Position numbers and translations under genes: made by a program. The notes below the pieces were generated by a model. That model was given only the letters and a program-made list of their open reading frames with translations. It was not told the origin of the DNA and searched no databases. A stretch of DNA of 64,000 nucleotides, from positions 310,001-374,000 of the forward strand of contig NZ_JACWZY010000002.1 in NCBI RefSeq assembly GCF_014699005.1, read 5' to 3'. This stretch comes from Spirosoma profusum. Lineage in GTDB: Bacteria > Bacteroidota > Bacteroidia > Cytophagales > Spirosomataceae. Shown here in pieces: positions 1 to 64,000 of the stretch. Positions within the stretch are counted from its first letter, which is position 1. Every line of letters begins with the position of its first letter.

Positions 1-1063
1 ACGTCAGTTTGCCGGTTTGCTGATCGCGTTTGAAAATGGTGATGTTATCGGTATCCTGATGCGCCACAAAAATAAATTCTCCTTTGGGATCAATCAGGAA
101 ATTTCGTGGAGTTTTGCCTTCGGTGAGCTGTTCGCCGACTTTCGTCAGTTTGCCATCATTTCCGATGGCGAAGATAGCCAGACCATTATAACCCCGATTG
201 GACTGATACAGAAACTTGCCCGACGGGTCGATATGAATATCGGCGCTGGTATTCGATTCGGTAAAATTAGCAGGCAACGTTACTACGTTGTCCTGAATCA
301 AAGTTAACTCGCCTGTTTTCGCGTTACGTGAGAACGTAGCAACGGTTGATGTCAATTCTTCGACCAGATAAGCGTATTTGCCATTTGGGTGGAACGTAAA
401 ATGACGCGGTCCTGAACCCGCCTTCACCGTAGCGAAAGGAGGCTGAGCTGGCTTTACCTTGCTATTCGTTACGTCGATATTGAAAATATTTACCTTATCT
501 GTCCCCAGATCGGCAACGTAGAGAAAACGATTATCGGGAGCTAACGTAGCAGAATGGACATGCGCTTTTTCCTGACGTTTGGCGTTCGGCCCCGTTCCTT
601 CATCCTGAACCTTATCTGTAGGTTCTCCCAACGTACCGTCCGACTTGATGGGTAACACAGCCAGACTTCCGCCCCCATAGTTCGATACAAAAGCCGTTTT
701 GCCTGTTTGATCGACGCTGATGTGACAGGGACCAGCCCCCATCGATGACTGGCTATTCAGGTATTGCAGCTTTCCAGTTGTTTTATCGACGGAATAAGCA
801 CTGACGCCCCCATTTTTATCAGCTCCTTCATTCACTGAATACAAGTACTGCCCAGATGGGTGAAGCGCTAAAAATGACGGACTCTTTACGTTCGATACTG
901 ATTGGAGCGGCTGCATGGTGCCAGCTTTTCGGTCAAATTCGAACACGTAAATGCCCTCGCTCCCCCGGAGGGAATACGTACCGACATACATAATTTCTTT
1001 CCCAGATTGTGCCTGTGCTGCCATGCTAAATCCGAGTAAACCTGTAAGGACTATCTTGTTCAT
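1..1063 (-). CDS. Lactonase family beta-propeller protein, 3' end beyond the window
   Basis: Reading the minus strand from ATG at 1063 gives an open frame of 354 codons that runs off the left edge without a stop. A signal peptide (MNKIVLTG...MAAQAQS) is followed by repeated propeller-blade motifs such as YVGTY, PSFLALHPSGQYLY, VSNYGGGS and FTFHPNGKYAY. This pattern is that of the 6-phosphogluconolactonase-like lactonase family (seven-bladed propeller, PF10282 type). The signal peptide suggests periplasmic sugar-lactone hydrolysis rather than the cytoplasmic pentose-phosphate step. Family members are usually about 350-400 residues, so only the last blade or so is missing. Its substrate cannot be told from sequence. 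Confidence 0.85.
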   Translation of the reverse strand, partial: MNKIVLTGLLGFSMAAQAQSGKEIMYVGTYSLRGSEGIYVFEFDRKAGTMQPLQSVSNVKSPSFLALHPSGQYLYSVNEGADKNGGVSAYSVDKTTGKLQYLNSQSSMGAGPCHISVDQTGKTAFVSNYGGGSLAVLPIKSDGTLGEPTDKVQDEGTGPNAKRQEKAHVHSATLAPDNRFLYVADLGTDKVNIFNIDVTNSKVKPAQPPFATVKAGSGPRHFTFHPNGKYAYLVEELTSTVATFSRNAKTGELTLIQDNVVTLPANFTESNTSADIHIDPSGKFLYQSNRGYNGLAIFAIGNDGKLTKVGEQLTEGKTPRNFLIDPKGEFIFVAHQDTDNITIFKRDQQTGKLT

Positions 1064-1274
1064 AAATGGAATAGTGAGCTCGTTTAATAAGCACAATAGC
1101 TAGCTAAACTACCGATAACCAGCTACAAATGGAACAGGGCGAGTACTTGTAAACATTAACGTAGCGTTAAAGCACTACTTGAATTTTATAAGGCTTATTA
1201 CCTTAAATAGAGAAAAAATACAACAGAAGTTGTTTTAAATGAAAAAGTTATGAAATCAGTTCATAAGAATCCAT

Positions 1275-1282
1275 TATTTTTG
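1275..1282 (+). promoter_or_regulatory. Candidate Bacteroidota -7 promoter element (TATTTTTG)
   Basis: TATTTTTG fits the Bacteroidota sigma-ABfr -7 consensus TAnnTTTG and lies 66 bases before the ATG at 1349, in the divergent region between the lactonase and the OmpA-like gene. I see no convincing TTTG -33 element at the usual spacing, so this is a candidate only. Confidence 0.35.
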
Positions 1283-1348
1283 TAGAACGATTTGCTCACG
1301 TATAAGCTCATATCGTCACTCTAATTTTTTGTTAACATTTCCGGTACC

Positions 1349-2233
1349 ATGAAAAGAGTATTGATTATTGTTTCGGCAGTGGTAATGCTGGCCTCCTGCA
1401 ACAGTAAAAAACGCCTTGCTGAAATTAAAGCCCTCCAGGAGGCTCGTGACAAAGCGGTTGCATCGCTGAATGATTGTGATCAGCGCACAGCCGATTTGCG
1501 GTCACAATTATCTGCCAAGGACACCGACCTACAAGGTAAAGACAAGCAAGTATCTGACCTCCAGGGACAGATTGACTATCTGAAAAAAACCAATACGAAC
1601 CTGTTGGATCGGATGTCGGATCTGTCGATTGTGAGTAAATCAGGCGCTGAGAGCATCAAAAAATCGCTCGAAACGCTGAACGAACAGACCAAATACACCA
1701 ATAACCTGAATTCTTCCATCCAACGTAAAGATTCGCTGAATCTGGCCCTTGTGATGAACCTGAAGCGGTCGCTGGATGATATCAACGATCAGGACGTACA
1801 GGTTGAGGTTAAGAAGGGAGTGGTATACGTATCACTTTCGGATAAGCTGCTGTTTAAATCGGGTAGCTATGATATTCTGCCAGCAGCTGAAACTGTACTG
1901 GGTAAAGTGGCGAAGGTTGTTAACGACCACAAAGAGCTTGATATTCTGGTAGAAGGCCATACAGATGTTGTGCCCATTTCTACGTCGGCTATCAAAGACA
2001 ACTGGGATTTAAGCGCACTGCGAGCTACGTCGGTTGTACGTACGCTGCAAGCTAAATTTGGCGTCGCGCCCGAGCGCATGACCGCCGGTGGTCGTTCGGA
2101 GTTTGCGCCTAAAGATGATAACTCAACCAACACCGGTCGTCAGCAGAACCGCCGGACGGAAATCATCATTACGCCGAAAATGGACCAGTTCTTCAACCTG
2201 CTTTCGAGCGGTCAGGCTGGCGGAAGCAAGTAA
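1349..2233 (+). CDS. OmpA family lipoprotein with coiled coil
   Basis: This is a 294-residue protein. The N-terminus MKRVLIIVSAVVMLASCNS is a lipoprotein signal with the lipobox LASC. Residues about 25-130 are Lys/Glu/Leu-rich with many KALQEAR-like heptads and are probably coiled coil. Residues about 165-280 form an OmpA_C peptidoglycan-binding domain: LLFKSGSYDILPAAE, then VEGHTDVVP, then a C-terminal NRRTEIII motif. The inferred role is tethering the outer membrane to peptidoglycan. It is transcribed alone, with a candidate promoter at 1275 and a strong terminator at 2254. A second OmpA-domain lipoprotein (58086-60077) has a different architecture. Confidence 0.9.
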   Translation: MKRVLIIVSAVVMLASCNSKKRLAEIKALQEARDKAVASLNDCDQRTADLRSQLSAKDTDLQGKDKQVSDLQGQIDYLKKTNTNLLDRMSDLSIVSKSGAESIKKSLETLNEQTKYTNNLNSSIQRKDSLNLALVMNLKRSLDDINDQDVQVEVKKGVVYVSLSDKLLFKSGSYDILPAAETVLGKVAKVVNDHKELDILVEGHTDVVPISTSAIKDNWDLSALRATSVVRTLQAKFGVAPERMTAGGRSEFAPKDDNSTNTGRQQNRRTEIIITPKMDQFFNLLSSGQAGGSK

Positions 2234-2253
2234 GCGGATTTGTTCTTACATAT

Positions 2254-2288
2254 AAAAATGGCGCTAGAATCAATCTAGCGCCATTTTT
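2254..2288 (+). terminator. Rho-independent terminator after the OmpA-like gene
   Basis: Fifteen-base arms (2254-2268 and 2274-2288, aaaaatggcgctaga and its complement) flank a 5-base loop and end in TTTTT. It begins 20 bases after the stop codon. The A/T flanks make it bidirectional in form. Confidence 0.8.
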
Positions 2289-2292
2289 ATTG

Positions 2293-2411
2293 TTTGTCAT
2301 GCTGAGGTACGAATCGGACCGCCGAAGCGGCATCTTAATGTTTCATAATTCTCAGGTTGGAAGCTTTAAGATGCCGCTTCGGCGGTCCGATTCGTACCTC
2401 AGCATGACAAA
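2293..2411. repeat. REP-like long inverted repeat, copy 1 (long form)
   Basis: Two perfect 46-base arms (2293-2338, 2366-2411) flank a 27-base spacer. The outer core is TTTGTCATGCTGA, then GGTACGAA, then a block with CGGACCGCCGAAGCGG that can itself fold, then CATCTTAA. The spacer contains CTCAGGTTGG. Related copies lie at 13456, 22612 and 28431. It sits between the convergent OmpA-like gene and lspA and could end transcription from both sides. The family resembles REP/MITE hairpins; mobilisation by a RAYT-type transposase elsewhere in the genome is only a hypothesis. Confidence 0.9.
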
Positions 2412-2441
2412 TTAGACGTATCAGTTTGAACAGCTTTACAT

Positions 2442-3233
2442 TCAATCAACTTCTTTGCGTTCCTCAGGAAGTACAGATTCTGGAGTCGCTGATTGTTCAG
2501 CTTCAGGTTTATCGTCGTCTGTTGAAGCAGAAGTAGTACGCTCTTCTTCGGTTTTAGATTCCGTTTCCTCGTCCAGTAATTCAGCAGTTGGTAGAACCGA
2601 GGCTTCGATTGGGTCAGGGCCTGAAGTGGGAAGCATGGTATCCTCAACATGCTGTTCGCCAAAAAAGCGACGTTGGAAAAACAGAATCATACAGACACCG
2701 ATGAAAATACAGGAATCTGCTACGTTAAAAATGGGTGTCGAATAATATTGTCCTCCCCAGAGTGGTACCCAATCGGGAATGAAACCTTCCCAGACATCCA
2801 CAAAAATCATATCGATCACCTGCCCATGAAACCAGGGAGTTGGTGAGCCATAAGGAGCATTATCGAGAAAAACACCATAGAACGTACTGTCTATTACGTT
2901 GCCAACAGCCCCGGCCAGAATCATCGCCATCGCCCACAGAAGTCCATTAGGCGCCCCCCGATGAGCCAGATTTACCAGATAGTAGCCAATTCCAACCATA
3001 GCAAACAGCCGGAACACACTCAACAAAAGTTTGCCATACTCGTGACCTAACTGCATCCCGAAAGCCATTCCCGGATTCAGAACGTAGTGAAGCTTGAGCC
3101 AGTCGCCAACGAGGTGAATCTGACCTGCAAACCCGGGAGCCATGTAAAAATGCACCGCTAGTTTTACAGCCTGATCCAAAGCGATTAGGACCAACGTGAG
3201 TACGAAAAACTTAAAAGGACTTTTCTGAATCAT
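2442..3233 (-). CDS. lspA: Lipoprotein signal peptidase (signal peptidase II)
   Basis: This aspartyl protease cleaves prolipoproteins at the lipobox in the inner membrane. The ATG at 3233 (MIQKSPFKFF) is preferred over an in-frame upstream TTG because the family's first membrane helix starts there. Visible are four hydrophobic segments, LNPGMAFGM, and the two catalytic-Asp motifs GNVIDS and FNVADS (family consensus GNxxDR and FNxAD). After about residue 195 there is an acidic Ser/Thr/Glu-rich cytoplasmic tail of roughly 65 residues absent from short LspA proteins; such tails occur in Bacteroidota. Length is 263 residues. It serves the many lipoproteins in this window. Confidence 0.95.
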   Translation of the reverse strand: MIQKSPFKFFVLTLVLIALDQAVKLAVHFYMAPGFAGQIHLVGDWLKLHYVLNPGMAFGMQLGHEYGKLLLSVFRLFAMVGIGYYLVNLAHRGAPNGLLWAMAMILAGAVGNVIDSTFYGVFLDNAPYGSPTPWFHGQVIDMIFVDVWEGFIPDWVPLWGGQYYSTPIFNVADSCIFIGVCMILFFQRRFFGEQHVEDTMLPTSGPDPIEASVLPTAELLDEETESKTEEERTTSASTDDDKPEAEQSATPESVLPEERKEVD

Positions 3234-3336
3234 ACTAAAAATACGGCACAGCAACCATCCAGACGGAGATTGCTGTGCCAGCTATTATTTTTTAAATACC
3301 GGCAGACCAACTGCTTGAGCCGAAACTCCAAGCCAT

Positions 3337-4614
3337 TTACTGCCGACAACCTTTTCGGCGTTTCAGCTCATCACTGACCAGCGTAAATTCTCTGCTACTC
3401 TGACCAGCAATTGATTTATTCTCATCGGCCCGACGGAAAAGGTAAGGCATTACTGATTCAACGGGGCCGTAAGGAACGTATTTGGCAACATTATAACCCG
3501 AGTTGGCCAGGTTGTATGAAATGTTGTCGCTCATGCCCAGCAATTGCGCAAAATAAATGTGCGGGTCGTCGTTAGCGATGCTTAACTGCTTCATTTGCTG
3601 AATACAATACTGGCAACTGTACTCGTTGTGCGTGCCCAGACAAATGGAAATAACGTCACGATTTTCCAGACAGAAATCAATGGCTGTATTGAAATCGCGG
3701 TCGGTATCCTCTTTCGTCGCCTGAATTGGGTCCTGATACTCCTCTTCGTGAGCTCGTAGACGCTCTTTTTCCAGATACGCACCACGTACCAGTTTTACGC
3801 CCAGAAAATAGCCTTTGGCGCGTGCTTCGGCTGTATCGCGACGAAGGTGATCGAGGCTTTCCCAGCGATACATTTGATACGTATTATAAACGATCGGATG
3901 CTCATGGTTGTAGCGGTCCATCATTTCATAGGCTAACGTATCAATCGTGTCCTGAATCCAACTCTCTTCGGCATCGACAAAAATGCGGACGTTACGTTCG
4001 TGAGCGCGTCGGCAGAGCATATCCACCCGTTGCAACACACGATCGAATTGCGCTTTCTGTTCTTTATTGAGTGAATCGCCAATCTGAACCGCTTCGAGCA
4101 ATTCAGTGGAGGCAACTCCCGTCATTTTAAATACAGAAAACGGAATATCGGCTGATTCGCTGGCTCGTTCGATGGTGCGGATGATTTCAAGACCCGTATC
4201 ATCGAAACTTTTTTCGGTGTCTTCGCCTTCTACCGAATAATCGAGGATGGTACCGACGTGCGCTTTGTGAAGGTGATGGATTGTTGTTTCGCAGTCACGA
4301 ATACTTTCCCCACCGCAGAATTGCTCGAAAATAGTGTTCTTAATCAGGAATTTAATGGGAAGACGTAAGCGTAGGGCGATCTTTATAAAAAAAGTTCCTA
4401 AATTTACCAGCCATCCCTGATTCATCAACGCAAATAACCAGTAGGTCTTTCGGAGTTTGAAATCCGACTGGGAAGAAAAAGCAATCGAAGTGTCCTCAAA
4501 TGAAACGGGTCCGTCTACGTCTGACTTTACGTCGGCGAGCCCCTGGACAGTCTCCGGCATTAGATTACTTCGGTTCGACATATCAGTGCTCTGTTTGAGC
4601 GATGCTACTTGCAT
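3337..4614 (-). CDS. Proline dehydrogenase family protein
   Basis: This is a 425-residue FAD enzyme of the PRODH superfamily, oxidising L-proline to pyrroline-5-carboxylate. Recognisable blocks are FRMTG-like FKMTGVAS, IFVDAEESW, the Tyr/Arg-rich YQMYRWESLDHL, VKLVRGAYLEKER, ICLGTHNEYS and the C-terminal YVPYGPVESVMPYLFRRADENKS, which supplies the two substrate-binding arginines. The P5C dehydrogenase partner is not fused or adjacent. Start choices are ATG at 4614 and 4581; the first 45 residues are poorly conserved in type, so the start is uncertain. It is convergent with nothing nearby and is separated from lspA by about 100 bases. Confidence 0.92.
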   Translation of the reverse strand: MQVASLKQSTDMSNRSNLMPETVQGLADVKSDVDGPVSFEDTSIAFSSQSDFKLRKTYWLFALMNQGWLVNLGTFFIKIALRLRLPIKFLIKNTIFEQFCGGESIRDCETTIHHLHKAHVGTILDYSVEGEDTEKSFDDTGLEIIRTIERASESADIPFSVFKMTGVASTELLEAVQIGDSLNKEQKAQFDRVLQRVDMLCRRAHERNVRIFVDAEESWIQDTIDTLAYEMMDRYNHEHPIVYNTYQMYRWESLDHLRRDTAEARAKGYFLGVKLVRGAYLEKERLRAHEEEYQDPIQATKEDTDRDFNTAIDFCLENRDVISICLGTHNEYSCQYCIQQMKQLSIANDDPHIYFAQLLGMSDNISYNLANSGYNVAKYVPYGPVESVMPYLFRRADENKSIAGQSSREFTLVSDELKRRKGCRQ

Positions 4615-4834
4615 AGCGGTAAGTGCGCGTCGGTTAACACGACCGAAATATAAAACGAAATTTCGTTTAATCGGCTAATCACTGACGCGGCTTGGTTCGA
4701 CAAACTAAAAACGGTTATAGACAAATGAAGGAACCGGCTTGAGATACAGCTGATTCCTTATGCAAATATACCATAAATTTAGATTCAAAGTTCCCGATAG
4801 AGTACTGGTATTACTCTTAGATTACCTGAATAGT

Positions 4835-5938
4835 ATGAAAGTAGAATTAGCCGTAGAGCCGCTTGGGTCGTGGATTGAGACCAACGGCAAACCACTGATC
4901 ATTGCGGGGCCCTGTAGCGCCGAAACTGAAGATCAGCTTGTTGAAACTGCCCGTCAGCTAAAAGAACTGGACGCAGTGCATGTAATACGTGCTGGGGTTT
5001 GGAAACCTCGCACCCGGCCCGGTAGTTTTGAAGGGATGGGCGAAGTTGCATTGCCTTGGCTTCAGCGGGCAAAAGCGGAAACGGGTTTGCCGTTTGCCGT
5101 TGAAGTTGCTACGCCTGAGCATATCGAACTGGCCCTGAAATATGGCGTCGATATTTTGTGGATCGGTGCTCGTACAACTGTTAACCCATTCAATGTACAG
5201 GAAATTGCCGACGCGCTACGTGGTGTCGACGTACCAGTACTGATCAAAAACCCGGTCAACCCTGATCTGGCTCTTTGGGTGGGAGCTTTCGAACGTATCG
5301 CCGGAGCAGGTATCAACAAACTGGGTGCCATTCACCGGGGTTTTGCCACGGGCGAAGCCAGCAAATACCGCAACGTACCAATGTGGCAGATGGCGATCGA
5401 GCTGAAGTCGATCTTCCCGCAGTTGCCGATGATTGGCGACCCAAGCCACATGGCCGGTAAACGCGCTTACCTGAACGAACTGGCTCAGATGGCGATGGAT
5501 CTGAACTACGACGGTCTGATCGTTGAATCGCACATTGACCCCGACAAAGCGTGGAGTGATGCTGCTCAACAGTTGACGCCCAAAGCATTCGGTGAAATGC
5601 TCGATCATCTGGAAATCCGTCAGGTAGAATCTCAGAATCTGGAATTCCAGAGCTTTACGGAGCAATCGCGACGTAGCATCGATAACGTAGACCGTCAGAT
5701 TGTCGAGATGCTAGCCGCTCGTATGGCGCTGGTTGAACGCCTGGCCGAATACAAACGCGACAACAACGTAACGCTGTTCCAGCCTGAGCGTTGGAAAGAA
5801 ATCCTGAAAACACGTACTGACCTGGGTCAGAAACTGGGTTTGTACCCTGAACTGGTCGAAGAAATCTACAAGATTATCCACATGGAATCGATTCGGAAGC
5901 AAACCGAAATCATTCATAGCCCGGCCCAGAACGCCTAA
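4835..5938 (+). CDS. Bifunctional 3-deoxy-7-phosphoheptulonate synthase / chorismate mutase type II
   Basis: The protein catalyses the first step of the shikimate pathway (PEP + erythrose-4-phosphate to DAHP) and the branch-point conversion of chorismate to prephenate. Residues 1-265 are a type I-beta DAHP synthase: AGPCSAETEDQ, KPRTRPGSFEGMG, GARTTVNPF, KNPVNPDL, HRGF, GDPSHMAGKR and VESHIDPD. Residues about 280-360 are an AroQ chorismate mutase (RRSIDNVDRQIVEMLAARM, then FQPERWKEIL). ATG 4835 (MKVELAVEP) is chosen over ATG 4760 because the extra 25 residues are unlike the family. The fusion allows prephenate or tyrosine feedback through one polypeptide, as known in Bacteroidota homologues. 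A bidirectional terminator follows. Confidence 0.95.
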   Translation: MKVELAVEPLGSWIETNGKPLIIAGPCSAETEDQLVETARQLKELDAVHVIRAGVWKPRTRPGSFEGMGEVALPWLQRAKAETGLPFAVEVATPEHIELALKYGVDILWIGARTTVNPFNVQEIADALRGVDVPVLIKNPVNPDLALWVGAFERIAGAGINKLGAIHRGFATGEASKYRNVPMWQMAIELKSIFPQLPMIGDPSHMAGKRAYLNELAQMAMDLNYDGLIVESHIDPDKAWSDAAQQLTPKAFGEMLDHLEIRQVESQNLEFQSFTEQSRRSIDNVDRQIVEMLAARMALVERLAEYKRDNNVTLFQPERWKEILKTRTDLGQKLGLYPELVEEIYKIIHMESIRKQTEIIHSPAQNA

Positions 5939-5959
5939 GTTTGTCAAGGTATTATAAAT

Positions 5960-5996
5960 GGAGACGCCCGATTTTTGCTGAAAATCGGGCGTCTCC
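5960..5996. terminator. Bidirectional terminator between DAHP synthase and the DUF4249 gene
   Basis: Perfect 16-base arms (5960-5975, 5981-5996; ggagacgcccgatttt) flank a 5-base loop. The convergent DUF4249 reading frame ends at 5996, inside the right arm, so one hairpin serves both genes. Confidence 0.8.
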
Positions 5997-6940
5997 TATT
6001 TCAAACGCATCATAAGCGTAGAGCGATTATAGGCTCCAAAGCAGCCAAAGCCTCCTTGAATGTTGCTAGAAATCAGTACCGGCTCGGCAAATGGATTGTC
6101 ACGGACCTGATTCTGCCGTTCAATAGCATCATGATACCGGTAATAATTTTCATCGACATTAAGCAGATAGGCTTCCAGTTTACCCGACGGTGCAGTATAG
6201 GTCCATACACCATTATTAAATGTAGAAGTAGAAGCCAGGCGTGCGCGTTCAGATATCATTTCCTGCCCATCGCGCCCCAAATCCGTTAGGAGATACCCGT
6301 TATCGAAATACCAGCTGCTTGTGTATAAAACAAGTGTATCGCGAGGGGGTGCATTGGGTGATGGCCTGAATGTAAAACGCTGTGGGTACTCATTATTGCC
6401 AGCAATTCGGTAGAAATTAGCTTGCCCAGCGGCATCCCGCCAACGTAATCTGACGGAGTAATTCTTTCGCCCATCGCTGAAATCGGTGTTTAAAGCCGAA
6501 TCTATCAAAACCTGTTCCAGAGCTACCGGAACAGGAACGGTGCAGGTAGCCGTAACTTCCGATACGCCAAACGCACTAGCCTTTAAGGTGTATGTTTTTC
6601 CTGCAACAATAGGTAGTTCACTGGCTCTGATACGATAAAAAAGTTTAGAACCCCCAAAACCAATCTTAGGAGTTGAATCACGAAGCGTTACCGTTTTAAC
6701 GCCGTCCGACAACGTAACAGTAGCTCCATATACATAAGCAAACTCATTGCTTGGCCCCAGTACGGGTGAAGAGCGAGATAAGAGTACAGTTAATACAGTA
6801 TCCTGTGGAGAAATAAAGCAGGATACGACCAGTTTTTCACTCTGCTGTGTTAACCCTTTTGGCTCTACTTCCTGCCGCAAACTGTCGCAACTGGCTATCA
6901 AACCAATCAATGCTATGTAAATTAATACGTTGAGTTTCAT
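5996..6940 (-). CDS. DUF4249 family lipoprotein, partner of the TonB receptor
   Basis: This 314-residue lipoprotein (signal and lipobox LIASCDS) has the DUF4249 pattern: EKLVVSCFISPQDTVLTVLLSRSSPV near residue 40, VYGATVTLSDG, a VAGKTYTLKAS block, and the C-terminal FAEPVLISSNIQGGFGCFGAYN. DUF4249 proteins are almost always encoded directly after a TonB-dependent receptor and are thought to be surface partners in uptake; the ligand is unknown. It starts 2 bases after the receptor's stop, so the two genes are co-transcribed and probably translationally coupled. Its end overlaps the shared terminator. Confidence 0.85.
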   Translation of the reverse strand: MKLNVLIYIALIGLIASCDSLRQEVEPKGLTQQSEKLVVSCFISPQDTVLTVLLSRSSPVLGPSNEFAYVYGATVTLSDGVKTVTLRDSTPKIGFGGSKLFYRIRASELPIVAGKTYTLKASAFGVSEVTATCTVPVPVALEQVLIDSALNTDFSDGRKNYSVRLRWRDAAGQANFYRIAGNNEYPQRFTFRPSPNAPPRDTLVLYTSSWYFDNGYLLTDLGRDGQEMISERARLASTSTFNNGVWTYTAPSGKLEAYLLNVDENYYRYHDAIERQNQVRDNPFAEPVLISSNIQGGFGCFGAYNRSTLMMRLK

Positions 6941-6942
6941 AA

Positions 6943-9363
6943 TCAGAATTTGAAATTATAGCTGATGGATGGAACAATCGGGAAAACCGAGTAGCGAAAT
7001 AGCGCTGTACGGCTTGGTTGCCTGTCCTCCCGCACTGTTTGAAGTTGGTAGAAGAATGGGTTTCGGCGATTATACGCATTGTAGAAGCTAATTTCCCAGG
7101 TACGTTCGTGGTGTTTTTTCTGTTTGTGGAACTGAATCGCTACGTCGAAACGGTGGTAAGCTTCGGCGCGAAAACTGTTCTTTTGCTGGCTATAATCACT
7201 AACCTTTGTTCCATAATCAAATAATTCCGCAATGACATAAGGAACACCGTTATAAATACTGTTCTGAGAATTAAGCGAATGTCTATGAGCCTGGTAGTTG
7301 GCCACAGGTACAGTAAGCGCGTTACCCGTGCCATACACCCACGTACCCGACAACGTAATACGTTTGCTTAGTTCATAAATGCCCACCACCGAAATATCAT
7401 GTCGGCGGTCGTAGCGGGGGAAGAAGGGCTTCCCCTGATTTAGTTCTGGAAACTGCCATTGCGTCCAGGAGAGCGTATAGCCTACCCAGCCGGATAATCG
7501 CCCAGTTTTCCGTTGGAAAAGCACTTCGGCACCATAACTCCAGCCTTTGCCCGCCGTTACGTTGTCTTCCCAGCGGACACGCTCAGCCGAAGTTGGGTCT
7601 TCGATGAGCAAAAAGCTGGCACCTTCCTTATAATTAATAATGTTGTTCATGGTTTTGTAGTAGCCTTCCACCGTAAGCGCATATCCTTTCCCAAGCGGGA
7701 AATTGTCGGAAAAGTCCTTGGCAATCCCTGCTGCTACTTGTTGCGATTGCTGGGGCGATATTCGATCGGTAGTAGGTACCCATAAGTCAGTTGGCAAACC
7801 AATGCCTGTATTACTAAGCATATGGATGTACTGGTTCATCGTGGCATAGGAAGCTTTCACCGACAGACTTGAACGTATCTGATACGAAGCTGATAGTCGG
7901 GGTTCAGGCCGTAGATAATTGGCAGTTCCCTGTGTGAAGAGGCTTAACCGCAGCCCTCCGTTAAAACGCCAGCGTTCGTTTGGCCGCCAGGTGTCCTCCA
8001 CGTAAACGCCTGCTTCGACGGCGTCGATAGCGTCAACATCACGTCTGAATTCATTAAGAAATCTGTTTTGTACGACGACCGCACTGGGCGTGAATCGGTG
8101 GAAAATTGCCTGCGTGCCGAAACGTAGCGAATGCTGGGGTGTAACGTAGTAATCGAAGTCAAGCTTAGCCGAAAGGTCACGAATGCCCGACGAATAACGT
8201 AGCGACGTAGTGAGCGTATCAGAACTACGATCATCGGAGGAAATTTTGAACTCGTAGTTACTATAAATCAGCGATAGGTTCGAGAAGAGTTTCTGACTAA
8301 ATAAGTGGTTCCAACGTAGCGTACCGGTAGCATTGCCCCAACCAATACCAATGTCGGAACCAGCCTCTTTCTCAGTGGCATAGAATCTGTCCCGACCAAA
8401 ATAACCACTTAGATAAACCTTATTTTTGGGTCCAAAATCGTAATTGGCTTTGGCGTTGAAATCATAGAAATAATAACCGGCCTTTGTGTCGCCATCACTC
8501 TGAGCGGCAATCAGCGGAGCCGCTACAATATCCAGATATGTTCGGCGGCCGGATAACAAAAAACTTCCCTTCTTATTTTTTGTAAATGGTCCTTCCAATG
8601 TCAGACGGCTGGCAATCAGGCCGATGCCTCCTTCGCTATGAAGTTTCTCGCGGTTGCCGTCTTTCATGTTCAGTTCAATTACCGATGAAAGACGCCCGCC
8701 GTAGCGTGCTGGGAAACCGCCTTTGGTCAACTCAACACTTTTCAGCGCGTCGCCATTAAAGACCGAAAAGAAGCCAAACAGGTGGCTGGCATTGTAAACT
8801 ACGGCTTCATCCAGAATAATCAGATTTTGATCGGGGCCGCCCCCGCGTACGTATATTCCCGTTTGCCCCTCCGAACCTTTCTGTACGCCAGGCATCAACT
8901 GGAGTACTTTCAATACGTCCTTTTCGCCCAGAAACGCCGGAATTTTCTTAATCTGCGCCACTGGTACGTCGATACGGCTCATCTGTGGGCTTTCGCTCAC
9001 TTTCTCTTCGGTACGACTGGCTTTTACGTCTACTTCTGCCAGAATCCGGCCCGGTGTAAGCAGAACGTTCAGGTTGTTATTTTGACGCAGGCCAACAGTG
9101 TGAAGAATCGTTTCATAACCGACAAATGAGAATGCCAGTTGTAGGCTGTCCTGAGCGGGTAATGTTATCGAGTAAAAACCATACGTATTGGTTGTGGAGC
9201 CAGTAGACGTACCAGGCAGGTAAACGTTGACGCCTATAAGGGCTTCCAGACTACCTTTTTCGCGAACATAACCGCTGACCGTGAATCGATTGGATGAATT
9301 TTGTGCGGTTACGTAGTAGCTGTTGAGCAAGCTACTGATAACTAATAGGAAAAGTATACGCAT
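6943..9363 (-). CDS. TonB-dependent receptor with carboxypeptidase-regulatory-like N-terminal domain
   Basis: This is an 806-residue outer-membrane transporter. ATG 9363 (MRILFLLVISSLL) gives a clean signal peptide ending near VTAQ; the longer frame begins at TTG and is rejected. Residues about 30-110 are a CarboxypepD_reg-like domain (FTVSGYVREKGSLEALIGVNVYLPGTSTGS). The plug follows (MPGVQKGSEGQTGIYVRGGGPDQNLIILDEAVVYNASHLFG), then a 22-strand-type barrel ending in an aromatic residue (ISYNFKF). No SusD partner is encoded; instead DUF4249 follows. The substrate is unknown. It is energised by an ExbBD-TonB complex such as that at 42630-45624. Confidence 0.93.
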   Translation of the reverse strand: MRILFLLVISSLLNSYYVTAQNSSNRFTVSGYVREKGSLEALIGVNVYLPGTSTGSTTNTYGFYSITLPAQDSLQLAFSFVGYETILHTVGLRQNNNLNVLLTPGRILAEVDVKASRTEEKVSESPQMSRIDVPVAQIKKIPAFLGEKDVLKVLQLMPGVQKGSEGQTGIYVRGGGPDQNLIILDEAVVYNASHLFGFFSVFNGDALKSVELTKGGFPARYGGRLSSVIELNMKDGNREKLHSEGGIGLIASRLTLEGPFTKNKKGSFLLSGRRTYLDIVAAPLIAAQSDGDTKAGYYFYDFNAKANYDFGPKNKVYLSGYFGRDRFYATEKEAGSDIGIGWGNATGTLRWNHLFSQKLFSNLSLIYSNYEFKISSDDRSSDTLTTSLRYSSGIRDLSAKLDFDYYVTPQHSLRFGTQAIFHRFTPSAVVVQNRFLNEFRRDVDAIDAVEAGVYVEDTWRPNERWRFNGGLRLSLFTQGTANYLRPEPRLSASYQIRSSLSVKASYATMNQYIHMLSNTGIGLPTDLWVPTTDRISPQQSQQVAAGIAKDFSDNFPLGKGYALTVEGYYKTMNNIINYKEGASFLLIEDPTSAERVRWEDNVTAGKGWSYGAEVLFQRKTGRLSGWVGYTLSWTQWQFPELNQGKPFFPRYDRRHDISVVGIYELSKRITLSGTWVYGTGNALTVPVANYQAHRHSLNSQNSIYNGVPYVIAELFDYGTKVSDYSQQKNSFRAEAYHRFDVAIQFHKQKKHHERTWEISFYNAYNRRNPFFYQLQTVREDRQPSRTALFRYSVFPIVPSISYNFKF

Positions 9364-9728
9364 AAAGCTTGAGCAAGTAAACAATGAATTTCATAACGGT
9401 TAACTATCGGCTGTATTTCCAATTCAATCTGTACTGCTTCTCAGATTCAATTCTACTACATAACGTTGCAATGAGACTACGTAATAGGAATTAGGTAACA
9501 GTTTGATTTCTATAGTACTGATAATCAGTAACTAATGCGCAAGAAAAGAACATGAAAGGATTGTTATCTATTCGTTATAGAAAGAAATAACGGCAAGTCT
9601 TATGCATACAGTACGATTCTCGTTTTTAAATTTTGTTAATAATTTCCCGGCGTCTACAGGTATTGAGGCAGCCTTTAACGCAACTTTGTGGATTCGTACT
9701 ACGTGTTTTCAATTGATTTCCCTGAAAA
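9364..9728. other. Divergent intergenic region, 365 bases, no gene
   Basis: This AT-rich region separates the receptor (minus) and glycosyltransferase (plus) and must hold both promoters. I see a 15-base near-perfect palindrome TACTGATAATCAGTA at 9516-9530, which could be an operator, and a CGTTAT/ATAACG inverted pair at 9573-9592. AACTTTG at 9682-9688 resembles a -7 element but lacks the TA. No ORF or RNA gene is convincing. Confidence 0.5.
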
Positions 9729-10439
9729 ATGAACGAGATAGTGAGTGTTTGCATGGCGACGTATAACGGCGAAAAATATATACTACGTCAGTTGCAATCG
9801 ATTCTAAGCCAATTGAATCCGGAGGATGAGGTAATTATCTCGGACGACAATTCAACAGACACTACGTTAGCGATTATTGTTCAGATAGGAGATAAGCGTA
9901 TCAAAGTATATAAGAATCAGGGACTTCGCGGGCCGCTGCATAATTTTGAACAGGCGATACGTCATGCTTCGGGTAATTATATAATTCTCTCCGATCAGGA
10001 TGATGTATGGATGCCGGATAAGGCGCAAACGATACGTTCGCTCTTGAAAAATCATGATCTGGTACTGACAAATTGTGAAGTTGTCGATCAAAACGGCACT
10101 ATAATACATGCTTCCTATTTCAAACATAGGGGTACTAAGTCTGGGTTCTGGCATAATCTGTACAAAAACTCATATATGGGGTGTTGTATGGCGTTTCGGC
10201 GGGAGATACTGACTTATGTAATGCCTTTTCCTACGCACATACACATGCACGATTGGTGGATTGGCTTATTAGTAGAGCTAAAAGGGAGCGTGTGTTTTTA
10301 TCCGCAGCCGCTTCTCCAATATTTTCGTCATGGAGAGAATGCGTCAACGACTGGCGAACCAGGGTATGGCTTACTGAAGCGACTCAAGCATCGTGTATTT
10401 ATGCTGTGGCACGTAGCAGCAAGAATTTTGTCAAGATAA
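9729..10439 (+). CDS. Family 2 glycosyltransferase
   Basis: This 236-residue GT2 (GT-A fold) enzyme starts directly in the nucleotide-sugar binding motif: VSVCMATYNGEKYI, EVIISDDNSTD, then YIILSDQDDVW, where the DQDD is the metal-binding DxD, and a later MHDWWIG acceptor/catalytic motif. It resembles rhamnosyltransferase-like GT2 proteins acting on surface polysaccharide. It stands alone, with no polysaccharide cluster around it, and is visibly more AT-rich than its neighbours, which hints at independent acquisition. It has no signal peptide or transmembrane segment, so it is cytosolic or membrane-peripheral. Confidence 0.9.
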   Translation: MNEIVSVCMATYNGEKYILRQLQSILSQLNPEDEVIISDDNSTDTTLAIIVQIGDKRIKVYKNQGLRGPLHNFEQAIRHASGNYIILSDQDDVWMPDKAQTIRSLLKNHDLVLTNCEVVDQNGTIIHASYFKHRGTKSGFWHNLYKNSYMGCCMAFRREILTYVMPFPTHIHMHDWWIGLLVELKGSVCFYPQPLLQYFRHGENASTTGEPGYGLLKRLKHRVFMLWHVAARILSR

Positions 10440-10539
10440 ACGTCTTATATCCGCAGATCGTGAAGCATTGAGTCAAGATGCTGTCTGAGACAAACTCACA
10501 GGCTACGTTAGCTGAGACGGTTCATGAGTAACGCTATCA

Positions 10540-10780
10540 TCACTCACTTTTAGTTAGCTGTAAAACAACACTTGCCCGGCGGGCATTCACGTTCGGATTG
10601 ATTCCGACGTTCATCAGGAACGTACCGCTGTACACTTTTCCGTCTTCCAGCGTTGATTTTGTGCCCGGAAACAGGTTGATTTCGCTGACCCGATATTTCG
10701 CAGCGGGGTCTAGTCCTGCCAGTTTAACCGGTCGGTTTGAACCGGATTCTACTACTTGATTAGAGTGAAAATAGGAGAAC
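10540..10780 (-). pseudogene. Detached C-terminal segment of the GH36 alpha-galactosidase
   Basis: Skipping one copy of the 20-base duplication at 10761-10800 makes the upstream frame (…MFSYFHS) continue as NQVVESGSNRPVKLAGLD, then KYRVSEINL, SGTFLMNVGINP and finally LQLTKSE with a TGA at 10540-10542. This is the expected C-terminal beta-sandwich end of GH36. The repaired gene would be 2196 bases (731 codons plus stop), in line with the family. As sequenced, this segment is out of frame and has no start of its own. Confidence 0.85.
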
Positions 10781-12755
10781 TAGAGTGAAAATAGGAGAAC
10801 ATGACGGCATTGGCCTTGTTTGCGCTCACATACATAAGCGATGCAAACGGATTTTCGTATGGGCTGGCTAAACGGTATTGTTCGCCATGCCAGACCGTCG
10901 TTTTGAATTCGCTGTAGTTTTTGAGGGCTTGCTGGCAAAACTCTAACTCAGTCGGTTTTAGGTGATTTACTACGATATCGAAGCCAAGTTTTCCCATACT
11001 TGCTACGTCGACCCGGAATTTGATCGGTTGCTTACCCCAATCCGTTACGTGACAATCGGTTGTGATGGACGGGAAAAAATACGAGTAATTCCACTGCTGA
11101 AAAATACGCTCGATTGGCTCGGTGTCGTCGCTGGGCCAGAATTCGGTAAAGTATTTCAGCAACTCATAATCGCCACGTCCGCCCCCGCCTGAGCAGAGCA
11201 TCATGGGCACTTTCGGGTGTTTAGCCCGTATACGCTCCAGCACAGCATATAAACCACGTACATACTCGACGTAGAGGTGTGTTTGCGGCAATTTGTTCTT
11301 GCTGAGCCAGACCGAATACGCATTGTAAATCACCGCATTACAATCCCATTTGATAAAAGCCAGTTCAGGGTTTTTAGTAAATAAGCCATCTACTACGCCA
11401 AACACGAAATCCTGAACCTGCGGATTGGCGAGATCGAGTACCAATTGATTTCGGTAGTATTTCTCGGGGCGTTCGGGCTGGCGGATGACCCAATCCGGGT
11501 GTTTTTCGTATAGCTCACTTTTAGGATTCACCATTTCCGGCTCGATCCAGATACCGAATTTTACGCCCGTTTCTTTGGCCGCTTTTACCAGATAACCAAT
11601 GCCGTGCGGCAGTTTTTTAACGTTCTCCTGCCAGTCGCCCAGACCCGCATCATCGTTGTTTCGGGGGTATTTATTGCCAAACCAGCCATCGTCGAGCAGA
11701 AACATATCGGCACCTAATTTCTTGGTATCCGTAATCAGGCCCGACAGTTTCGTTTCGTCAAAATCAAAGTAAGTCGCTTCCCAGTTGTTCAGCAGCGTAA
11801 GTCGGTCACCCTTCCCGTCGAGAACCCGGTAATTCCGAGCCCAGCGTTGCAACTGCCGACTGGCCTGCCCGGTACCATTGCCCGAAATCGTGTAGATGAG
11901 CGACGGCGTTCTAAACGATTTACCAGCAGGCAACGTATAGGCCGACGCATACGGATTGATACCTGCAATCAGACGTAGCGTTTTGTAGGAATCGATCTCA
12001 AAATCAAGTTTGTAGTTCCCGCTCCAGGCTAGTTGACCCAGCAAAACCGTTCCGCTATTTTCCTGGGCAGGCTGGTCGAACGAGACGATAAAATTGGGTG
12101 TACCTAACAACATCGCCCGCGTACCCAGCTTGGAGTCGATAGTCCGAATTCCCTGCTGAAGTTTCTCCTCCGTTGGCTGCATTTCTTTCAGGTATTGCCC
12201 CTGAAAACTGGTCAGGTAAAACGTATTGTTCGGGAAAAAGAGATTGGCCGATGCATATTTCTGTAAAACGACCGGCCCCTTTTCCTGATTGGTTATTTCC
12301 GACCATTGCTCGATTACGTTCTCCAACTGCCATGTTTTGTAAAACAGACTAACGTTCAGCTTATAAACCGGATCAGCCAACTGAACTGTCGTTAACGTAC
12401 TGTTGGCATCGGGTTTGACGGTTTGATGAGATACGTACTTTAAATCCAGCGAGGGATTGCCATCGGAGTGTGTGACTTGTATGGCGGGTTCGGCCAGATT
12501 CCACGTACCGGCGGGCGTATAGGCGTTGCTATAGACTCCGCTGTTGCCGCTCGGAAAACGATACGTACTGATAATGTCTTTATAGTCAACTGATTGATTC
12601 AGTTTTTTGCCGCAATACACCATGTGCAGATAATTGTCCTTATCGCTTTGAAGCACTACGGCGAAATCAGTGGTTTCAACCGGAATGGTGATCTGAGCAA
12701 CGCAACGTATCGATAATAAGACGAAAGGAGCAACGGCTCGGTAGAACGTATTCAT
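10752..12755 (-). CDS. Alpha-galactosidase, GH36 family, truncated by a frameshift
   Basis: Secreted retaining alpha-galactosidase, 667 residues as sequenced. A signal peptide (FVLLSIRCVAQ) is followed by the GH36 N-terminal sandwich, then the barrel from about residue 310: NNWEATYFDF, MFLLDDGW, GIWIEPEMVNP, the nucleophile in FIKWDCN (Asp471), the CSGGGGR motif and the acid/base in WPSDDTEPIERI (Asp543). The last 11 residues are replaced and about 75 native residues are lost because of an exact 20-base tandem duplication near the 3' end. The active site is intact but the C-terminal domain is incomplete. Whether the product folds is unknown; the rest of the frame shows no decay. Confidence 0.9.
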   Translation of the reverse strand: MNTFYRAVAPFVLLSIRCVAQITIPVETTDFAVVLQSDKDNYLHMVYCGKKLNQSVDYKDIISTYRFPSGNSGVYSNAYTPAGTWNLAEPAIQVTHSDGNPSLDLKYVSHQTVKPDANSTLTTVQLADPVYKLNVSLFYKTWQLENVIEQWSEITNQEKGPVVLQKYASANLFFPNNTFYLTSFQGQYLKEMQPTEEKLQQGIRTIDSKLGTRAMLLGTPNFIVSFDQPAQENSGTVLLGQLAWSGNYKLDFEIDSYKTLRLIAGINPYASAYTLPAGKSFRTPSLIYTISGNGTGQASRQLQRWARNYRVLDGKGDRLTLLNNWEATYFDFDETKLSGLITDTKKLGADMFLLDDGWFGNKYPRNNDDAGLGDWQENVKKLPHGIGYLVKAAKETGVKFGIWIEPEMVNPKSELYEKHPDWVIRQPERPEKYYRNQLVLDLANPQVQDFVFGVVDGLFTKNPELAFIKWDCNAVIYNAYSVWLSKNKLPQTHLYVEYVRGLYAVLERIRAKHPKVPMMLCSGGGGRGDYELLKYFTEFWPSDDTEPIERIFQQWNYSYFFPSITTDCHVTDWGKQPIKFRVDVASMGKLGFDIVVNHLKPTELEFCQQALKNYSEFKTTVWHGEQYRLASPYENPFASLMYVSANKANAVMFSYFHSSSPIFTLIK
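10761..10800. repeat. Exact 20-bp tandem duplication inside the GH36 gene
   Basis: The 20-mer tagagtgaaaataggagaac occurs twice head-to-tail (10761-10780 and 10781-10800). Since 20 is not a multiple of three, it shifts the frame and creates a stop 11 codons later. Removing one copy restores the family C-terminus. This could be replication slippage, a reversible phase switch or an assembly/culture artefact. Confidence 0.95.
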
Positions 12756-12982
12756 CAGTTAGTTAGGGTTAACGTAACGGCGAAGACAGCCTTCGCAGCT
12801 TGCATATAGGAATGGCTATCAGGCGGCCGAAAGTAAACAGATTTTCGCATAAGCTTGGATAGGTGCCGTATTTCGTTGTATACCAACCATCTATAAAGCC
12901 AATTCAACCCAATATGGAATGATGCAATTAGTCCGAATAGCTGACGCTACTTTTGCTACGTTGCCACCAATTGATACGTCCA

Positions 12983-13432
12983 ATGAGAGTTTTCAGTTTA
13001 CAAATCGCCTTCAGTCTGTTTACTACGTTGCTGATTTTCCATACGGCAAAAGCGCAGTCAGCCAAAGAAGTTTCGTTGATTGCTCACCTTGCCCAAGAGG
13101 CCAGACAGCCCGATGCACACGTAGCAGGTGATACGTATCTGATGGTCAGAATCGGGCAGATTGAATACGTAGCAGAGCTCGAATCAGGCAAGAGTATTGG
13201 CCAGCAAAAGACCGAAGTTACTGGCGGAGGCATTTGTGGTGATTATGCTGAAGTCAGTATAAATCTGCTGGATAAAAATAAACAGCAAACAACACAGGGC
13301 TCGGGGCAGGTGCTGAAATATAGTAGTGGCAAATGGACGATGGTGGCCTTGTCGGAAGGAGATTATTCCTGCGAAAAAATAAAACGTTTACCAAAAGCCG
13401 TGATACGTTGCTTACAAATTGAATGTAATTGA
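12983..13432 (+). CDS. Secreted protein of unknown function
   Basis: 149 residues from ATG 12983 (MRVFSLQIAFSLFTTLLIFHTAKAQS), which gives a typical signal peptide; the longer frame starts with TTG. The mature part has a short beta-rich pattern (GDTYLMVRIGQIEYVAELES, VTGGGICGDYAEVSINLLD) and three cysteines. I do not recognise a family. It is divergent from the GH36 gene and precedes REP-like copy 2, but nothing ties it to either neighbour. Confidence 0.6.
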   Translation: MRVFSLQIAFSLFTTLLIFHTAKAQSAKEVSLIAHLAQEARQPDAHVAGDTYLMVRIGQIEYVAELESGKSIGQQKTEVTGGGICGDYAEVSINLLDKNKQQTTQGSGQVLKYSSGKWTMVALSEGDYSCEKIKRLPKAVIRCLQIECN

Positions 13433-13455
13433 TTTTCGATGAGTCCTAACCTAAA

Positions 13456-13545
13456 TTTTGTCATGCTGAGGCACGAAGCATCTTAAGGGTTTCAAATACT
13501 CAGGTTAGGGAACTTTAAGATGCTTCGTGCCTCAGCATGACAAAA
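13456..13545. repeat. REP-like long inverted repeat, copy 2 (short form)
   Basis: Perfect 31-base arms (13456-13486, 13515-13545) carry TTTTGTCATGCTGA, then GGCACGAA, then GCATCTTAA. The 28-base spacer contains CTCAGGTTAGGG. Compared with copy 1 it lacks the CGGACCGCCGAAGCGG block, and T at the variable position is C, matched by G in the other arm. Confidence 0.9.
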
Positions 13546-13653
13546 TCTCTTATTGAATTATAGTTGAGAACAAAAGCGGAGTTTTACTAGGCTGCTTAAC
13601 TTTTAAATAACCGTAGCCACGCTGTTGAGGTTATCCACAGGTAAAACCTCATT

Positions 13654-14340
13654 ATGGCTACTTATCAATCCCTTCACGACTGGAACGTAACGCCCGCCGA
13701 GGCTGTCGCACTTCAGCAACAGTTCCGTTCGCAGATACGTATCGAACCACTTGGCAACTCTCCCAAAACCATTGCCGGCTGCGATATTTCGTTTAACAAG
13801 TTTGAGGAAACTGTATACGCCGGAATTGTGGTGCTTGACCTGGAAACGCTGGAAACAATTGAAGAATCGGGCGTGATTGGTACAGCGCCGTTTCCCTATA
13901 TTCCTGGTTTACTGTCGTTTCGTGAAATTCCATCGCTGCTGCAAGCCTGGCAAAAACTCAAGATTGAACCCGACGTAGTGATGTTTGATGGACACGGCAC
14001 AGCTCATCCAAGACGTATCGGTATTGCTTCGCACGCGGGTCTATTTCTGAACCGACCTACATTCGGCTGCGGAAAATCAGTGCTGGTCGGTAAATATGAC
14101 GAACCGGCACCGGAAAGAGGGTTCTGGTCACCCATGAAGCATTATGGCGACGTAATTGGTGCTGCGCTACGTACCAAAAACAAGGTAAATCCAGTCTACG
14201 TATCGCCTGGTCATTTAATTGATCTGGACACGGCCATTTCGCTGACCCTTCAATGTAACGGCGGATACCGAATTCCGGAGCCGACGCGTCGGGCACATAA
14301 TCTGGTGAATGTATTACGTAGAGAAGCAGTTAATAATTAG
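13654..14340 (+). CDS. nfi: Endonuclease V (deoxyinosine 3' endonuclease)
   Basis: 228 residues, full family length. Endonuclease V nicks DNA one base 3' of deoxyinosine in repair of adenine deamination. Motifs visible are AGCDISF (catalytic Asp), YIPGLLSFREIPSLL, the strand DVVMFDGHGTAHPRRIGIASHAGL (second Asp, metal binding), and the C-terminal VSPGHLIDLDTAISL. The gene is monocistronic, downstream of REP-like copy 2. No unusual residue is apparent. Confidence 0.95.
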   Translation: MATYQSLHDWNVTPAEAVALQQQFRSQIRIEPLGNSPKTIAGCDISFNKFEETVYAGIVVLDLETLETIEESGVIGTAPFPYIPGLLSFREIPSLLQAWQKLKIEPDVVMFDGHGTAHPRRIGIASHAGLFLNRPTFGCGKSVLVGKYDEPAPERGFWSPMKHYGDVIGAALRTKNKVNPVYVSPGHLIDLDTAISLTLQCNGGYRIPEPTRRAHNLVNVLRREAVNN

Positions 14341-14541
14341 TTTACCTAAAATTTTATTTTGGTTTATTACGTGTAATGAATATTGTATATGCCATTTACT
14401 AGTTATAGAGCAAATTGACTTGTTAGTAATCCATTAGATAGTAATCGGAGAATTAATTAGATAATAAGAATAAGATAATATCAAAAGCATTTATTATGGG
14501 TTGATTTTCAATAGATTTGTAAACTCTCAATTTACACTTCT

Positions 14542-17500
14542 ATGCTACTACGTCTACGCGCAGCAAACCTGTTGTGGCTCCTGTGTGCCACATTTTTTTT
14601 CGCCCTTACAGGACGGGCGCAAACTCCTCTGCTAACCGAGGATTTTACCTCAGCGCCCCTTCCCTATACACTAACCACGTCGCCGTCAGTATGGATACCC
14701 CACAGTGGAACGGGTACCAATTCCATTCAGGCCAGTTCGCCGGGACTTACATACGCTGGGCTGACTACTGCTGGGGGCTCTGCTGCAATGACAACAGGGG
14801 AGGACGTTAACCGAACCTTCACGACCCAATCGAGCGGTCCTGTTTATGCTTCCTTCCTGGTTAACGTATCAAGCGCAACAAGTACTGGCGATTACTTTTT
14901 TCACCTAAGTACATCGCCTGCAAACGGCACTTACTTTGTAGGGCGCGTGTATGTGAGGAGCGCAAGTGGAGGCTTTCAGTTTGGTCTGGGAAAAAATAGT
15001 GAATCTTCTTCTGTTTATAACTCTACCGTACTCTCAACCGGCACTACCTATTTTGTGGTTCTGAAGTACACGTTGAATGGAGGCTTGATAAATGACCAGG
15101 CCGATCTGTTTGTTTCTCCTGTGTTAGGACAGGCAGAACCCGTTGCAACGATTACTACATCATTTACATCTACAGATGCTCCTACTATTGGGTCAGTTGC
15201 TCTACGCCAGGCCGCAGGGAATGCACCTAATTTACGAGTTGATTATATCCGTGTTGGCACAACCTGGGGTAGTGTTACGACCAATGCTCCTACACTGACA
15301 ACTACTCCAACTTCTTTAACTGGATTTACTACCTTTGAGGGAACGACATCTGCTACAAAAAGTTACACGCTTACAGGCAATAATCTAACTGATCCCGTAT
15401 CGGTATCTTCTACAACCGATATTGAATTTAGTCCGGATGGGGTTATTTTCTATACAACGCCCTTATCCTTTACGCCGTCGTCGGGAGCACTCTCGCAGGT
15501 GATTTATGTACGTCTGGCGGATACCGCACCCCTAGGGTCTTTTAGTGGAACAATCACAAATACGGCCTCCAGTACGTTAGCAGCGTCCGTGCCCGTCAGT
15601 GGTCAGGTCAATGATCCCAATGCCGTTATCGTATCAATTGCCGCTACCGATGCTACGGGGGCAGAAGAAGGTTCAGATCCTGTTGTCTTCACAGTTAGCC
15701 GTACAGGGGATCTAACGAATCCGCTGACTGTAACCTATACAGTTGGAGGCAATGCAACAAACGGAACGGATTACACACCAACGCTATCGGGAACGGTGAC
15801 GGTACCTGCCTTTCAGTCGTCCGTTGATATAACATTGACGCCAGTCGACGATGCACTTTTCGAAGCCACTGAAACAATAAACCTCATGCTGGCTGAGGTG
15901 GTGGCATACGAAGTGGGTACATCGTCGGCTACGGCGACGATTGCCGATAATGATACACGCATCCGCCATATTCAGGGAAATGGACACATCTCGCCACTGG
16001 CAGGAACAACGGTTACGAATGTTCCGGGAATCGTGACAGCGTTACGTAGTAGCGGTTTCTGGATGCAGGACTCAAGTCCTGATAACGATGACAACACATC
16101 GGAAGGGATTTTTGTCTTTACCAGTACAAACCCCACGGTCCTGGTTGGTCAGGAGGTAAGGGTGAGTGGAACGGCACAGGAGTATCGGGCGGGCAATGAT
16201 CAGAACTTGAGTGTTACGCAGATTGCCAGCACCATGGTTACAGTCTGGTCGCTTGATAACCCTTTACCGGCTCCAATCGTTATCAGTTCGCAAATTGGCG
16301 CAGGGCGACGGATTCCGACCGACGTGATCAGTAATGACTTCCCGGCGAGTGGCGACGTAGAACTGTCGATATTCGATCCGACGGAGGACGGTCTGGATTT
16401 CTTCGAAACCCTCGAAGGGATGCGTGTTCAGATTAACAATCCGGTTACGACTGGATTTCGCAATACGTTTGGGGAGTTATATGTAATTGCCGACCAGGGT
16501 GCTGGCGCTACCGGCGTGAATGCCCGACGTAGCATCACAATCAGTGGCGCAAACTCGACAAGTATTGGCAGTGCCATTACAAACAGCGACTTCAATCCGG
16601 AACGTATTCAGATCGACGACGTACTGTATGGCAATGGCAATACGCCGAATGAAAACGTAGGAACATTGCTGAACACAATCATTGGGGTGGTTAATTACGA
16701 CTTTCTGAACTATGAAATTCTGCCCAGCGTAGCACCGACAGTTTCTGCCTCGAACGTACCACTGACTAAGGAAACATCTGGCTTGATACCTACAACTAAC
16801 CAACTACTGGTTGCTTCTTTCAACGTAGAAAATCTGGCAGGTAACGAACCTCAGGCGAAATTTGATGGATTGGCTGCGGCTATACGTACTAATTTAGCCT
16901 CACCAGACATCATCGCACTTGAAGAAATTCAGGATAACGACGGTTCTGCCAATAGCGGAACGGTCGATGCGTCAACAACCCTCAGCCGGTTAATTTCAGC
17001 TATTACGGCCGCCGGAGGGCCAACCTATCAGTACCGGCAGATTAACCCTGTCGACGGTGCGGACGGGGGGCAGTCGGGAGGTAACATCCGGGTCGGTATA
17101 CTGTTTAATCCAGCCCGCGTGCAGTTTGTGGATCGGCCAGGTGGAGGATCAACAGTAAATACTACCGTGAGTAATGTGGGTGGACTGCCTCGTATTTCGT
17201 CCAGCCCCGGTCGGATATTAGACCCTAATCCCGGTGAAGTTGACAGCTACGTTGGTGATGACTTCACCGCTACCCGGAAGCCTCTGGTTGGTGAGCTTAT
17301 GTTTAATGGGCAGCCTATCTATTTAATTGTCAATCATTTCTCTTCACGAGGTGGTAGTGGTGCACTAACCCAGCGGTTCCAGCCGCCTACCCAGGAAGAA
17401 CAGGGTCGACGGGAAGAGCAGGCTAAAGTAGTCAATGACTTTGTGGATCAACTGTTGGCTGTTAACCCGAATACGAATATCATTGTAGCGGGTGATTTTA

Positions 17501-19413
17501 ACGAGTTTCAGTTTTTACCCGCCCTACAGTACCTGAAAGGTAATGTGAATGGTGGTACGGCTGTCCTGACTAATCTTATCGAAACACTGCCAGTTGAAGA
17601 GCGTTATACGTATAATTTCGATGGTAACGCTCAGGCTCTTGATTACATCCTAGCAAGTAATTTTATGAGCGTTAATGGTTATGATGCCATACACATGAAC
17701 GCCGAGTTTCTGGACCAGCTCAGTGACCACGACCCGAGTGTAGCCCGGTTTAATTTCCCACCGGTGCCTGCGCCACTTGCGCTGACGCTAACTGCCAACC
17801 CCACTACGTTACTGACCACAGGCAGCACAAGCCTGTCGGCAATCGTATCGGGCGGTACTGGCCCTTATAGTTATACCTTCTCTGGCCCAGGCATGATTAC
17901 CCCAACCAGTCACTCAGCTACTGTATCCGGTATACCGGCTGGCGTACAGACGTTTACGGTAACGATAGCTGATTCAACAACGCCTACCAGCCAGACTATT
18001 TCGGCTACGGTGAGTGTAACCGTAACTCAGGCTAACACGGCTCCTACCGTGGCGAATCCAATCCTCTCTCAAACCGCTACGGTTGGTGTAGCTTATAGCT
18101 TTTCGGTGTCGAATACAGTACCGGCTCCTACGTTCACCGATGCTGAAACGCCCAACAGCCTCACTCTGAGTGTGAGTGGATTACCGGCGGGGTTGAGCTT
18201 TGCAGCGCCCAATGTGATTTCGGGTACACCTTCGACAACCGTTGGGTCACCCTTTACCGTGACGGTAACGGCTACGGATCCTGGTAATTTGTCGGTGAGT
18301 ACTACGTTTACGCTCACGATTGCTCCTCCGCCTAATACGGCTCCTACGTTGGTAACTCCAATTGGTAATCAGACGGCTACTGTTGGCCTGGCTTACAGCT
18401 TCACAGTGCCAGCCGGTACGTTCACCGATGCCCAAACGCCAAATAGTCTTGTATTAAGTGTTAGTGGATTGCCCGCAGGACTGAGTTTTACGGCCCCATC
18501 AACCATCAGTGGTACGCCGTCTACTACTGTAGGCTCGCCCTTCACCGTTACTGTAAAAGCGACGGATCCGGATGGATTATCGGCGAGTACTACGTTCACC
18601 TTGACGGTACTTCCTCCGCCGAACACACCGCCCACTGTGGCGAATCTGATTGGCTCACAAACCGCTACGGTAGGTCAGGCTTATAGCTTTAACATTCCAT
18701 CGAACACGTTCACCGATGCACAAACACCAGGCAGCCTTACCTTGAGCGTGAGTGGTTTACCTGCTGGACTCAATTTCACGGCGCCGAATGTGATCTCGGG
18801 TACTCCCTCCACTACGGTGGGTTCACCTTTCACTGTGACGGTGAAGGCGACTGATCCGGGCAGTTTGTCAGTTTCCACTACGTTCCAGCTAACTGTACTG
18901 CCAGTACCCAATACGGCCCCGACTGTCGTAGGTTCTATTGGTAATCGGACCGCCCCTGTCAACCAAGCCTTTACGATGAACATTCCAGCAGGAATATTCA
19001 CAGATGCCCAAACGCCAAATGGCCTGGTTTTAAGTGTAAGCGGACTTCCTGCCGGACTGAGCTTTACGGCTCCTTCAACGATCAGCGGCACGCCTTCGAC
19101 AACGGTAGGCTCGCCCTTCACAGTAACAGTCGTGGCTACTGACCCGGGTGGATTATCGGTTGCTACTACGTTCCAGATTACCGTGAGCAACACTGCGTCG
19201 TGCGTGAATATGTTCACGGTGAAGACAGGCAACTGGAATGATCCGACTGTGTGGTCGTGTGGACGATTGCCGGTGAGCACTGATCCTGTGACGGTAAACC
19301 ACGTAGTGACACTACCAGCTGGCTATACAGGCAACGCCCTTCGGGTAACATTTGGTCCGGGAGGTCGAATAACACATAGTTCGGGAAGTAGATTAAAGTT
19401 GGTTGTTAATTAA
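14542..19413 (+). CDS. Large secreted ExeM-like nuclease with Calx-beta and tandem Ig-like repeats
   Basis: A 1623-residue extracellular protein. After a signal peptide (FFFALTGRAQT) comes a beta-sandwich region, then a Calx-beta domain around residue 390-470 (VFTVSRTGD, GTDYTP, VTLTPVDD-like, ETINLML), an LTD/OB-like stretch (VSGTAQEYR), and from about residue 755 an endonuclease/exonuclease/phosphatase domain: VASFNVENL, IIALEEIQDNDG, NHFSSRGG, VAGDFNEF, LDYILAS, SDHDPSVARF. Four He_PIG-type Ig-like repeats occupy about 1165-1550. A 70-residue C-terminal module (GNWNDPTVWSCGRLPVSTD) follows. Related ExeM/NucH enzymes degrade extracellular DNA. It is monocistronic with a strong terminator. 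Confidence 0.85.
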   Translation: MLLRLRAANLLWLLCATFFFALTGRAQTPLLTEDFTSAPLPYTLTTSPSVWIPHSGTGTNSIQASSPGLTYAGLTTAGGSAAMTTGEDVNRTFTTQSSGPVYASFLVNVSSATSTGDYFFHLSTSPANGTYFVGRVYVRSASGGFQFGLGKNSESSSVYNSTVLSTGTTYFVVLKYTLNGGLINDQADLFVSPVLGQAEPVATITTSFTSTDAPTIGSVALRQAAGNAPNLRVDYIRVGTTWGSVTTNAPTLTTTPTSLTGFTTFEGTTSATKSYTLTGNNLTDPVSVSSTTDIEFSPDGVIFYTTPLSFTPSSGALSQVIYVRLADTAPLGSFSGTITNTASSTLAASVPVSGQVNDPNAVIVSIAATDATGAEEGSDPVVFTVSRTGDLTNPLTVTYTVGGNATNGTDYTPTLSGTVTVPAFQSSVDITLTPVDDALFEATETINLMLAEVVAYEVGTSSATATIADNDTRIRHIQGNGHISPLAGTTVTNVPGIVTALRSSGFWMQDSSPDNDDNTSEGIFVFTSTNPTVLVGQEVRVSGTAQEYRAGNDQNLSVTQIASTMVTVWSLDNPLPAPIVISSQIGAGRRIPTDVISNDFPASGDVELSIFDPTEDGLDFFETLEGMRVQINNPVTTGFRNTFGELYVIADQGAGATGVNARRSITISGANSTSIGSAITNSDFNPERIQIDDVLYGNGNTPNENVGTLLNTIIGVVNYDFLNYEILPSVAPTVSASNVPLTKETSGLIPTTNQLLVASFNVENLAGNEPQAKFDGLAAAIRTNLASPDIIALEEIQDNDGSANSGTVDASTTLSRLISAITAAGGPTYQYRQINPVDGADGGQSGGNIRVGILFNPARVQFVDRPGGGSTVNTTVSNVGGLPRISSSPGRILDPNPGEVDSYVGDDFTATRKPLVGELMFNGQPIYLIVNHFSSRGGSGALTQRFQPPTQEEQGRREEQAKVVNDFVDQLLAVNPNTNIIVAGDFNEFQFLPALQYLKGNVNGGTAVLTNLIETLPVEERYTYNFDGNAQALDYILASNFMSVNGYDAIHMNAEFLDQLSDHDPSVARFNFPPVPAPLALTLTANPTTLLTTGSTSLSAIVSGGTGPYSYTFSGPGMITPTSHSATVSGIPAGVQTFTVTIADSTTPTSQTISATVSVTVTQANTAPTVANPILSQTATVGVAYSFSVSNTVPAPTFTDAETPNSLTLSVSGLPAGLSFAAPNVISGTPSTTVGSPFTVTVTATDPGNLSVSTTFTLTIAPPPNTAPTLVTPIGNQTATVGLAYSFTVPAGTFTDAQTPNSLVLSVSGLPAGLSFTAPSTISGTPSTTVGSPFTVTVKATDPDGLSASTTFTLTVLPPPNTPPTVANLIGSQTATVGQAYSFNIPSNTFTDAQTPGSLTLSVSGLPAGLNFTAPNVISGTPSTTVGSPFTVTVKATDPGSLSVSTTFQLTVLPVPNTAPTVVGSIGNRTAPVNQAFTMNIPAGIFTDAQTPNGLVLSVSGLPAGLSFTAPSTISGTPSTTVGSPFTVTVVATDPGGLSVATTFQITVSNTASCVNMFTVKTGNWNDPTVWSCGRLPVSTDPVTVNHVVTLPAGYTGNALRVTFGPGGRITHSSGSRLKLVVN
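18034..19190 (+). repeat. Four tandem ~288-300 bp repeats encoding Ig-like domains
   Basis: Units start near 18034, 18334, 18622 and 18910. Each encodes an NTAPTV…TATVGxAYSF…FTDAQTP…LSVSGLPAGLSF…ISGTPSTTVGSPFTVTV…ATD pattern, the He_PIG putative-Ig motif. Units 2 and 4 are the most alike at DNA level. Copy number may vary between strains by recombination. Confidence 0.85.
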
Positions 19414-19435
19414 CGTAGCTACCACCTTTAGGGAT

Positions 19436-19481
19436 AAAAAACCAAGCCACTCATCCTTTTGAATGAGTGGCTTGGTTTTTT
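19436..19481. terminator. Bidirectional terminator between the nuclease gene and cydB
   Basis: Perfect 19-base arms (19436-19454, 19463-19481; AAAAAACCAAGCCACTCAT and complement) flank an 8-base loop, with A-run and T-run on the two sides. It sits between convergent genes. Confidence 0.85.
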
Positions 19482-19489
19482 ATTGAAGC

Positions 19490-20524
19490 CTAGTAACTAT
19501 GCTCTTCCAGTTTTACTTTGCCACGGAACGTCCAGAACATAAACACGGTATATGTTCCTACCAGCGGCATTCCGATAAACGCAAACAAAAGCATGGTACG
19601 TAGTGAAGCATCGGATGACGCAGCTTCGTAGATGCTGATATGGCCTCGCGGGTCAACAGTCGACAGCACAAGATTGGGATATAAACCCATTGCAAACAGA
19701 ATCAGGAGCAGCGCCGTGGTGATGGAGGAGGAAATAAATCCGCGTCGGTACTGCCGTTTCTCGATGCTACGTCGAATGTTCAGCACAATGAGCACCGCTG
19801 CCATTGGTAGTACAAACAGTGCGGGGTTATTTTTGAAAATGGCGGTCATGTGGGGTACGTAGATTAACGTAGCATTCGATGCAGCCAGAAAACATAAAAT
19901 GAAAAACTTGCTCGTATTGTCGGCAATGATTGTCAATTTAGTATAGAGCCGATCTTCGGTTTTCATGAGGAGATACATCGCGCCGTGCATCATAAATAGC
20001 GATAGCACCGTGACCGAAATTAGTCCGGCATACGGATTGAAAAAGTCCCTTAATCGTCCGACAAATTCATGGTTGGCGTTCAGCGGAATTCCCTGAATCA
20101 GATTACCAAGTACAAGTCCCAGCAACAAAGCGATAACGATGCTGGAAACACAATAGCTAACATCCCAAAGCTGGTGCCACCACGGCATCGGTTCTTTCCC
20201 TCGGAATTCAATCGAAATCGCCCGGAAAATAATGGCGACCAGGAACAAAATAAACGGTAGGTAGAACACCGACAGAATGGTGCCGTAGACCAGCGGGAAA
20301 GCCGCGAACAATGCTCCCGCGCCGATTACCAGCCAGACTTCATTTCCATCCCAAACCGGCCCAATCGCATTAAGCGCGATACGTCGGCTTTGCTCTTTCC
20401 GAAAAAAAAGATGCAGTGCACCAGCCCCTAAATCAAAGCCATCTAATATGCCATATCCAGTGATAAGCGCTCCAATCAGCAGGAACCACCAGGTGGGTAA
20501 GTCTATTCCGAGGAAAGTATCCAT
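19490..20524 (-). CDS. cydB: Cytochrome bd oxidase subunit II
   Basis: 344-residue inner-membrane subunit of the bd-type quinol oxidase. ATG 20524 (MDTFLGIDLPTWWFLLIGALITGYGILDG) is used because the upstream extension is encoded by the inverted repeat. Visible features are the FDLGAGALH motif, IGPVWDGNEVWLV, and about eight further hydrophobic helices ending in TYTVFMFWTFRGKV. It follows cydA by 68 bases that are almost wholly an inverted repeat. Together they reduce O2 with high affinity and support growth at low oxygen. Confidence 0.96.
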   Translation of the reverse strand: MDTFLGIDLPTWWFLLIGALITGYGILDGFDLGAGALHLFFRKEQSRRIALNAIGPVWDGNEVWLVIGAGALFAAFPLVYGTILSVFYLPFILFLVAIIFRAISIEFRGKEPMPWWHQLWDVSYCVSSIVIALLLGLVLGNLIQGIPLNANHEFVGRLRDFFNPYAGLISVTVLSLFMMHGAMYLLMKTEDRLYTKLTIIADNTSKFFILCFLAASNATLIYVPHMTAIFKNNPALFVLPMAAVLIVLNIRRSIEKRQYRRGFISSSITTALLLILFAMGLYPNLVLSTVDPRGHISIYEAASSDASLRTMLLFAFIGMPLVGTYTVFMFWTFRGKVKLEEHSY

Positions 20525-20534
20525 AATGTTTAAT

Positions 20535-20614
20535 GAGTGAACATGCGAAAGATTGAAAGAGCGAAAGCACCTGCCGGATGGTTTTCGCTCTTTCAATCTT
20601 TCGCATGTTCACTC
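20535..20614. repeat. Perfect 32-base inverted repeat spanning the cydA-cydB junction
   Basis: Arms at 20535-20566 and 20583-20614 are perfect complements with a 16-base spacer. A second, outer pair (TTAATGAGTGA at 20530-20540, TCACTCATTAA at 20630-20640) encloses it. The cydA stop (20593-20595) lies inside the right arm, so the arm encodes the end of CydA. On the mRNA it would form a very stable hairpin between the two cistrons, which may tune cydB relative to cydA. Confidence 0.9.
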
Positions 20615-22011
20615 TTTGAGGTTGCTCTTTCACTCATTAAAGGTATCAGCGACGGGTTCATGCGCGAGGACGATGTTTCGCTGTCTGATGCTACGTCGGG
20701 GCCGTGCTGTATTTTCTTGTTTAGTAGATAAAGGAACAGGCCGAACAGCATTACGTAAATGAATGTGAATAGAATTAGTGAGATTAATACGTGCTCGGCT
20801 TTAACGGCCTGCGAAAGGGCGTCGGAGGTACGTAGCAGGCCATACACTACCCACGGCTGCCGACCGACTTCGGCCGTGTACCAGCCCACCTGATTCGCGA
20901 TTTGTGGAAGCAGGACAGCGTACACGAAAACGACCATCAGCCAGCGCGTCTCAAAAAGTTTTTTCCGGTAAAGCAGAAATAAGCTGAACAAGGTCAGGCC
21001 AATCAGCGTCATACCGATGGCTACCATCAGGTGATACGTCTGAAATACAAAATTGATGGCCTTTGGACGGTTTTCGGGTTTAATACTGTTTAGTCCCGGA
21101 ATGGGCGCCTTCATATCCTGATGCACCAGTAGCGAAAGTCCGCCTGGAATTTTCAGACCGGTCGTCTTTTGGTTTTTAGCATCCACCCATCCCATCAGGT
21201 ACATATCAGCCGGGGCCAGTTTCTCGAAATGACCCTCCATGGCAGCCAGTTTTGCCGGTTGGTATTTCGTTACCACTTCCGCCGATTTATGTCCTGTAAA
21301 TAACTGTCCCAGCGCAGAAACAGCTGCTACCCAGAGCGCAATTCGGAAGGCGGTTTGCGCGTGTACTACGTGTTTCTTTTTGAGAATATACCAGGCGCTG
21401 ACACTCAACACCAGAAATGAACCCGACAGAAATGCGCCAATTAATACGTGCGAATACCGCTCTACCGACGACGGGTTAAAAACCATTTCCCAAAAATCAG
21501 TCACAATGGCGCGTGCCTGCATTCCCTGCCCTTCAATACGATAGCCAGCGGGCGTTTGCTGCCAGGAATTAGCGACCACAATCCAGAGTGCTGAGAATAT
21601 AGAACCCAGCGCGACCAGTATTGTAGCCAAAAAATGCACACGAGGGCTAACTCGATTCCAGCCAAACAGCAGTATCCCCAGAAAGGCCGATTCCAGGGCA
21701 AAGGCAAAAATACCTTCGGCCGCCAGCGCCGATCCGAAAATATCGCCAACGTAGCGCGAGTACGTTGCCCAGTTCGTACCGAACTCAAACTCCATGACGA
21801 TACCTGTGGCGACCCCAATGCCAAAAATGAGCGCGAAAATCTTAACCCAGAACCGGGTCAGTTCTTCGTAAATTTTGTTTTTGGTTTTGAGGTAAAGACC
21901 CTCCATCACCACCAGGCAAACGCCTAAACCGATGCTCAGGGGCGGGTAGATGTAATGAAAGGCAATGGTGAAAGCAAACTGAATGCGGGAAAGTAATTCG
22001 ACGTTGTCCAT
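20593..22011 (-). CDS. cydA: Cytochrome bd oxidase subunit I
   Basis: 472-residue catalytic subunit carrying hemes b558, b595 and d. Key residues match E. coli numbering closely: His19 (FHYIYPP), Glu99 and Glu107 ([12 protein letters not shown]), His188 in VERYSHV, and the [13 protein letters not shown] motif. It is about 50 residues shorter than E. coli CydA, consistent with a short Q-loop form. The last dozen residues ([12 protein letters not shown]) are hydrophilic and come from the inverted repeat. Upstream on the minus strand, TACCTTGC at 22105-22098 is a weak -7 candidate. It is divergent from a ModE-type HTH gene. Confidence 0.96.
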
Positions 22012-22255
22012 ATACCGTTACGATAGCGGGAACGGTCGCCGAGTGGCACATACAGGCAGGAGGAAAACAGGCGCACAAGGCGAGAAAACTATCGGGTGCA
22101 AGGTACGACCGGAAGCCGAAACAAGCGAATAATACGTCAGGAGATTACTGCACGGTATTGGCAACGATTTGATTCGCCACGTACCTTAGTCATCTTATCC
22201 GAAATTTACCTGTCGATGAACATCACCTCATGCCCTTAACCCTACGTCCTCTGCT

Positions 22256-22606
22256 ATGAATACACTACGTATCAATGGCCGAATCTGGCTCGAAACTACA
22301 GCTGACGACGCAACTGAACGATTCATGGGTATTGGTCGGCTTGAATTGCTGGGCCATATTCAACGTACCGGCTCCATCAATCAGGCCGCAAAAGCTATGC
22401 AGATGTCTTACAAACGAGCTTGGGATTTGGTACAATCGATGAATACGCAAGCCAATACACCGTTGGTATCGACGCAAACCGGTGGGGAAAAAGGGGGAGG
22501 GGCAATCGTTACGGAAGAAGGGGAGAAATACCTGAATCACTTTCGCGGACTACAGGAACGATTTCAGCAATTTCTGGCAAATGAAATGGCCGCACTTCCA
22601 AGGTGA
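22256..22606 (+). CDS. ModE-type winged helix-turn-helix regulator, DNA-binding domain only
   Basis: 116 residues matching the N-terminal domain of ModE/LysR-like regulators: GIGRLELLGHIQRTGSINQAAKAMQMSYKRAWDLVQSMN, then a wing with TGGEKGGGAIVTEEG and a dimerisation helix (YLNHFRGLQERFQQFL). There is no C-terminal molybdate-binding Mop domain and no molybdate transport or cofactor gene nearby. It is divergent from cydAB across about 240 bases. Regulation of cydAB or of its own gene is possible but not shown by any operator I can identify. Confidence 0.85.
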   Translation: MNTLRINGRIWLETTADDATERFMGIGRLELLGHIQRTGSINQAAKAMQMSYKRAWDLVQSMNTQANTPLVSTQTGGEKGGGAIVTEEGEKYLNHFRGLQERFQQFLANEMAALPR

Positions 22607-22611
22607 TTTTC

Positions 22612-22695
22612 TGTCATGCTGACGCAGGAAGCATCTTAAAGACTCCTTACTCTCAGGATAGGACAATTTAAGATGCTTCCTGCGTCAGCATGACA
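22612..22695. repeat. REP-like long inverted repeat, copy 3 (short form)
   Basis: Perfect 29-base arms (22612-22640, 22667-22695) carry TGTCATGCTGA, then CGCAGGAA, then GCATCTTAAA. The spacer contains CTCAGGATAGG. Two bases differ from copy 2 in each arm, always as complementary changes. It lies between convergent genes. Confidence 0.9.
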
Positions 22696-22726
22696 AAAAA
22701 TCGCTACAACAATCCTTGAGTAGATT

Positions 22727-24094
22727 CTACTTCTTCGCCGAATACGTTATCCGCCAGACTTTGCCTTTTACTGAATCCGTTACGTAGAGCGAACCATCCG
22801 GACCTTCTGCCAAACCCATCGGACGCGCTTTGGCATCGCCGGGACTGGCAAGATCGAGTTTGCCTGCATTTACGTTTGTTCCGGGCTTACCCAACTCGGC
22901 AACACCGGCGAAGTTTTCGGCAAATACCTCGTAATTACCCGACGGCCGACCATCTTTCCCAAATGGTACAAACGCGATAAAATAGCCACCCTGCTGCAGT
23001 GGAGCGCGATTCCAGGAGCCGTGGAAACAGATAAATGCGCCGTTTTTATACTTCGCCGGAAAGGCCGAGCCCTTGTAAAACAGCAAATCATTAGGGGCCC
23101 AGTGTCCGGGAAAGGCCATGATTGGTTTTTCTTTTCCGGCGCAGCGATCTTCGGTTTTACCATCGCCACCGTATTCGGGAGCGAGAAATTTCTTGTTTTT
23201 GCTATGGTCGTTGTAGCAGTAAGGCCAGCCAAAATCCGATCCCTGTTTCACCATCAGGAATTCTTCCGATGGAAATTCGGCGCTCACTTCATCCGTGAAA
23301 ATACCGCCCCAATTGTTCAGGTTGTCGCGACCGTGCTGCATGGCGTAAAGCGTGTTGTTAGCCGTATTCCAGTCGAGAGCGACGGCGTTGCGGATACCAG
23401 TTGCATAGCGTTTCCCGTCTGACTGCTTCTGGTTGGGTTTGTTTGCGTCGAATTGCCAGATACCCGCGTAATTTTCGAGCAGTGGACAGGGGTCCATTCC
23501 CTTCGAACCTTTTTGTCGATCTTTTTCCTGACAGGCATTCGATGGCGCTCCAAAATTGACATACAACTTGCCATCGGGCGAAACCGCCAGCGACTTACTG
23601 GCATGTTGTCTTTCGAGCTTGAGGCCGGTAACGATGGTTTCGGCAGGTGTCGTTTCCATGACTTTACCATTGGTCAGTTTATACCGATAAACCGACGTAT
23701 CAGACGAGGCATAGAGATAGCCGTTGGCAATACCCATTCCGGTTCCGCCGTAATTCCCGAACGTAACGGTCTGGTCGGATTGACCGTCGCCGTTATTGTC
23801 GCTGAGTGCCACAATCCCTTTGCCGTCGTTCAGCTTCTCCAGTTTCACAAAAACCGTTCCTGTGTTGCTGACGGCAACGTGACGTGCTTTGCCCAGATTG
23901 TCGGCAAAAACCACCGCGCGGAAACCATTGGTTAATTTAAGTCCGTCGTTATCAGCCGGAATAACTGAACGAACCGACGTAGCATGCGTTTGTCGTTTGG
24001 CTTTAGCGGGAGGAGTCACGGCGTTTGCTGGTTGAGCCGTTTCGGACCCAATGAGCGATAGCATCAGGATGGATGTAGAAATCGTTACGTTCAT
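22727..24094 (-). CDS. PQQ-type sugar (sorbosone-like) dehydrogenase, secreted
   Basis: 455 residues. The N-terminus is hydrophobic and is followed by an Ala/Pro/Lys-rich linker. From residue about 50 there is a six-bladed propeller of the glucose/sorbosone dehydrogenase family: GFRAVVFADNLGKARHVAVS, LYVNFGAPSNAC, TGIRNAVALDWN, MQHGRDNL, QGSDFGWPYCYND, FICFHGSWNRAP, RPMGLAEGPDGSLYVTDSVKGKVWRI. The HGR and HGSWNR elements fit PQQ-binding members of the family. No C-terminal cytochrome c is present, so an external electron acceptor is needed. It is divergent from the 24235 gene. Confidence 0.85.
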   Translation of the reverse strand: MNVTISTSILMLSLIGSETAQPANAVTPPAKAKRQTHATSVRSVIPADNDGLKLTNGFRAVVFADNLGKARHVAVSNTGTVFVKLEKLNDGKGIVALSDNNGDGQSDQTVTFGNYGGTGMGIANGYLYASSDTSVYRYKLTNGKVMETTPAETIVTGLKLERQHASKSLAVSPDGKLYVNFGAPSNACQEKDRQKGSKGMDPCPLLENYAGIWQFDANKPNQKQSDGKRYATGIRNAVALDWNTANNTLYAMQHGRDNLNNWGGIFTDEVSAEFPSEEFLMVKQGSDFGWPYCYNDHSKNKKFLAPEYGGDGKTEDRCAGKEKPIMAFPGHWAPNDLLFYKGSAFPAKYKNGAFICFHGSWNRAPLQQGGYFIAFVPFGKDGRPSGNYEVFAENFAGVAELGKPGTNVNAGKLDLASPGDAKARPMGLAEGPDGSLYVTDSVKGKVWRITYSAKK

Positions 24095-24188
24095 GGTGAG
24101 AGTAAAGTAGGGGTATGAGTTTGCTGGGATAAACAGTACGTTACTGGCAAAAGTTTTTGGGCGTAAACAGGAAACAGGAGACTTTGCT

Positions 24189-24196
24189 TACTTTTG
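24189..24196 (+). promoter_or_regulatory. Candidate -7 promoter element (TACTTTTG)
   Basis: TACTTTTG fits TAnnTTTG, 38 bases before ATG 24235. A TTTG at 24156-24159 is too far upstream (29 bases) for a standard -33 element. Confidence 0.35.
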
Positions 24197-24234
24197 ATAG
24201 ATACAAAAGCATCAACGTCTGCTTTGTTCCTTAT

Positions 24235-25956
24235 ATGCCCCAAACTAAACTCCTATTCAGCCAACGTAGCACCGTTTTCTTAATCGCCTGGCTGCTCACC
24301 ACTACGTTGTACGCTCAAAGTGATCTGCCCGCCGTGCCACTTACCCAATTAACCCGTCCAACTGGTTGGGAATTAGCGGGTTCAATAAGTCCTACTGCTG
24401 ATGCTAAATCGCTACGTCCCAAGGCCGGTAACACGATACTCGTCGGTACAAATGAGCCGCTTACATTAGCAAAGCCAACAGATGATTTTCGAATGCGTTT
24501 CGACCTGATGATGACCTCCAATGCGGGTGTTATGCTGTCGTTGCCAGGTGGTCAGCCGATTAGCTTAGATCATTCACTAGATTTGCCCCGGTTACTAAAA
24601 GCGCCTGGTTTGTGGCAAACGGTGGAAATGTGGTACAAAACCGGTGGACCTAAGGGCGCTCCAATGTTGGAGAAACTGATTCTTAACGGTATCACAGTCC
24701 GTGAAGCACAGATACTGACTGGTAAAAATAACGGGCTTGTTACGTTGATGGCTACGAATGGTAGCATTGCGATTCGCAACCTTGGTTACCGAATTATGTC
24801 ACCCCGTAATGTAGCGAAGTGGAGCAGCCCACTCAACTATACAATCGTGGAAGGCGGCTATATTCTGGACCCTCAGGAAGCCGCCCGGAAGAAAGTACTC
24901 AAACAGGATACAACGAGCATGCTCAATTACGAGGTTTCGTATGGTCAGCCTCGTCAATATTCCATCTTTTTTACGGGTAAACTGAACGTACTGGAAGCTG
25001 GAACGTATCAACTTGAATTAGATCATGGGGGCGCGGCTGCGTTATGGGTGGATGGAAAAGAATTGATTCCAGTGAACCACCTCGAACTAGGTATGACCGC
25101 CAGAGGAACCACTACGATATCAGCCGGTACGCACGATATTCGCGTTTATTTCTCCCGGTCGTGGTTCCGGCCGGGGCTTGGCTTGTTTATCTCGCTGGCC
25201 GATACACGCCCGCAACCGCTGCATGCACCCGCTTCATTGCCCGAACCTGACGCTGTAGCCTTAGTAAGTGTGAACCCGGATTACAGTAGTTTACAGGATA
25301 AAATCCAGCGTATTCGCTCGTTTGTGCAATTGCCCGGCGAAAAAATGAAACGTACGCACAGCTTGTCGGTCGGTTCCCCAACAGGTATTCACTACACGCT
25401 GGACCTGAATCAGATGGCATTAGTACAGGTCTGGAAAGGCGATTTCGCCAACGTAACGGAAATGTGGTACGAGCGCGGTGAACCTCAATTGCTTAGTCCG
25501 TTAGGAACCGTTGTTCGTCCGCCTGCGCAAACACCGTTGATGCTGCTTCAGGATGAGGCCGCTGCCTGGCCTGATAGTGTCGATGATAAACTAGTGCAGT
25601 ACAAAGGGCAAACGGTCGATAAACAGGGGCTGCCTACGATCCAGTATCAGCTTGGGGGCTTGACAGTTAACGATGCCATTCAAACCAGTAAGGATGACCC
25701 TGCCGGAAGTACGCTTACACGAACGCTGATCTTCTCGGGTTCAGCAACCGGAACGCCTTATTGCCGTATAGCCGCCGGTACGTCGGTGGAGGAAGTAGCC
25801 AAAGGACTTTATGCCATCAACGACCGGAGTTACTACGTTCGAATCGATCCGAAAGCCAAAGTAAAAATGCGTCAGAGTAACGGTAAACAGGAAGTGCTGC
25901 TTCCGATTGACATGAAAAATGGGCCTGGTTCGGTGCAATACTCGATTATTTTCTAA
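24235..25956 (+). CDS. Secreted protein with a DUF1080/PA14-like carbohydrate-binding layout
   Basis: 573 residues from ATG 24235 (MPQTKLLFSQ), which sets a signal peptide ending TTTLYAQS; the longer frame starts with TTG. Residues about 30-200 resemble the 3-keto-disaccharide hydrolase/LamG-like sandwich (WELAGSISPT, LWQTVEMWYKTGG, NGITVREAQI). Residues about 230-320 look like a PA14-type domain (FTGKLNVLEAGTYQLELDHGGAAALWVDGKELI, GTHDIRVYF). The remainder is beta-rich and unassigned. It heads a short run with csaA and the propeller-cupredoxin gene and is probably part of an extracytoplasmic sugar-processing set. Function is not established. Confidence 0.6.
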   Translation: MPQTKLLFSQRSTVFLIAWLLTTTLYAQSDLPAVPLTQLTRPTGWELAGSISPTADAKSLRPKAGNTILVGTNEPLTLAKPTDDFRMRFDLMMTSNAGVMLSLPGGQPISLDHSLDLPRLLKAPGLWQTVEMWYKTGGPKGAPMLEKLILNGITVREAQILTGKNNGLVTLMATNGSIAIRNLGYRIMSPRNVAKWSSPLNYTIVEGGYILDPQEAARKKVLKQDTTSMLNYEVSYGQPRQYSIFFTGKLNVLEAGTYQLELDHGGAAALWVDGKELIPVNHLELGMTARGTTTISAGTHDIRVYFSRSWFRPGLGLFISLADTRPQPLHAPASLPEPDAVALVSVNPDYSSLQDKIQRIRSFVQLPGEKMKRTHSLSVGSPTGIHYTLDLNQMALVQVWKGDFANVTEMWYERGEPQLLSPLGTVVRPPAQTPLMLLQDEAAAWPDSVDDKLVQYKGQTVDKQGLPTIQYQLGGLTVNDAIQTSKDDPAGSTLTRTLIFSGSATGTPYCRIAAGTSVEEVAKGLYAINDRSYYVRIDPKAKVKMRQSNGKQEVLLPIDMKNGPGSVQYSIIF

Positions 25957-25962
25957 GCCATT

Positions 25963-26012
25963 TGCTACTACGTTACTAGCAGAACGTAACGTTCTTTTAG
26001 TAACGTAGTACA
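25963..26012. repeat. Nested ACGTA-rich palindromes between the secreted gene and csaA
   Basis: TACTACGTTACT (25967-25978 region) is mirrored by AGTAACGTAGTA (25999-26010) and encloses AGAACGTAACGTTCT (25981-25995), which is itself a perfect palindrome around one base. With the following AACGTATC, this roughly 60-base gap holds five ACGT cores. It may act as a terminator/processing hairpin or as a cluster of the genome-wide motif. Confidence 0.8.
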
Positions 26013-26023
26013 GCCAACGTATC

Positions 26024-26365
26024 ATGACAACCGATTACTTAACCTGGACCGACTTTGAAAAAGTGGAAATTCGAACGGCGACCGTTATTGCTGTCGAAGC
26101 GTTTCCACAGGCGCGAAAACCGGCCTTCAAGCTGACGCTTGATTTTGGCGATTTAGGCGTGAAACGGACGTCGGCCCAACTAACCAAACTGTATCAGGCC
26201 GATGAGCTGGTTGGAAAACAGGTGGTTGCTGTCGTGAATTTTCCGCCCAAACAGATTGCTACGTTCATGAGCGAATGTCTGGTACTTGGCGCCATTGCCG
26301 ACGATGGTACTGTTACGTTGCTACAAACCGAACGACCTACAAAAAACGGCTTACGAATAGCCTAA
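26024..26365 (+). CDS. csaA: CsaA-type tRNA-binding-domain protein
   Basis: 113 residues, a stand-alone EMAP/tRNA-binding OB-fold: DFEKVEIRTATVIAVEAFPQARKPAFKLTLDFG, RTSAQLT, LVGKQVVAVVNFPPKQIATFMSECLVLGA. CsaA homologues bind tRNA-like ligands and have chaperone activity in B. subtilis. It has no signal peptide, unlike both flanking genes, and its placement between two secreted proteins looks incidental. ATG 26024 follows the ACGTA-rich hairpin closely. Confidence 0.93.
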   Translation: MTTDYLTWTDFEKVEIRTATVIAVEAFPQARKPAFKLTLDFGDLGVKRTSAQLTKLYQADELVGKQVVAVVNFPPKQIATFMSECLVLGAIADDGTVTLLQTERPTKNGLRIA

Positions 26366-26379
26366 AATTTTAATGAACA

Positions 26380-28428
26380 ATGAATAATGTAAAACGCAGA
26401 ATGAGACAGCTAGTACGTATCGTTACGTTCCTATTCGCTCTTTCGCTCTTTCACGCTTTCACTCAGAATACATACGCCCAACGCCCAGCCGTTGAAGATG
26501 ACTATTACCGCATTTTAACCCTTCCGATTCCTGAAGACATTAAGCTGGAAGTAGGTGGTCTGGCACCTCTGCCCGATGGCCGATTAGCAGCCTGTACGCG
26601 TCGGGGGGAAGTCTGGATTATTAGCAACCCGTACATGCAGGGAAGCCGGATGCCGACTTACAAGAAATTCGCTTCGGGCCTGCACGAACCACTGGGATTG
26701 ATGTGGCATCCCAAAGGCTATTTTCTCTGTACGCAGCGGGGTGAAGTGACTAAACTCGTTGATAACGATGGTGACGATCAGGCCGACGAATACCAGTCGT
26801 TCTACAAGTGGCCTTTGTCGGGTAATTATCATGAATACAGCTACGGCCCGGTGCTACTACCTGACGGCGACATGGTTATTACGTTAAACCTCGACTGGAT
26901 TGGCTACGGAGCCAGTCTGGCAAAGTGGCGTGGCTGGATGCTTAAACTGACCGAAAAGGGTGAAATGACTCCCTGGGCAACGGGTATGCGGTCGCCCGCT
27001 GGTTTCGGTGTGTTACGTGACGGCAGCATTTTCTACACCGAAAACCAGGGTGACTGGGTTGGTTCGGGACGTATGACGCATCTCGCGAAAGGTGATTTCG
27101 CGGGTAACCCAGCCGGTCTGCGCTGGACGAGTGAACCCGGTTCACCGCTGAGTCTCAAGCCTGAGGACGTACCAAGTACCGGAAAGCCTATGTTTGAGGT
27201 AGCGAAAACAGTTAAAAACCTGAAAGTACCCGCCATCTGGTTTCCCCACACGCTGATGGGAATCTCTACGTCCGATTTTAAGCAAGACACGACCAACGGA
27301 GCCTTTGGCCCCTTTTCCGATCAATTGTTTGTGGGCGATCAGGGGCACAGCAAAATCATGCGGGTAGCGCTGGAAAAAGTGAATGGTGAGTGGCAGGGAG
27401 CCTGTTTCCCGTTCCGCGAAGGTTTCCAATCGGGGATTATACGTACCGTTTGGGGGCAGGATGGCTCTATGTTCGTGGGGATGACGAGCCGGGGCTGGGC
27501 CGCTACGGGTAAAGATTCATATGGTATTCAGCGACTGGTCTGGACGGGGAAAATGCCGTTTGAAATGAAAACCATTACGTCGAAACCCGACGGTTTTGAG
27601 GTTAGCTTTACGTCTCCCGTTGATCGCAAAACCGCCGAAAATCCCGAAAGCTACAGTCTGAATAGCTTTACGTATCGGTATCACAAAACCTACGGCAGCC
27701 CCATCGAAAATGCACGTACCATTCCAATTCGGGGTATCGTGGTTTCGCCTGATGGCATGAGCGCCCGAATCGTAGCTGACACAGTGCTACGTGAAGGATA
27801 CATTCATGAAGTAAAAGCCGAAGGCGTTCGGTCGGCTACGAATATGCCGTTACTGCATTCGGTGGGTTATTATACGCTCAACGCCATCGCTCCCGGCGAA
27901 AAACTGAACTTGCCCGCACGCGTGGTCGCAGCCGCCAAACACGACCATGCTGAGATGATGGCTGCGGAGAAAAAAGACGTAGCAACAACCGCGAAAAACG
28001 TAAAATCGGTAAATGCCAAACGTACCGTCACCATGCCCGCCGACTGGGCAAACGGCCCCGATCAGACCATCACCATTGGCACCAAACCCGGTCTGAAATT
28101 CGACGTAGAGCGATTGGAAGTGAAGGCCGGAAGCCGCATTAAACTCGTTTTCAATAACAACGACGACATGCTGCATAACTGCGTTATCACGAAACCGGCT
28201 ACAGCATTGGCCGTTGGCGATGCGGCTTTGAAGCTAAACCTGAATGGCCCCAAAATGAACTATGTACCGGCCTCGGCGAATGTGCTCTATCACACGAACA
28301 TCCTCCAGCCCGAAACTTCCGAAACCATTTATTTCCTCGCTCCCACTGCCCCCGGCGATTATCAGTTTGTCTGTACATTCCCCGGCCATTCCTCGCTCAT
28401 GCAGGGTACGTTGAAAGTGGTGAAGTAG
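26380..28428 (+). CDS. Secreted beta-propeller protein with C-terminal cupredoxin
   Basis: 682 residues. The signal peptide is FALSLFHAFTQNTYAQ; ATG 26401 is an alternative start. Residues about 45-400 form a glucose/sorbosone dehydrogenase-like propeller (EVGGLAPLPDGRLAACTRRGEVWII, GLMWHPKGYFLCTQRGEVTKL, SPAGFGVLRDGSIFYTENQGDW, VGDQGHSKIMRV). A beta-sandwich linker with a His/Lys-rich segment follows. Residues about 560-682 are a plastocyanin/azurin-like domain with type-1 copper ligands His599 (MLHN), Cys665, His670 and Met674 (C-x4-H-x3-M). This suggests oxidation with built-in copper electron transfer in the periplasm. REP-like copy 4 follows. Confidence 0.8.
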   Translation: MNNVKRRMRQLVRIVTFLFALSLFHAFTQNTYAQRPAVEDDYYRILTLPIPEDIKLEVGGLAPLPDGRLAACTRRGEVWIISNPYMQGSRMPTYKKFASGLHEPLGLMWHPKGYFLCTQRGEVTKLVDNDGDDQADEYQSFYKWPLSGNYHEYSYGPVLLPDGDMVITLNLDWIGYGASLAKWRGWMLKLTEKGEMTPWATGMRSPAGFGVLRDGSIFYTENQGDWVGSGRMTHLAKGDFAGNPAGLRWTSEPGSPLSLKPEDVPSTGKPMFEVAKTVKNLKVPAIWFPHTLMGISTSDFKQDTTNGAFGPFSDQLFVGDQGHSKIMRVALEKVNGEWQGACFPFREGFQSGIIRTVWGQDGSMFVGMTSRGWAATGKDSYGIQRLVWTGKMPFEMKTITSKPDGFEVSFTSPVDRKTAENPESYSLNSFTYRYHKTYGSPIENARTIPIRGIVVSPDGMSARIVADTVLREGYIHEVKAEGVRSATNMPLLHSVGYYTLNAIAPGEKLNLPARVVAAAKHDHAEMMAAEKKDVATTAKNVKSVNAKRTVTMPADWANGPDQTITIGTKPGLKFDVERLEVKAGSRIKLVFNNNDDMLHNCVITKPATALAVGDAALKLNLNGPKMNYVPASANVLYHTNILQPETSETIYFLAPTAPGDYQFVCTFPGHSSLMQGTLKVVK

Positions 28429-28430
28429 AT

Positions 28431-28554
28431 TTTTTGTCATGCTGAGGGACGAATCGGACCGCCGAAGCGGCAGCTTAACGTATTCTGGCGGAGGGGTTAT
28501 GATACGTTAAGCTGCCGCTTCGGCGGTCCGATTCGTCCCTCAGCATGACAAAAA
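28431..28554. repeat. REP-like long inverted repeat, copy 4 (long form)
   Basis: Perfect 53-base arms (28431-28483, 28502-28554) flank an 18-base spacer. The order is TTTTTGTCATGCTGA, GGGACGAA, the CGGACCGCCGAAGCGG block, then CAGCTTAACGTAT. The variable base is G, paired with C opposite. CATCTTAA of copy 1 is CAGCTTAA here, again mirrored. The spacer lacks the CTCAGG motif of copies 1-3. An ATG within the right arm (28545) opens a long frame but is not a credible start. Confidence 0.9.
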
Positions 28555-28667
28555 CTGCTTACAAAAAAATTTACATGGCTCAATATATACGATGTCGTTT
28601 GCTGAAGAAGCGTCATTGTTTTTTACCTTACCATCTGCTAAATCGCGTTGTTTTTCGTTCTGTCCGT

Positions 28668-29192
28668 ATGCGATACGTTTTATGGTCAATTTCATTGTTT
28701 TTTATTTCACTGACGGCACACGCCCAGCGTCAGGATGATACGTCGCATTACCGAACGGTGCCGGTTCCGGCGCACTTGATGCCGATTGAGCGGGCCTATG
28801 GCTCGTCATTGGGGAGTGTTTATTTCTACGGAGGTAAAAAACTATCGTCGCCCTATTCTTTGGAAGTTCCTTTTTTTGAACTGAATGACGCTGAAGTTAA
28901 TCACCGTTTCCAGACATTCCGCACGATGACGACGCTGAGTCGGCTGTCGGCGCTGGTTCCGTTGGCGTATATTGTCTTGACCAGCAACAAAAACAATGGT
29001 ACGTACTGGACCGTGTATGGAGGTGCGATTGCCGCTTCGCTTACGTTTACCATCATTGGAAACAGCCAGGTTAATAAGGCCGTTACGCGATATAACCAGA
29101 TGCTACGTCAGCCAAGAGTCGGTCTGTCGATGGCGCCAATTTCATTGACTGGACAAGTGGCTCCGGGTGCGGGACTTGCCTGGTCGTTCTGA
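28668..29192 (+). CDS. Secreted or membrane protein of unknown function
   Basis: 174 residues from ATG 28668 (MRYVLWSISLFFISLTAHAQ), chosen because it begins a clean signal peptide; the longer frame starts inside REP-like copy 4. The mature protein has YGSSLGSVYFYGGKKLSSPYSLEVPFFELNDAEVNHRF and two hydrophobic segments (LSALVPLAYIVLTS, VYGGAIAASLTFTIIGN). I do not recognise the family. It ends 7 bases before a long terminator hairpin and appears monocistronic. Confidence 0.6.
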   Translation: MRYVLWSISLFFISLTAHAQRQDDTSHYRTVPVPAHLMPIERAYGSSLGSVYFYGGKKLSSPYSLEVPFFELNDAEVNHRFQTFRTMTTLSRLSALVPLAYIVLTSNKNNGTYWTVYGGAIAASLTFTIIGNSQVNKAVTRYNQMLRQPRVGLSMAPISLTGQVAPGAGLAWSF

Positions 29193-29199
29193 AATTTCT

Positions 29200-29270
29200 G
29201 CGATTTCAGGGACGTGTTACGTATGTTATTAGCCCAAGTAATGACATACGTAACACGTCCCTGAAATCGC
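29200..29270 (+). terminator. Long perfect hairpin terminator
   Basis: Perfect 27-base arms (29200-29226, 29244-29270) flank a 17-base loop, followed directly by seven T. The stem contains ACGTGTTACGTATGT. It is far longer than a typical terminator and begins 8 bases after the stop codon at 29192. Confidence 0.85.
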
Positions 29271-29350
29271 TTTTTTTGCGGAATAACGTAGCGTAGGTCC
29301 CCGGCTTGCGCTTTTTTGTTAGTTTCGTTTTTTAATCATCCAGCAAACTT

Positions 29351-30739
29351 ATGCGAACCCAATCGTTACGTTCTCTACTTGTTTTATCCTTATTTTTTCC
29401 TCTGTTCGCACACGCCCAGACCGTTATCCTGAATCGTGATACGCAAATTGCCGATCTCGTAACACAGATTTCGGCCGATAGTCTGCGGGCACACATCAAT
29501 GGGCTTGTCAGTTTTGGTACGCGGCATACGCTGAGTGTACCCGCCGATGCTACTACGTCGCCAGCCAAAAAAGGGTTGGGTGCGGCCCGTCAATGGATTT
29601 TAGGGAAATTCAATCAATACGCTAAACAATCGAACGGGCGACTTACGGCCACCCTCGATACGTGGACACTCCAACCCGACGGCCGACGTATCGATAAGCC
29701 CGCCAACATGGGCAACGTAATGGCTACACTCAAAGGCACCGATCCGACCGATAACCGCATATTTATTGTGCAGGGGCACATGGATAGCCGCGTTACGAAC
29801 GTAATGAATCGGGAATCGGACGCACCCGGCGCTAACGACGACGGTTCCGGGACGGCGGCTGTGATTGAACTTTGCCGGGTTATGAGTAAATCGTCGTTTC
29901 CGGCCACGGTTGTCTTCGTTACGTTAACCGGCGAAGAGCAAGGTTTGCTGGGCGCCGAACATCTTTCCGAACGGGCAGTCAAGGAGAAATGGAACGTAGA
30001 GGCCGTACTCAACAATGATATTATGGGCAGCAACAATTCGAGTGATACACGTATCATCGACAATACCCGTCTCCGCGTTTTCAGTGAAGGACTTCCTTCT
30101 AGTCTGCTGAAAGATACAACAGGACGTATCGGACAGATTCAACGATTTGGTAATGAGAACGATGGAAAAGCGCGAACGCTTGCCCGGTATCTGAAGGAAG
30201 TCGGTGAGCGCTACGTTGAAAATCTGGAAGTTGTGATGGTTTACCGCAACGACCGCTACCTGCGCGGTGGCGATCATACACCCTATGTGCAGCGCGGTTT
30301 TGCCGCCGTTCGTATCACCGAAATGAACGAAAATTATGAGCATCAACACCAGGATTTACGTACCGAAAACGGAATCGAATACGGCGACTATCCGAAGCAT
30401 ATGGATTTCGAATACCTCCGCAAAAACACGGCTGTGAATCTTGCTACGTTAGCCAATCTGGCAAAATCACCAACGGTGCCACAGAACGTAACGGTCGATG
30501 TGCGGAACCTGACCAACTCAACGGTTTTGTACTGGCAAGCGCCCAAAACGGGTACTGTGAAAGGCTACTACGTGCTGATGCGCGAAACGCACTGGCCATT
30601 CTGGCAGAAGAAATTCTACACGACTAAACTAGGAATGACGCTGCCCTTCTCGAAAGACAATTACTATTTCGCGGTGCAGTCGGTCAGTAACGATGGGAAC
30701 GAAAGTTTACCCGTATTACCCGTGCCGAATCTGCGCTGA
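29351..30739 (+). CDS. M28 family zinc metallopeptidase with C-terminal Fn3-like domain
   Basis: 462 residues, signal peptide FFPLFAHAQ. The M28 di-zinc aminopeptidase core has QGHMDSR (His143, Asp145 region), PGANDDGSGTAAVIEL (bridging Asp), TLTGEEQGLLGAEHL (Glu catalytic base and ligand), NNDIMGS, and a late GGDHTPYVQRGFAAVRITE with the last His ligand. Residues about 375-462 (VPQNVTVDV…VLYWQAPKTGTVKGYYVLMRE…YYFAVQSVSNDGNES) look like an Fn3-type fold. The likely role is periplasmic or extracellular peptide degradation. It is monocistronic after the long hairpin. Confidence 0.9.
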   Translation: MRTQSLRSLLVLSLFFPLFAHAQTVILNRDTQIADLVTQISADSLRAHINGLVSFGTRHTLSVPADATTSPAKKGLGAARQWILGKFNQYAKQSNGRLTATLDTWTLQPDGRRIDKPANMGNVMATLKGTDPTDNRIFIVQGHMDSRVTNVMNRESDAPGANDDGSGTAAVIELCRVMSKSSFPATVVFVTLTGEEQGLLGAEHLSERAVKEKWNVEAVLNNDIMGSNNSSDTRIIDNTRLRVFSEGLPSSLLKDTTGRIGQIQRFGNENDGKARTLARYLKEVGERYVENLEVVMVYRNDRYLRGGDHTPYVQRGFAAVRITEMNENYEHQHQDLRTENGIEYGDYPKHMDFEYLRKNTAVNLATLANLAKSPTVPQNVTVDVRNLTNSTVLYWQAPKTGTVKGYYVLMRETHWPFWQKKFYTTKLGMTLPFSKDNYYFAVQSVSNDGNESLPVLPVPNLR

Positions 30740-30880
30740 GAATCAATTTTTCAAAAAATGCCGCCGTTTGCATCAACTAGCCTTCCATCGACGTAATAAA
30801 AGTAGTGGACTATCTGTTTTTTTTGTAGTTTACGCTCCTAGTACTTTTTCAAACCCCGAATAGACTAAATTCAACTGCTT

Positions 30881-31336
30881 ATGAAGCGTTATGTGTATGT
30901 ACTTTGCCTGATGGCCTCGCTATGGGGTCTCACGTCCTGTAATAAAACAGATACTGTAACACCAGTGTCGCCCATTGTAGGTCGATGGGAATTAAGCAGG
31001 GGGTTGTTAAGTGGCTTTCCAGCAGCAACTAATTTTAATGGAGCGGCTATTGACCTTTATTATTTTGAGTCGGTTGGATCAACCATTGATATTTATTCAG
31101 ACAACACGTTCAACTCGACGTTCAAAAATGTTACGGTCGATGATGCCGCGGGAACCTGGACATTCGATAACAACAACCTGACGCTAAAGTACGATTCGGG
31201 TGATGAGGAAAAGTACACGTATGCAAAAAATAAAAACATCGAAGAACTTGCCCTGACCGGCCCAATCAGCTACACGTTGCCAGTCTCTGCAACCGCAACT
31301 GCCGTTGGTAACGTTCAGTTGATTTATAGAAAATAA
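30881..31336 (+). CDS. Small lipocalin-like lipoprotein
   Basis: 151 residues with a lipoprotein signal (MKRYVYVLCLMASLWGLTSCNK). The mature part VGRWELSR, DNTFNSTFKN, GTWTFDNNNLTLKY and a final VQLIYRK strand fits the lipocalin-like/DUF4923-type family of Bacteroidota lipoproteins. Ligand and role are unknown. It is transcribed alone, with a terminator from 31364. Confidence 0.65.
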   Translation: MKRYVYVLCLMASLWGLTSCNKTDTVTPVSPIVGRWELSRGLLSGFPAATNFNGAAIDLYYFESVGSTIDIYSDNTFNSTFKNVTVDDAAGTWTFDNNNLTLKYDSGDEEKYTYAKNKNIEELALTGPISYTLPVSATATAVGNVQLIYRK

Positions 31337-31665
31337 TACGTTTCAGCGTCATTTGGCGAAGTCAAAAAGGTCGGTGGGGAGCATCGACCTTTTTGCTTTT
31401 AATAAGGTTTGGATGAACCACTCAATAAATCAATACGAATAATTTATCTTATTAGAGAACGGTATAATTCATTTGGGCTATGCCCTATTTTTTCGCCAAT
31501 AAATTTGGTGTATACAGCTTGTAGCCAAATATTTCATAAGTTTTTTGATGACAGAAATGCCTTTTTGTTGACGTAAATTCGTACTTTCACAACACTCTAT
31601 CTACTAAGTACTTATATTTTGTTTTACTTTTATTTTATCCAAGATAAATACAAAAACTTTATACC
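31337..31665 (+). other. Intergenic region of 329 bases, no gene
   Basis: It holds the lipocalin-like gene's terminator (31364-31394) and then about 250 bases of AT-rich sequence with no ORF of note. GTACTTTCAC near 31581 resembles a -7 element with one mismatch and would serve the Tat-dependent aminotransferase gene. I see no RNA gene or riboswitch-like fold. Confidence 0.5.
31364..31394 (+). terminator. Rho-independent terminator
   Basis: AAAAAGGTCG (31364-31373) pairs with CGACCTTTTT (31385-31394) around an 11-base loop, then GCTTTT. It lies 28 bases after the lipoprotein stop. Confidence 0.75.
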
Positions 31666-32838
31666 ATGTCATCACAACTAACACGTCGGGACTGGCTGCG
31701 CGCCAGTGGCTTTCTGACAGCAGGATTAGGGCTTAGCCGCTTCACGCCCGCCGAAGCCGCCCGGCCTTCTGCTCCCTTCGTTTCGTCGTTCACGAATGAA
31801 TTTGCCTTTGCCGATGACCCGTTCGCCAATATGCCTAAACTGCGGGCGCGTCTGTTTGCCAATGAAAATCCGCTGGGTATTTCTAAAAACGCTAAGGAAG
31901 CTCTGATTAAAGCGACTGAGATCGGAAACCGGTATGCCTGGATGGAGTTTGCTGAGCTTAAAAAACTGATTGCTACGGATGACGGCGTAAAGGCCGAGCA
32001 AATTATGATGTCGCCGGGTTCGTCGGACGTACTGATGGCGGCAGCCGATTATTTTGCGAAAGGTGGCGGCACGATTCTAACCAGTGTGATGACGTATGAT
32101 GATTTACTGCAACGGGCTGAAAAGTTCGGGGCAAAAATCAAAGCCATCCCAATGACGAAAGACTTCAAATTTGACCTCCCGGCAATTAAAGCGGCCATTA
32201 CGCCCGATGTCAAAATGGTATACATCGTCAATCCAAATAACCCGACCGGCACCATCGTGCCAACGGCTGAACTGGAAGCCTTTTGCCGAGAAGTTGCTCC
32301 GAAAGTGCCGGTGTTTATCGACGAAGCATATATTGATTTCTTCGAACCCGCCGATCGTCCAAAATTTGGAAAACTGGTTAGCGAAGGTTTGAACGTGATT
32401 TTGGCACGTACGTTCTCAAAAATTCACGGTTTTGCAGGTTTACGACTAGGATATGCTATTGCCCAGCCCAACATGCTCAAAACCTTACGCGACTATACGA
32501 ACGGTGATTTTGCGGTTAGCATCACTACGTTGATGGCGGGTATTGCCAGCTATCAGGACAAAGAGTGGCAGAATCATTGTCGGGCCGAAAATGCCAAAGC
32601 TCGCGCCTACACAACGAAAGCGCTTACCGATTTAGGGTACGAGGTAATTCCTTCGTCTACCAATTTTATCCTATTCCCCATTCGCATGAAAACCGCTGCC
32701 TTCAGCAATCAAATGTTTGGGCAGGGTATTGGCATCCAGACCCGAGATTTTGGTGGACAACCGTTCTGCCGGGTCAGCGTCGGTACCATGGACGAGATGG
32801 CCATTTTCGTGGAAGGTTTCAAAAAGGTAGTAGGGTAA
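31666..32838 (+). CDS. Tat-exported class I/II PLP aminotransferase (HisC-like)
   Basis: 390 residues. The N-terminus TRRDWLRASGFLTAGLGL is a Tat signal (twin Arg, then hydrophobic stretch). The fold is histidinol-phosphate aminotransferase-like: ANENPLG, SPGSSDVL, the NPNNPTG motif near 190, DEAYIDF (Asp219, Tyr222), TFSKIHGFAGLRLGY with the PLP-binding Lys252, and a C-terminal RVSVGTMDEM. Export by Tat fits a protein that folds with PLP in the cytoplasm. No histidine biosynthesis genes are near, so the substrate is probably not histidinol phosphate. It is the first of three exported proteins in a row. Confidence 0.88.
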   Translation: MSSQLTRRDWLRASGFLTAGLGLSRFTPAEAARPSAPFVSSFTNEFAFADDPFANMPKLRARLFANENPLGISKNAKEALIKATEIGNRYAWMEFAELKKLIATDDGVKAEQIMMSPGSSDVLMAAADYFAKGGGTILTSVMTYDDLLQRAEKFGAKIKAIPMTKDFKFDLPAIKAAITPDVKMVYIVNPNNPTGTIVPTAELEAFCREVAPKVPVFIDEAYIDFFEPADRPKFGKLVSEGLNVILARTFSKIHGFAGLRLGYAIAQPNMLKTLRDYTNGDFAVSITTLMAGIASYQDKEWQNHCRAENAKARAYTTKALTDLGYEVIPSSTNFILFPIRMKTAAFSNQMFGQGIGIQTRDFGGQPFCRVSVGTMDEMAIFVEGFKKVVG

Positions 32839-32850
32839 AACGAGTCGTTA

Positions 32851-32940
32851 GTCAATAGTCATTAGTCGATAGATACTGCTTACGTAGCATTCTGTCGCTA
32901 TTGACTATTGACTATTGACTAATGACTAATGACTATTGAC
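32851..32940. repeat. Inverted repeat with tandem heptads before the amine oxidase gene
   Basis: GTCAATAGTCATTAGTC (32851-32867) is the exact complement of GACTAATGACTATTGAC (32924-32940). The right side is a run of six heptads (CTATTGA x3, CTAATGA x2, CTATTGA) at 32898-32939. It ends 7 bases before ATG 32948, so it covers the ribosome-binding region. It may terminate the aminotransferase transcript or modulate translation of the next gene. Confidence 0.85.
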
Positions 32941-32947
32941 TTCTTGT

Positions 32948-34522
32948 ATGACAAGACGCGACTTCATCAACGCGACGAGTGCCAGTTATGCCAGTCTTTT
33001 GGCGTGGGGAATGCTTCATCCTGCCCCTGCTTCGGCGTTCAATTTGCCCGCCAACGGGCAACGTACCGACGGGAAAGGGCGAAAAGTAATTATTTTAGGC
33101 GCAGGTCTGGCTGGTATGACAGCCGCGTATGAACTCGGCAAACTTGGGTATGAGTGCACCATTCTGGAAGCGCGTTCACGCTCAGGCGGGCGCGTCTGGA
33201 CGATTCGGGGTGGCACTAAAGAAACCGAAATTGGTGGTGGATCACCGCAAACCTGCTCGTTCGACAACGGCCATTATTTCAACGGCGGTGCCGCCCGTAT
33301 TCCGCATCATCATCAACTCACCCTCCAGTATTGCAAGGAACTGAACGTACCGCTCCAGATTTTCAACGGGGCGAATGAATCAGCTTATCTGTATAATGAC
33401 GGTGGTACGGGCGACCTGGCCAACCGGCGGATGCGTATCAGTGATTATCACAATGATATGCGTGGCTACACAGCCGAATTGCTTTCCAAAGCACTCGACC
33501 AGTCGACCCTGGACCAGCAGTTGACGAAGGAGGACGTAGAGAAGTTGATCGACTTTCTGAAAAACGAAGGCGATTTAAACACGGCCCATTTATATAAAGG
33601 CACAAATCGGCGCGGCTATAAAATAAAAAATGACCCAGGGGCCGGCAATTTACCCGGAACCCTAACCGACCCCTACGGGCTTACCGATTTGCTACGTTCG
33701 GGCTTCATGCAGCCGGTTTTCTACAACGTCGGCGATTACGCTTACGAGCAACAAGCTACGTTGCTGCAACCCATCGGCGGAATGGATGCGATTCCGAAAG
33801 CGTTTGAGAAAAAGCTGACGGGCAAAATTGTGTTCAACGCGCCGGTAAAGGAGTTACGCAAAACTGAAAATGGGGTTCGGGTTATCTACCAGAAAGATGG
33901 CAAAACCGTTGAAATCACCGGCGAATTTTGTGTTTGTACGTTGCCCTTGCCTATGTTGAAAAACCTGGAGTCGGATTTATCAGGAACTGTCAAGCGGGCC
34001 GCCGACTTTATTCCCTACATGAAAACGGGCAAAATCGGTCTGCAATTCAAGCGCCGATTCTGGGAAGAAGATGACGGTATTTACGGTGGAATTACACGTA
34101 CCAATATGGATATCAACCAGATATGGTATCCGTCGTTTGGGTTGCAGGAAGCAAAAGGGGTTCTGATTGGCTATTACAATTTTTACAGCCGGGCCGAAGC
34201 CGTTGGCGCACTCTCTATTACCGAACGTGAGAAAATGGCTTTGGCATTGGGTGCCAAAATCCATCCGCAGTATCCCAACGAATTTGAGAATTCGTTCTCG
34301 TTAGCGTGGCATCGTACACCCTACAGCGAAGGTGGCTGGGCCAATTACGACGATGCCACGCGAAAAAAATACTACCCCGCCCTGCTTGAGCCTGATGGTA
34401 ACATCTACTTTGCGGGTGAGCATACTACTTATCTGACTGCATGGATGGCGGGCGCTTTTACGTCAGCACGTAGAGCCGTTGAAGCCATTCACGCACGGGT
34501 AGGGGAGTACACAAAGAAATAA
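32948..34522 (+). CDS. Tat-exported flavin amine oxidase
   Basis: 524 residues from ATG 32948 (MTRRDFINATSASYASLLAWG), a twin-arginine signal; the longer frame starts at TTG. The FAD-binding Rossmann motif is VIILGAGLAGMTAAYELGKLG with LEARSRSGGRVW. The family motif GGMDAIPKAF is near 285 and the C-terminal FAD-binding block is GNIYFAGEHTTYLTAWMAGAFTSARRAVEAI. It belongs to the monoamine/L-amino-acid oxidase family, giving imine or aldehyde plus H2O2. With the upstream aminotransferase it suggests coupled amine chemistry in the periplasm. The substrate is unknown. Confidence 0.9.
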   Translation: MTRRDFINATSASYASLLAWGMLHPAPASAFNLPANGQRTDGKGRKVIILGAGLAGMTAAYELGKLGYECTILEARSRSGGRVWTIRGGTKETEIGGGSPQTCSFDNGHYFNGGAARIPHHHQLTLQYCKELNVPLQIFNGANESAYLYNDGGTGDLANRRMRISDYHNDMRGYTAELLSKALDQSTLDQQLTKEDVEKLIDFLKNEGDLNTAHLYKGTNRRGYKIKNDPGAGNLPGTLTDPYGLTDLLRSGFMQPVFYNVGDYAYEQQATLLQPIGGMDAIPKAFEKKLTGKIVFNAPVKELRKTENGVRVIYQKDGKTVEITGEFCVCTLPLPMLKNLESDLSGTVKRAADFIPYMKTGKIGLQFKRRFWEEDDGIYGGITRTNMDINQIWYPSFGLQEAKGVLIGYYNFYSRAEAVGALSITEREKMALALGAKIHPQYPNEFENSFSLAWHRTPYSEGGWANYDDATRKKYYPALLEPDGNIYFAGEHTTYLTAWMAGAFTSARRAVEAIHARVGEYTKK

Positions 34523-34523
34523 A

Positions 34524-34603
34524 GGCGGCAATAGGCTCCGGCTGTTGTCATAACTGCTTTCCAATTACAGACCTAGAAGTAACAGCCAGAGCCTGTTACC
34601 GCC
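34524..34603 (+). terminator. Imperfect long hairpin between the amine oxidase and the Hint gene
   Basis: Arms 34524-34546 and 34581-34603 pair at 20 of 23 positions by Watson-Crick plus one U-G wobble. It begins directly after the amine oxidase stop and ends 7 bases before ATG 34611. No T-run follows, so it could be a processing or translational control structure rather than a terminator. Confidence 0.6.
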
Positions 34604-34610
34604 AAATACC

Positions 34611-35606
34611 ATGAAAAACAACCTGCTATCGATCCTAATTTTTCTTTGCTGTGCCGTAACGACTCAGTTATTAAGCCAGCGCGTATGGGCGCAAACGGCA
34701 TCAGCCAGTATGACTTTGGAGCAATTAAATGCGATCAAAGCCATCAAAATCGCCAACCTCGATAAAGATACGTACTTCAAATCAGGCGGCTTCATACTAG
34801 ATCGTTATGAAGAGCGTCCCGCCTACGTATTCACCTACAGCGATGGCATCACCCGGAAAATCTACCTTTACAAAGTCTTTTCTGCCGAAGACACCAAAGA
34901 ACTCGGCCTGCTGGCTATCTATCAGAATGGCAAAACCAACGAGGTAAAACCATTCGTCATTCCGGGCGCTTCAGCTGACCGCAAAGCGTGGGATGCTTAC
35001 ATCGACGATCTCAAATACGTCGGCGAAAAAGAGCCGGGACTGATGTCGACACTGACGTTCGTGCTTTCGCGCGAGATGGCAGGTCTATTGTCTGGGAACA
35101 ATGGTAAATCAGATGGAGGTGGGACGAAGAAAAAAGAAGAGTATAACTTCTGCTTTGCGCCAACTGCTCCTGTTACGTTATCAGACGGTTCGTCAAAACC
35201 CATCAGTACTGTTCAGGTGGGCGACGTAGTGATGGGATACAACGCAGCAACTAAGACCTTCGCCCCAACGAACGTAACACGTTTCAACACGCACCAGGGC
35301 AATTTTGCATTGGCTGCGGTTTGGCTCACACCCACCCAGGAACTTACCGCTGACACACGTAACACGCCCGCTACGTTGACGCTACTCGAAGCAACGGCCA
35401 ACCATCCCGTTCTGACGGCGGCTGGCCAAAAACCATTGGGCAACGTAACGACTGGCGATATCCTATTCCGCATGGAAAATGGCAAATTGGTAACGTATCG
35501 CGTAGTGCGTACTGAAAAATCGGTACGTTCGGTAAACACCGTTTACAACCTTTCGACGGAATCGGGTGCCTATCTGGTGCACGAAACGGTCGTAATGGAT
35601 AAATAA
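34611..35606 (+). CDS. Secreted protein with a C-terminal Hint (Hedgehog/intein) domain
   Basis: 331 residues, signal peptide ending near RVWAQTA. Residues 35-160 form an unassigned beta-rich domain (YFKSGGFILDRYEERPAYVFTYSDG). A Gly/Lys linker leads to a Hint domain from Cys181: CFAPTAPVTLSDGSSKPISTVQVGDVVMGY (block A), ATANHPVLTA with the block-B His265, and VNTVYNLSTESGAYLVHETVV at the end. The canonical intein C-terminal His-Asn is absent, so protein splicing is unlikely, but N-terminal acyl-shift cleavage at Cys181, as in Hedgehog or BIL domains, is plausible. It follows two Tat-exported enzymes. Confidence 0.8.
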   Translation: MKNNLLSILIFLCCAVTTQLLSQRVWAQTASASMTLEQLNAIKAIKIANLDKDTYFKSGGFILDRYEERPAYVFTYSDGITRKIYLYKVFSAEDTKELGLLAIYQNGKTNEVKPFVIPGASADRKAWDAYIDDLKYVGEKEPGLMSTLTFVLSREMAGLLSGNNGKSDGGGTKKKEEYNFCFAPTAPVTLSDGSSKPISTVQVGDVVMGYNAATKTFAPTNVTRFNTHQGNFALAAVWLTPTQELTADTRNTPATLTLLEATANHPVLTAAGQKPLGNVTTGDILFRMENGKLVTYRVVRTEKSVRSVNTVYNLSTESGAYLVHETVVMDK

Positions 35607-35618
35607 TTTCGCTTTTGC

Positions 35619-35685
35619 TACGTAACGCGGCCATCTTATCCACATGGTTATATCTACTATGTGGACAAGATGGCCGCGTTACGTA
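35619..35685 (+). terminator. Long hairpin terminator after the Hint gene
   Basis: Arms 35619-35645 and 35659-35685 pair at 26 of 27 positions around a 13-base loop, then TTTTT. The stem ends are TACGTAACGCGG and complement, so ACGTA lies in the stem. It ends 32 bases before the carbonic anhydrase ATG. Confidence 0.8.
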
Positions 35686-35717
35686 TTTTTGCCGAAAATG
35701 ACCAATCAACGTTAGAT

Positions 35718-36227
35718 ATGGCACTGATTAAATCTGTTCATGGCATCTCCCCACAATTCGGTGATAACTGTTGGTTTGCCGATAATGCTACGTTAGTTGG
35801 ACAAATAACAATGGGCCGGGATTGTACCGTCTGGTTTAACGCCGTCGTGCGGGGCGATGTAAACACCATTACCATTGGTGACCGGACCAACATTCAGGAT
35901 GGGGCCGTTATTCACTGCACGTATCAGCGGTTTAAAACCACCATCGGTAGCAACGTATCAATTGCGCACAATGCTGTTGTGCATGGTTGTACGCTCGAAG
36001 ACAACGTATTAGTTGGTATGGGCGCGATTGTGATGGATGGAGCTGTAGTGGGATCGGGAAGTATTATTGCAGCAGGTGCCATTGTAACACAACATGCCGT
36101 TGTACCACCGGGGTCGATTTATGCTGGAAATCCAGCCCGTTTTCTAAAAGCCGTTTCGCCCGAACAGGCCGAAATTTTTAGTCGCACGGCTAACAACTAC
36201 GTCATGTACGCAGAATGGTTTAAATGA
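35718..36227 (+). CDS. Gamma-class carbonic anhydrase family protein
   Basis: 169 residues from ATG 35718 (MALIKSVHGISPQFG); an upstream in-frame ATG lies in the terminator hairpin and is rejected. The left-handed beta-helix hexapeptide pattern is clear: DNATLVGQITMGRDCTVWFNAVVRGDVNTITIGDRTNIQDGAVIH, then SIAHNAVVHGCTLEDNVLVGMGAIVMDGAVVGSGSIIAAGAIV. His residues at IH, AH and VHG fit zinc binding in trimeric gamma-CA/PaaY-like proteins. Whether it hydrates CO2 or acts as an acyl-CoA thioesterase-like scaffold is not decided by sequence. Confidence 0.92.
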   Translation: MALIKSVHGISPQFGDNCWFADNATLVGQITMGRDCTVWFNAVVRGDVNTITIGDRTNIQDGAVIHCTYQRFKTTIGSNVSIAHNAVVHGCTLEDNVLVGMGAIVMDGAVVGSGSIIAAGAIVTQHAVVPPGSIYAGNPARFLKAVSPEQAEIFSRTANNYVMYAEWFK

Positions 36228-36290
36228 ATCTGTCCGTCTAGATAGCCGAGCAATCTGCTACGTTGATACTCCCAAACTTTCCTTTTGTTA

Positions 36291-36908
36291 ATGGATGATT
36301 TTCTGATTTACCTACGGCTCGGGTTCGACCATATCACCGATCCCAGCGGCTATGATCATATCCTATTTGTTGTGGCTCTCTGTGCAGTTTATACCCTTCA
36401 GCAATGGCGACAGGTATTGATTTTGGTAACGGCATTTACTATTGGGCATTCCATTACGTTAGCGATGGCAACATTGCGACTAATTCAATACAAAACCGAA
36501 GTAATAGAACTTCTGATTCCGATTACCATTCTGATAACGGCCTTTGCTAACTTCTTTTTTCAGGAGACAAAATCAAAATCGGCTTCCAGCAATCAACGTA
36601 GCAGAAACCGCCTTCGCTATGGGTTGGCGATGGCATTCGGACTTATTCATGGGATGGGATTTTCGAACTACCTGCGCAGTTTGCTGGGCCGGGAAGCTGA
36701 AATTGTGAAGCCATTACTAGCTTTTAACATCGGTCTGGAAATTGGTCAGCTTCTGATTGTCAGCCTGATGCTATTGCTGGCGTTTGTGGTACTGGATATT
36801 CTCAATAAATCCCGATTGCGCTGGGTGCTGATTGTATCAGGAATTGTGGCCGGTATGGCACTCTCGCTTGTAATTAACAATGAGTATCTGAAAGAGGTGA
36901 TGCAGTAG
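36291..36908 (+). CDS. HupE/UreJ-like integral membrane protein
   Basis: 205 residues from ATG 36291 (MDDFLIYLRLGFDHITDPSGYDHILFV); the frame's first codon is a TTG two codons earlier. Six hydrophobic segments are visible. The signature HITDPSGYDHILFV, the TIGHSITLAMA helix and GLIHGMGFSNYLR supply the conserved His/Asp residues of the HupE/UreJ family, which is associated with nickel (or cobalt) uptake. No urease or hydrogenase genes are present, so the metal role is open. It is convergent with the SGNH gene, with only 7 bases between. Confidence 0.85.
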   Translation: MDDFLIYLRLGFDHITDPSGYDHILFVVALCAVYTLQQWRQVLILVTAFTIGHSITLAMATLRLIQYKTEVIELLIPITILITAFANFFFQETKSKSASSNQRSRNRLRYGLAMAFGLIHGMGFSNYLRSLLGREAEIVKPLLAFNIGLEIGQLLIVSLMLLLAFVVLDILNKSRLRWVLIVSGIVAGMALSLVINNEYLKEVMQ

Positions 36909-36915
36909 CGTTACG

Positions 36916-37806
36916 TTACCGATTAGGCGTAGAAGTTGGCTGCGAAATGGTTTGCGATTGGCTTAGTTGCTCGTATAGATAACGCGTGTATCGGATACAT
37001 TCATTACGTGGCAAGTGAATACCGTCAGTTGTTTGATATGTATCGGTTGGGTATGGAATGTGTTGGTAGGCCGAATTTGAGAACGTAGCATCCACCAATT
37101 CCCTCAGCCGACGACTAACGTTGGTATTGCGGATTCGAGGGTCGGTTGGCATCTCAAAAAAGATCAGCTTTGTTCCCCGCTTCTGTAATTCCTGAATATA
37201 CGTATCGGCTTTGTCGATTGTCTGCTGTAGGGCCTTATCGTCAGGTCTATCATTGGTTTGGCTGAGTCGCTTTTGCACCAGCCGAGTTACAAAAGCCGTA
37301 TCGACGGTTTCGACAATATCGTCTGATGCTCCTCCACGCCAGTCACGTAACAACGCTTTCATGACGCCAATCGGCTGATATTTAAGCCGCATGAATGGTA
37401 CGTATTCCCGAATCTGTGACCAGCCCGTCTCTGTAAATTTGCCGAAAAACGTAGTGTCAGGCATTCGATCTAACGTATTGATTTCAACCAACACCAGCTT
37501 TGGTTTGTATCCAGCATGCGCAATCAGATGCAGCCCATCTACCGACGCCATTCCCTCCAGCGCTAAATTGTAGTAACGGTCATTATGTCCGGGCAGACTA
37601 TCGAACAGCAGCCGGTTACTCATAGACGACCCTACAATGACTGTATCGGCCTGCGTTCCGTTTTCGTAGAGAAACTCTTCGGCTTTAACCGTGTTACGTT
37701 GCTCAACGGTTTGTGCTGTTCGGCGGATGCTGCTCCGAAAAACAGTAATGAACAAGCTGTAAGTCAGCAGTAACAATAGGGTTGTGAATAGCGCTTTCCG
37801 AATCAT
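36916..37806 (-). CDS. SGNH-type membrane-anchored O-acyltransferase partner of MBOAT
   Basis: 296 residues. One N-terminal transmembrane anchor (ALFTTLLLLLTYSLFITVF) is followed by an SGNH/AlgX-like domain: DTVIVGSSMSNRL (block I Ser), NLALEGMASVDGLHLI, KLVLVEINTLD and the C-terminal TTDGIHLPRNE, where DxxH gives the catalytic Asp and His. Such proteins receive an acyl group from MBOAT and transfer it to an extracytoplasmic polymer. Its ATG shares one base with the MBOAT stop (TAATG), so the two are translationally coupled. The acceptor polymer is unknown. Confidence 0.8.
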   Translation of the reverse strand: MIRKALFTTLLLLLTYSLFITVFRSSIRRTAQTVEQRNTVKAEEFLYENGTQADTVIVGSSMSNRLLFDSLPGHNDRYYNLALEGMASVDGLHLIAHAGYKPKLVLVEINTLDRMPDTTFFGKFTETGWSQIREYVPFMRLKYQPIGVMKALLRDWRGGASDDIVETVDTAFVTRLVQKRLSQTNDRPDDKALQQTIDKADTYIQELQKRGTKLIFFEMPTDPRIRNTNVSRRLRELVDATFSNSAYQHIPYPTDTYQTTDGIHLPRNECIRYTRYLYEQLSQSQTISQPTSTPNR

Positions 37807-39218
37807 TAGAATTGAAAATAGATAAACGCTCCTCCCGAGCCGCTATTCGTAATCACTAAAAAAATCATAATAGCATAGGCCGCAAACTCCCAGGCAGGGT
37901 GTTTTTCAGTTTTGCTTCTACGTTCACCTAGTAAATAATTGACATGATACAGAATCACAGCCAGCGCATACACCGCAATTAAACTGAGAACACGCCCATC
38001 GTTGGGTTTATCGATATTATTCACCAATGCCCGACAATACGCAATGACGTGGCTGAAATCGGGTAGTTTGAATAATAACCATAAAACCGTTACGTAGGCA
38101 AAAACAATAATACCCCGAATGAACTCACTTACACGAGTCGGTTTTGTTGGAAACAGATTATCGATAAACCGCTCCACCGCTAGCGCCAGTCCATGCGCGA
38201 ATCCCCAAATGGCGTAACTCCAGGCCGCTCCGTGCCATAAACCGCCCAAAACCATCGTCAACATCAGGTTCAGGTACGTTCGAAATGCACCGTGCCGGTT
38301 TCCGCCCAAAGGAATGTATAAGTATTCCCGCAGAAAGCTCGAAAGCGAAATATGCCAGCGTCGCCAGAAATCGGAGAACGAAACCGATACGTAGGGGAAG
38401 TTGAAATTTATAGGAAAGTCGTATCCAAACAGCCCGGCCAGCCCGAGTGCAATGAGTGAATAACCAGCAAAATCGGCGAAAATCTGCATGGAATAGCCGA
38501 ATAATAGCCCCAGCAACGTAAGCGATGAATAGGCTTCAAAGTACGGATATGTAATAAGAGCCGTGTGGTCTTTTAGGTTATCGGCAATGACCATTTTCAA
38601 AAAATATCCAACCACCAACGCACGGAAGCACTTGTCCCACTGAATATCCTGCCAGAATTTTGGCTTGATCTGGGGGAGGAAAAAATACGCTTTCACGATA
38701 GGACCGGCCACCAGCTGCGGAAAAAATGCCTTGAAGAAAAAGACAGTCTGCGCGTGTTTCGCCAGATTTCGGGCAATCATTGATCGAAATTGGGGTACGT
38801 CGCGATTCCGATACGTATCGACCACCAGACTGATTCCCTGAAACGTAAAGAAAGAAATACCAATAGGCAACGGCAAGGCAATCAACGTCTCGGCGAGCGA
38901 ACTATCGGCAGGCAAAAACGTGCGGCTTAATAGGGGCCCGTATTTGAAGAAACAAAGAATGCTCAGATTAGCTACAACACCCCAAACCGCGTGAAAATGC
39001 CTTCGGTCGCTACGTCCATAAATTACGAAGTAACTGGAAACGATATTAATCGATACCGAGAGCAACAGCAACCACAGCAAATCGGCCTGGTTAGCGGCAT
39101 AAAACACCAGACTCGCCAGAATGAGTACTGGTACCTGCCACCGTCGTAAGGGTGGTAAGTAATAGAGAATCAGGGTTATGATTACCAGAACGACGAATTC
39201 AAAACTGGTAAAAAGCAT
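37806..39218 (-). CDS. MBOAT family O-acyltransferase (AlgI/DltB-like)
   Basis: 470 residues with about 11-12 hydrophobic helices. Family blocks: FYAANQADLLWLLLLSVSINI, GISFFTFQGISLVVDTYR, FFPQLVAGPIVKAYFFLPQ, SFSDFWRRWHISLSSFLREYLYIPLGGNR, and GGLWHGAAWSYAIWGF with the invariant His329. It transports an acyl group across the inner membrane for modification of a surface polymer, working with the overlapping SGNH protein. No polymer synthesis genes are in the operon, which resembles stand-alone cell-surface acylation units. Confidence 0.93.
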   Translation of the reverse strand: MLFTSFEFVVLVIITLILYYLPPLRRWQVPVLILASLVFYAANQADLLWLLLLSVSINIVSSYFVIYGRSDRRHFHAVWGVVANLSILCFFKYGPLLSRTFLPADSSLAETLIALPLPIGISFFTFQGISLVVDTYRNRDVPQFRSMIARNLAKHAQTVFFFKAFFPQLVAGPIVKAYFFLPQIKPKFWQDIQWDKCFRALVVGYFLKMVIADNLKDHTALITYPYFEAYSSLTLLGLLFGYSMQIFADFAGYSLIALGLAGLFGYDFPINFNFPYVSVSFSDFWRRWHISLSSFLREYLYIPLGGNRHGAFRTYLNLMLTMVLGGLWHGAAWSYAIWGFAHGLALAVERFIDNLFPTKPTRVSEFIRGIIVFAYVTVLWLLFKLPDFSHVIAYCRALVNNIDKPNDGRVLSLIAVYALAVILYHVNYLLGERRSKTEKHPAWEFAAYAIMIFLVITNSGSGGAFIYFQF

Positions 39219-39474
39219 TTTTAAAGAGGACTAACATAATGGTATAAGAGGCAATATTAAGGATGAACTAGTATTGGAAACAAAAAATACTTTTTCACCG
39301 GTCGTCTAAGATGAATGTCATGCCTCATTCAAATGTGGCATAAACAACGTAGTAACATAAAGTCTTGCTACGTTTCTGGAACACTTTCACTACGTTACGA
39401 TTCGGCTATTTGCTAATATATTTTATACTTTTTCTTTACTTTTACGTGCATTTCATGACAACTACAACCTAACT

Positions 39475-41886
39475 ATGCAAAAGATAATTTTGCTGTCGGC
39501 CGCTCTGGCCGTTTCAGTTTGGTCGGTACAGGCGCAGGCACCGGCACCAGCTACTCAAAACGCGAACACACGCTTCGAGCAGTTAGGCCCCATGCTACCG
39601 ACTCCCAATACGTTCCGGACAGCCGCCGGAGCGCCCGGTAAAGATTATTTCCAGAATCGTGCTGACTACGATATTAAGGTAGAACTGGACGATGCCAATC
39701 AGAAAATAACTGGCTCGGAAACCGTTACGTATCACAACAATTCGACCGACGAACTGCCTTTCATCTGGCTTCAGCTCGACCAGAATCTGTTTGCCAAAGG
39801 CTCAATCGGTAGCGTTACCCGTACGGGCGGTGTGAGCGAGAGCGGCATGAGTTTCTCGCAGTTGCAGAATCTGACTTCGGTGCGCGAACGCAGCCAGCAG
39901 CAGGCAACTGATAAATACGGCTATAAAATCACGGCGGTGAAAGATGCCAAATCGGGCAATCCGTTGAAATACGCCATCAATCAGACTATGATGCGAATCG
40001 ACTTGCCTACGGCATTAAAGCCTGGAGCCAGTTATTCGTTCAATGTCGACTGGAATTATTTCATTACCGAATACTACGGACGTAGCGGAATGGAGTTTTT
40101 CCCGAAAGATGGAAACTACAATTATTTCATTGCCCACTGGTTCCCCCGCCTTTGCGCTTATAACGACGTAAATGGCTGGCAGAATAAACAGTTCCTGGGT
40201 CAAGGCGAGTTTACGCTGATTTTTGGTAACTATAAAGTAGCGATCACGGTACCGAACGACCACGTAGTTGGCTCTACGGGCGAATGCCAGAATTATAAGC
40301 AAGTCTTGACGGCCACTCAACAGAAACGTCTGGCTCAGGCCGCTACGTCGAAAACGCCGGTTGTGATCGTGACACAGGCCGAAGCCGAAGCTGCCGAAAA
40401 AGCAAAGCCTGGCGACGCTAAGGGCAAAAAAACCTGGATTTACACCGCGCAGAACGTTCGTGACTTTGCTTTTACCAGCAGCCGCAAATTCATCTGGGAT
40501 GCCATGCAAACGGATGTTTACGGAGACGGTCGCAAAATCTGGAGTATGTCGTTCTATTCGAAAGAAGGAAATCCACTCTGGGGACAATATTCGACTCGTG
40601 TAGTAGAGCATACGCTGAAATCGTATGGTAACCGCACCATTAAATACCCATATCCGGTGGCTATTTCATGCCACGCTACGGCGGGTGGGGGTATGGAGTA
40701 TCCGATGATTTCGTTCAACGGCGGTCGGCCCGAACCCGATGGTACGTATTCGGCTCAGACCAAAGCCGGCATGATTGGGGTTATCATCCACGAAGTTGGT
40801 CATAACTTCTTCCCGATGATCGTTAACTCCGATGAACGTCAGTGGACCTGGATGGACGAAGGTCTCAATACGTTCTGCCAGTATCTGGCTGAGAAAGAGT
40901 GGGATTATGAATTCCCATCGCGCCGGGGTGAGCCGCAGTATATTGTCGATTACATGAAATCGGATAAATCGGTGTTGTCACCAATCATGACTTCATCCGA
41001 TAACGTCATCAGTCTTGGGCCTAATGCGTATGCCAAACCTGCTACGGCGCTCAACATTCTGCGCGAAACCGTCATGGGTCGCGAATTATTCGATTATGCA
41101 TTCAAAGAATACGCGCGTCGTTGGGCGTTTAAAAGCCCTGAACCTGCCGATTTCTTCCGCACGCTGGAAGATGCATCCGGTGTTGACCTCGACTGGTTCT
41201 GGAAAGGCTGGTTCTACGGCGTTGAACCCGTTGATCAGGATTTGACAGAAGTAGAATGGTATCAGGTCGATTCGGGCGACCCGGTTGCTTCGAAAGCTGC
41301 TGCAAAGGCCGAAGCGCAACGTCGGGCTGGTACGGTCAGCAAACAGCGCGATGCTGCTACCAAGGCTGAAACTGTTGTAGCCAAAGACTCGACCATGAAC
41401 GACTTCTACAACAGCTATGATCCTTACGCGGTAACGGAAAACGATAAAAAGAAATATCAGGAGTATCTGGCAACGTTGAGTGAGTCGGAACGTAACACGC
41501 TTACTGCTACGGCCGGTACAAACTTCTATACCCTTTCGTTAAAAAATAAAGGCGGTGTTCCCATGCCCGTTATTATTCGGATGCAGTTTGAAGACGGCAC
41601 AGACTCAGTAGCTCGCTTCCCAGCTGAAATCTGGCGTTTCAATGACGTATCGCTTAAAAAAGTCATTGCCACGAGCAAGAAAGTAACGCAGTGGACGCTC
41701 GACCCGTATCAGGAAATCGCTGACATTGACGCTGAAAACAACTCATTCCCTCGGGTATCGCAGCCAACGCGGTTCCAGTTGTTCAAGCAACGGCAGAGTC
41801 CTTTTGCTCCTCAGGGGCAAAATCCGATGCAACAACAGCGGGGCGGTACTACCCCGCCAGCAAGACAAGGTAGTGGTAGAAATTAA
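39475..41886 (+). CDS. M1 family metallopeptidase (secreted aminopeptidase)
   Basis: 803 residues, signal peptide ending VQAQA. The M1 catalytic domain shows the exopeptidase-type motif GGGMEYPMISF (residues 404-414), the zinc site HEVGH (439-443) and the third ligand Glu462 in WMDEGLN, exactly HExxH-x18-E. A C-terminal Gln/Pro-rich tail follows residue 760. An Ala/Lys/Glu-rich insertion lies around 300. It probably removes N-terminal residues from peptides outside the cytoplasm. The 256-base upstream gap is AT-rich with several ACGTA sites. An inverted repeat follows the stop. Confidence 0.93.
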   Translation: MQKIILLSAALAVSVWSVQAQAPAPATQNANTRFEQLGPMLPTPNTFRTAAGAPGKDYFQNRADYDIKVELDDANQKITGSETVTYHNNSTDELPFIWLQLDQNLFAKGSIGSVTRTGGVSESGMSFSQLQNLTSVRERSQQQATDKYGYKITAVKDAKSGNPLKYAINQTMMRIDLPTALKPGASYSFNVDWNYFITEYYGRSGMEFFPKDGNYNYFIAHWFPRLCAYNDVNGWQNKQFLGQGEFTLIFGNYKVAITVPNDHVVGSTGECQNYKQVLTATQQKRLAQAATSKTPVVIVTQAEAEAAEKAKPGDAKGKKTWIYTAQNVRDFAFTSSRKFIWDAMQTDVYGDGRKIWSMSFYSKEGNPLWGQYSTRVVEHTLKSYGNRTIKYPYPVAISCHATAGGGMEYPMISFNGGRPEPDGTYSAQTKAGMIGVIIHEVGHNFFPMIVNSDERQWTWMDEGLNTFCQYLAEKEWDYEFPSRRGEPQYIVDYMKSDKSVLSPIMTSSDNVISLGPNAYAKPATALNILRETVMGRELFDYAFKEYARRWAFKSPEPADFFRTLEDASGVDLDWFWKGWFYGVEPVDQDLTEVEWYQVDSGDPVASKAAAKAEAQRRAGTVSKQRDAATKAETVVAKDSTMNDFYNSYDPYAVTENDKKKYQEYLATLSESERNTLTATAGTNFYTLSLKNKGGVPMPVIIRMQFEDGTDSVARFPAEIWRFNDVSLKKVIATSKKVTQWTLDPYQEIADIDAENNSFPRVSQPTRFQLFKQRQSPFAPQGQNPMQQQRGGTTPPARQGSGRN

Positions 41887-41890
41887 TGAT

Positions 41891-41959
41891 TAATGGATAA
41901 TGTACAATGAATAATAGTAGCCCAGAATTTATCCATTATTCATTGTACATTATCCATTA
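41891..41959. repeat. Perfect 25-base inverted repeat before tRNA-Pro
   Basis: Arms 41891-41915 and 41935-41959 (TAATGGATAATGTACAATGA… and complement) flank a 19-base spacer. It begins 4 bases after the M1 peptidase stop and ends 23 bases before the tRNA. Being A/T-rich with no T-run, it may act as terminator or processing site. A related AATGAACAATGAATAATG string occurs at 26371-26388. Confidence 0.85.
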
Positions 41960-41982
41960 TCCATTAGTTTTGCAGTCCCTTT

Positions 41983-42056
41983 CGGGATGTAGCGCAGTCC
42001 GGTAGCGTGCTTGCATGGGGTGCAAGAGGTCGTGGGTTCGAATCCCGCCTTCCCGA
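41983..42056 (+). tRNA. tRNA-Pro (anticodon GGG)
   Basis: A 74-base cloverleaf. Acceptor CGGGATG pairs with CTTCCCG except for a T-T opposition at 41988/42050. The D-arm is GCGCAGTCCGGTAGCGT. Anticodon stem CTTGC/GCAAG has loop ATGGGGT with GGG at 42017-42019. The variable loop is 5 bases and the T-arm GTGGG-TTCGAAT-CCCGC includes one G-T pair. Discriminator is A. CCA is not encoded (ACA follows), so it must be added by nucleotidyltransferase. Confidence 0.93.
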
Positions 42057-42066
42057 CAATTCTTAG

Positions 42067-42092
42067 AGAGACGTAGTGTTTGCTACGTCTCT
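42067..42092 (+). terminator. Terminator of tRNA-Pro
   Basis: AGAGACGTAG (42067-42076) pairs with CTACGTCTCT (42083-42092) around a 6-base loop, followed by a T-run. It starts 11 bases after the tRNA. Both arms carry the ACGTA core. Confidence 0.85.
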
Positions 42093-42503
42093 TTTTTGTT
42101 GCCCTGCTACGTTTAATGGAATATGAACGTATAGAACGTAGTATGCTTTTCACTTGTCGTTGCGCTCTCTCAACAACTCTTTTTACATTTTTCTGAAGTT
42201 GTTTGTGGAATTTGGCACTACGTAGCATCTATCCAGAAACAAGCTGTTAATCATTCTATGAGAGCTATTAAAAACAATCTTAACAATTATTTCATGAGCC
42301 ATGCCCCGCCCTAACTACGTATCGGGTAGCGCTTTATCAGAGAGGGTTTTGAGTCGGGAATTGATAAACAAGAATTTAGCATTCTGGTTATCCGAAAAAA
42401 AATAATTCAGCAAAGTCAGATATATCCAAGTATTTATTGCTGGATTACAATATAAGTGAAACATTTGCCAAAAGGAATTGTGTGGTTTTTAACGGAAATC
42501 ACA

Positions 42504-42511
42504 TATTTTTG
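42504..42511 (+). promoter_or_regulatory. Candidate -7 promoter element of the exbB-tonB operon (TATTTTTG)
   Basis: TATTTTTG fits TAnnTTTG and lies 118 bases before ATG 42630. There is no clear TTTG -33 element at 19-23 bases; a T-run (42485-42490) is the nearest. Confidence 0.4.
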
Positions 42512-42629
42512 TGGAGGTTCGACGGTATTTCTATTAAATTTTTAACCGGACAAACCGAAAGAGTCTAAATTTTTCACTTTTTTTACCGGGTAAACCAACT
42601 TTTAATTTTAACCCTACAGTCCAGTTCCA

Positions 42630-43466
42630 ATGAAAACACAAACACCCTCTCCAGCGCCCGCTAAAGCACCAGCACCAAAAAAGAAATCATCGGGCGGTCT
42701 GAATCCAGCGTTCGTAATCCCGGTTCTGTTACTCATCGGTATCCTGACGTATATGTTCGTCTTCGGTGATGGCAGCCACTTCCAGGAAGGCGACAATACC
42801 AAAGAACCCCTCCCAGGCGATTACTTCGGTACCGTGTATAAAGGGGGATTCATCGTACCAATTCTTTTTACCTGTTTTCTAACGGTACTGGTATTCTCGA
42901 TCGAGCGCTTTATCACGATTGGTCGTGCAAATGGTTCGGGTTCTATCGACGATTTCGTTCGGAAGATCAAATCTCAACTTGACCGTAATGAAGTAGCTGC
43001 TGCTATCCAGGAGTGCGATCGTCAGAAAGGTTCGATTGGTAACGTAGTAAAAACCGCGCTGCTGAAGTATCAGCAACTGGCTACCGATCCTGAATTGAAC
43101 AAAGAGCAGAAACTGGTTGCCCTTCAGAAAGAAGTAGAAGAAGCTACCACGCTCGAACTGCCGATGCTGGAAAAGAACCTGACCATTATCGCTACGCTGG
43201 CTTCGGTATCTACGCTGATTGCTCTGCTCGGAACGGTACTTGGTATGATTCGCGCTTTCGCAGCTATGGGTGCTACAGGTCAGCCTGACACGGCCGCTCT
43301 GTCGACGGGTATCTCTGAAGCTCTTGTAAACACGGCGCTTGGTATCGGTACAGCTGCTATCGCTACGATCATGTATAGCTACTTCACCAGCCGCATCGAC
43401 GTACTGACGTACAACATCGACGAAATCGGTCTGAGCATCCAGCAGAATTTTGCTGCTCACTACTAA
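42630..43466 (+). CDS. exbB: MotA/TolQ/ExbB proton channel family protein
   Basis: 278 residues. A Pro/Ala/Lys-rich cytoplasmic start (QTPSPAPAKAPAPKKKSSGG) is followed by one helix (FVIPVLLLIGILTYMFVFG), then GFIVPILFTCFLTVLVFSIERFI and the family signature LIALLGTVLGMIRAFAAMG…LSTGISEALVNTALGIGTAAIATIMYSYF. With ExbD it forms the proton-driven motor that energises TonB. It is the first gene of a run exbB-exbD-exbD-tonB-small-PstS-like, separated by 63 bases from the first exbD. Confidence 0.95.
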   Translation: MKTQTPSPAPAKAPAPKKKSSGGLNPAFVIPVLLLIGILTYMFVFGDGSHFQEGDNTKEPLPGDYFGTVYKGGFIVPILFTCFLTVLVFSIERFITIGRANGSGSIDDFVRKIKSQLDRNEVAAAIQECDRQKGSIGNVVKTALLKYQQLATDPELNKEQKLVALQKEVEEATTLELPMLEKNLTIIATLASVSTLIALLGTVLGMIRAFAAMGATGQPDTAALSTGISEALVNTALGIGTAAIATIMYSYFTSRIDVLTYNIDEIGLSIQQNFAAHY

Positions 43467-43529
43467 TCGTTGACAAGTTGATGTAATTAACCCACCTGTC
43501 GAATTCGACAGGTCGAAACAGAACAACCT

Positions 43530-44156
43530 ATGCCAGCAGTTAAAATAAAACGTGCCAGTTCGACGGTAGATATGACCGCGATGTGCGACGTAGCGTTTCT
43601 GTTGCTGACGTTCTTTATCCTGACGGCTCAGTTCCGGGCGCAGGATGCCGCAGCAATTGAAACCCCATCGTCTATCTCTGGCATCAAAGTCCCTGATAAG
43701 GACATTATGACCATTGGTCTTGGCAGAGATGGTAAAGTCTATTTCGGTATCGATAACCAGCAGAATCGCATCGCGATGCTGGACAATATCGCAACCGCCA
43801 AAGGCATTACGTTCTCCGATAAGGAAAAGAAAGAGTTTGCCCTGATGTCGAACTTCGGTTTGCCAATAGCTCAGCTTAAATCATTCCTGAGTATGTCTAA
43901 AGAGCAGCAGGCAAAAATCAAGCAGCCTGGTATTCCAACGGACTCAACAGGAGCAGCTGCTACAAACGAGTTGAAAGACTGGGTGTTTAACTCCCGGAAA
44001 GCGAACAACGGGCTGCGAATTGCGTTGAAGGGCGATAACCTCGCTAAATTCCCCGAATTCAAGAACGTTCTTGCTACGTTGCAGGCGCAGAATATTAATA
44101 AGTTCAACCTGATCACGGGTACGGAAGCTCCGCCCGCCGGTTGGACAGCCGACTAA
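43530..44156 (+). CDS. exbD: ExbD/TolR family biopolymer transporter, first copy
   Basis: 208 residues. The N-terminal anchor STVDMTAMCDVAFLLLTFFILTAQF has the conserved proton-relay Asp (MCDVAFLLL). The periplasmic part is longer than E. coli ExbD (141 residues), with an inserted segment KKEFALMSNFGLP…STGAAATNELKDW before the final folded region (LATLQAQNINKFNLITGTE). Duplicated, dissimilar ExbDs are usual in Bacteroidota TonB operons, where the stator may use a heterodimer. An imperfect hairpin separates it from the second copy. Confidence 0.93.
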   Translation: MPAVKIKRASSTVDMTAMCDVAFLLLTFFILTAQFRAQDAAAIETPSSISGIKVPDKDIMTIGLGRDGKVYFGIDNQQNRIAMLDNIATAKGITFSDKEKKEFALMSNFGLPIAQLKSFLSMSKEQQAKIKQPGIPTDSTGAAATNELKDWVFNSRKANNGLRIALKGDNLAKFPEFKNVLATLQAQNINKFNLITGTEAPPAGWTAD

Positions 44157-44250
44157 CACAGTTTTTAGTTCAGAGTTTTCGGTTTACAGTTCTCGGTTGG
44201 TAGTCTTCGGCAACTAACTGAAAACCCTGGAACTGAAAACTGTAAACCTA
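44157..44250. repeat. Imperfect inverted repeat between the two exbD genes
   Basis: ACAGTTTTTAGTTC… from 44158 is approximately complementary to …GGAACTGAAAACTGT ending near 44243. The arms run on into a second match (GGTTTACAGTT / AACTGTAAACC at 44181-44191 and 44238-44248). It fills the 102-base intercistronic gap and may attenuate or stabilise the mRNA inside the operon. Confidence 0.6.
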
Positions 44251-44258
44251 ATCAAGCC

Positions 44259-44795
44259 ATGGCAGAAATTAACACTGGCGGTGGTGGTGGTAAACATGAT
44301 GGTGGTAAGGTACGGTCCAAGAAAGCGTCGACCCGGGTGGATATGACCCCCATGGTTGACCTGGGCTTCCTGCTAATTACCTTCTTCATTTTGGCCACCA
44401 CCCTGAGCAAACCATCTTCGATGACGCTCAACGTGCCAGACAAAACAAAACAGGAAGAAACGGAGCCTATAAAGGCTTCCAACGTAATGACCGTCTTTCT
44501 TGGGAAAGACAACAAAGCACATTACATCTTTGGCAAAGCCGCTAACGAAGACCCGGAAGTGAAAACAATCGGGTATGGTTATGAATTTCGTCAGGCGCTC
44601 TCCGAGAATGTTAAAAAAGTAGGTGGCGAAAAATTCGTTGTTGTTATCAAACCGACGAAGCAATCGACCTATAAAAACATGGTTGATGTGCTGGACGAGA
44701 TGGCGATCACCAAGCTGAAACGCTACGCGTTAGTGGATCAGTTGACGGCGGATGAGAAGAAACTGTTAAAGGACAAAGTTAAATTAGACGCATAA
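44259..44795 (+). CDS. exbD: ExbD/TolR family biopolymer transporter, second copy
   Basis: 178 residues. A Gly-rich start (NTGGGGGKHDGGKVRSKK) precedes the anchor STRVDMTPMVDLGFLLITFFILATTL with the conserved Asp in PMVDLGFLL. The periplasmic domain ends KNMVDVLDEMAITKLKRYALVDQLTADEKKLL. It is nearer the canonical ExbD pattern than the first copy. It is spaced 4 bases before tonB, so expression of the two is coupled. Confidence 0.94.
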   Translation: MAEINTGGGGGKHDGGKVRSKKASTRVDMTPMVDLGFLLITFFILATTLSKPSSMTLNVPDKTKQEETEPIKASNVMTVFLGKDNKAHYIFGKAANEDPEVKTIGYGYEFRQALSENVKKVGGEKFVVVIKPTKQSTYKNMVDVLDEMAITKLKRYALVDQLTADEKKLLKDKVKLDA

Positions 44796-44799
44796 CACC

Positions 44800-45624
44800 A
44801 TGGCAGAAGTAGACGCTAAGGCAACGCTCGATGATATCGTGTTTGCCCACCGGAATAAAGCATATGGTGCTTATGATCTGCGGAAAACGTACCCCAAAAA
44901 TATAACGCGTGCCCTTATTATTGGTGGCATTCTGTTTACACTAGGTGTACTTTCTCCTTCGATTATCAGTGCCCTGACTCCGGAGAAAAAAGAAGAAGCG
45001 ATGGTAGAAGTAGATTTAATGAAACTTCCTCCTCCGCCTATTGATCCGAATGAACCGCCACCACCGCCACCACCACCGGTAGAAGTACCGAAGGTGAATA
45101 CGGTGAAGTTTCTTCCGCCTGAAGTAAAACCAGATGAGGAGGTACCTGAAGAAACACCTCCACCAGCTGTTGAAGAACTGAAAGAGGCTGTTGCTGCTGA
45201 AAAAACGCAGGAAGGTGACCCTAACGCTGAAGAAGTAATTGCGGCTCCTGAAGCAACGGCTGCTCCAACGAAAGTTGAGGTAGCTGTAGAAGCGGCTCCG
45301 AAAGAAGAAGAAATCTTTACGGTAGTAGAGCAACAACCTGAATTTCCGGGCGGTATGGCTGCATTGGGTCAGTACTTAGGCAAAAACCTACGTTACCCAG
45401 CTGCCGCGCAGCGAGCCAACATTTCGGGGCGTGTATTCGTTAGCTTTGTTGTAAATACTGATGGTAGTATTCAGGACGTATCAGTACTGAAAGGTCTTGG
45501 TTTCGGTACGGATGAAGAAGCACAACGCGTTGTAAAAAGTATGCCGAAATGGCGGCCAGGTAAACAATCAGGCCGTCCGGTACGGGTGAAATATAATCTG
45601 CCGATTAATTTCACGCTGGAATAA
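44800..45624 (+). CDS. tonB: Energy transducer TonB
   Basis: 274 residues. Near the N-terminus FAHRNKAYGAYDLRKTYPKNITRALIIGG is the Bacteroidota-type signature before the single helix. Residues about 75-110 are Pro-rich (NEPPPPPPPPVEVPKV), then an acidic Glu/Ala region to 180 that can span the periplasm. The C-terminal TonB domain runs from PEFPGGMAALGQYLGKNLRYPAAAQRANISGRVFV to NLPINFTLE. It transmits ExbBD motor force to receptors such as the one at 6943-9363. Confidence 0.95.
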   Translation: MAEVDAKATLDDIVFAHRNKAYGAYDLRKTYPKNITRALIIGGILFTLGVLSPSIISALTPEKKEEAMVEVDLMKLPPPPIDPNEPPPPPPPPVEVPKVNTVKFLPPEVKPDEEVPEETPPPAVEELKEAVAAEKTQEGDPNAEEVIAAPEATAAPTKVEVAVEAAPKEEEIFTVVEQQPEFPGGMAALGQYLGKNLRYPAAAQRANISGRVFVSFVVNTDGSIQDVSVLKGLGFGTDEEAQRVVKSMPKWRPGKQSGRPVRVKYNLPINFTLE

Positions 45625-45631
45625 GCTATTT

Positions 45632-45853
45632 ATGCGCGGACAAAATCGAGGTCCGGCACAGCTAACGTTGTACATCGCAGCACTGGCTTCGCTGGCATAT
45701 TTGGGAGGAGGCATCGCGTTGATTGCCTCCTCTCAGTCTTTTGGAGTGTTCCCTGAGCCGGGCCCTTTCCGGTATGGAATGGGAACTTTGCTGATTATCT
45801 ATGGCGCTTTTCGAGCCTATCGGGCCTATCAACGTTTTCAGGAAAATGACTAG
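45632..45853 (+). CDS. Small inner-membrane protein of the TonB operon
   Basis: 73 residues with two hydrophobic helices (LTLYIAALASLAYLGGGIALIAS and YGMGTLLIIYGAFRAYRAY). It starts 7 bases after tonB and its stop overlaps the next start by 8 bases (ATGACTAG), so it is a true operon member despite its size. I know of similar short proteins at this place in other Bacteroidota operons but no function. Confidence 0.75.
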   Translation: MRGQNRGPAQLTLYIAALASLAYLGGGIALIASSQSFGVFPEPGPFRYGMGTLLIIYGAFRAYRAYQRFQEND

Positions 45854-46775
45854 TCGATTTTGGGTTATCGCCAGTCTTATATTTATCATAATAGGCTGTA
45901 CCAGCAAACCAGCATTAGACAATCCGTCGCAGGGCGAAATTGTTATTGCTGCCGACGAGTCTTTCCAGCCATTGGTGTTTCAACTGACGCAAGCGTATTC
46001 GGGGATTTATCCGAATGCCCACTTTAAAGTTGTTTATAAGCCTGAACAAGAAGCTATTAATATGCTGCTTCAGGACAGCGCCCGACTGGCTTTCGTTACC
46101 CGTAAATTAAAGCCCACTGAACAGGGCGTACTGAATCAGCGTAAAATTAAAGGTGGGGCAGAGAAGATTGCTACGGATGGCGTCGCACTCATTGTGAATA
46201 AGGCAAATACGGATAGTTTAATCACAATGAGCGAACTACAACGTATTTTTACGGGTCAAGTGAAGGGGTGGAGCCAATTGAAAGATGGCAACCAAGCCGG
46301 GCCCATTACGTTAGTGTTCGACAATAACAATTCCAGTAATTTGGCGTTTGTTTTAAACATATTCAAGGTAACAGAGGTTAAAAACCTACGCATTTTCACA
46401 ACGCGGTCTAATCGGGAAGTAATCGAATTTGTCCGTAAAAATCCGTCGGCACTGGGCTTTATCGGTGTGAACTGGATCAGTGACAGTGATGAACCCCTAT
46501 CGGTCGAGTTAGCCCGCGAATTACGCGTAATGGGTGTGTCCGAAAAACAGAATCCAACGAAGCGAGACGATTATTTTCAGCCGTTTCAGGAGGATTTAGG
46601 AATGCAGCGGTATCCGCTACGTCGCCCGGTTTACGTACTGAGTCGCGAAACTCACCCTGGTTTAGGGGGAGGACTGGTTAATTATGTTGCTAGAGATGCC
46701 GGTTCGCTGATTATTCGTAAATTGGGTCTTTGGCCTACTGTACCATATAATCGGGAAGTGAATCTTGTAAAATGA
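45846..46775 (+). CDS. PstS-like substrate-binding lipoprotein
   Basis: 309 residues from ATG 45846 (MTSRFWVIASLIFIIIGCTS), which gives a lipobox (IIIGC); the longer frame starts inside the previous gene. The PBP-like fold is seen in GEIVIAADESFQPLVFQLTQAYSGIYPNAHFKVVY, LAFVTRKLKPTE, MSELQRIFTGQVKGWSQL, NNSSNLAFVL and PLRRPVYVLSR. It is related to phosphate-binding PstS, but no pstCAB is nearby, and its place in a TonB operon suggests another periplasmic sensing or binding role. Confidence 0.82.
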   Translation: MTSRFWVIASLIFIIIGCTSKPALDNPSQGEIVIAADESFQPLVFQLTQAYSGIYPNAHFKVVYKPEQEAINMLLQDSARLAFVTRKLKPTEQGVLNQRKIKGGAEKIATDGVALIVNKANTDSLITMSELQRIFTGQVKGWSQLKDGNQAGPITLVFDNNNSSNLAFVLNIFKVTEVKNLRIFTTRSNREVIEFVRKNPSALGFIGVNWISDSDEPLSVELARELRVMGVSEKQNPTKRDDYFQPFQEDLGMQRYPLRRPVYVLSRETHPGLGGGLVNYVARDAGSLIIRKLGLWPTVPYNREVNLVK

Positions 46776-46780
46776 GTATG

Positions 46781-46813
46781 TTTGTTGGTTTAGCCGCAAT
46801 TTTTTAGTTTTGT
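46781..46813 (+). promoter_or_regulatory. Bacteroidota promoter: TTTG, 21-base spacer, TAGTTTTG
   Basis: TTTG (46781-46784) and TAGTTTTG (46806-46813) match the -33/-7 consensus with normal spacing. It lies 53 bases before the TPR protein's ATG and directly after the PstS-like stop, so the TPR gene can be expressed on its own. Confidence 0.6.
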
Positions 46814-46866
46814 CGATTGTTTTGTGAGCACTAATCTATTTTATCCTAATTACCAACTTAAACTAC

Positions 46867-48642
46867 ATGATGACTAATCAAAAGCGATCGCTGCTGAGCA
46901 TCCTGTTCTTTGGGGCAACGATGACGACTCCTATTCTGGCTCAGGATGTCGTTCAGGCAGCCATGAAAGATGTCGAGGCCGAGCGATATACAAAGGCAGA
47001 ACAAGCGCTTACCCAATTAGCTAATAGCTCGCCAACTGCCGATAATCAGTTTTATCTGGGTTATTATTTTCTCCGAAGTGGCCAGATAGATAAAGCAAAA
47101 GCTGCCTTCGATAAGGGTAATGCTGCTGACGCCAAAAACCAACTCAACAATGTTGGTTTGGCAGGTGTGGCATTGGCCAAAAAAGATAGAGCTGGTGCTA
47201 AAGCACTGATCGACGGTGCTCTTGCCGCTACGAAGAATAAAAACCAAGCTGTTCTGGTGAAAGCTGGGGAAATGTATACATTGTCGGAACAGACTAATGA
47301 CCCAGCCGAAGCGCTACGTATCCTTCAACTTGCTGACGAAAAAGACAAGAAGAATGAGGATGCCGAAATCGAAATGCTGATGGGCGATGCTTACTTCCTG
47401 AAAAATGACGGAGGTAACGCTATTACCAAGTATGAGAACGCAATGCAAATCCGCCCCAATTTAGCCGAGGCTAACTATAAAATTGGTCGATTGTATCTGC
47501 GGGGTAAAAACTACGCTAAAGCACAGGAATTTTTCAAAACGGCCATTCAGAATGATGCTGAATTCTCGCCAACGTATCGCGCTTATGCAGATGCATTGGC
47601 TAATTCACGGGCATACAAGAGTGCCGCTCAGAACTACGAACTGTTTATCCAGAAAAGCGGTACCACTGATCCTGAATTACTGCTGGACGTAGCACGGTAC
47701 AAGTTCCTGGCTGAAGATTATCAGGGCGCTATTGCGTATCTGGATCAGTTAAAAGGGAAAATTAACAACCCAATTATCGACCGGATGTATGGCTGGGCTT
47801 ACGCTGCACTGGGTAAAAATCAGGAATCTGTAGAGTCGCTGAATAAGTTTATTACGTCGTCTCCCCAGAAAGTGATGTATGACGATTACAAGTATCTGGG
47901 TCGGGCTCAAATGCAATTAAATACGCCAGAAGGCGACTCGTTGGGTATTCTTAACTTAGAGAAAGCAGCTACGCAGGATACTACAGAAAACCTGTATCGC
48001 GAAATTGCGAAAACCCTCTATGATAATAAGAAGTACGACAAAGCGGCTGCGTACTACGCTAAAACAATTGCTAACGACAAAAAGCCACAAAACAATGATT
48101 ACCTGTGGTTAGGACTTGCCAACTATCAGTACGCTCCACGTATTGGTCGGGATAGTACAGCCGCTCCTATGGATACGGCACAAATTCGCCAACTGAAGGA
48201 GACGTACTATTTACGTGCCGATTCAGCTTTTGCTATGATGGCTTCGAAAATTGAAGCCGACGGTAAGAAATATCCTTTAGCTTATTATTACCGTGCCGGT
48301 GCTAATTATTACGCTTATCCGAATGATCGGATGAAGGGTGCAGCTGCTGCTGAGCCTCTTTATCTGAAATTCATTGAGCAATCTATGGCACCTGATTCAT
48401 CAGATAAAACCGATTATAAGCGCTACCTGATTACTTCTTACAAAGCGTTAGCTGGTTTTAGCATATTGAAGAAGGATGACGAAAAGGCAAAAGAATACTT
48501 TAATAAGGTGCTGGAACTCGATCCTAATGACGAAAGTGTGAAAAAAGCACTGGAAGGTCCTAAAGCACCGCCGACACCGACGCCGACTACTAAACCCGCT
48601 TCTAAAGCAGCTCCAGCTAAGAAGAAGGTTGCTAGTAAGTAG
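46867..48642 (+). CDS. Secreted tetratricopeptide-repeat protein
   Basis: 591 residues, signal peptide MTTPILAQD (start ATG 46867 or 46870). It carries many TPR units (YTKAEQALTQLANSSPTADNQFYLGYYFLRSGQIDKAKAAFDKG; NAITKYENAMQIRPNLAEANYKIGRLYLRGKNYAKAQEFF; KYDKAAAYYAKTI; KAKEYFNKVLELDPNDESV). The tail is Pro/Thr/Lys-rich (PPTPTPTTKPASKAAPAKKK). It is probably a periplasmic scaffold; association with the TonB operon is suggested by position only. It ends in a strong terminator. Confidence 0.88.
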   Translation: MMTNQKRSLLSILFFGATMTTPILAQDVVQAAMKDVEAERYTKAEQALTQLANSSPTADNQFYLGYYFLRSGQIDKAKAAFDKGNAADAKNQLNNVGLAGVALAKKDRAGAKALIDGALAATKNKNQAVLVKAGEMYTLSEQTNDPAEALRILQLADEKDKKNEDAEIEMLMGDAYFLKNDGGNAITKYENAMQIRPNLAEANYKIGRLYLRGKNYAKAQEFFKTAIQNDAEFSPTYRAYADALANSRAYKSAAQNYELFIQKSGTTDPELLLDVARYKFLAEDYQGAIAYLDQLKGKINNPIIDRMYGWAYAALGKNQESVESLNKFITSSPQKVMYDDYKYLGRAQMQLNTPEGDSLGILNLEKAATQDTTENLYREIAKTLYDNKKYDKAAAYYAKTIANDKKPQNNDYLWLGLANYQYAPRIGRDSTAAPMDTAQIRQLKETYYLRADSAFAMMASKIEADGKKYPLAYYYRAGANYYAYPNDRMKGAAAAEPLYLKFIEQSMAPDSSDKTDYKRYLITSYKALAGFSILKKDDEKAKEYFNKVLELDPNDESVKKALEGPKAPPTPTPTTKPASKAAPAKKKVASK

Positions 48643-48662
48643 CGATTTTTAAGTCATATTAG

Positions 48663-48691
48663 AAAAGCGCAGGTATAAATCCTGCGCTTTT
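48663..48691 (+). terminator. Rho-independent terminator after the TPR gene
   Basis: AAAAGCGCAGG (48663-48673) pairs with CCTGCGCTTTT (48681-48691) around a 7-base loop, continuing in T's. It closes the operon about 20 bases after the stop. Confidence 0.88.
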
Positions 48692-48758
48692 TTTGTGGAT
48701 TCGAGTTAATAACATATGCACTATTAAGGGAATACCACTATTATTTGCCTGTGAATTG

Positions 48759-48766
48759 TAACTTTG
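48759..48766 (+). promoter_or_regulatory. -7 promoter element of adk (TAACTTTG)
   Basis: TAACTTTG is a good match to TAnnTTTG, 44 bases before the adk ATG and after the terminator. The -33 region has no clear TTTG at standard spacing. Confidence 0.5.
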
Positions 48767-48810
48767 CGGTCGCAATTTTTTTGACTTAACGACACTACCG
48801 CCAAAACTCT

Positions 48811-49386
48811 ATGCTTAACCTTGTACTATTTGGCCCTCCTGGAGCCGGAAAAGGTACCCAAAGCGAAAAGCTAATTCATAAATACAATCTAGTCCATTTA
48901 TCGACCGGCGATTTATTACGCTCCCAAATTGCGGCCGGAACCGAGCTGGGTTTACGTGCTAAGCAGTTAATGGATCAGGGCTTATTAGTGCCTGACGAAG
49001 TAGTGATTGGTATGATTGAAAGTAAATTACGTGAAAATCAATCAGCCCCAGGCTTTATATTTGATGGATTTCCTCGAACTGTTTTGCAGGCCGAAGCACT
49101 TGACAGTCTGTTAAGTCATTATCAAACTCCAATTACAATCATGATTGCTTTGATTGTAGATGATGAAGAATTGATTCGGCGTTTGCTAAAACGGGGCGAA
49201 ACTTCGGGCCGACCCGATGATAAAGATGAGACGACGGCACGCCGGAGAGTAAGTGTTTATAATAAGGATACTATGCCTGTTGCTGATTATTACAGTCAAC
49301 AAGGTAAATTTGTAGGGATTGATGGTATTGGTACGATTGACGATATATTTCTAGCTATCTGTGAAAAAATTGATAGTCAGAAATAA
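48811..49386 (+). CDS. adk: Adenylate kinase, short form
   Basis: 191 residues, interconverting AMP + ATP and 2 ADP in the cytoplasm. The P-loop is FGPPGAGKGTQSEKL (residues 7-20); AMP-binding STGDLLRSQIAAGTELG, the GFIFDGFPRT motif and the short LID with LLKRGETSGRPDDKDETTARRRVSVY. The zinc-finger LID insertion of long adenylate kinases is missing, as usual in Bacteroidota. It is followed after 12 bases by obgE, and the two probably share a transcript. Confidence 0.96.
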   Translation: MLNLVLFGPPGAGKGTQSEKLIHKYNLVHLSTGDLLRSQIAAGTELGLRAKQLMDQGLLVPDEVVIGMIESKLRENQSAPGFIFDGFPRTVLQAEALDSLLSHYQTPITIMIALIVDDEELIRRLLKRGETSGRPDDKDETTARRRVSVYNKDTMPVADYYSQQGKFVGIDGIGTIDDIFLAICEKIDSQK

Positions 49387-49398
49387 GGTGACATTTAT

Positions 49399-50403
49399 AT
49401 GGCTTCATCTAATTTTATTGATTACGTAAAAATAAATTGTCGTTCAGGCGCGGGTGGTGCTGGTTCACTTCATTTCCGGCGGGAAAAACATACGCCTAAG
49501 GGCGGTCCCGATGGAGGTGATGGAGGACGGGGAGGACATATTATTTTACGTGGCAATGCTCAACTCTGGACACTTCTGCATTTAAAATACCGCAAGCACG
49601 TAAAAGCCGAAAACGGAGTTCCCGGCGAAGGCGGACGACGTAGTGGAGCCCAGGGTGAAGACGTAATTCTGGACGTACCGCTGGGCACCATTGCCCGGAA
49701 TCCAGATTCGGGAGAGCAATTGGCTGAAATTACTGAACACGAGCAGGAAGTTATTTTATTGCCCGGAGGCCGGGGAGGATTAGGTAACGATCATTTTAAA
49801 ACATCGACTCAGCAAGCGCCCCATTACGCGCAACCAGGTGAACCAGGTCTGGAAGAATGGATTATATTAGAGCTAAAATTATTGGCTGATGTCGGACTGG
49901 TTGGTTTTCCGAATGCAGGAAAATCGACACTTCTATCGGTTATGTCAGCGGCTCGTCCTGAAATTGCTGATTACCCGTTTACAACCCTTGTACCTAATTT
50001 AGGAGTCGTTGCTTATAGAGACTTCAAATCGTTCGTGGTGGCCGACATTCCGGGTATCATCGAAGGGGCTTCGCAAGGGAAAGGACTTGGCCTACGGTTT
50101 TTGAGGCATATTGAGCGAAATTCTGTTCTGTTATTTCTGATTCCTGCTACGTCTGAAAATATCCGGCAGGAGTATAATACGTTGTTGAGCGAGCTACGGG
50201 CTTTTAATCCTGAATTGATGGACAAAGGCAGGTTGCTGGCCATTACCAAAACAGATTTGGTTGATGATGATACGTTAACTCAACTTAAAAAAGAATTACC
50301 ACAGAAAGTACCTGTTGTCTTTATTTCATCAGTTAGTCAGCGGGGTTTGAATGAATTAAAAGATAGTATCTGGCAACTGCTCACCGCAACCGAGCCAGTC
50401 TAA
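49399..50403 (+). CDS. obgE: GTPase ObgE/CgtA
   Basis: 334 residues. The N-terminal Obg fold is Gly-rich ([50 protein letters not shown]). The G domain has G1 [10 protein letters not shown]2/switch [13 protein letters not shown]3 [16 protein letters not shown] and G4 TKTD with G5 SSVS. It acts in 50S ribosome assembly and stress signalling. The C-terminal OCT domain of some homologues is absent. Its TAA stop lies within the next gene's -7-like TAACTTTG. Confidence 0.96.
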
Positions 50404-50408
50404 CTTTG
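50401..50408 (+). promoter_or_regulatory. Candidate -7 element overlapping the obgE stop (TAACTTTG)
   Basis: TAACTTTG starts with the obgE stop codon and stands 56 bases before ATG 50464. It fits TAnnTTTG, but a -33 TTTG is not visible in the obgE 3' end. Confidence 0.4.
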
Positions 50409-50463
50409 CCCAAACTTGTTTGTCAATGATCGAAGGGATCGGTTGGTTGCGCATTAAACTATT

Positions 50464-53448
50464 ATGAACTATTTTTCTGTAGCTGCTCGTACTGCATTTT
50501 TTCTATTGCTACCTGTTTTTGCCATGGCTCAGCTTCAAGTCTCCTTTCCGACGACACGAGCCGTTTTTCAGCGTGATAAGGCGAATCAGGCAACATTTCG
50601 AATCACTGGCTATTACACAACGGCAGGTATTACACGTATCGAAGCCCGATTAATTGCGCGGGAGACTATGGGTGTAACGACCGAATGGCGCACTATCCAA
50701 AATGCACCCACTGGTGGCGTGTTCGCTGGCGATATTGCCGGTTTTGGTGGTTGGTATAATCTGGAAGTGAGAGCCATGATTGGCGAACAACAGACAGGCA
50801 ACGTAGTGACTGTTGAGCGGGTCGGCATTGGCGAAGTGTTTATTATTGCCGGTCAATCGAATGCACAGGGCGTTCACCAGCAAGCCCCCAATCCGAAAAA
50901 CGATCTGGTAAACTGCGTAAACTATGCATATCCGAAAATTAGTTATCCTAATGAGCCTCCTACACCAGTTTTTACCCTCTTAGATAATACTGAAAATTTT
51001 GCTATTGCTCCCAGAGGAATTGGCAGTTGGTGCTGGGGTCAGTTAGGGGACTTACTAGTCAAGCGGTTGAAAGTACCAATTATGTTCTTTAATGCCGCTT
51101 ATGAGGGTACCCCAGTCAGAAACTGGCGTGAAAGTGCGCCAGAGGGTGGTACGGCTTTCAGTGTCTACAATGGCGACCCTTATCCACCCCGTCAACCCTA
51201 TATCAATCTTAAGCTTGCACTGCAATTTTATGCTAATATGCTTGGGCTTCGTGCTGTTCTCTGGCACCAGGGCGAGGCCGACAACCTAATTGATACCGAA
51301 ACAATTTCGTATGTCAATGACTTGCAGACACTTATTTCTATTTCACGACGGGATTACAACCAAAATATGTCTTGGGTCGTGGCACGGGCTAGCTACGGGG
51401 ATGATATAGGTAAATCGGACGCTAATATTCTTCAGGCACAAAACCTGGTCATTAATAACACAGCCAATGTATTTCCAGGACCTAATACCGATGGCATACA
51501 GGTGCCCCGTGCTCGGCCACCTATGGGCGCAGCAACAGAAGGATTACACTTCGATAATGAAGGTCTCATTGAAGTAGCTGGTGCCTGGAATGCGAGTTTA
51601 ACCGATAATTTTTTCCAACAATCAACGACTATAGCCCCTGCTCCAACTCCTACAATAGGAGTAACCTGTGGTGCCAACAATACGCTGACACTGACTGTCA
51701 ATGGTAATTACCCCAATGTTCAGTGGGAATCAGGTGAAACGGGCAGTAGCATCACGAAAGGGGCAGGCACGTACCGAGCTAAAATTAAGGATGCACTGGG
51801 CAATACGTTCTTCAGCGGGCATGTTAAGATCAGCGATGCTCCCACAGCCGGTGTTGTTAATAATGGAATCCCATCGGTTTGTGTAGGCAGCAGCCTGGCA
51901 CTGACCAGCAATTATGAAAACGTAACGTGGTTGGATCAACAACAAAATAACGCAACCGTAGCCAATACCCGAACCTTCTCTACAACGACGGCGGGTGCGT
52001 ACTACGTTCGGTACCGCGATATAAGTGGTTGTGATTTCAATTCGAACGTAGTGAATGTTCGGGTAAATCCGTTGCCAGCTACGCCTACCGTTACGAATGA
52101 AAAAACCGCTACATTATGCCAGGGTGAAACCACTACGTTACGTGCCAGCAGTGATAACGTAACATATAACTGGAACGATGGGCAAAAAGCTAAAACCATC
52201 AGCGTAGGGGCGAATGGTTCTTATTTTCTGACCGTAACCGACCAGAACGGCTGTACATCGGCCCAGTCGAATACAGTTGCCATTACCGTAAACCCTATTC
52301 CGGTAAAACCAACCGTTACGGCCAACGGACCTACTACGTTCTGCGCCGACCGAAACGTTACGTTGACCGCTCCGCAAAACACGGCCTATCTGTGGAGCAG
52401 TGGTCAGACGACCCAAAGCCTGACGATCAACCAATCGGGTGATTATACAGTTCGTACCCGAAACCAGTTCAATTGTTCGTCTGTGCCATCCGACATTGTT
52501 ACGGTAAAAGTTAATCCCCTACCAGCTATACCAACTGTTTCGGCGGGGGGAGCTACTACGTTCTGCGAAGGGGGGCGTGTAACGCTTACGGCTACTAGTT
52601 CGTTTAGCGTACTTTGGTCAAGTGGGCAACAGGATAAATCCATTACGGTTAGTGCGTCAGGAAATTATGCCGTTCAGTCGCAGGACCAGAATGGCTGTTT
52701 GTCGCCTTATTCTACAGTTATTGCCGTCAAAGCGAATCCATTACCGCCTGCACCATCGATCATTGCCAACCCATCACCGATCATTTGTGAAGGTGATAAG
52801 GTAACGTTACGTGTAGATGGACCTTATACTGTTTTCTGGAATACCGGCGATTCGACCAAAAGTATTATCAGGAGCGCTGCCGGTACGTATTCGGCAAGAG
52901 TTCGGGATGTGAACGGTTGTATTTCGGCACAGCCTGGCTCAACCACGGTGGTTTTAATGCCACTACCGCCAGCGCCGACCGTTAGAGCGATTGGTACGTA
53001 TACACTAGAAGCAGTTAGTTCGGCCAACGGAACCCAGTTTCGCTGGTTCCGGGGCGCGGATTCGTTAGCATTAAACGCCCCCATCATCAAAGCGAACGAG
53101 CCTGGAACGTACACGGCGAAGTCATCTATTGTATATTCGCAGAGTTTGACCTGTTTTTCGGTTGCGTCAAATCCACTTTCATTTACTATTGATGTAAACA
53201 ATAAAGGATTGAGCATTTATCCGAATCCAAATCCGGATAAAATTGTGTTCGTAGAAACCCAGGCTAATCTGACCAATGCAATCCTGACAATCTATTCGTT
53301 AGCTGGTCAACCCATTCTAACAACTACAGTTGGCGTATTTGACGAGCGTAAGCAATTAGTCCTTACGGGCTGGCCTGCGGGTCCCTACATACTACGTGTA
53401 CAAGCGGGGAGTTTCGACGTTTCGAAGCGAATTATACTCGGATTGTAA
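50464..53448 (+). CDS. T9SS-exported SGNH (sialate O-acetylesterase-like) esterase with Ig-like repeats
   Basis: 994 residues, signal peptide LLPVFAMAQ. Residues about 125-380 are a SASA-type carbohydrate esterase: GEVFIIAGQSNAQG (catalytic Ser), GIGSWCWGQLGDLL, LRAVLWHQGEADN, and GLHFDNEGL (catalytic His). Residues about 390-890 hold six or so Cys-containing Ig-like repeats (NPLPATPTV…LCQGETTTL…NWNDGQ…GSYFLTVTDQNGC). The C-terminus LSIYPNPNPD…FDVSKRIILGL is a T9SS type A sorting domain. It probably removes acetyl groups from polysaccharide at the cell surface. A shorter paralogue follows. Confidence 0.88.
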   Translation: MNYFSVAARTAFFLLLPVFAMAQLQVSFPTTRAVFQRDKANQATFRITGYYTTAGITRIEARLIARETMGVTTEWRTIQNAPTGGVFAGDIAGFGGWYNLEVRAMIGEQQTGNVVTVERVGIGEVFIIAGQSNAQGVHQQAPNPKNDLVNCVNYAYPKISYPNEPPTPVFTLLDNTENFAIAPRGIGSWCWGQLGDLLVKRLKVPIMFFNAAYEGTPVRNWRESAPEGGTAFSVYNGDPYPPRQPYINLKLALQFYANMLGLRAVLWHQGEADNLIDTETISYVNDLQTLISISRRDYNQNMSWVVARASYGDDIGKSDANILQAQNLVINNTANVFPGPNTDGIQVPRARPPMGAATEGLHFDNEGLIEVAGAWNASLTDNFFQQSTTIAPAPTPTIGVTCGANNTLTLTVNGNYPNVQWESGETGSSITKGAGTYRAKIKDALGNTFFSGHVKISDAPTAGVVNNGIPSVCVGSSLALTSNYENVTWLDQQQNNATVANTRTFSTTTAGAYYVRYRDISGCDFNSNVVNVRVNPLPATPTVTNEKTATLCQGETTTLRASSDNVTYNWNDGQKAKTISVGANGSYFLTVTDQNGCTSAQSNTVAITVNPIPVKPTVTANGPTTFCADRNVTLTAPQNTAYLWSSGQTTQSLTINQSGDYTVRTRNQFNCSSVPSDIVTVKVNPLPAIPTVSAGGATTFCEGGRVTLTATSSFSVLWSSGQQDKSITVSASGNYAVQSQDQNGCLSPYSTVIAVKANPLPPAPSIIANPSPIICEGDKVTLRVDGPYTVFWNTGDSTKSIIRSAAGTYSARVRDVNGCISAQPGSTTVVLMPLPPAPTVRAIGTYTLEAVSSANGTQFRWFRGADSLALNAPIIKANEPGTYTAKSSIVYSQSLTCFSVASNPLSFTIDVNNKGLSIYPNPNPDKIVFVETQANLTNAILTIYSLAGQPILTTTVGVFDERKQLVLTGWPAGPYILRVQAGSFDVSKRIILGL

Positions 53449-53615
53449 TATTAACCCCGTATTGACCGTTTACTCAAGAGAATAATCAGCAGAGTTGCAT
53501 TTTACCGGGAAATCGGCTGAAATTCAGAAACCCCATCGAAAGAAAGGCCCGATTTTTGCAATTACCTGCTCGTTAATTCGGCACCGAAGGGCAAACGTGG
53601 GATTAATTATAACCG

Positions 53616-55787
53616 ATGAACAACCATTATCTTCTGTTACGTCTTGTCGTGATTGGATTGGTAATTACCAGTCTGCCGCCTGCCGTAGCCCAAACCAGTA
53701 GTCAGGTACTTAAAATCACGTTTCCCGAAAGCAGGGCTATTTTTCAGCGTGAAAATGATAATACTGGTACGTTCTATCTGTCCGGTACGATCTACCAGCC
53801 TGTCGATAGTGTTCAGGCTCGTGTACAGGCAGAAGTGGACGGTCAGGGGACAAACACCAACTGGGTAACGATTCAGCGAAATCCACAAGGCGGTATTTTT
53901 CAGGGCTCGCTACGGGTAAAAGGTGGTTGGTATCGGGTTGAAGTTCAGGGTTTTGTGAGCGGAAAGGTTGTTAGTAGTGACGTTGTCCGTAAAATAGGAG
54001 TCGGTGAAGTTTTTATCATTACTGGCCAGTCTAATGCGCAGGGTTTTCAGGATTTTGGGGCAGTGGGCGCGGCAGACGACCGAGTCAACTGTGTTACGTA
54101 TAACAACATTACGGCCAATTCAACCGCCGATCCTCCTGCGCCTACGTTCGAGCAATTAAGCGCCAATTCGTTTATTGGCCCACGTGGGCAGAGTGCATGG
54201 TGCTGGGGCGTTCTGGGTGATAAGATCGCTCAACAATTCAACGTGCCAGTTCTTTTCATTAACACCGCCTGGCAGGGAACTGTCATTAAAAACTGGCGGG
54301 AAAGTGCCGATGGAAAACTTGCTAAAAACATTTTCGCAATAGGCACGCCTAATGAGAATTTTCCGGCTGGTATGCCCTATGCCAACCTGGTTATTTCACT
54401 ACGTTACTACTGCTCCATTCTGGGTTTGCGCGCTGTTTTATGGCAGCAGGGCGAAAATGATAACGTTCCGTTGCATTCAAGCCGCGAAGCCTACCGGGAG
54501 GACATGCAATATTTAGTTAATAAAACCCGCGCCGATACGGAGCGGTATCCGGCCTGGGTACTGGCCAGATCTTCTTACAATTCAGGTCAGGTAAGTCAGG
54601 AGATTCTTCAGGCTCAGAACGACGTTATCAGCACGTATAATAACAACGTATTTGCCGGCCCATTGACGGATAATATTCAGGTACCCCGTTTCGAAGGACA
54701 AGTCCATTTTGGGGGCGACGGTCTGAAACAACTGGGTCAGGCGTGGTTTGAAAGTCTGAATAGTATTTTCTTCACAAGTTCGCGCCCGTTGCCGCCATTG
54801 CCTCAGCCTACCATTACCGTTACGTGTGCCGCCAATGGAAATCTGACATTGAGTTTGCCTAATCTTTATCGATCATATGCCTGGAACTCAGGGGCGGCTA
54901 CCCAATCGATTACGGTAACACAGCCGGGCCTTTATCGGGCGGTGCTCAAAGACCGGATTGGTAATACGTACCTTTCGCCAGCTATCGACATACAAACCAA
55001 TACGTTGCCTTCGACCCCAACTATTTCGTTGGCTAGTCAGCCGGGTCAGGTTGCCAGTAACCAGCAACAGGTTTGCTCAGATTCATCAGTAGCGCTTACA
55101 ATCAATACGTTAGCCAACAGTACGGGCATATGGAGTGCAAGCGGAGTTACAACAACTGCTAAAACGTTCACTCTTAGTAAAGCAGGTACGTATACATTAC
55201 AGGCTGTCAACGTATATGGTTGTAAATCAGCTCAAACGGCTACTATCAACCTGACTGTGCAGCCTAAAGTGCCAACACCGAGTGTTGAACAGGTAGGTGT
55301 ATACACCATCAAAGCGATATTGCCTACCCCTAGCGGAGGGATATCTGATGCCTTTGATTGGCGTCGGATAAGCGAGCGGAATACGGAATTGCTTCCGACT
55401 TCCAGCTCAGAGATAAAGGTGGTCGTAGCGGCCAGTTATTCGGCTCGAGCCAAGACAACTTTTGCCATCGTCAACGGAGCCAACATCACCTGTTATTCGC
55501 CCTATAGCACACCTAAACCGTTCGCATTCGATAAATCGAATGGTGGATTGAGCGTTTATCCAAATCCATCTACAGATGGAACAGTTATCGTTGAAACGGT
55601 CGAAAACCTTAGAAATGCGGATATTGACGTTTTCTCGCTTACCGGTCAGCGGATGTTCTCCAGTCAGGTTCCTTTACTCGATGAACGTAAAGCACTTGAT
55701 CTGACAAGCGTAGCACCAGGAATTTATCTGGTTAGAGTTCGCTCGGCCGGCTTCGACGTATCAAAACGGGTAATTATTAACAAATAG
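53616..55787 (+). CDS. T9SS-exported SGNH esterase, second paralogue
   Basis: 723 residues, signal peptide SLPPAVAQT. It has the same plan as the preceding protein with fewer Ig-like units: GEVFIITGQSNAQGF, GQSAWCWGVLGDKI, LRAVLWQQGENDN, VHFGGDGLKQLG and the type A sorting end LSVYPNPSTDG…FDVSKRVIINK. The pair arose by tandem duplication; catalytic blocks match closely while the repeat region shrank or grew. HQGEAD has become QQGEND, which may alter specificity. A terminator follows at 55822. Confidence 0.88.
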   Translation: MNNHYLLLRLVVIGLVITSLPPAVAQTSSQVLKITFPESRAIFQRENDNTGTFYLSGTIYQPVDSVQARVQAEVDGQGTNTNWVTIQRNPQGGIFQGSLRVKGGWYRVEVQGFVSGKVVSSDVVRKIGVGEVFIITGQSNAQGFQDFGAVGAADDRVNCVTYNNITANSTADPPAPTFEQLSANSFIGPRGQSAWCWGVLGDKIAQQFNVPVLFINTAWQGTVIKNWRESADGKLAKNIFAIGTPNENFPAGMPYANLVISLRYYCSILGLRAVLWQQGENDNVPLHSSREAYREDMQYLVNKTRADTERYPAWVLARSSYNSGQVSQEILQAQNDVISTYNNNVFAGPLTDNIQVPRFEGQVHFGGDGLKQLGQAWFESLNSIFFTSSRPLPPLPQPTITVTCAANGNLTLSLPNLYRSYAWNSGAATQSITVTQPGLYRAVLKDRIGNTYLSPAIDIQTNTLPSTPTISLASQPGQVASNQQQVCSDSSVALTINTLANSTGIWSASGVTTTAKTFTLSKAGTYTLQAVNVYGCKSAQTATINLTVQPKVPTPSVEQVGVYTIKAILPTPSGGISDAFDWRRISERNTELLPTSSSEIKVVVAASYSARAKTTFAIVNGANITCYSPYSTPKPFAFDKSNGGLSVYPNPSTDGTVIVETVENLRNADIDVFSLTGQRMFSSQVPLLDERKALDLTSVAPGIYLVRVRSAGFDVSKRVIINK

Positions 55788-55821
55788 TCATTCTCTTCAA
55801 AGGAATATCTATATTATAGAG

Positions 55822-55848
55822 GGCTACAGTCTATTTTGGGCTGTAGCC
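55822..55848 (+). terminator. Rho-independent terminator
   Basis: GGCTACAG (55822-55829) pairs with CTGTAGCC (55841-55848) around an 11-base loop, followed by TTCACTTTTTAT. It is about 35 bases after the esterase stop. Confidence 0.7.
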
Positions 55849-55884
55849 TTCACTTTTTATACACGAACTGCCATAAATTGTAGC

Positions 55885-56610
55885 ATGGAAAAGCGAACGT
55901 TTCTGAGTGCAGAATGGCGTAATCTGATCATGCTCAATTATGAGGTGCCGAGCGACGTATTGATACCTCATTTGCCACCCGGCATAGAGCTCGACTTGTG
56001 GGAGGGGAAAGCGTTGGTTAGCATGGTTGGGTTTCGGTTTCTTAATACGAAAGTGCTGGGCGTTCGATGGCCGTGGCATGTCAATTTTGAAGAAGTCAAC
56101 CTACGCTTCTACGTTCGTCGTTTCGATGGGCAGCAATGGAAACGGGGCGTTGTTTTCATCAGCGAGATTGTTCCCCGACCGATTATTGCCACCGTTGCCA
56201 ACGTATTATACCACGAACGCTATAGCTCAATGCCGATGCGTCATACGATTAAAGATACTGACTCTGATAGTAAGCTGATACGTTACGAATGGAAGCACAA
56301 AGGCCGCTGGAATGCGTTAGGCGGTACCGTTCGCACTACGTTGCAGGCCATGCCATCAGATGGCGCTGAGGCATTCATTTTTGAACACTATTGGGGATAT
56401 AATAAACTAAGCGAAACGGCTACGCATGAGTATCAGGTTGAGCATATTAGCTGGCAAATTGCTGAGGTTCGTGATGCGTTTATGGATGCCGACGTAGCGG
56501 AATTGTATGGTGATGCTTTTGTTCCCTTTTTGACAAAACCGCCTGTCTCTGTTTTTTATGCCGACGGTTCGCCCGTATCGGTTCGGATTGCCGGGAAAAT
56601 TTACCAGTAA
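55885..56610 (+). CDS. DUF2071 (YqjF-like) family protein
   Basis: 241 residues, cytoplasmic, starting FLSAEWRNLIMLNYEVPSDVLIPHLPPGIELDLWEGKALVSMVGFRFLNTKVLG, the DUF2071 signature, continuing with VNLRFYVRR, RGVVFISEIVPR and WKHKGRWN. The family has an acetoacetate-decarboxylase-like fold; the biochemical role is unknown. It precedes a GyrI-like protein by 76 bases in the same direction and may be co-transcribed. Confidence 0.88.
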   Translation: MEKRTFLSAEWRNLIMLNYEVPSDVLIPHLPPGIELDLWEGKALVSMVGFRFLNTKVLGVRWPWHVNFEEVNLRFYVRRFDGQQWKRGVVFISEIVPRPIIATVANVLYHERYSSMPMRHTIKDTDSDSKLIRYEWKHKGRWNALGGTVRTTLQAMPSDGAEAFIFEHYWGYNKLSETATHEYQVEHISWQIAEVRDAFMDADVAELYGDAFVPFLTKPPVSVFYADGSPVSVRIAGKIYQ

Positions 56611-56686
56611 CCGTTTTGCTGCTGACATACCGCTGTCACTACGTTGGTTGACCTTTGTGTTGGTTATTCATTAATCCCCAACCAAC

Positions 56687-57172
56687 ATGACAACGCAACT
56701 GTCGATTCCAGAAAATGCTTTATCCATCCAGGAAACCGTTCTCTTCACGGCGCTCACATTTACGACACGTGCTACGTTACGTACGCTAGCGCAATACGCA
56801 CCCAGTGTTGCAGAAAACCTTTATCGCGAAGCCAATCGGCTCAATTTGAACGTAGCAGGCCCGGTTCAGTGGATTTATACGGGCGTGAATGGCGACGAAA
56901 CCAACGAATTTCAGTTAGAGATTGCTTTACCTATCGCCCAGGCTGGTGAGCCATCTGCCAAATTTCCCTACAAAACGTTTCCCTCCTTTCGTTGCGCGAC
57001 CTACTCGTACACTGGCCCGTGGGGCGACTTGCTTGGTGTGTACGACGTACTATTTTCTCAATTTTATCGGAATGGTTATCAGAACAATGGCTACGTTCGT
57101 GAGGTGTACACTACGGTTGATCTTGAGGATCAGGAGAATTGCGTAACGGAGATTCAGATTGGTCTGGTTTAA
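56687..57172 (+). CDS. GyrI-like effector-binding-domain protein
   Basis: 161 residues without a DNA-binding domain. The pattern IQETVLFTALTFTTRATLR, VQWIYTGVNGDETNEFQLEIALPI, FRCATYSYTGPWGDLLGVYDVLF and the C-terminal CVTEIQIGLV matches the AraC effector-binding/GyrI-like SHS2 domain. Stand-alone members bind small hydrophobic molecules or hydrolyse electrophiles in some cases; no ligand can be inferred here. Confidence 0.75.
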   Translation: MTTQLSIPENALSIQETVLFTALTFTTRATLRTLAQYAPSVAENLYREANRLNLNVAGPVQWIYTGVNGDETNEFQLEIALPIAQAGEPSAKFPYKTFPSFRCATYSYTGPWGDLLGVYDVLFSQFYRNGYQNNGYVREVYTTVDLEDQENCVTEIQIGLV

Positions 57173-57222
57173 TATGGCACTACTCATTCAGGTTACGCTG
57201 ATGTCAGCCAACCAACCTGGAA

Positions 57223-58020
57223 TTAGGCGACAGCTCTTTTGAGGCTTCCAACGGCTAACCCAATCGCGATGATTGCACCGGCAAAAGCGGTCCACAGAAT
57301 TGGCTTATTAAGCTGTTGCTCCAAAGCAATCGCGACATAGGCCCACGTGAAGACCAGCATAAAAGCAATCGACCGAAACCGATTAAAAATTACCGCACCG
57401 ACAACTAATCCGACGATTAGTATGGCTAGTGCCCAGGTCGGTTCACTCAATCCCATCAGTGTAAAATCAGAGGCTTTCAGATAAACTGCTACGTTCAGAA
57501 TAGTAGCTACCGTCAGCCAGCCGAAGTAGATAGAAAAGGGTATTCGTGCTAATAAGGTTTCGCTGGAGGATGCGGTTGTTTCGGGCAACGTAGCGTCGGG
57601 GTCGACAGGAACGAGTGGTACGTCTTGACTGGCCAGCAGGTATTGCTCAATAATGGCTGCTGAAAACAGCATCACCAAAATAACGATCAATGCCAGACCG
57701 ATACGTTCGTTGTTGAAAAGTGGGCTCCAGATGGCATTGCAGGTGGTATTTAACACAACCCACCAGCCAACTAATCGGAAATGCGGATTGGTTCGCTGGG
57801 ATGGTAGAGCCTGGTATACAGCAAACGCCAGCAGACCCAGAAAGATAAGTCCCCAGATAGAAAATGCGTAACCGGCCGGTGTAATTAGTGTGTGATACTT
57901 ATCCGAAATATCACCGTTCGTTTTGCTGCCAAATACACCTGCATTCGACAGATAATTCATCGTAATCATTGCTATGACGCTGATTACGACCAGAAACTGT
58001 CTGAGCTTATCCTGTTGCAT
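57223..58020 (-). CDS. TspO/MBR-related integral membrane protein
   Basis: 265 residues from ATG 58020 (MQQDKLRQFLVV); the longer frame runs into the terminator hairpin. Seven or eight hydrophobic helices are visible. The region HTLITPAGYAFSIWGLIFLGLLAFAVYQ and later FSIYFGWLTVATILNVAVYL resemble the TspO/tryptophan-rich sensory family (PAGYxFSIWG), but it is longer than the usual 150-160 residue TspO because of extra helices. An Asp/Pro/Thr-rich loop lies about 145-170. Function is unknown. Confidence 0.7.
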   Translation of the reverse strand: MQQDKLRQFLVVISVIAMITMNYLSNAGVFGSKTNGDISDKYHTLITPAGYAFSIWGLIFLGLLAFAVYQALPSQRTNPHFRLVGWWVVLNTTCNAIWSPLFNNERIGLALIVILVMLFSAAIIEQYLLASQDVPLVPVDPDATLPETTASSSETLLARIPFSIYFGWLTVATILNVAVYLKASDFTLMGLSEPTWALAILIVGLVVGAVIFNRFRSIAFMLVFTWAYVAIALEQQLNKPILWTAFAGAIIAIGLAVGSLKRAVA

Positions 58021-58025
58021 ACAAC

Positions 58026-58065
58026 AAACCCCATTGATTGATAAGCCTATCAACCAATGGGGTTT
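58026..58065 (-). terminator. Hairpin between the PorE-like and TspO-like genes
   Basis: Arms 58026-58043 and 58048-58065 (AAACCCCATTG…) pair at 17 of 18 positions around a 4-base loop. On the minus strand it follows the PorE-like stop by about 20 bases, but only a weak T-tract follows. Confidence 0.65.
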
Positions 58066-58085
58066 AAGAATGTTTTAAGCGCTTG

Positions 58086-60077
58086 TTACAGTTCCAGAAT
58101 TTTAAATTCAGTACGTCGATTGCGCTGGTGTTCTTCTTCGGTTTTGGCGCTTTTTACAATCAATACCGATTCTCCATAACCTTTGTACGTCATTCGTTCG
58201 GCGGCAATTCCCTTCGAAACGATATATTCAACGGCTGATTTAGCCCGATTCTGTGATAATTTCTGGTTATACGCATCGCTGGCCCGCGTATCCGTGTGCG
58301 AACCAAGTTCGATTTTCAACGTCGGATTGTCCTGTAGAATCGCAACTAGTTTGTCGAGTTCAAGAGCCGCATCCGGGCGGATATTGTATTTATCCAGGTC
58401 GTAATAAATATTCTCGAGCACGAACGTTTTGTTGAGCGTCGCCTTGTCAAGAAGAATGTCTACGGTGAAGGTCGTATCTGTTTGTGGTTTGGTCAGGAAA
58501 ATCTGCGGAATACTTTTTCCCTGCATCGTAAACGCTTCCCGGCGAGTTAAATAGCCTTTCCGTATGGCCAGAATCGTATAATCTTTACCCTCCACAAGCG
58601 GATATTTACCAAACGTACCGGGCTGGCCGGTTACGACTTCGGCAATTGGCTGACCCGTGGCATCGTCCAGGATACGTACCTGGGCCGAATCGAGTGGAGT
58701 TACGGGCGTTTCATTGGCCGAAACCGTTCCAGCAAGAAAGTAACGTACCGTTTTCGGTGCGTCGGGGGTGTTCTGAGCAACTGTTGGGGTTTCGGGGGTT
58801 AAACCTTCCTGAAAATAATAGATATCATCGTCGCCTTTGCCACCGGGACGGTTCGATGCCAAAAAGCCCTTGTTTGGGTCAGTATAAACCAGGCCGAAAT
58901 CATCAGAAGCGGAGTTAATGGGCTGGCCCATGTTTTCAATCCGCGTAACACCGCCCGAACGTGTCGCCACAAAAACATCTAGTTTCCCCAAGCCAGGATG
59001 CCCATCCGAAGCAAAGTACAGCTTTGCGTTTGGTGCTACGTACGGAAACATTTCATCACCCGGCGTATTGATATCGCGACCCATATTAACCGGACGGCTA
59101 AACCGGCCCGAAGCGTCGATACTCGTGCGGTACAGATCAATTCCACCAGCACCACCAGCGCGGTTTGAGGCAAAATACAGCGTTTTGCCATCACCCGAAA
59201 AGGCCGGAGAGCCATCCCAGGCGGTCGAGTCGCTGATAGGCAGACGTAGCGGCTGGCTCCAGGCGTTTCCATCGCCCAATCGGCTGATGTATAGGTCTAC
59301 ATCGAGGCCGCCTTTCCGTTTACCGTTGTTTCCCCGCGCAAAAACCATCGTTTTGCCATCTTTCGAGAAAGCCGGTGTTCCTTCGTTCACATCACCCTGA
59401 AATACGTTATTGCTGAATGGCTCAGGAGCAGGGGTTGTGCCTGTTTCGTCGGGATTCTGGTTCAGCTTGGTTCTGTATAGCCCCAACATCGGCAGGCCGT
59501 TATTCTTATACATCTGCTCCTTCCGCGAAGCCGTGAATACCAGCTCTTCCCCACGTACTACCGGGGCAAATTCGGCACCAGTCGAGTTCAGATTGCCCAT
59601 GTTTTTTAACGTAATGAGCAACTTATTTTTCGAGATAATGTCGATAGCTTTCAACGTTTCTACCTCGCGTTTGGCTTTATCGAGCGTAGGTTTCGCGGTG
59701 GTTTTTGGCGCATTGGCAACGTATAGCTGCAATTGTTCCAGCGCAGCCCCGTAATTGCCCGTCGACTTCAACGCATAGGCATAGTTCAGATGGGCGTCTG
59801 ATTCGGTGGTCTTAGCCTCGATGGCTTTTTGATAGAATGGAGCAGCTTCACCAAACCGATTCGAAAGACGGTAGGATTCTGCTACATAGTAATTAAGTCG
59901 GGCCTGGTCGATGGTACCAGTATTCGCTTTCTGGAATTGAGTAAGGGCAAGATTATATTCACCAGCGTCGAAATGACGGACGCCTTTTTTATACGCCTGC
60001 ATGGCCGAATTACAGCCTCCTAGTCCGAAGGCCAGACTCAACGCCACCAGTAGCACCGACAACGTATTGATTTTCAT
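58086..60077 (-). CDS. PorE-like OmpA/PD40/TPR lipoprotein
   Basis: 663 residues from ATG 60077 (MKINTLSVLLVALSLAFGLGGCNS), a lipoprotein signal; the upstream extension is rejected. In order: TPR units (AGEYNLALTQFQKAN; ESDAHLNYAYALKSTGNYGAALEQL) to about 130; PD40 propeller strands (PAFSKDGKTMVFARG, PAFSGDGKTLYFASNR, PYVAPNAKLYFASDG); a regulatory-like beta domain (AGTVSANETPVTPLDSAQVRILD); and an OmpA domain (NIYYDLDKYNIRPDAALELDKL, ELGSHTDTR, NRRTEFKIL). This order matches PorE of the type IX secretion system. The T9SS role is inferred from architecture only. Confidence 0.85.
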   Translation of the reverse strand: MKINTLSVLLVALSLAFGLGGCNSAMQAYKKGVRHFDAGEYNLALTQFQKANTGTIDQARLNYYVAESYRLSNRFGEAAPFYQKAIEAKTTESDAHLNYAYALKSTGNYGAALEQLQLYVANAPKTTAKPTLDKAKREVETLKAIDIISKNKLLITLKNMGNLNSTGAEFAPVVRGEELVFTASRKEQMYKNNGLPMLGLYRTKLNQNPDETGTTPAPEPFSNNVFQGDVNEGTPAFSKDGKTMVFARGNNGKRKGGLDVDLYISRLGDGNAWSQPLRLPISDSTAWDGSPAFSGDGKTLYFASNRAGGAGGIDLYRTSIDASGRFSRPVNMGRDINTPGDEMFPYVAPNAKLYFASDGHPGLGKLDVFVATRSGGVTRIENMGQPINSASDDFGLVYTDPNKGFLASNRPGGKGDDDIYYFQEGLTPETPTVAQNTPDAPKTVRYFLAGTVSANETPVTPLDSAQVRILDDATGQPIAEVVTGQPGTFGKYPLVEGKDYTILAIRKGYLTRREAFTMQGKSIPQIFLTKPQTDTTFTVDILLDKATLNKTFVLENIYYDLDKYNIRPDAALELDKLVAILQDNPTLKIELGSHTDTRASDAYNQKLSQNRAKSAVEYIVSKGIAAERMTYKGYGESVLIVKSAKTEEEHQRNRRTEFKILEL

Positions 60078-60177
60078 AGAGATAATTGAGCAGAGAGTAA
60101 TTCCACGCTCAAGATAATGCAAATTTGAGCGGCTATTACTTTTAACGAATAGAATCCCCTAAATATTGAGCGGTTTA

Positions 60178-60225
60178 TAACGTAACGTGGCCCGATTAGC
60201 GAACTAGTCGGGCCACGTTACGTTA
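60178..60225 (-). terminator. Long hairpin terminator of gcvP
   Basis: Arms 60178-60199 and 60204-60225 pair at 21 of 22 positions around the loop CGAA. The stem begins TAACGTAACGTGGCCCGA, so it holds two overlapping ACGT cores. It lies 8 bases beyond the gcvP stop on the minus strand. Confidence 0.8.
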
Positions 60226-60232
60226 AGCTATT

Positions 60233-63139
60233 TTATTGTGCTACTTCGCTGGCTTCTTCGGCGTAAGCTTCTACGGGAACGCAGGCACAAACCAGATTTC
60301 GGTCGCCGTAAGCCGAATCGACGCGGCTCACACTTGGCCAGAATTTACGGGCGCGAACCTGCGGTAGCGGATAAGCAGCTTTTTCGCGGCTGTATGGGCG
60401 ATTCCACTCATCGTTGATAACAACCGTCGCCGTGTGCGGAGCGTGTTTCAGTACGTTGCTGGCACGATCAGCTGCACCATTTTCGATTTCGCGAATTTCG
60501 TTACGTATCGAAATCATAGCCTCGCAGAAACGGTCGAGTTCGGCTTTGGATTCGGACTCCGTTGGCTCGATCATTAACGTACCAGCTACCGGAAACGAAA
60601 CCGTTGGCGCATGGAAACCGTAGTCCATTAGCCGTTTGGCGATGTCCTCAACTTCAACACCCGTCGACAGCTTGAAAGGGCGACAATCGACAATCATTTC
60701 ATGCGCACAACGACCGTTGGTGCCGGTGTACAACGTATCGAAATGACCTTCGAGCCGCGCTTTGATGTAGTTCGCATTTAGAATAGCGCGTTTCGTGGCG
60801 TTCGTCAGACCTTCTCCGCCCATCATCGCGATGTAGGCATACGAAATGGTCAGAATGCTGGCCGAACCATATGGAGCCGCTGAAATAAGCAAACTTGTAC
60901 CTTCGGCCGATGAAGTCGGATTCGCTTTCTGAATGGCGGGAACCTGCGTCGGTAAAAACGGAACCAGTTGAGAAGCCACGCCAATCGGGCCCATACCCGG
61001 ACCACCGCCACCGTGAGGAATACAGAACGTTTTGTGAAGATTCAGGTGACACACATCGGCGCCAATCGAAGCGGGTGACGTTAGGCCAACCTGCGCGTTC
61101 ATGTTAGCACCGTCCATATACACCTGACCGCCATGTTCGTGAATGGTCGCGCAGATTTCCTTGATACTTTCTTCATACACGCCGTGGGTAGATGGGTAAG
61201 TGACCATCAGGCACGACAGATCGTTGCTGTATTGTTCAGCTTTGGCTTTCAGGTCTGCTACGTCGATATTGCCCCGCTCGTCACACTTCACAATCACGAC
61301 TTTCATGCCCGCCATTACAGCACTGGCCGGGTTGGTCCCGTGCGCCGATTGCGGAATTAGTGATACGTTCCGGTGGGTGTCGCCCCGGCTTTCGTGATAC
61401 GCCCGAATCACCATTAGCCCAGCGTATTCGCCCTGAGCGCCCGAATTGGGTTGCAGCGACATAGCCGCGAAGCCCGTAATTTCGCAAAGCCAGTTGTTCA
61501 AATCACTGAATAACTGTTGATAGCCAAGCGTCTGATCTTTAGGTGCAAACGGATGCAGTTTGCCAAACTCCGGCCACGTAACGGGAATCATTTCGGCCGT
61601 GGCGTTGAGCTTCATGGTACAACTACCCAGCGAAATCATCGAATGTACCAGCGAGAGGTCTTTTTCTTCGAGCGATTTAAGATAACGTAGCATTTCATGC
61701 TCCGTATGGTGCGTATTAAAGACTGGATGTGTCAGGTAGTCAGATTGCCGAACGAGAACTTCCGGCCAGTCGATTTCGAGGCTATTCAGCACGGCATCCA
61801 TATCAGCTTTCACGCCAAAGACCGTCAATAATTCGGTTACATCGTGAAGCGTCTTTGCTTCATCGAACGATATGCTGACGTGTTCGTCGTCAGGCAAATA
61901 ACGCAGGTTTATCTGAGCTGCCTTCGCCGATTTTTTCAACGATTCTATATCATTAATCCGAACCGTAATGGTATCGAAATACTGTTCCGTGCTCACTTCA
62001 TAGGCACTCCAACGTAGTGCGGTGGCGAATGCTTTGGTAAGCGCGTGGACCTGTTCGGCGATAGCGCGGAGTCGTTTTGGGCCATGATAAACGGCATAAC
62101 TACTCGCCATAACGGCTAATAAAACCTGCGCCGTGCAAATGTTCGACGTGGCCTTCTCCCGACGAATGTGCTGTTCGCGAGTTTGGAGCGCCATACGTAG
62201 CGCAGGTTTGCCTTCGGCATCCTGCGATACACCAATAATTCGGCCGGGAATCTGCCGTTTGAACGCGTCGCGGGTAGCAAAAAAACCAGCATGTGGACCG
62301 CCATAGCCCATCGGAACGCCAAAACGCTGCGACGAACCCACCACTACGTCGGCACCCATCTCACCGGGCGATGTCAGCAGTGTCAGCGCCAACAAATCAG
62401 CGGCTACTGCTACGTTGATGTTCAGGTCATGAGCCGCAGCAATCAGGTCGGTATAATCAAATACAGCCCCATCCGATGCCGGGTATTGCAACAGCAAACC
62501 AAAAATGCCCTCGTTCGTCAGGTCGGCGCTCTGGTGATCGCCAACCACTACGTTGATATCCAGTGGAATCGCTCGCGTAATTACTACGTCGATGGTTTGC
62601 GGATGGCAGCGTTCCGATACAAAGAACGTAGCCGCATTTTTCTTCGCGGCCGGACGTAGCGCGTAGAGCATGTGCATGGCTTCGGCGGCTGCGGTCGCTT
62701 CGTCAAGCAGCGACGCATTGGCCAGATCCATTCCTGTCAGGTCAGATACAACCGTCTGAAAATTCAGCAGCGCTTCGAGACGTCCCTGCGCAATTTCTGC
62801 CTGATAGGGCGTATAAGCCGTGTACCAGGCCGGATTTTCCAGAATGTTACGTAGGATAACGTTCGGCGTAATTGTGTCGTAGTAACCGGCGCCGATGTAA
62901 GATTTAAACACTTTATTCTGGCCCGCCAGTTTTTTAAAATCCGTCAGAAACTGCATTTCTGATTTGGGAGCCGGTAAATCAAGCGATTTTTCGAGTCGAA
63001 TGGCTTGTGGAATGGTTTGCTCGATAAGCTGGTCGATGGACTCGACCCCTACTGTTTTGAGCATGTCGGCCTGAGCCGCGTCGGTTTGACCGTGGTGACG
63101 GTCTTCAAAAAGATCTGTCTGCTGAAGCGTTAATTTCAT
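60233..63139 (-). CDS. gcvP: Glycine dehydrogenase (decarboxylating), P protein
   Basis: 968 residues from ATG 63139 ([17 protein letters not shown]); an ORF extension to 63250 is rejected because P proteins start here. It is the PLP enzyme of the glycine cleavage system, passing the aminomethyl group to H protein. Both halves of the fused family are present: [36 protein letters not shown]…, and the C-terminal half with [27 protein letters not shown], and [23 protein letters not shown] with the PLP lysine. No gcvH or gcvT is in the window. A good -7 element lies 37 bases upstream. Confidence 0.97.
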
Positions 63140-63175
63140 GCCTGGGAAACCCGCGTGTTCGTTTGGATGGAAACC

Positions 63176-63183
63176 CAAATTTA
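63176..63183 (-). promoter_or_regulatory. Candidate -7 promoter element of gcvP (TAAATTTG, minus strand)
   Basis: On the minus strand TAAATTTG matches TAnnTTTG, 37 bases before the gcvP ATG at 63139. This also supports the chosen start, since the longer frame would begin upstream of it. I see no glycine-riboswitch-like fold in the short leader. Confidence 0.5.
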
Positions 63184-63241
63184 CGGGAGAAGGTGCAAAC
63201 TTCCGTATTATTGTGGCCCGATAATTGCCAGCCCTACTTTG

Positions 63242-64000
63242 ATGCATCAAAATAATGTACCTTTAGTGTCGGTGGTTATGCCGGTTTATAACGGTGAACG
63301 GTACCTTACCGAAGCCATAGAGAGTATTTTGACGCAACAGTATTCGAATTTCGAGTTACTGATTCTTGACAATGGATCAACTGATAGCACACCTGATCTG
63401 TTAGCCAGATTTGCCCGGGTCGATAGCCGGATTCGGCTACTTCATGAACCAAAACCGTTTGGATATGGGGGCGAAGTAGCCAGTAACGTAGCAGCCCGTC
63501 AGGCAAAAGGAGCGTTTATTGCTAAACTAGATGCGGATGACGTAGCAATGCCAGATCGACTGATTAAACAAGTTAATTATCTGATTTCCAATCCAGATGT
63601 ATTTCTGGTGGGTAGTCAGCTTATACTTATCGACGAGACCGGGCAAGTTACTGGTAAGCGCGACTATCCGGTTACACATGAGGAGATTTATAGCCAGTTT
63701 TACCTTAAGTTTCCGATTGCGAACCCGGCCGTCATGTTCCGTAATATCCTGAAAGAGGATATGTATCAAATTAAGTTTCCTCATTTCAATGATTATTACA
63801 GTTTGTTTCGGCTCATACATACGGGCTATCGGATGCACAACCTACCCGAAGCCCTGACCGCCTACCGTATCCATACGACCAATACTGTATTTACGAATCT
63901 GAGGGCCAAATGGAGCAGTAACGTAATGATAAAACAAGCTTTTGTTCGGGAATTTGGTTACTCGGCTCCCTGGATTCACCGACTGAAAATAGCAGCTATC
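63242..64000 (+). CDS. Family 2 glycosyltransferase, 3' end beyond the window
   Basis: An open frame of 253 codons from ATG 63242 ([22 protein letters not shown]) that runs off the right edge. GT-A motifs: [54 protein letters not shown] with the DADD metal site, and a later [22 protein letters not shown] element at 63235-63241 abuts the ATG; if used, the start might instead be the Met at 63278. It is divergent from gcvP. The acceptor is unknown. Confidence 0.88.

Follow-up and report, generated by a model that had tools for sequence, protein, structure and literature searches.

The only GH36 gene of this strain of Spirosoma profusum has probably been broken by a recent and spontaneous tandem duplication of 20 bp, with the consequent loss of its function. 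Among the readings that can be given to the sequence, that of a recent pseudogene is the most likely, that of an assembly error is less likely, and that of phase variation is not supported. The window, that is, the whole stretch of 64,000 nucleotides that was analysed, contains on its plus strand the unit TAGAGTGAAAATAGGAGAAC twice, head to tail, exact and abutting, at 10761-10800 (copy 1 at 10761-10780 and copy 2 at 10781-10800). A two-copy tandem of this kind is far beyond what is expected by chance, as there were no matches in 100 dinucleotide-preserving shuffles. The array comprises 40 bp, or exactly 2.0 copies, neither flank extends the match, and in the whole genome (8.73 Mb in 81 contigs) the 20-mer is found at these two sites only.

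The affected gene lies on the minus strand (10540-12755), where it is identified by its Pfam domains and its homologues, and with the unit counted once it has 731 codons, its product ending in ...VVLQLTKSE before a TGA at 10540-10542. As sequenced, the frame is broken, and the open reading frame (10752-12755, minus strand) encodes 667 residues, of which 658 are native and are followed by SSPIFTLIK and a TAG stop; the duplication thus exchanges the last 73 residues for nine unrelated ones read out of frame. The 667-residue product contains the GH36 N-terminal domain (PF16875, E 4.4e-51) and the complete catalytic domain (PF02065, positions 1-346 of 347, E 5.9e-90), while the C-terminal domain (PF16874, positions 28-76 of 77, E = 9.8e-12) is found in the shifted frame downstream, so that all three domains of a GH36 member are present. 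The displaced 3′ end of the gene (10540-10760, minus strand), which encodes most of that C-terminal domain, is intact and conserved according to its PF16874 match, its conservation and its pN/pS. The preliminary description of this DNA had proposed an exact 20-bp tandem at these positions, a GH36 alpha-galactosidase broken by it, and a 731-residue enzyme ending in LQLTKSE at 10540 once a copy is removed, and the shuffles, the Pfam matches with the frame shift, and the translation bear out each of these points.

With respect to the GH36 alpha-galactosidases already known (PF16875-PF02065-PF16874; AgaB 4fnq, 6phu), the gene has the same domain order, a complete catalytic domain and, in its one-copy frame, 731 residues as against their 729-740; unlike theirs, its C-terminal domain is no longer read in frame, owing to the duplication. 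Homology to the solved enzymes suggests an alpha-galactoside as the substrate, and the N-terminus looks, by eye, like a signal peptide. The gene has a convergent neighbour on its 3′ side (9729-10439, a glycosyltransferase of family 2) and a divergent one on its 5′ side (12953-13432); it therefore stands alone, and no polar effect is to be expected from its interruption. A scan for promoters and terminators around it gave no more matches than the shuffles.

The completeness of the catalytic domain might lead one to suppose that the truncated protein of 667 residues is a functional shortened form. This is scarcely credible, firstly, because none of the homologues ends at that position, secondly, because most of the C-terminal domain has been replaced by an out-of-frame tail, and finally, because the 3′ segment, although no longer read in frame, still resembles conserved coding sequence. 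The GH36 activity was likely lost through the truncation, but with its catalytic domain complete the 667-residue product may retain some of it.

The comparison with relatives indicates which state came first. A match to the GH36 protein exists in 33 of the 35 other genomes of the genus, and the four closest homologues, all of the same genus, are full length, carry one copy, and share 81-82% identity over 729-731 residues; some 100 further homologues from Bacteroidota are collinear through the duplication site along their whole length. No aligned homologue presents an insertion, a gap or a tandem repeat at the site, and, since the relatives have one copy and no repeat there, the one-copy state is ancestral. 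A short C-terminus common to the relatives, which would have spoken against the preliminary description, was looked for and is not shared: the C-terminus is complete in 106 of the 107 homologues aligned, with 67-81 residues from position 659 onward (73 in the one-copy frame), and the exception ends early through an unrelated in-frame stop much further upstream. This exception (L111, from a Muribaculaceae MAG) has its stop some 351 residues into the match, in the motif GLGD*IEIKD; the corresponding residues of the window protein are GLGDWQENVKK. In Spirosoma telluris HMF3257 the GH36 gene (L093, about 6542-6545; G015:C1, about 3836116-3836125) is also frameshifted, near residue 542, in a different place from that of the window, and there a sequencing error is possible.

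The segment beyond the break has retained the marks of a coding sequence. After residue 660, none of the ten positions conserved at 90% or more in the homologue alignment is violated, and the downstream pN/pS between the window gene and its four closest relatives is 0.20-0.29, comparable to that between the intact genes L003 and L004-L006 (0.27-0.31); with synonymous sites near saturation (pS of about 0.7), this is a weak test of selection on a recent time scale. As the downstream constraint is the same as in intact pairs, the break would be recent, decay not having had the time to show itself. The one departure is residue 660 itself, a Gln (CAA, 10756-10758) whose codon lies 2 nt past the end of the array. 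At this position 93% of the homologues carry Arg, and Gln occurs in none of them; by count it is statistically unremarkable (Fisher p = 0.21), and it could be the first mutation of decay, a part of the duplication event, or a consensus error. Thus, the recency of the event, already proposed in the preliminary description, agrees with these data, and its statement that the downstream segment has no other damage holds in essence, Gln660 being the reservation.

As to the origin of the duplication, a single accident of replication or repair would have copied 20 bp within the gene, and the resulting frame shift would have removed most of the C-terminal beta-sandwich domain, with loss or strong reduction of the GH36 activity; afterwards, the loss of one copy could restore the frame spontaneously at a low rate. 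The flanking bases show no terminal microhomology at 10761-10800 and no Ku gene was found in the genome, and because of these two absences slippage or template switching are left as the probable mechanisms. A microhomology-mediated duplication was discarded given the lack of terminal microhomology and an array of exactly 2.0 units, as was classical Ku-dependent end joining given the lack of Ku. Slippage driven by a hairpin was likewise rejected, as the only inverted repeat near the array is weak (20 nt, 75% complementary, 36 nt apart). The microhomology-mediated tandem duplications of fission yeast (PMC13207564) are similarly short, frame-disrupting and revertible, but that class is defined by the terminal microhomology which the array of the window does not have.

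Since a single assembly of one strain is the sole sequence to present the two-copy state, an error of assembly or consensus, by which the real chromosome would have one copy and an intact enzyme, has to be weighed. Other features are in keeping with it: the genome is a draft of 81 contigs, the consensus could be of poor quality locally, as the unexpected Arg-to-Gln codon that begins 2 nt from the array might indicate, and the lack of terminal microhomology is what would result if ends with a short overlap were joined unmerged. Against this, the site lies within a contig of 583 kb (C22), the array of 40 bp is shorter than any usual read, and the genome contains no copy of the unit outside the array by which an assembler might be misled; a misassembly by way of another copy of the unit was rejected on this last ground. 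The tandem repeats of the genome, surveyed over 1.66 of its 8.73 Mb, point in the same direction: there are six perfect ones of period 12 or more. The GH36 array has the longest unit among them; no other reaches a period of 16, and in no other does the additional copy make the host gene shorter. In each of two comparison genomes, examined over 0.4 Mb, there are two perfect tandems, none of them of period 20. The scarcity of such tandems in the surveyed parts, with no second join of this type in the 1.66 Mb, means that the assembly is not full of them, which argues against a systematic artefact, and on balance an error at this site appears unlikely. It may also be that a mixed culture lies behind the two-copy sequence. 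In another part of the same genome (L121, 18413-18438) an open frame contains an exact 13-bp tandem repeat and measures 458 codons with two copies and 339 with one; in this case it is the two-copy state that looks intact.

The preliminary description had also suggested slipped-strand phase variation. In a reading of this kind, cells of two copies (off) and of one copy (on) would coexist and the switching between them would be selected for. An exact 20-bp tandem can indeed lose a copy by slippage, and duplications within pneumococcal capsule genes reportedly control phase variation, according to the titles of Waite et al. (2001, 2003) that PMC4022640 cites. In the capsule examples so mentioned (cap8E, tts and the type 3 locus), as in the window, there is an exact tandem within the coding region that in principle can be lost by slippage; here, by contrast, it is a question of an environmental glycosidase, seen in a single state and in a single strain. 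However, the unit is present no more than twice, a repeat at the site is kept by none of the homologues, and a sequence with one copy lacks the terminal microhomology by which a new duplication might be favoured, so that the repeat would assist only the off-to-on direction. In addition, for insertions no longer than 9 bp PMC4022640 gives a reversion of at most about 1e-5, and the 1.66 Mb surveyed hold neither a second gene-breaking tandem nor any set of switch-like loci. With the 20-mer confined to this array, with no repeat in the relatives and no other such loci, evolved phase variation was rejected as the main reading and seems very improbable; a reversible switch of the only GH36 gene in a clonal environmental population of Bacteroidota, with the duplication as one of its positions, would be, if anything, a shade more improbable. 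A literature search on phase variation in Spirosoma returned nothing relevant. What stands of the clean reversibility that had been claimed is the generic capacity of short tandem duplications to lose a copy, and nothing beyond this. In summary, the duplication looks like an ordinary mutation, and nothing indicates that an on/off switch has evolved here.

For the strain itself, the consequences may reach its nutrition, since the window gene is the only one with PF02065 in the genome, no GH27 gene was found there and a single GH97 is present; the use of raffinose or melibiose for growth may therefore be affected. In the annotation of the strain the GH36 gene should be marked as frameshifted. 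Beyond the strain the significance is small, although the locus, as an intragenic tandem duplication both short and recent, is a clean case and useful for measuring reversion. With regard to its history, the gene groups with four copies of the same genus and then with those of Flavobacterium, Prolixibacteraceae and Maribellus (L003-L006, L032-L036), apart from the GH36 of most of the genus, with which it has some 60% identity, and its gene neighbourhood is not conserved around the homologues; this distribution suggests that the lineage may have been acquired by horizontal transfer.
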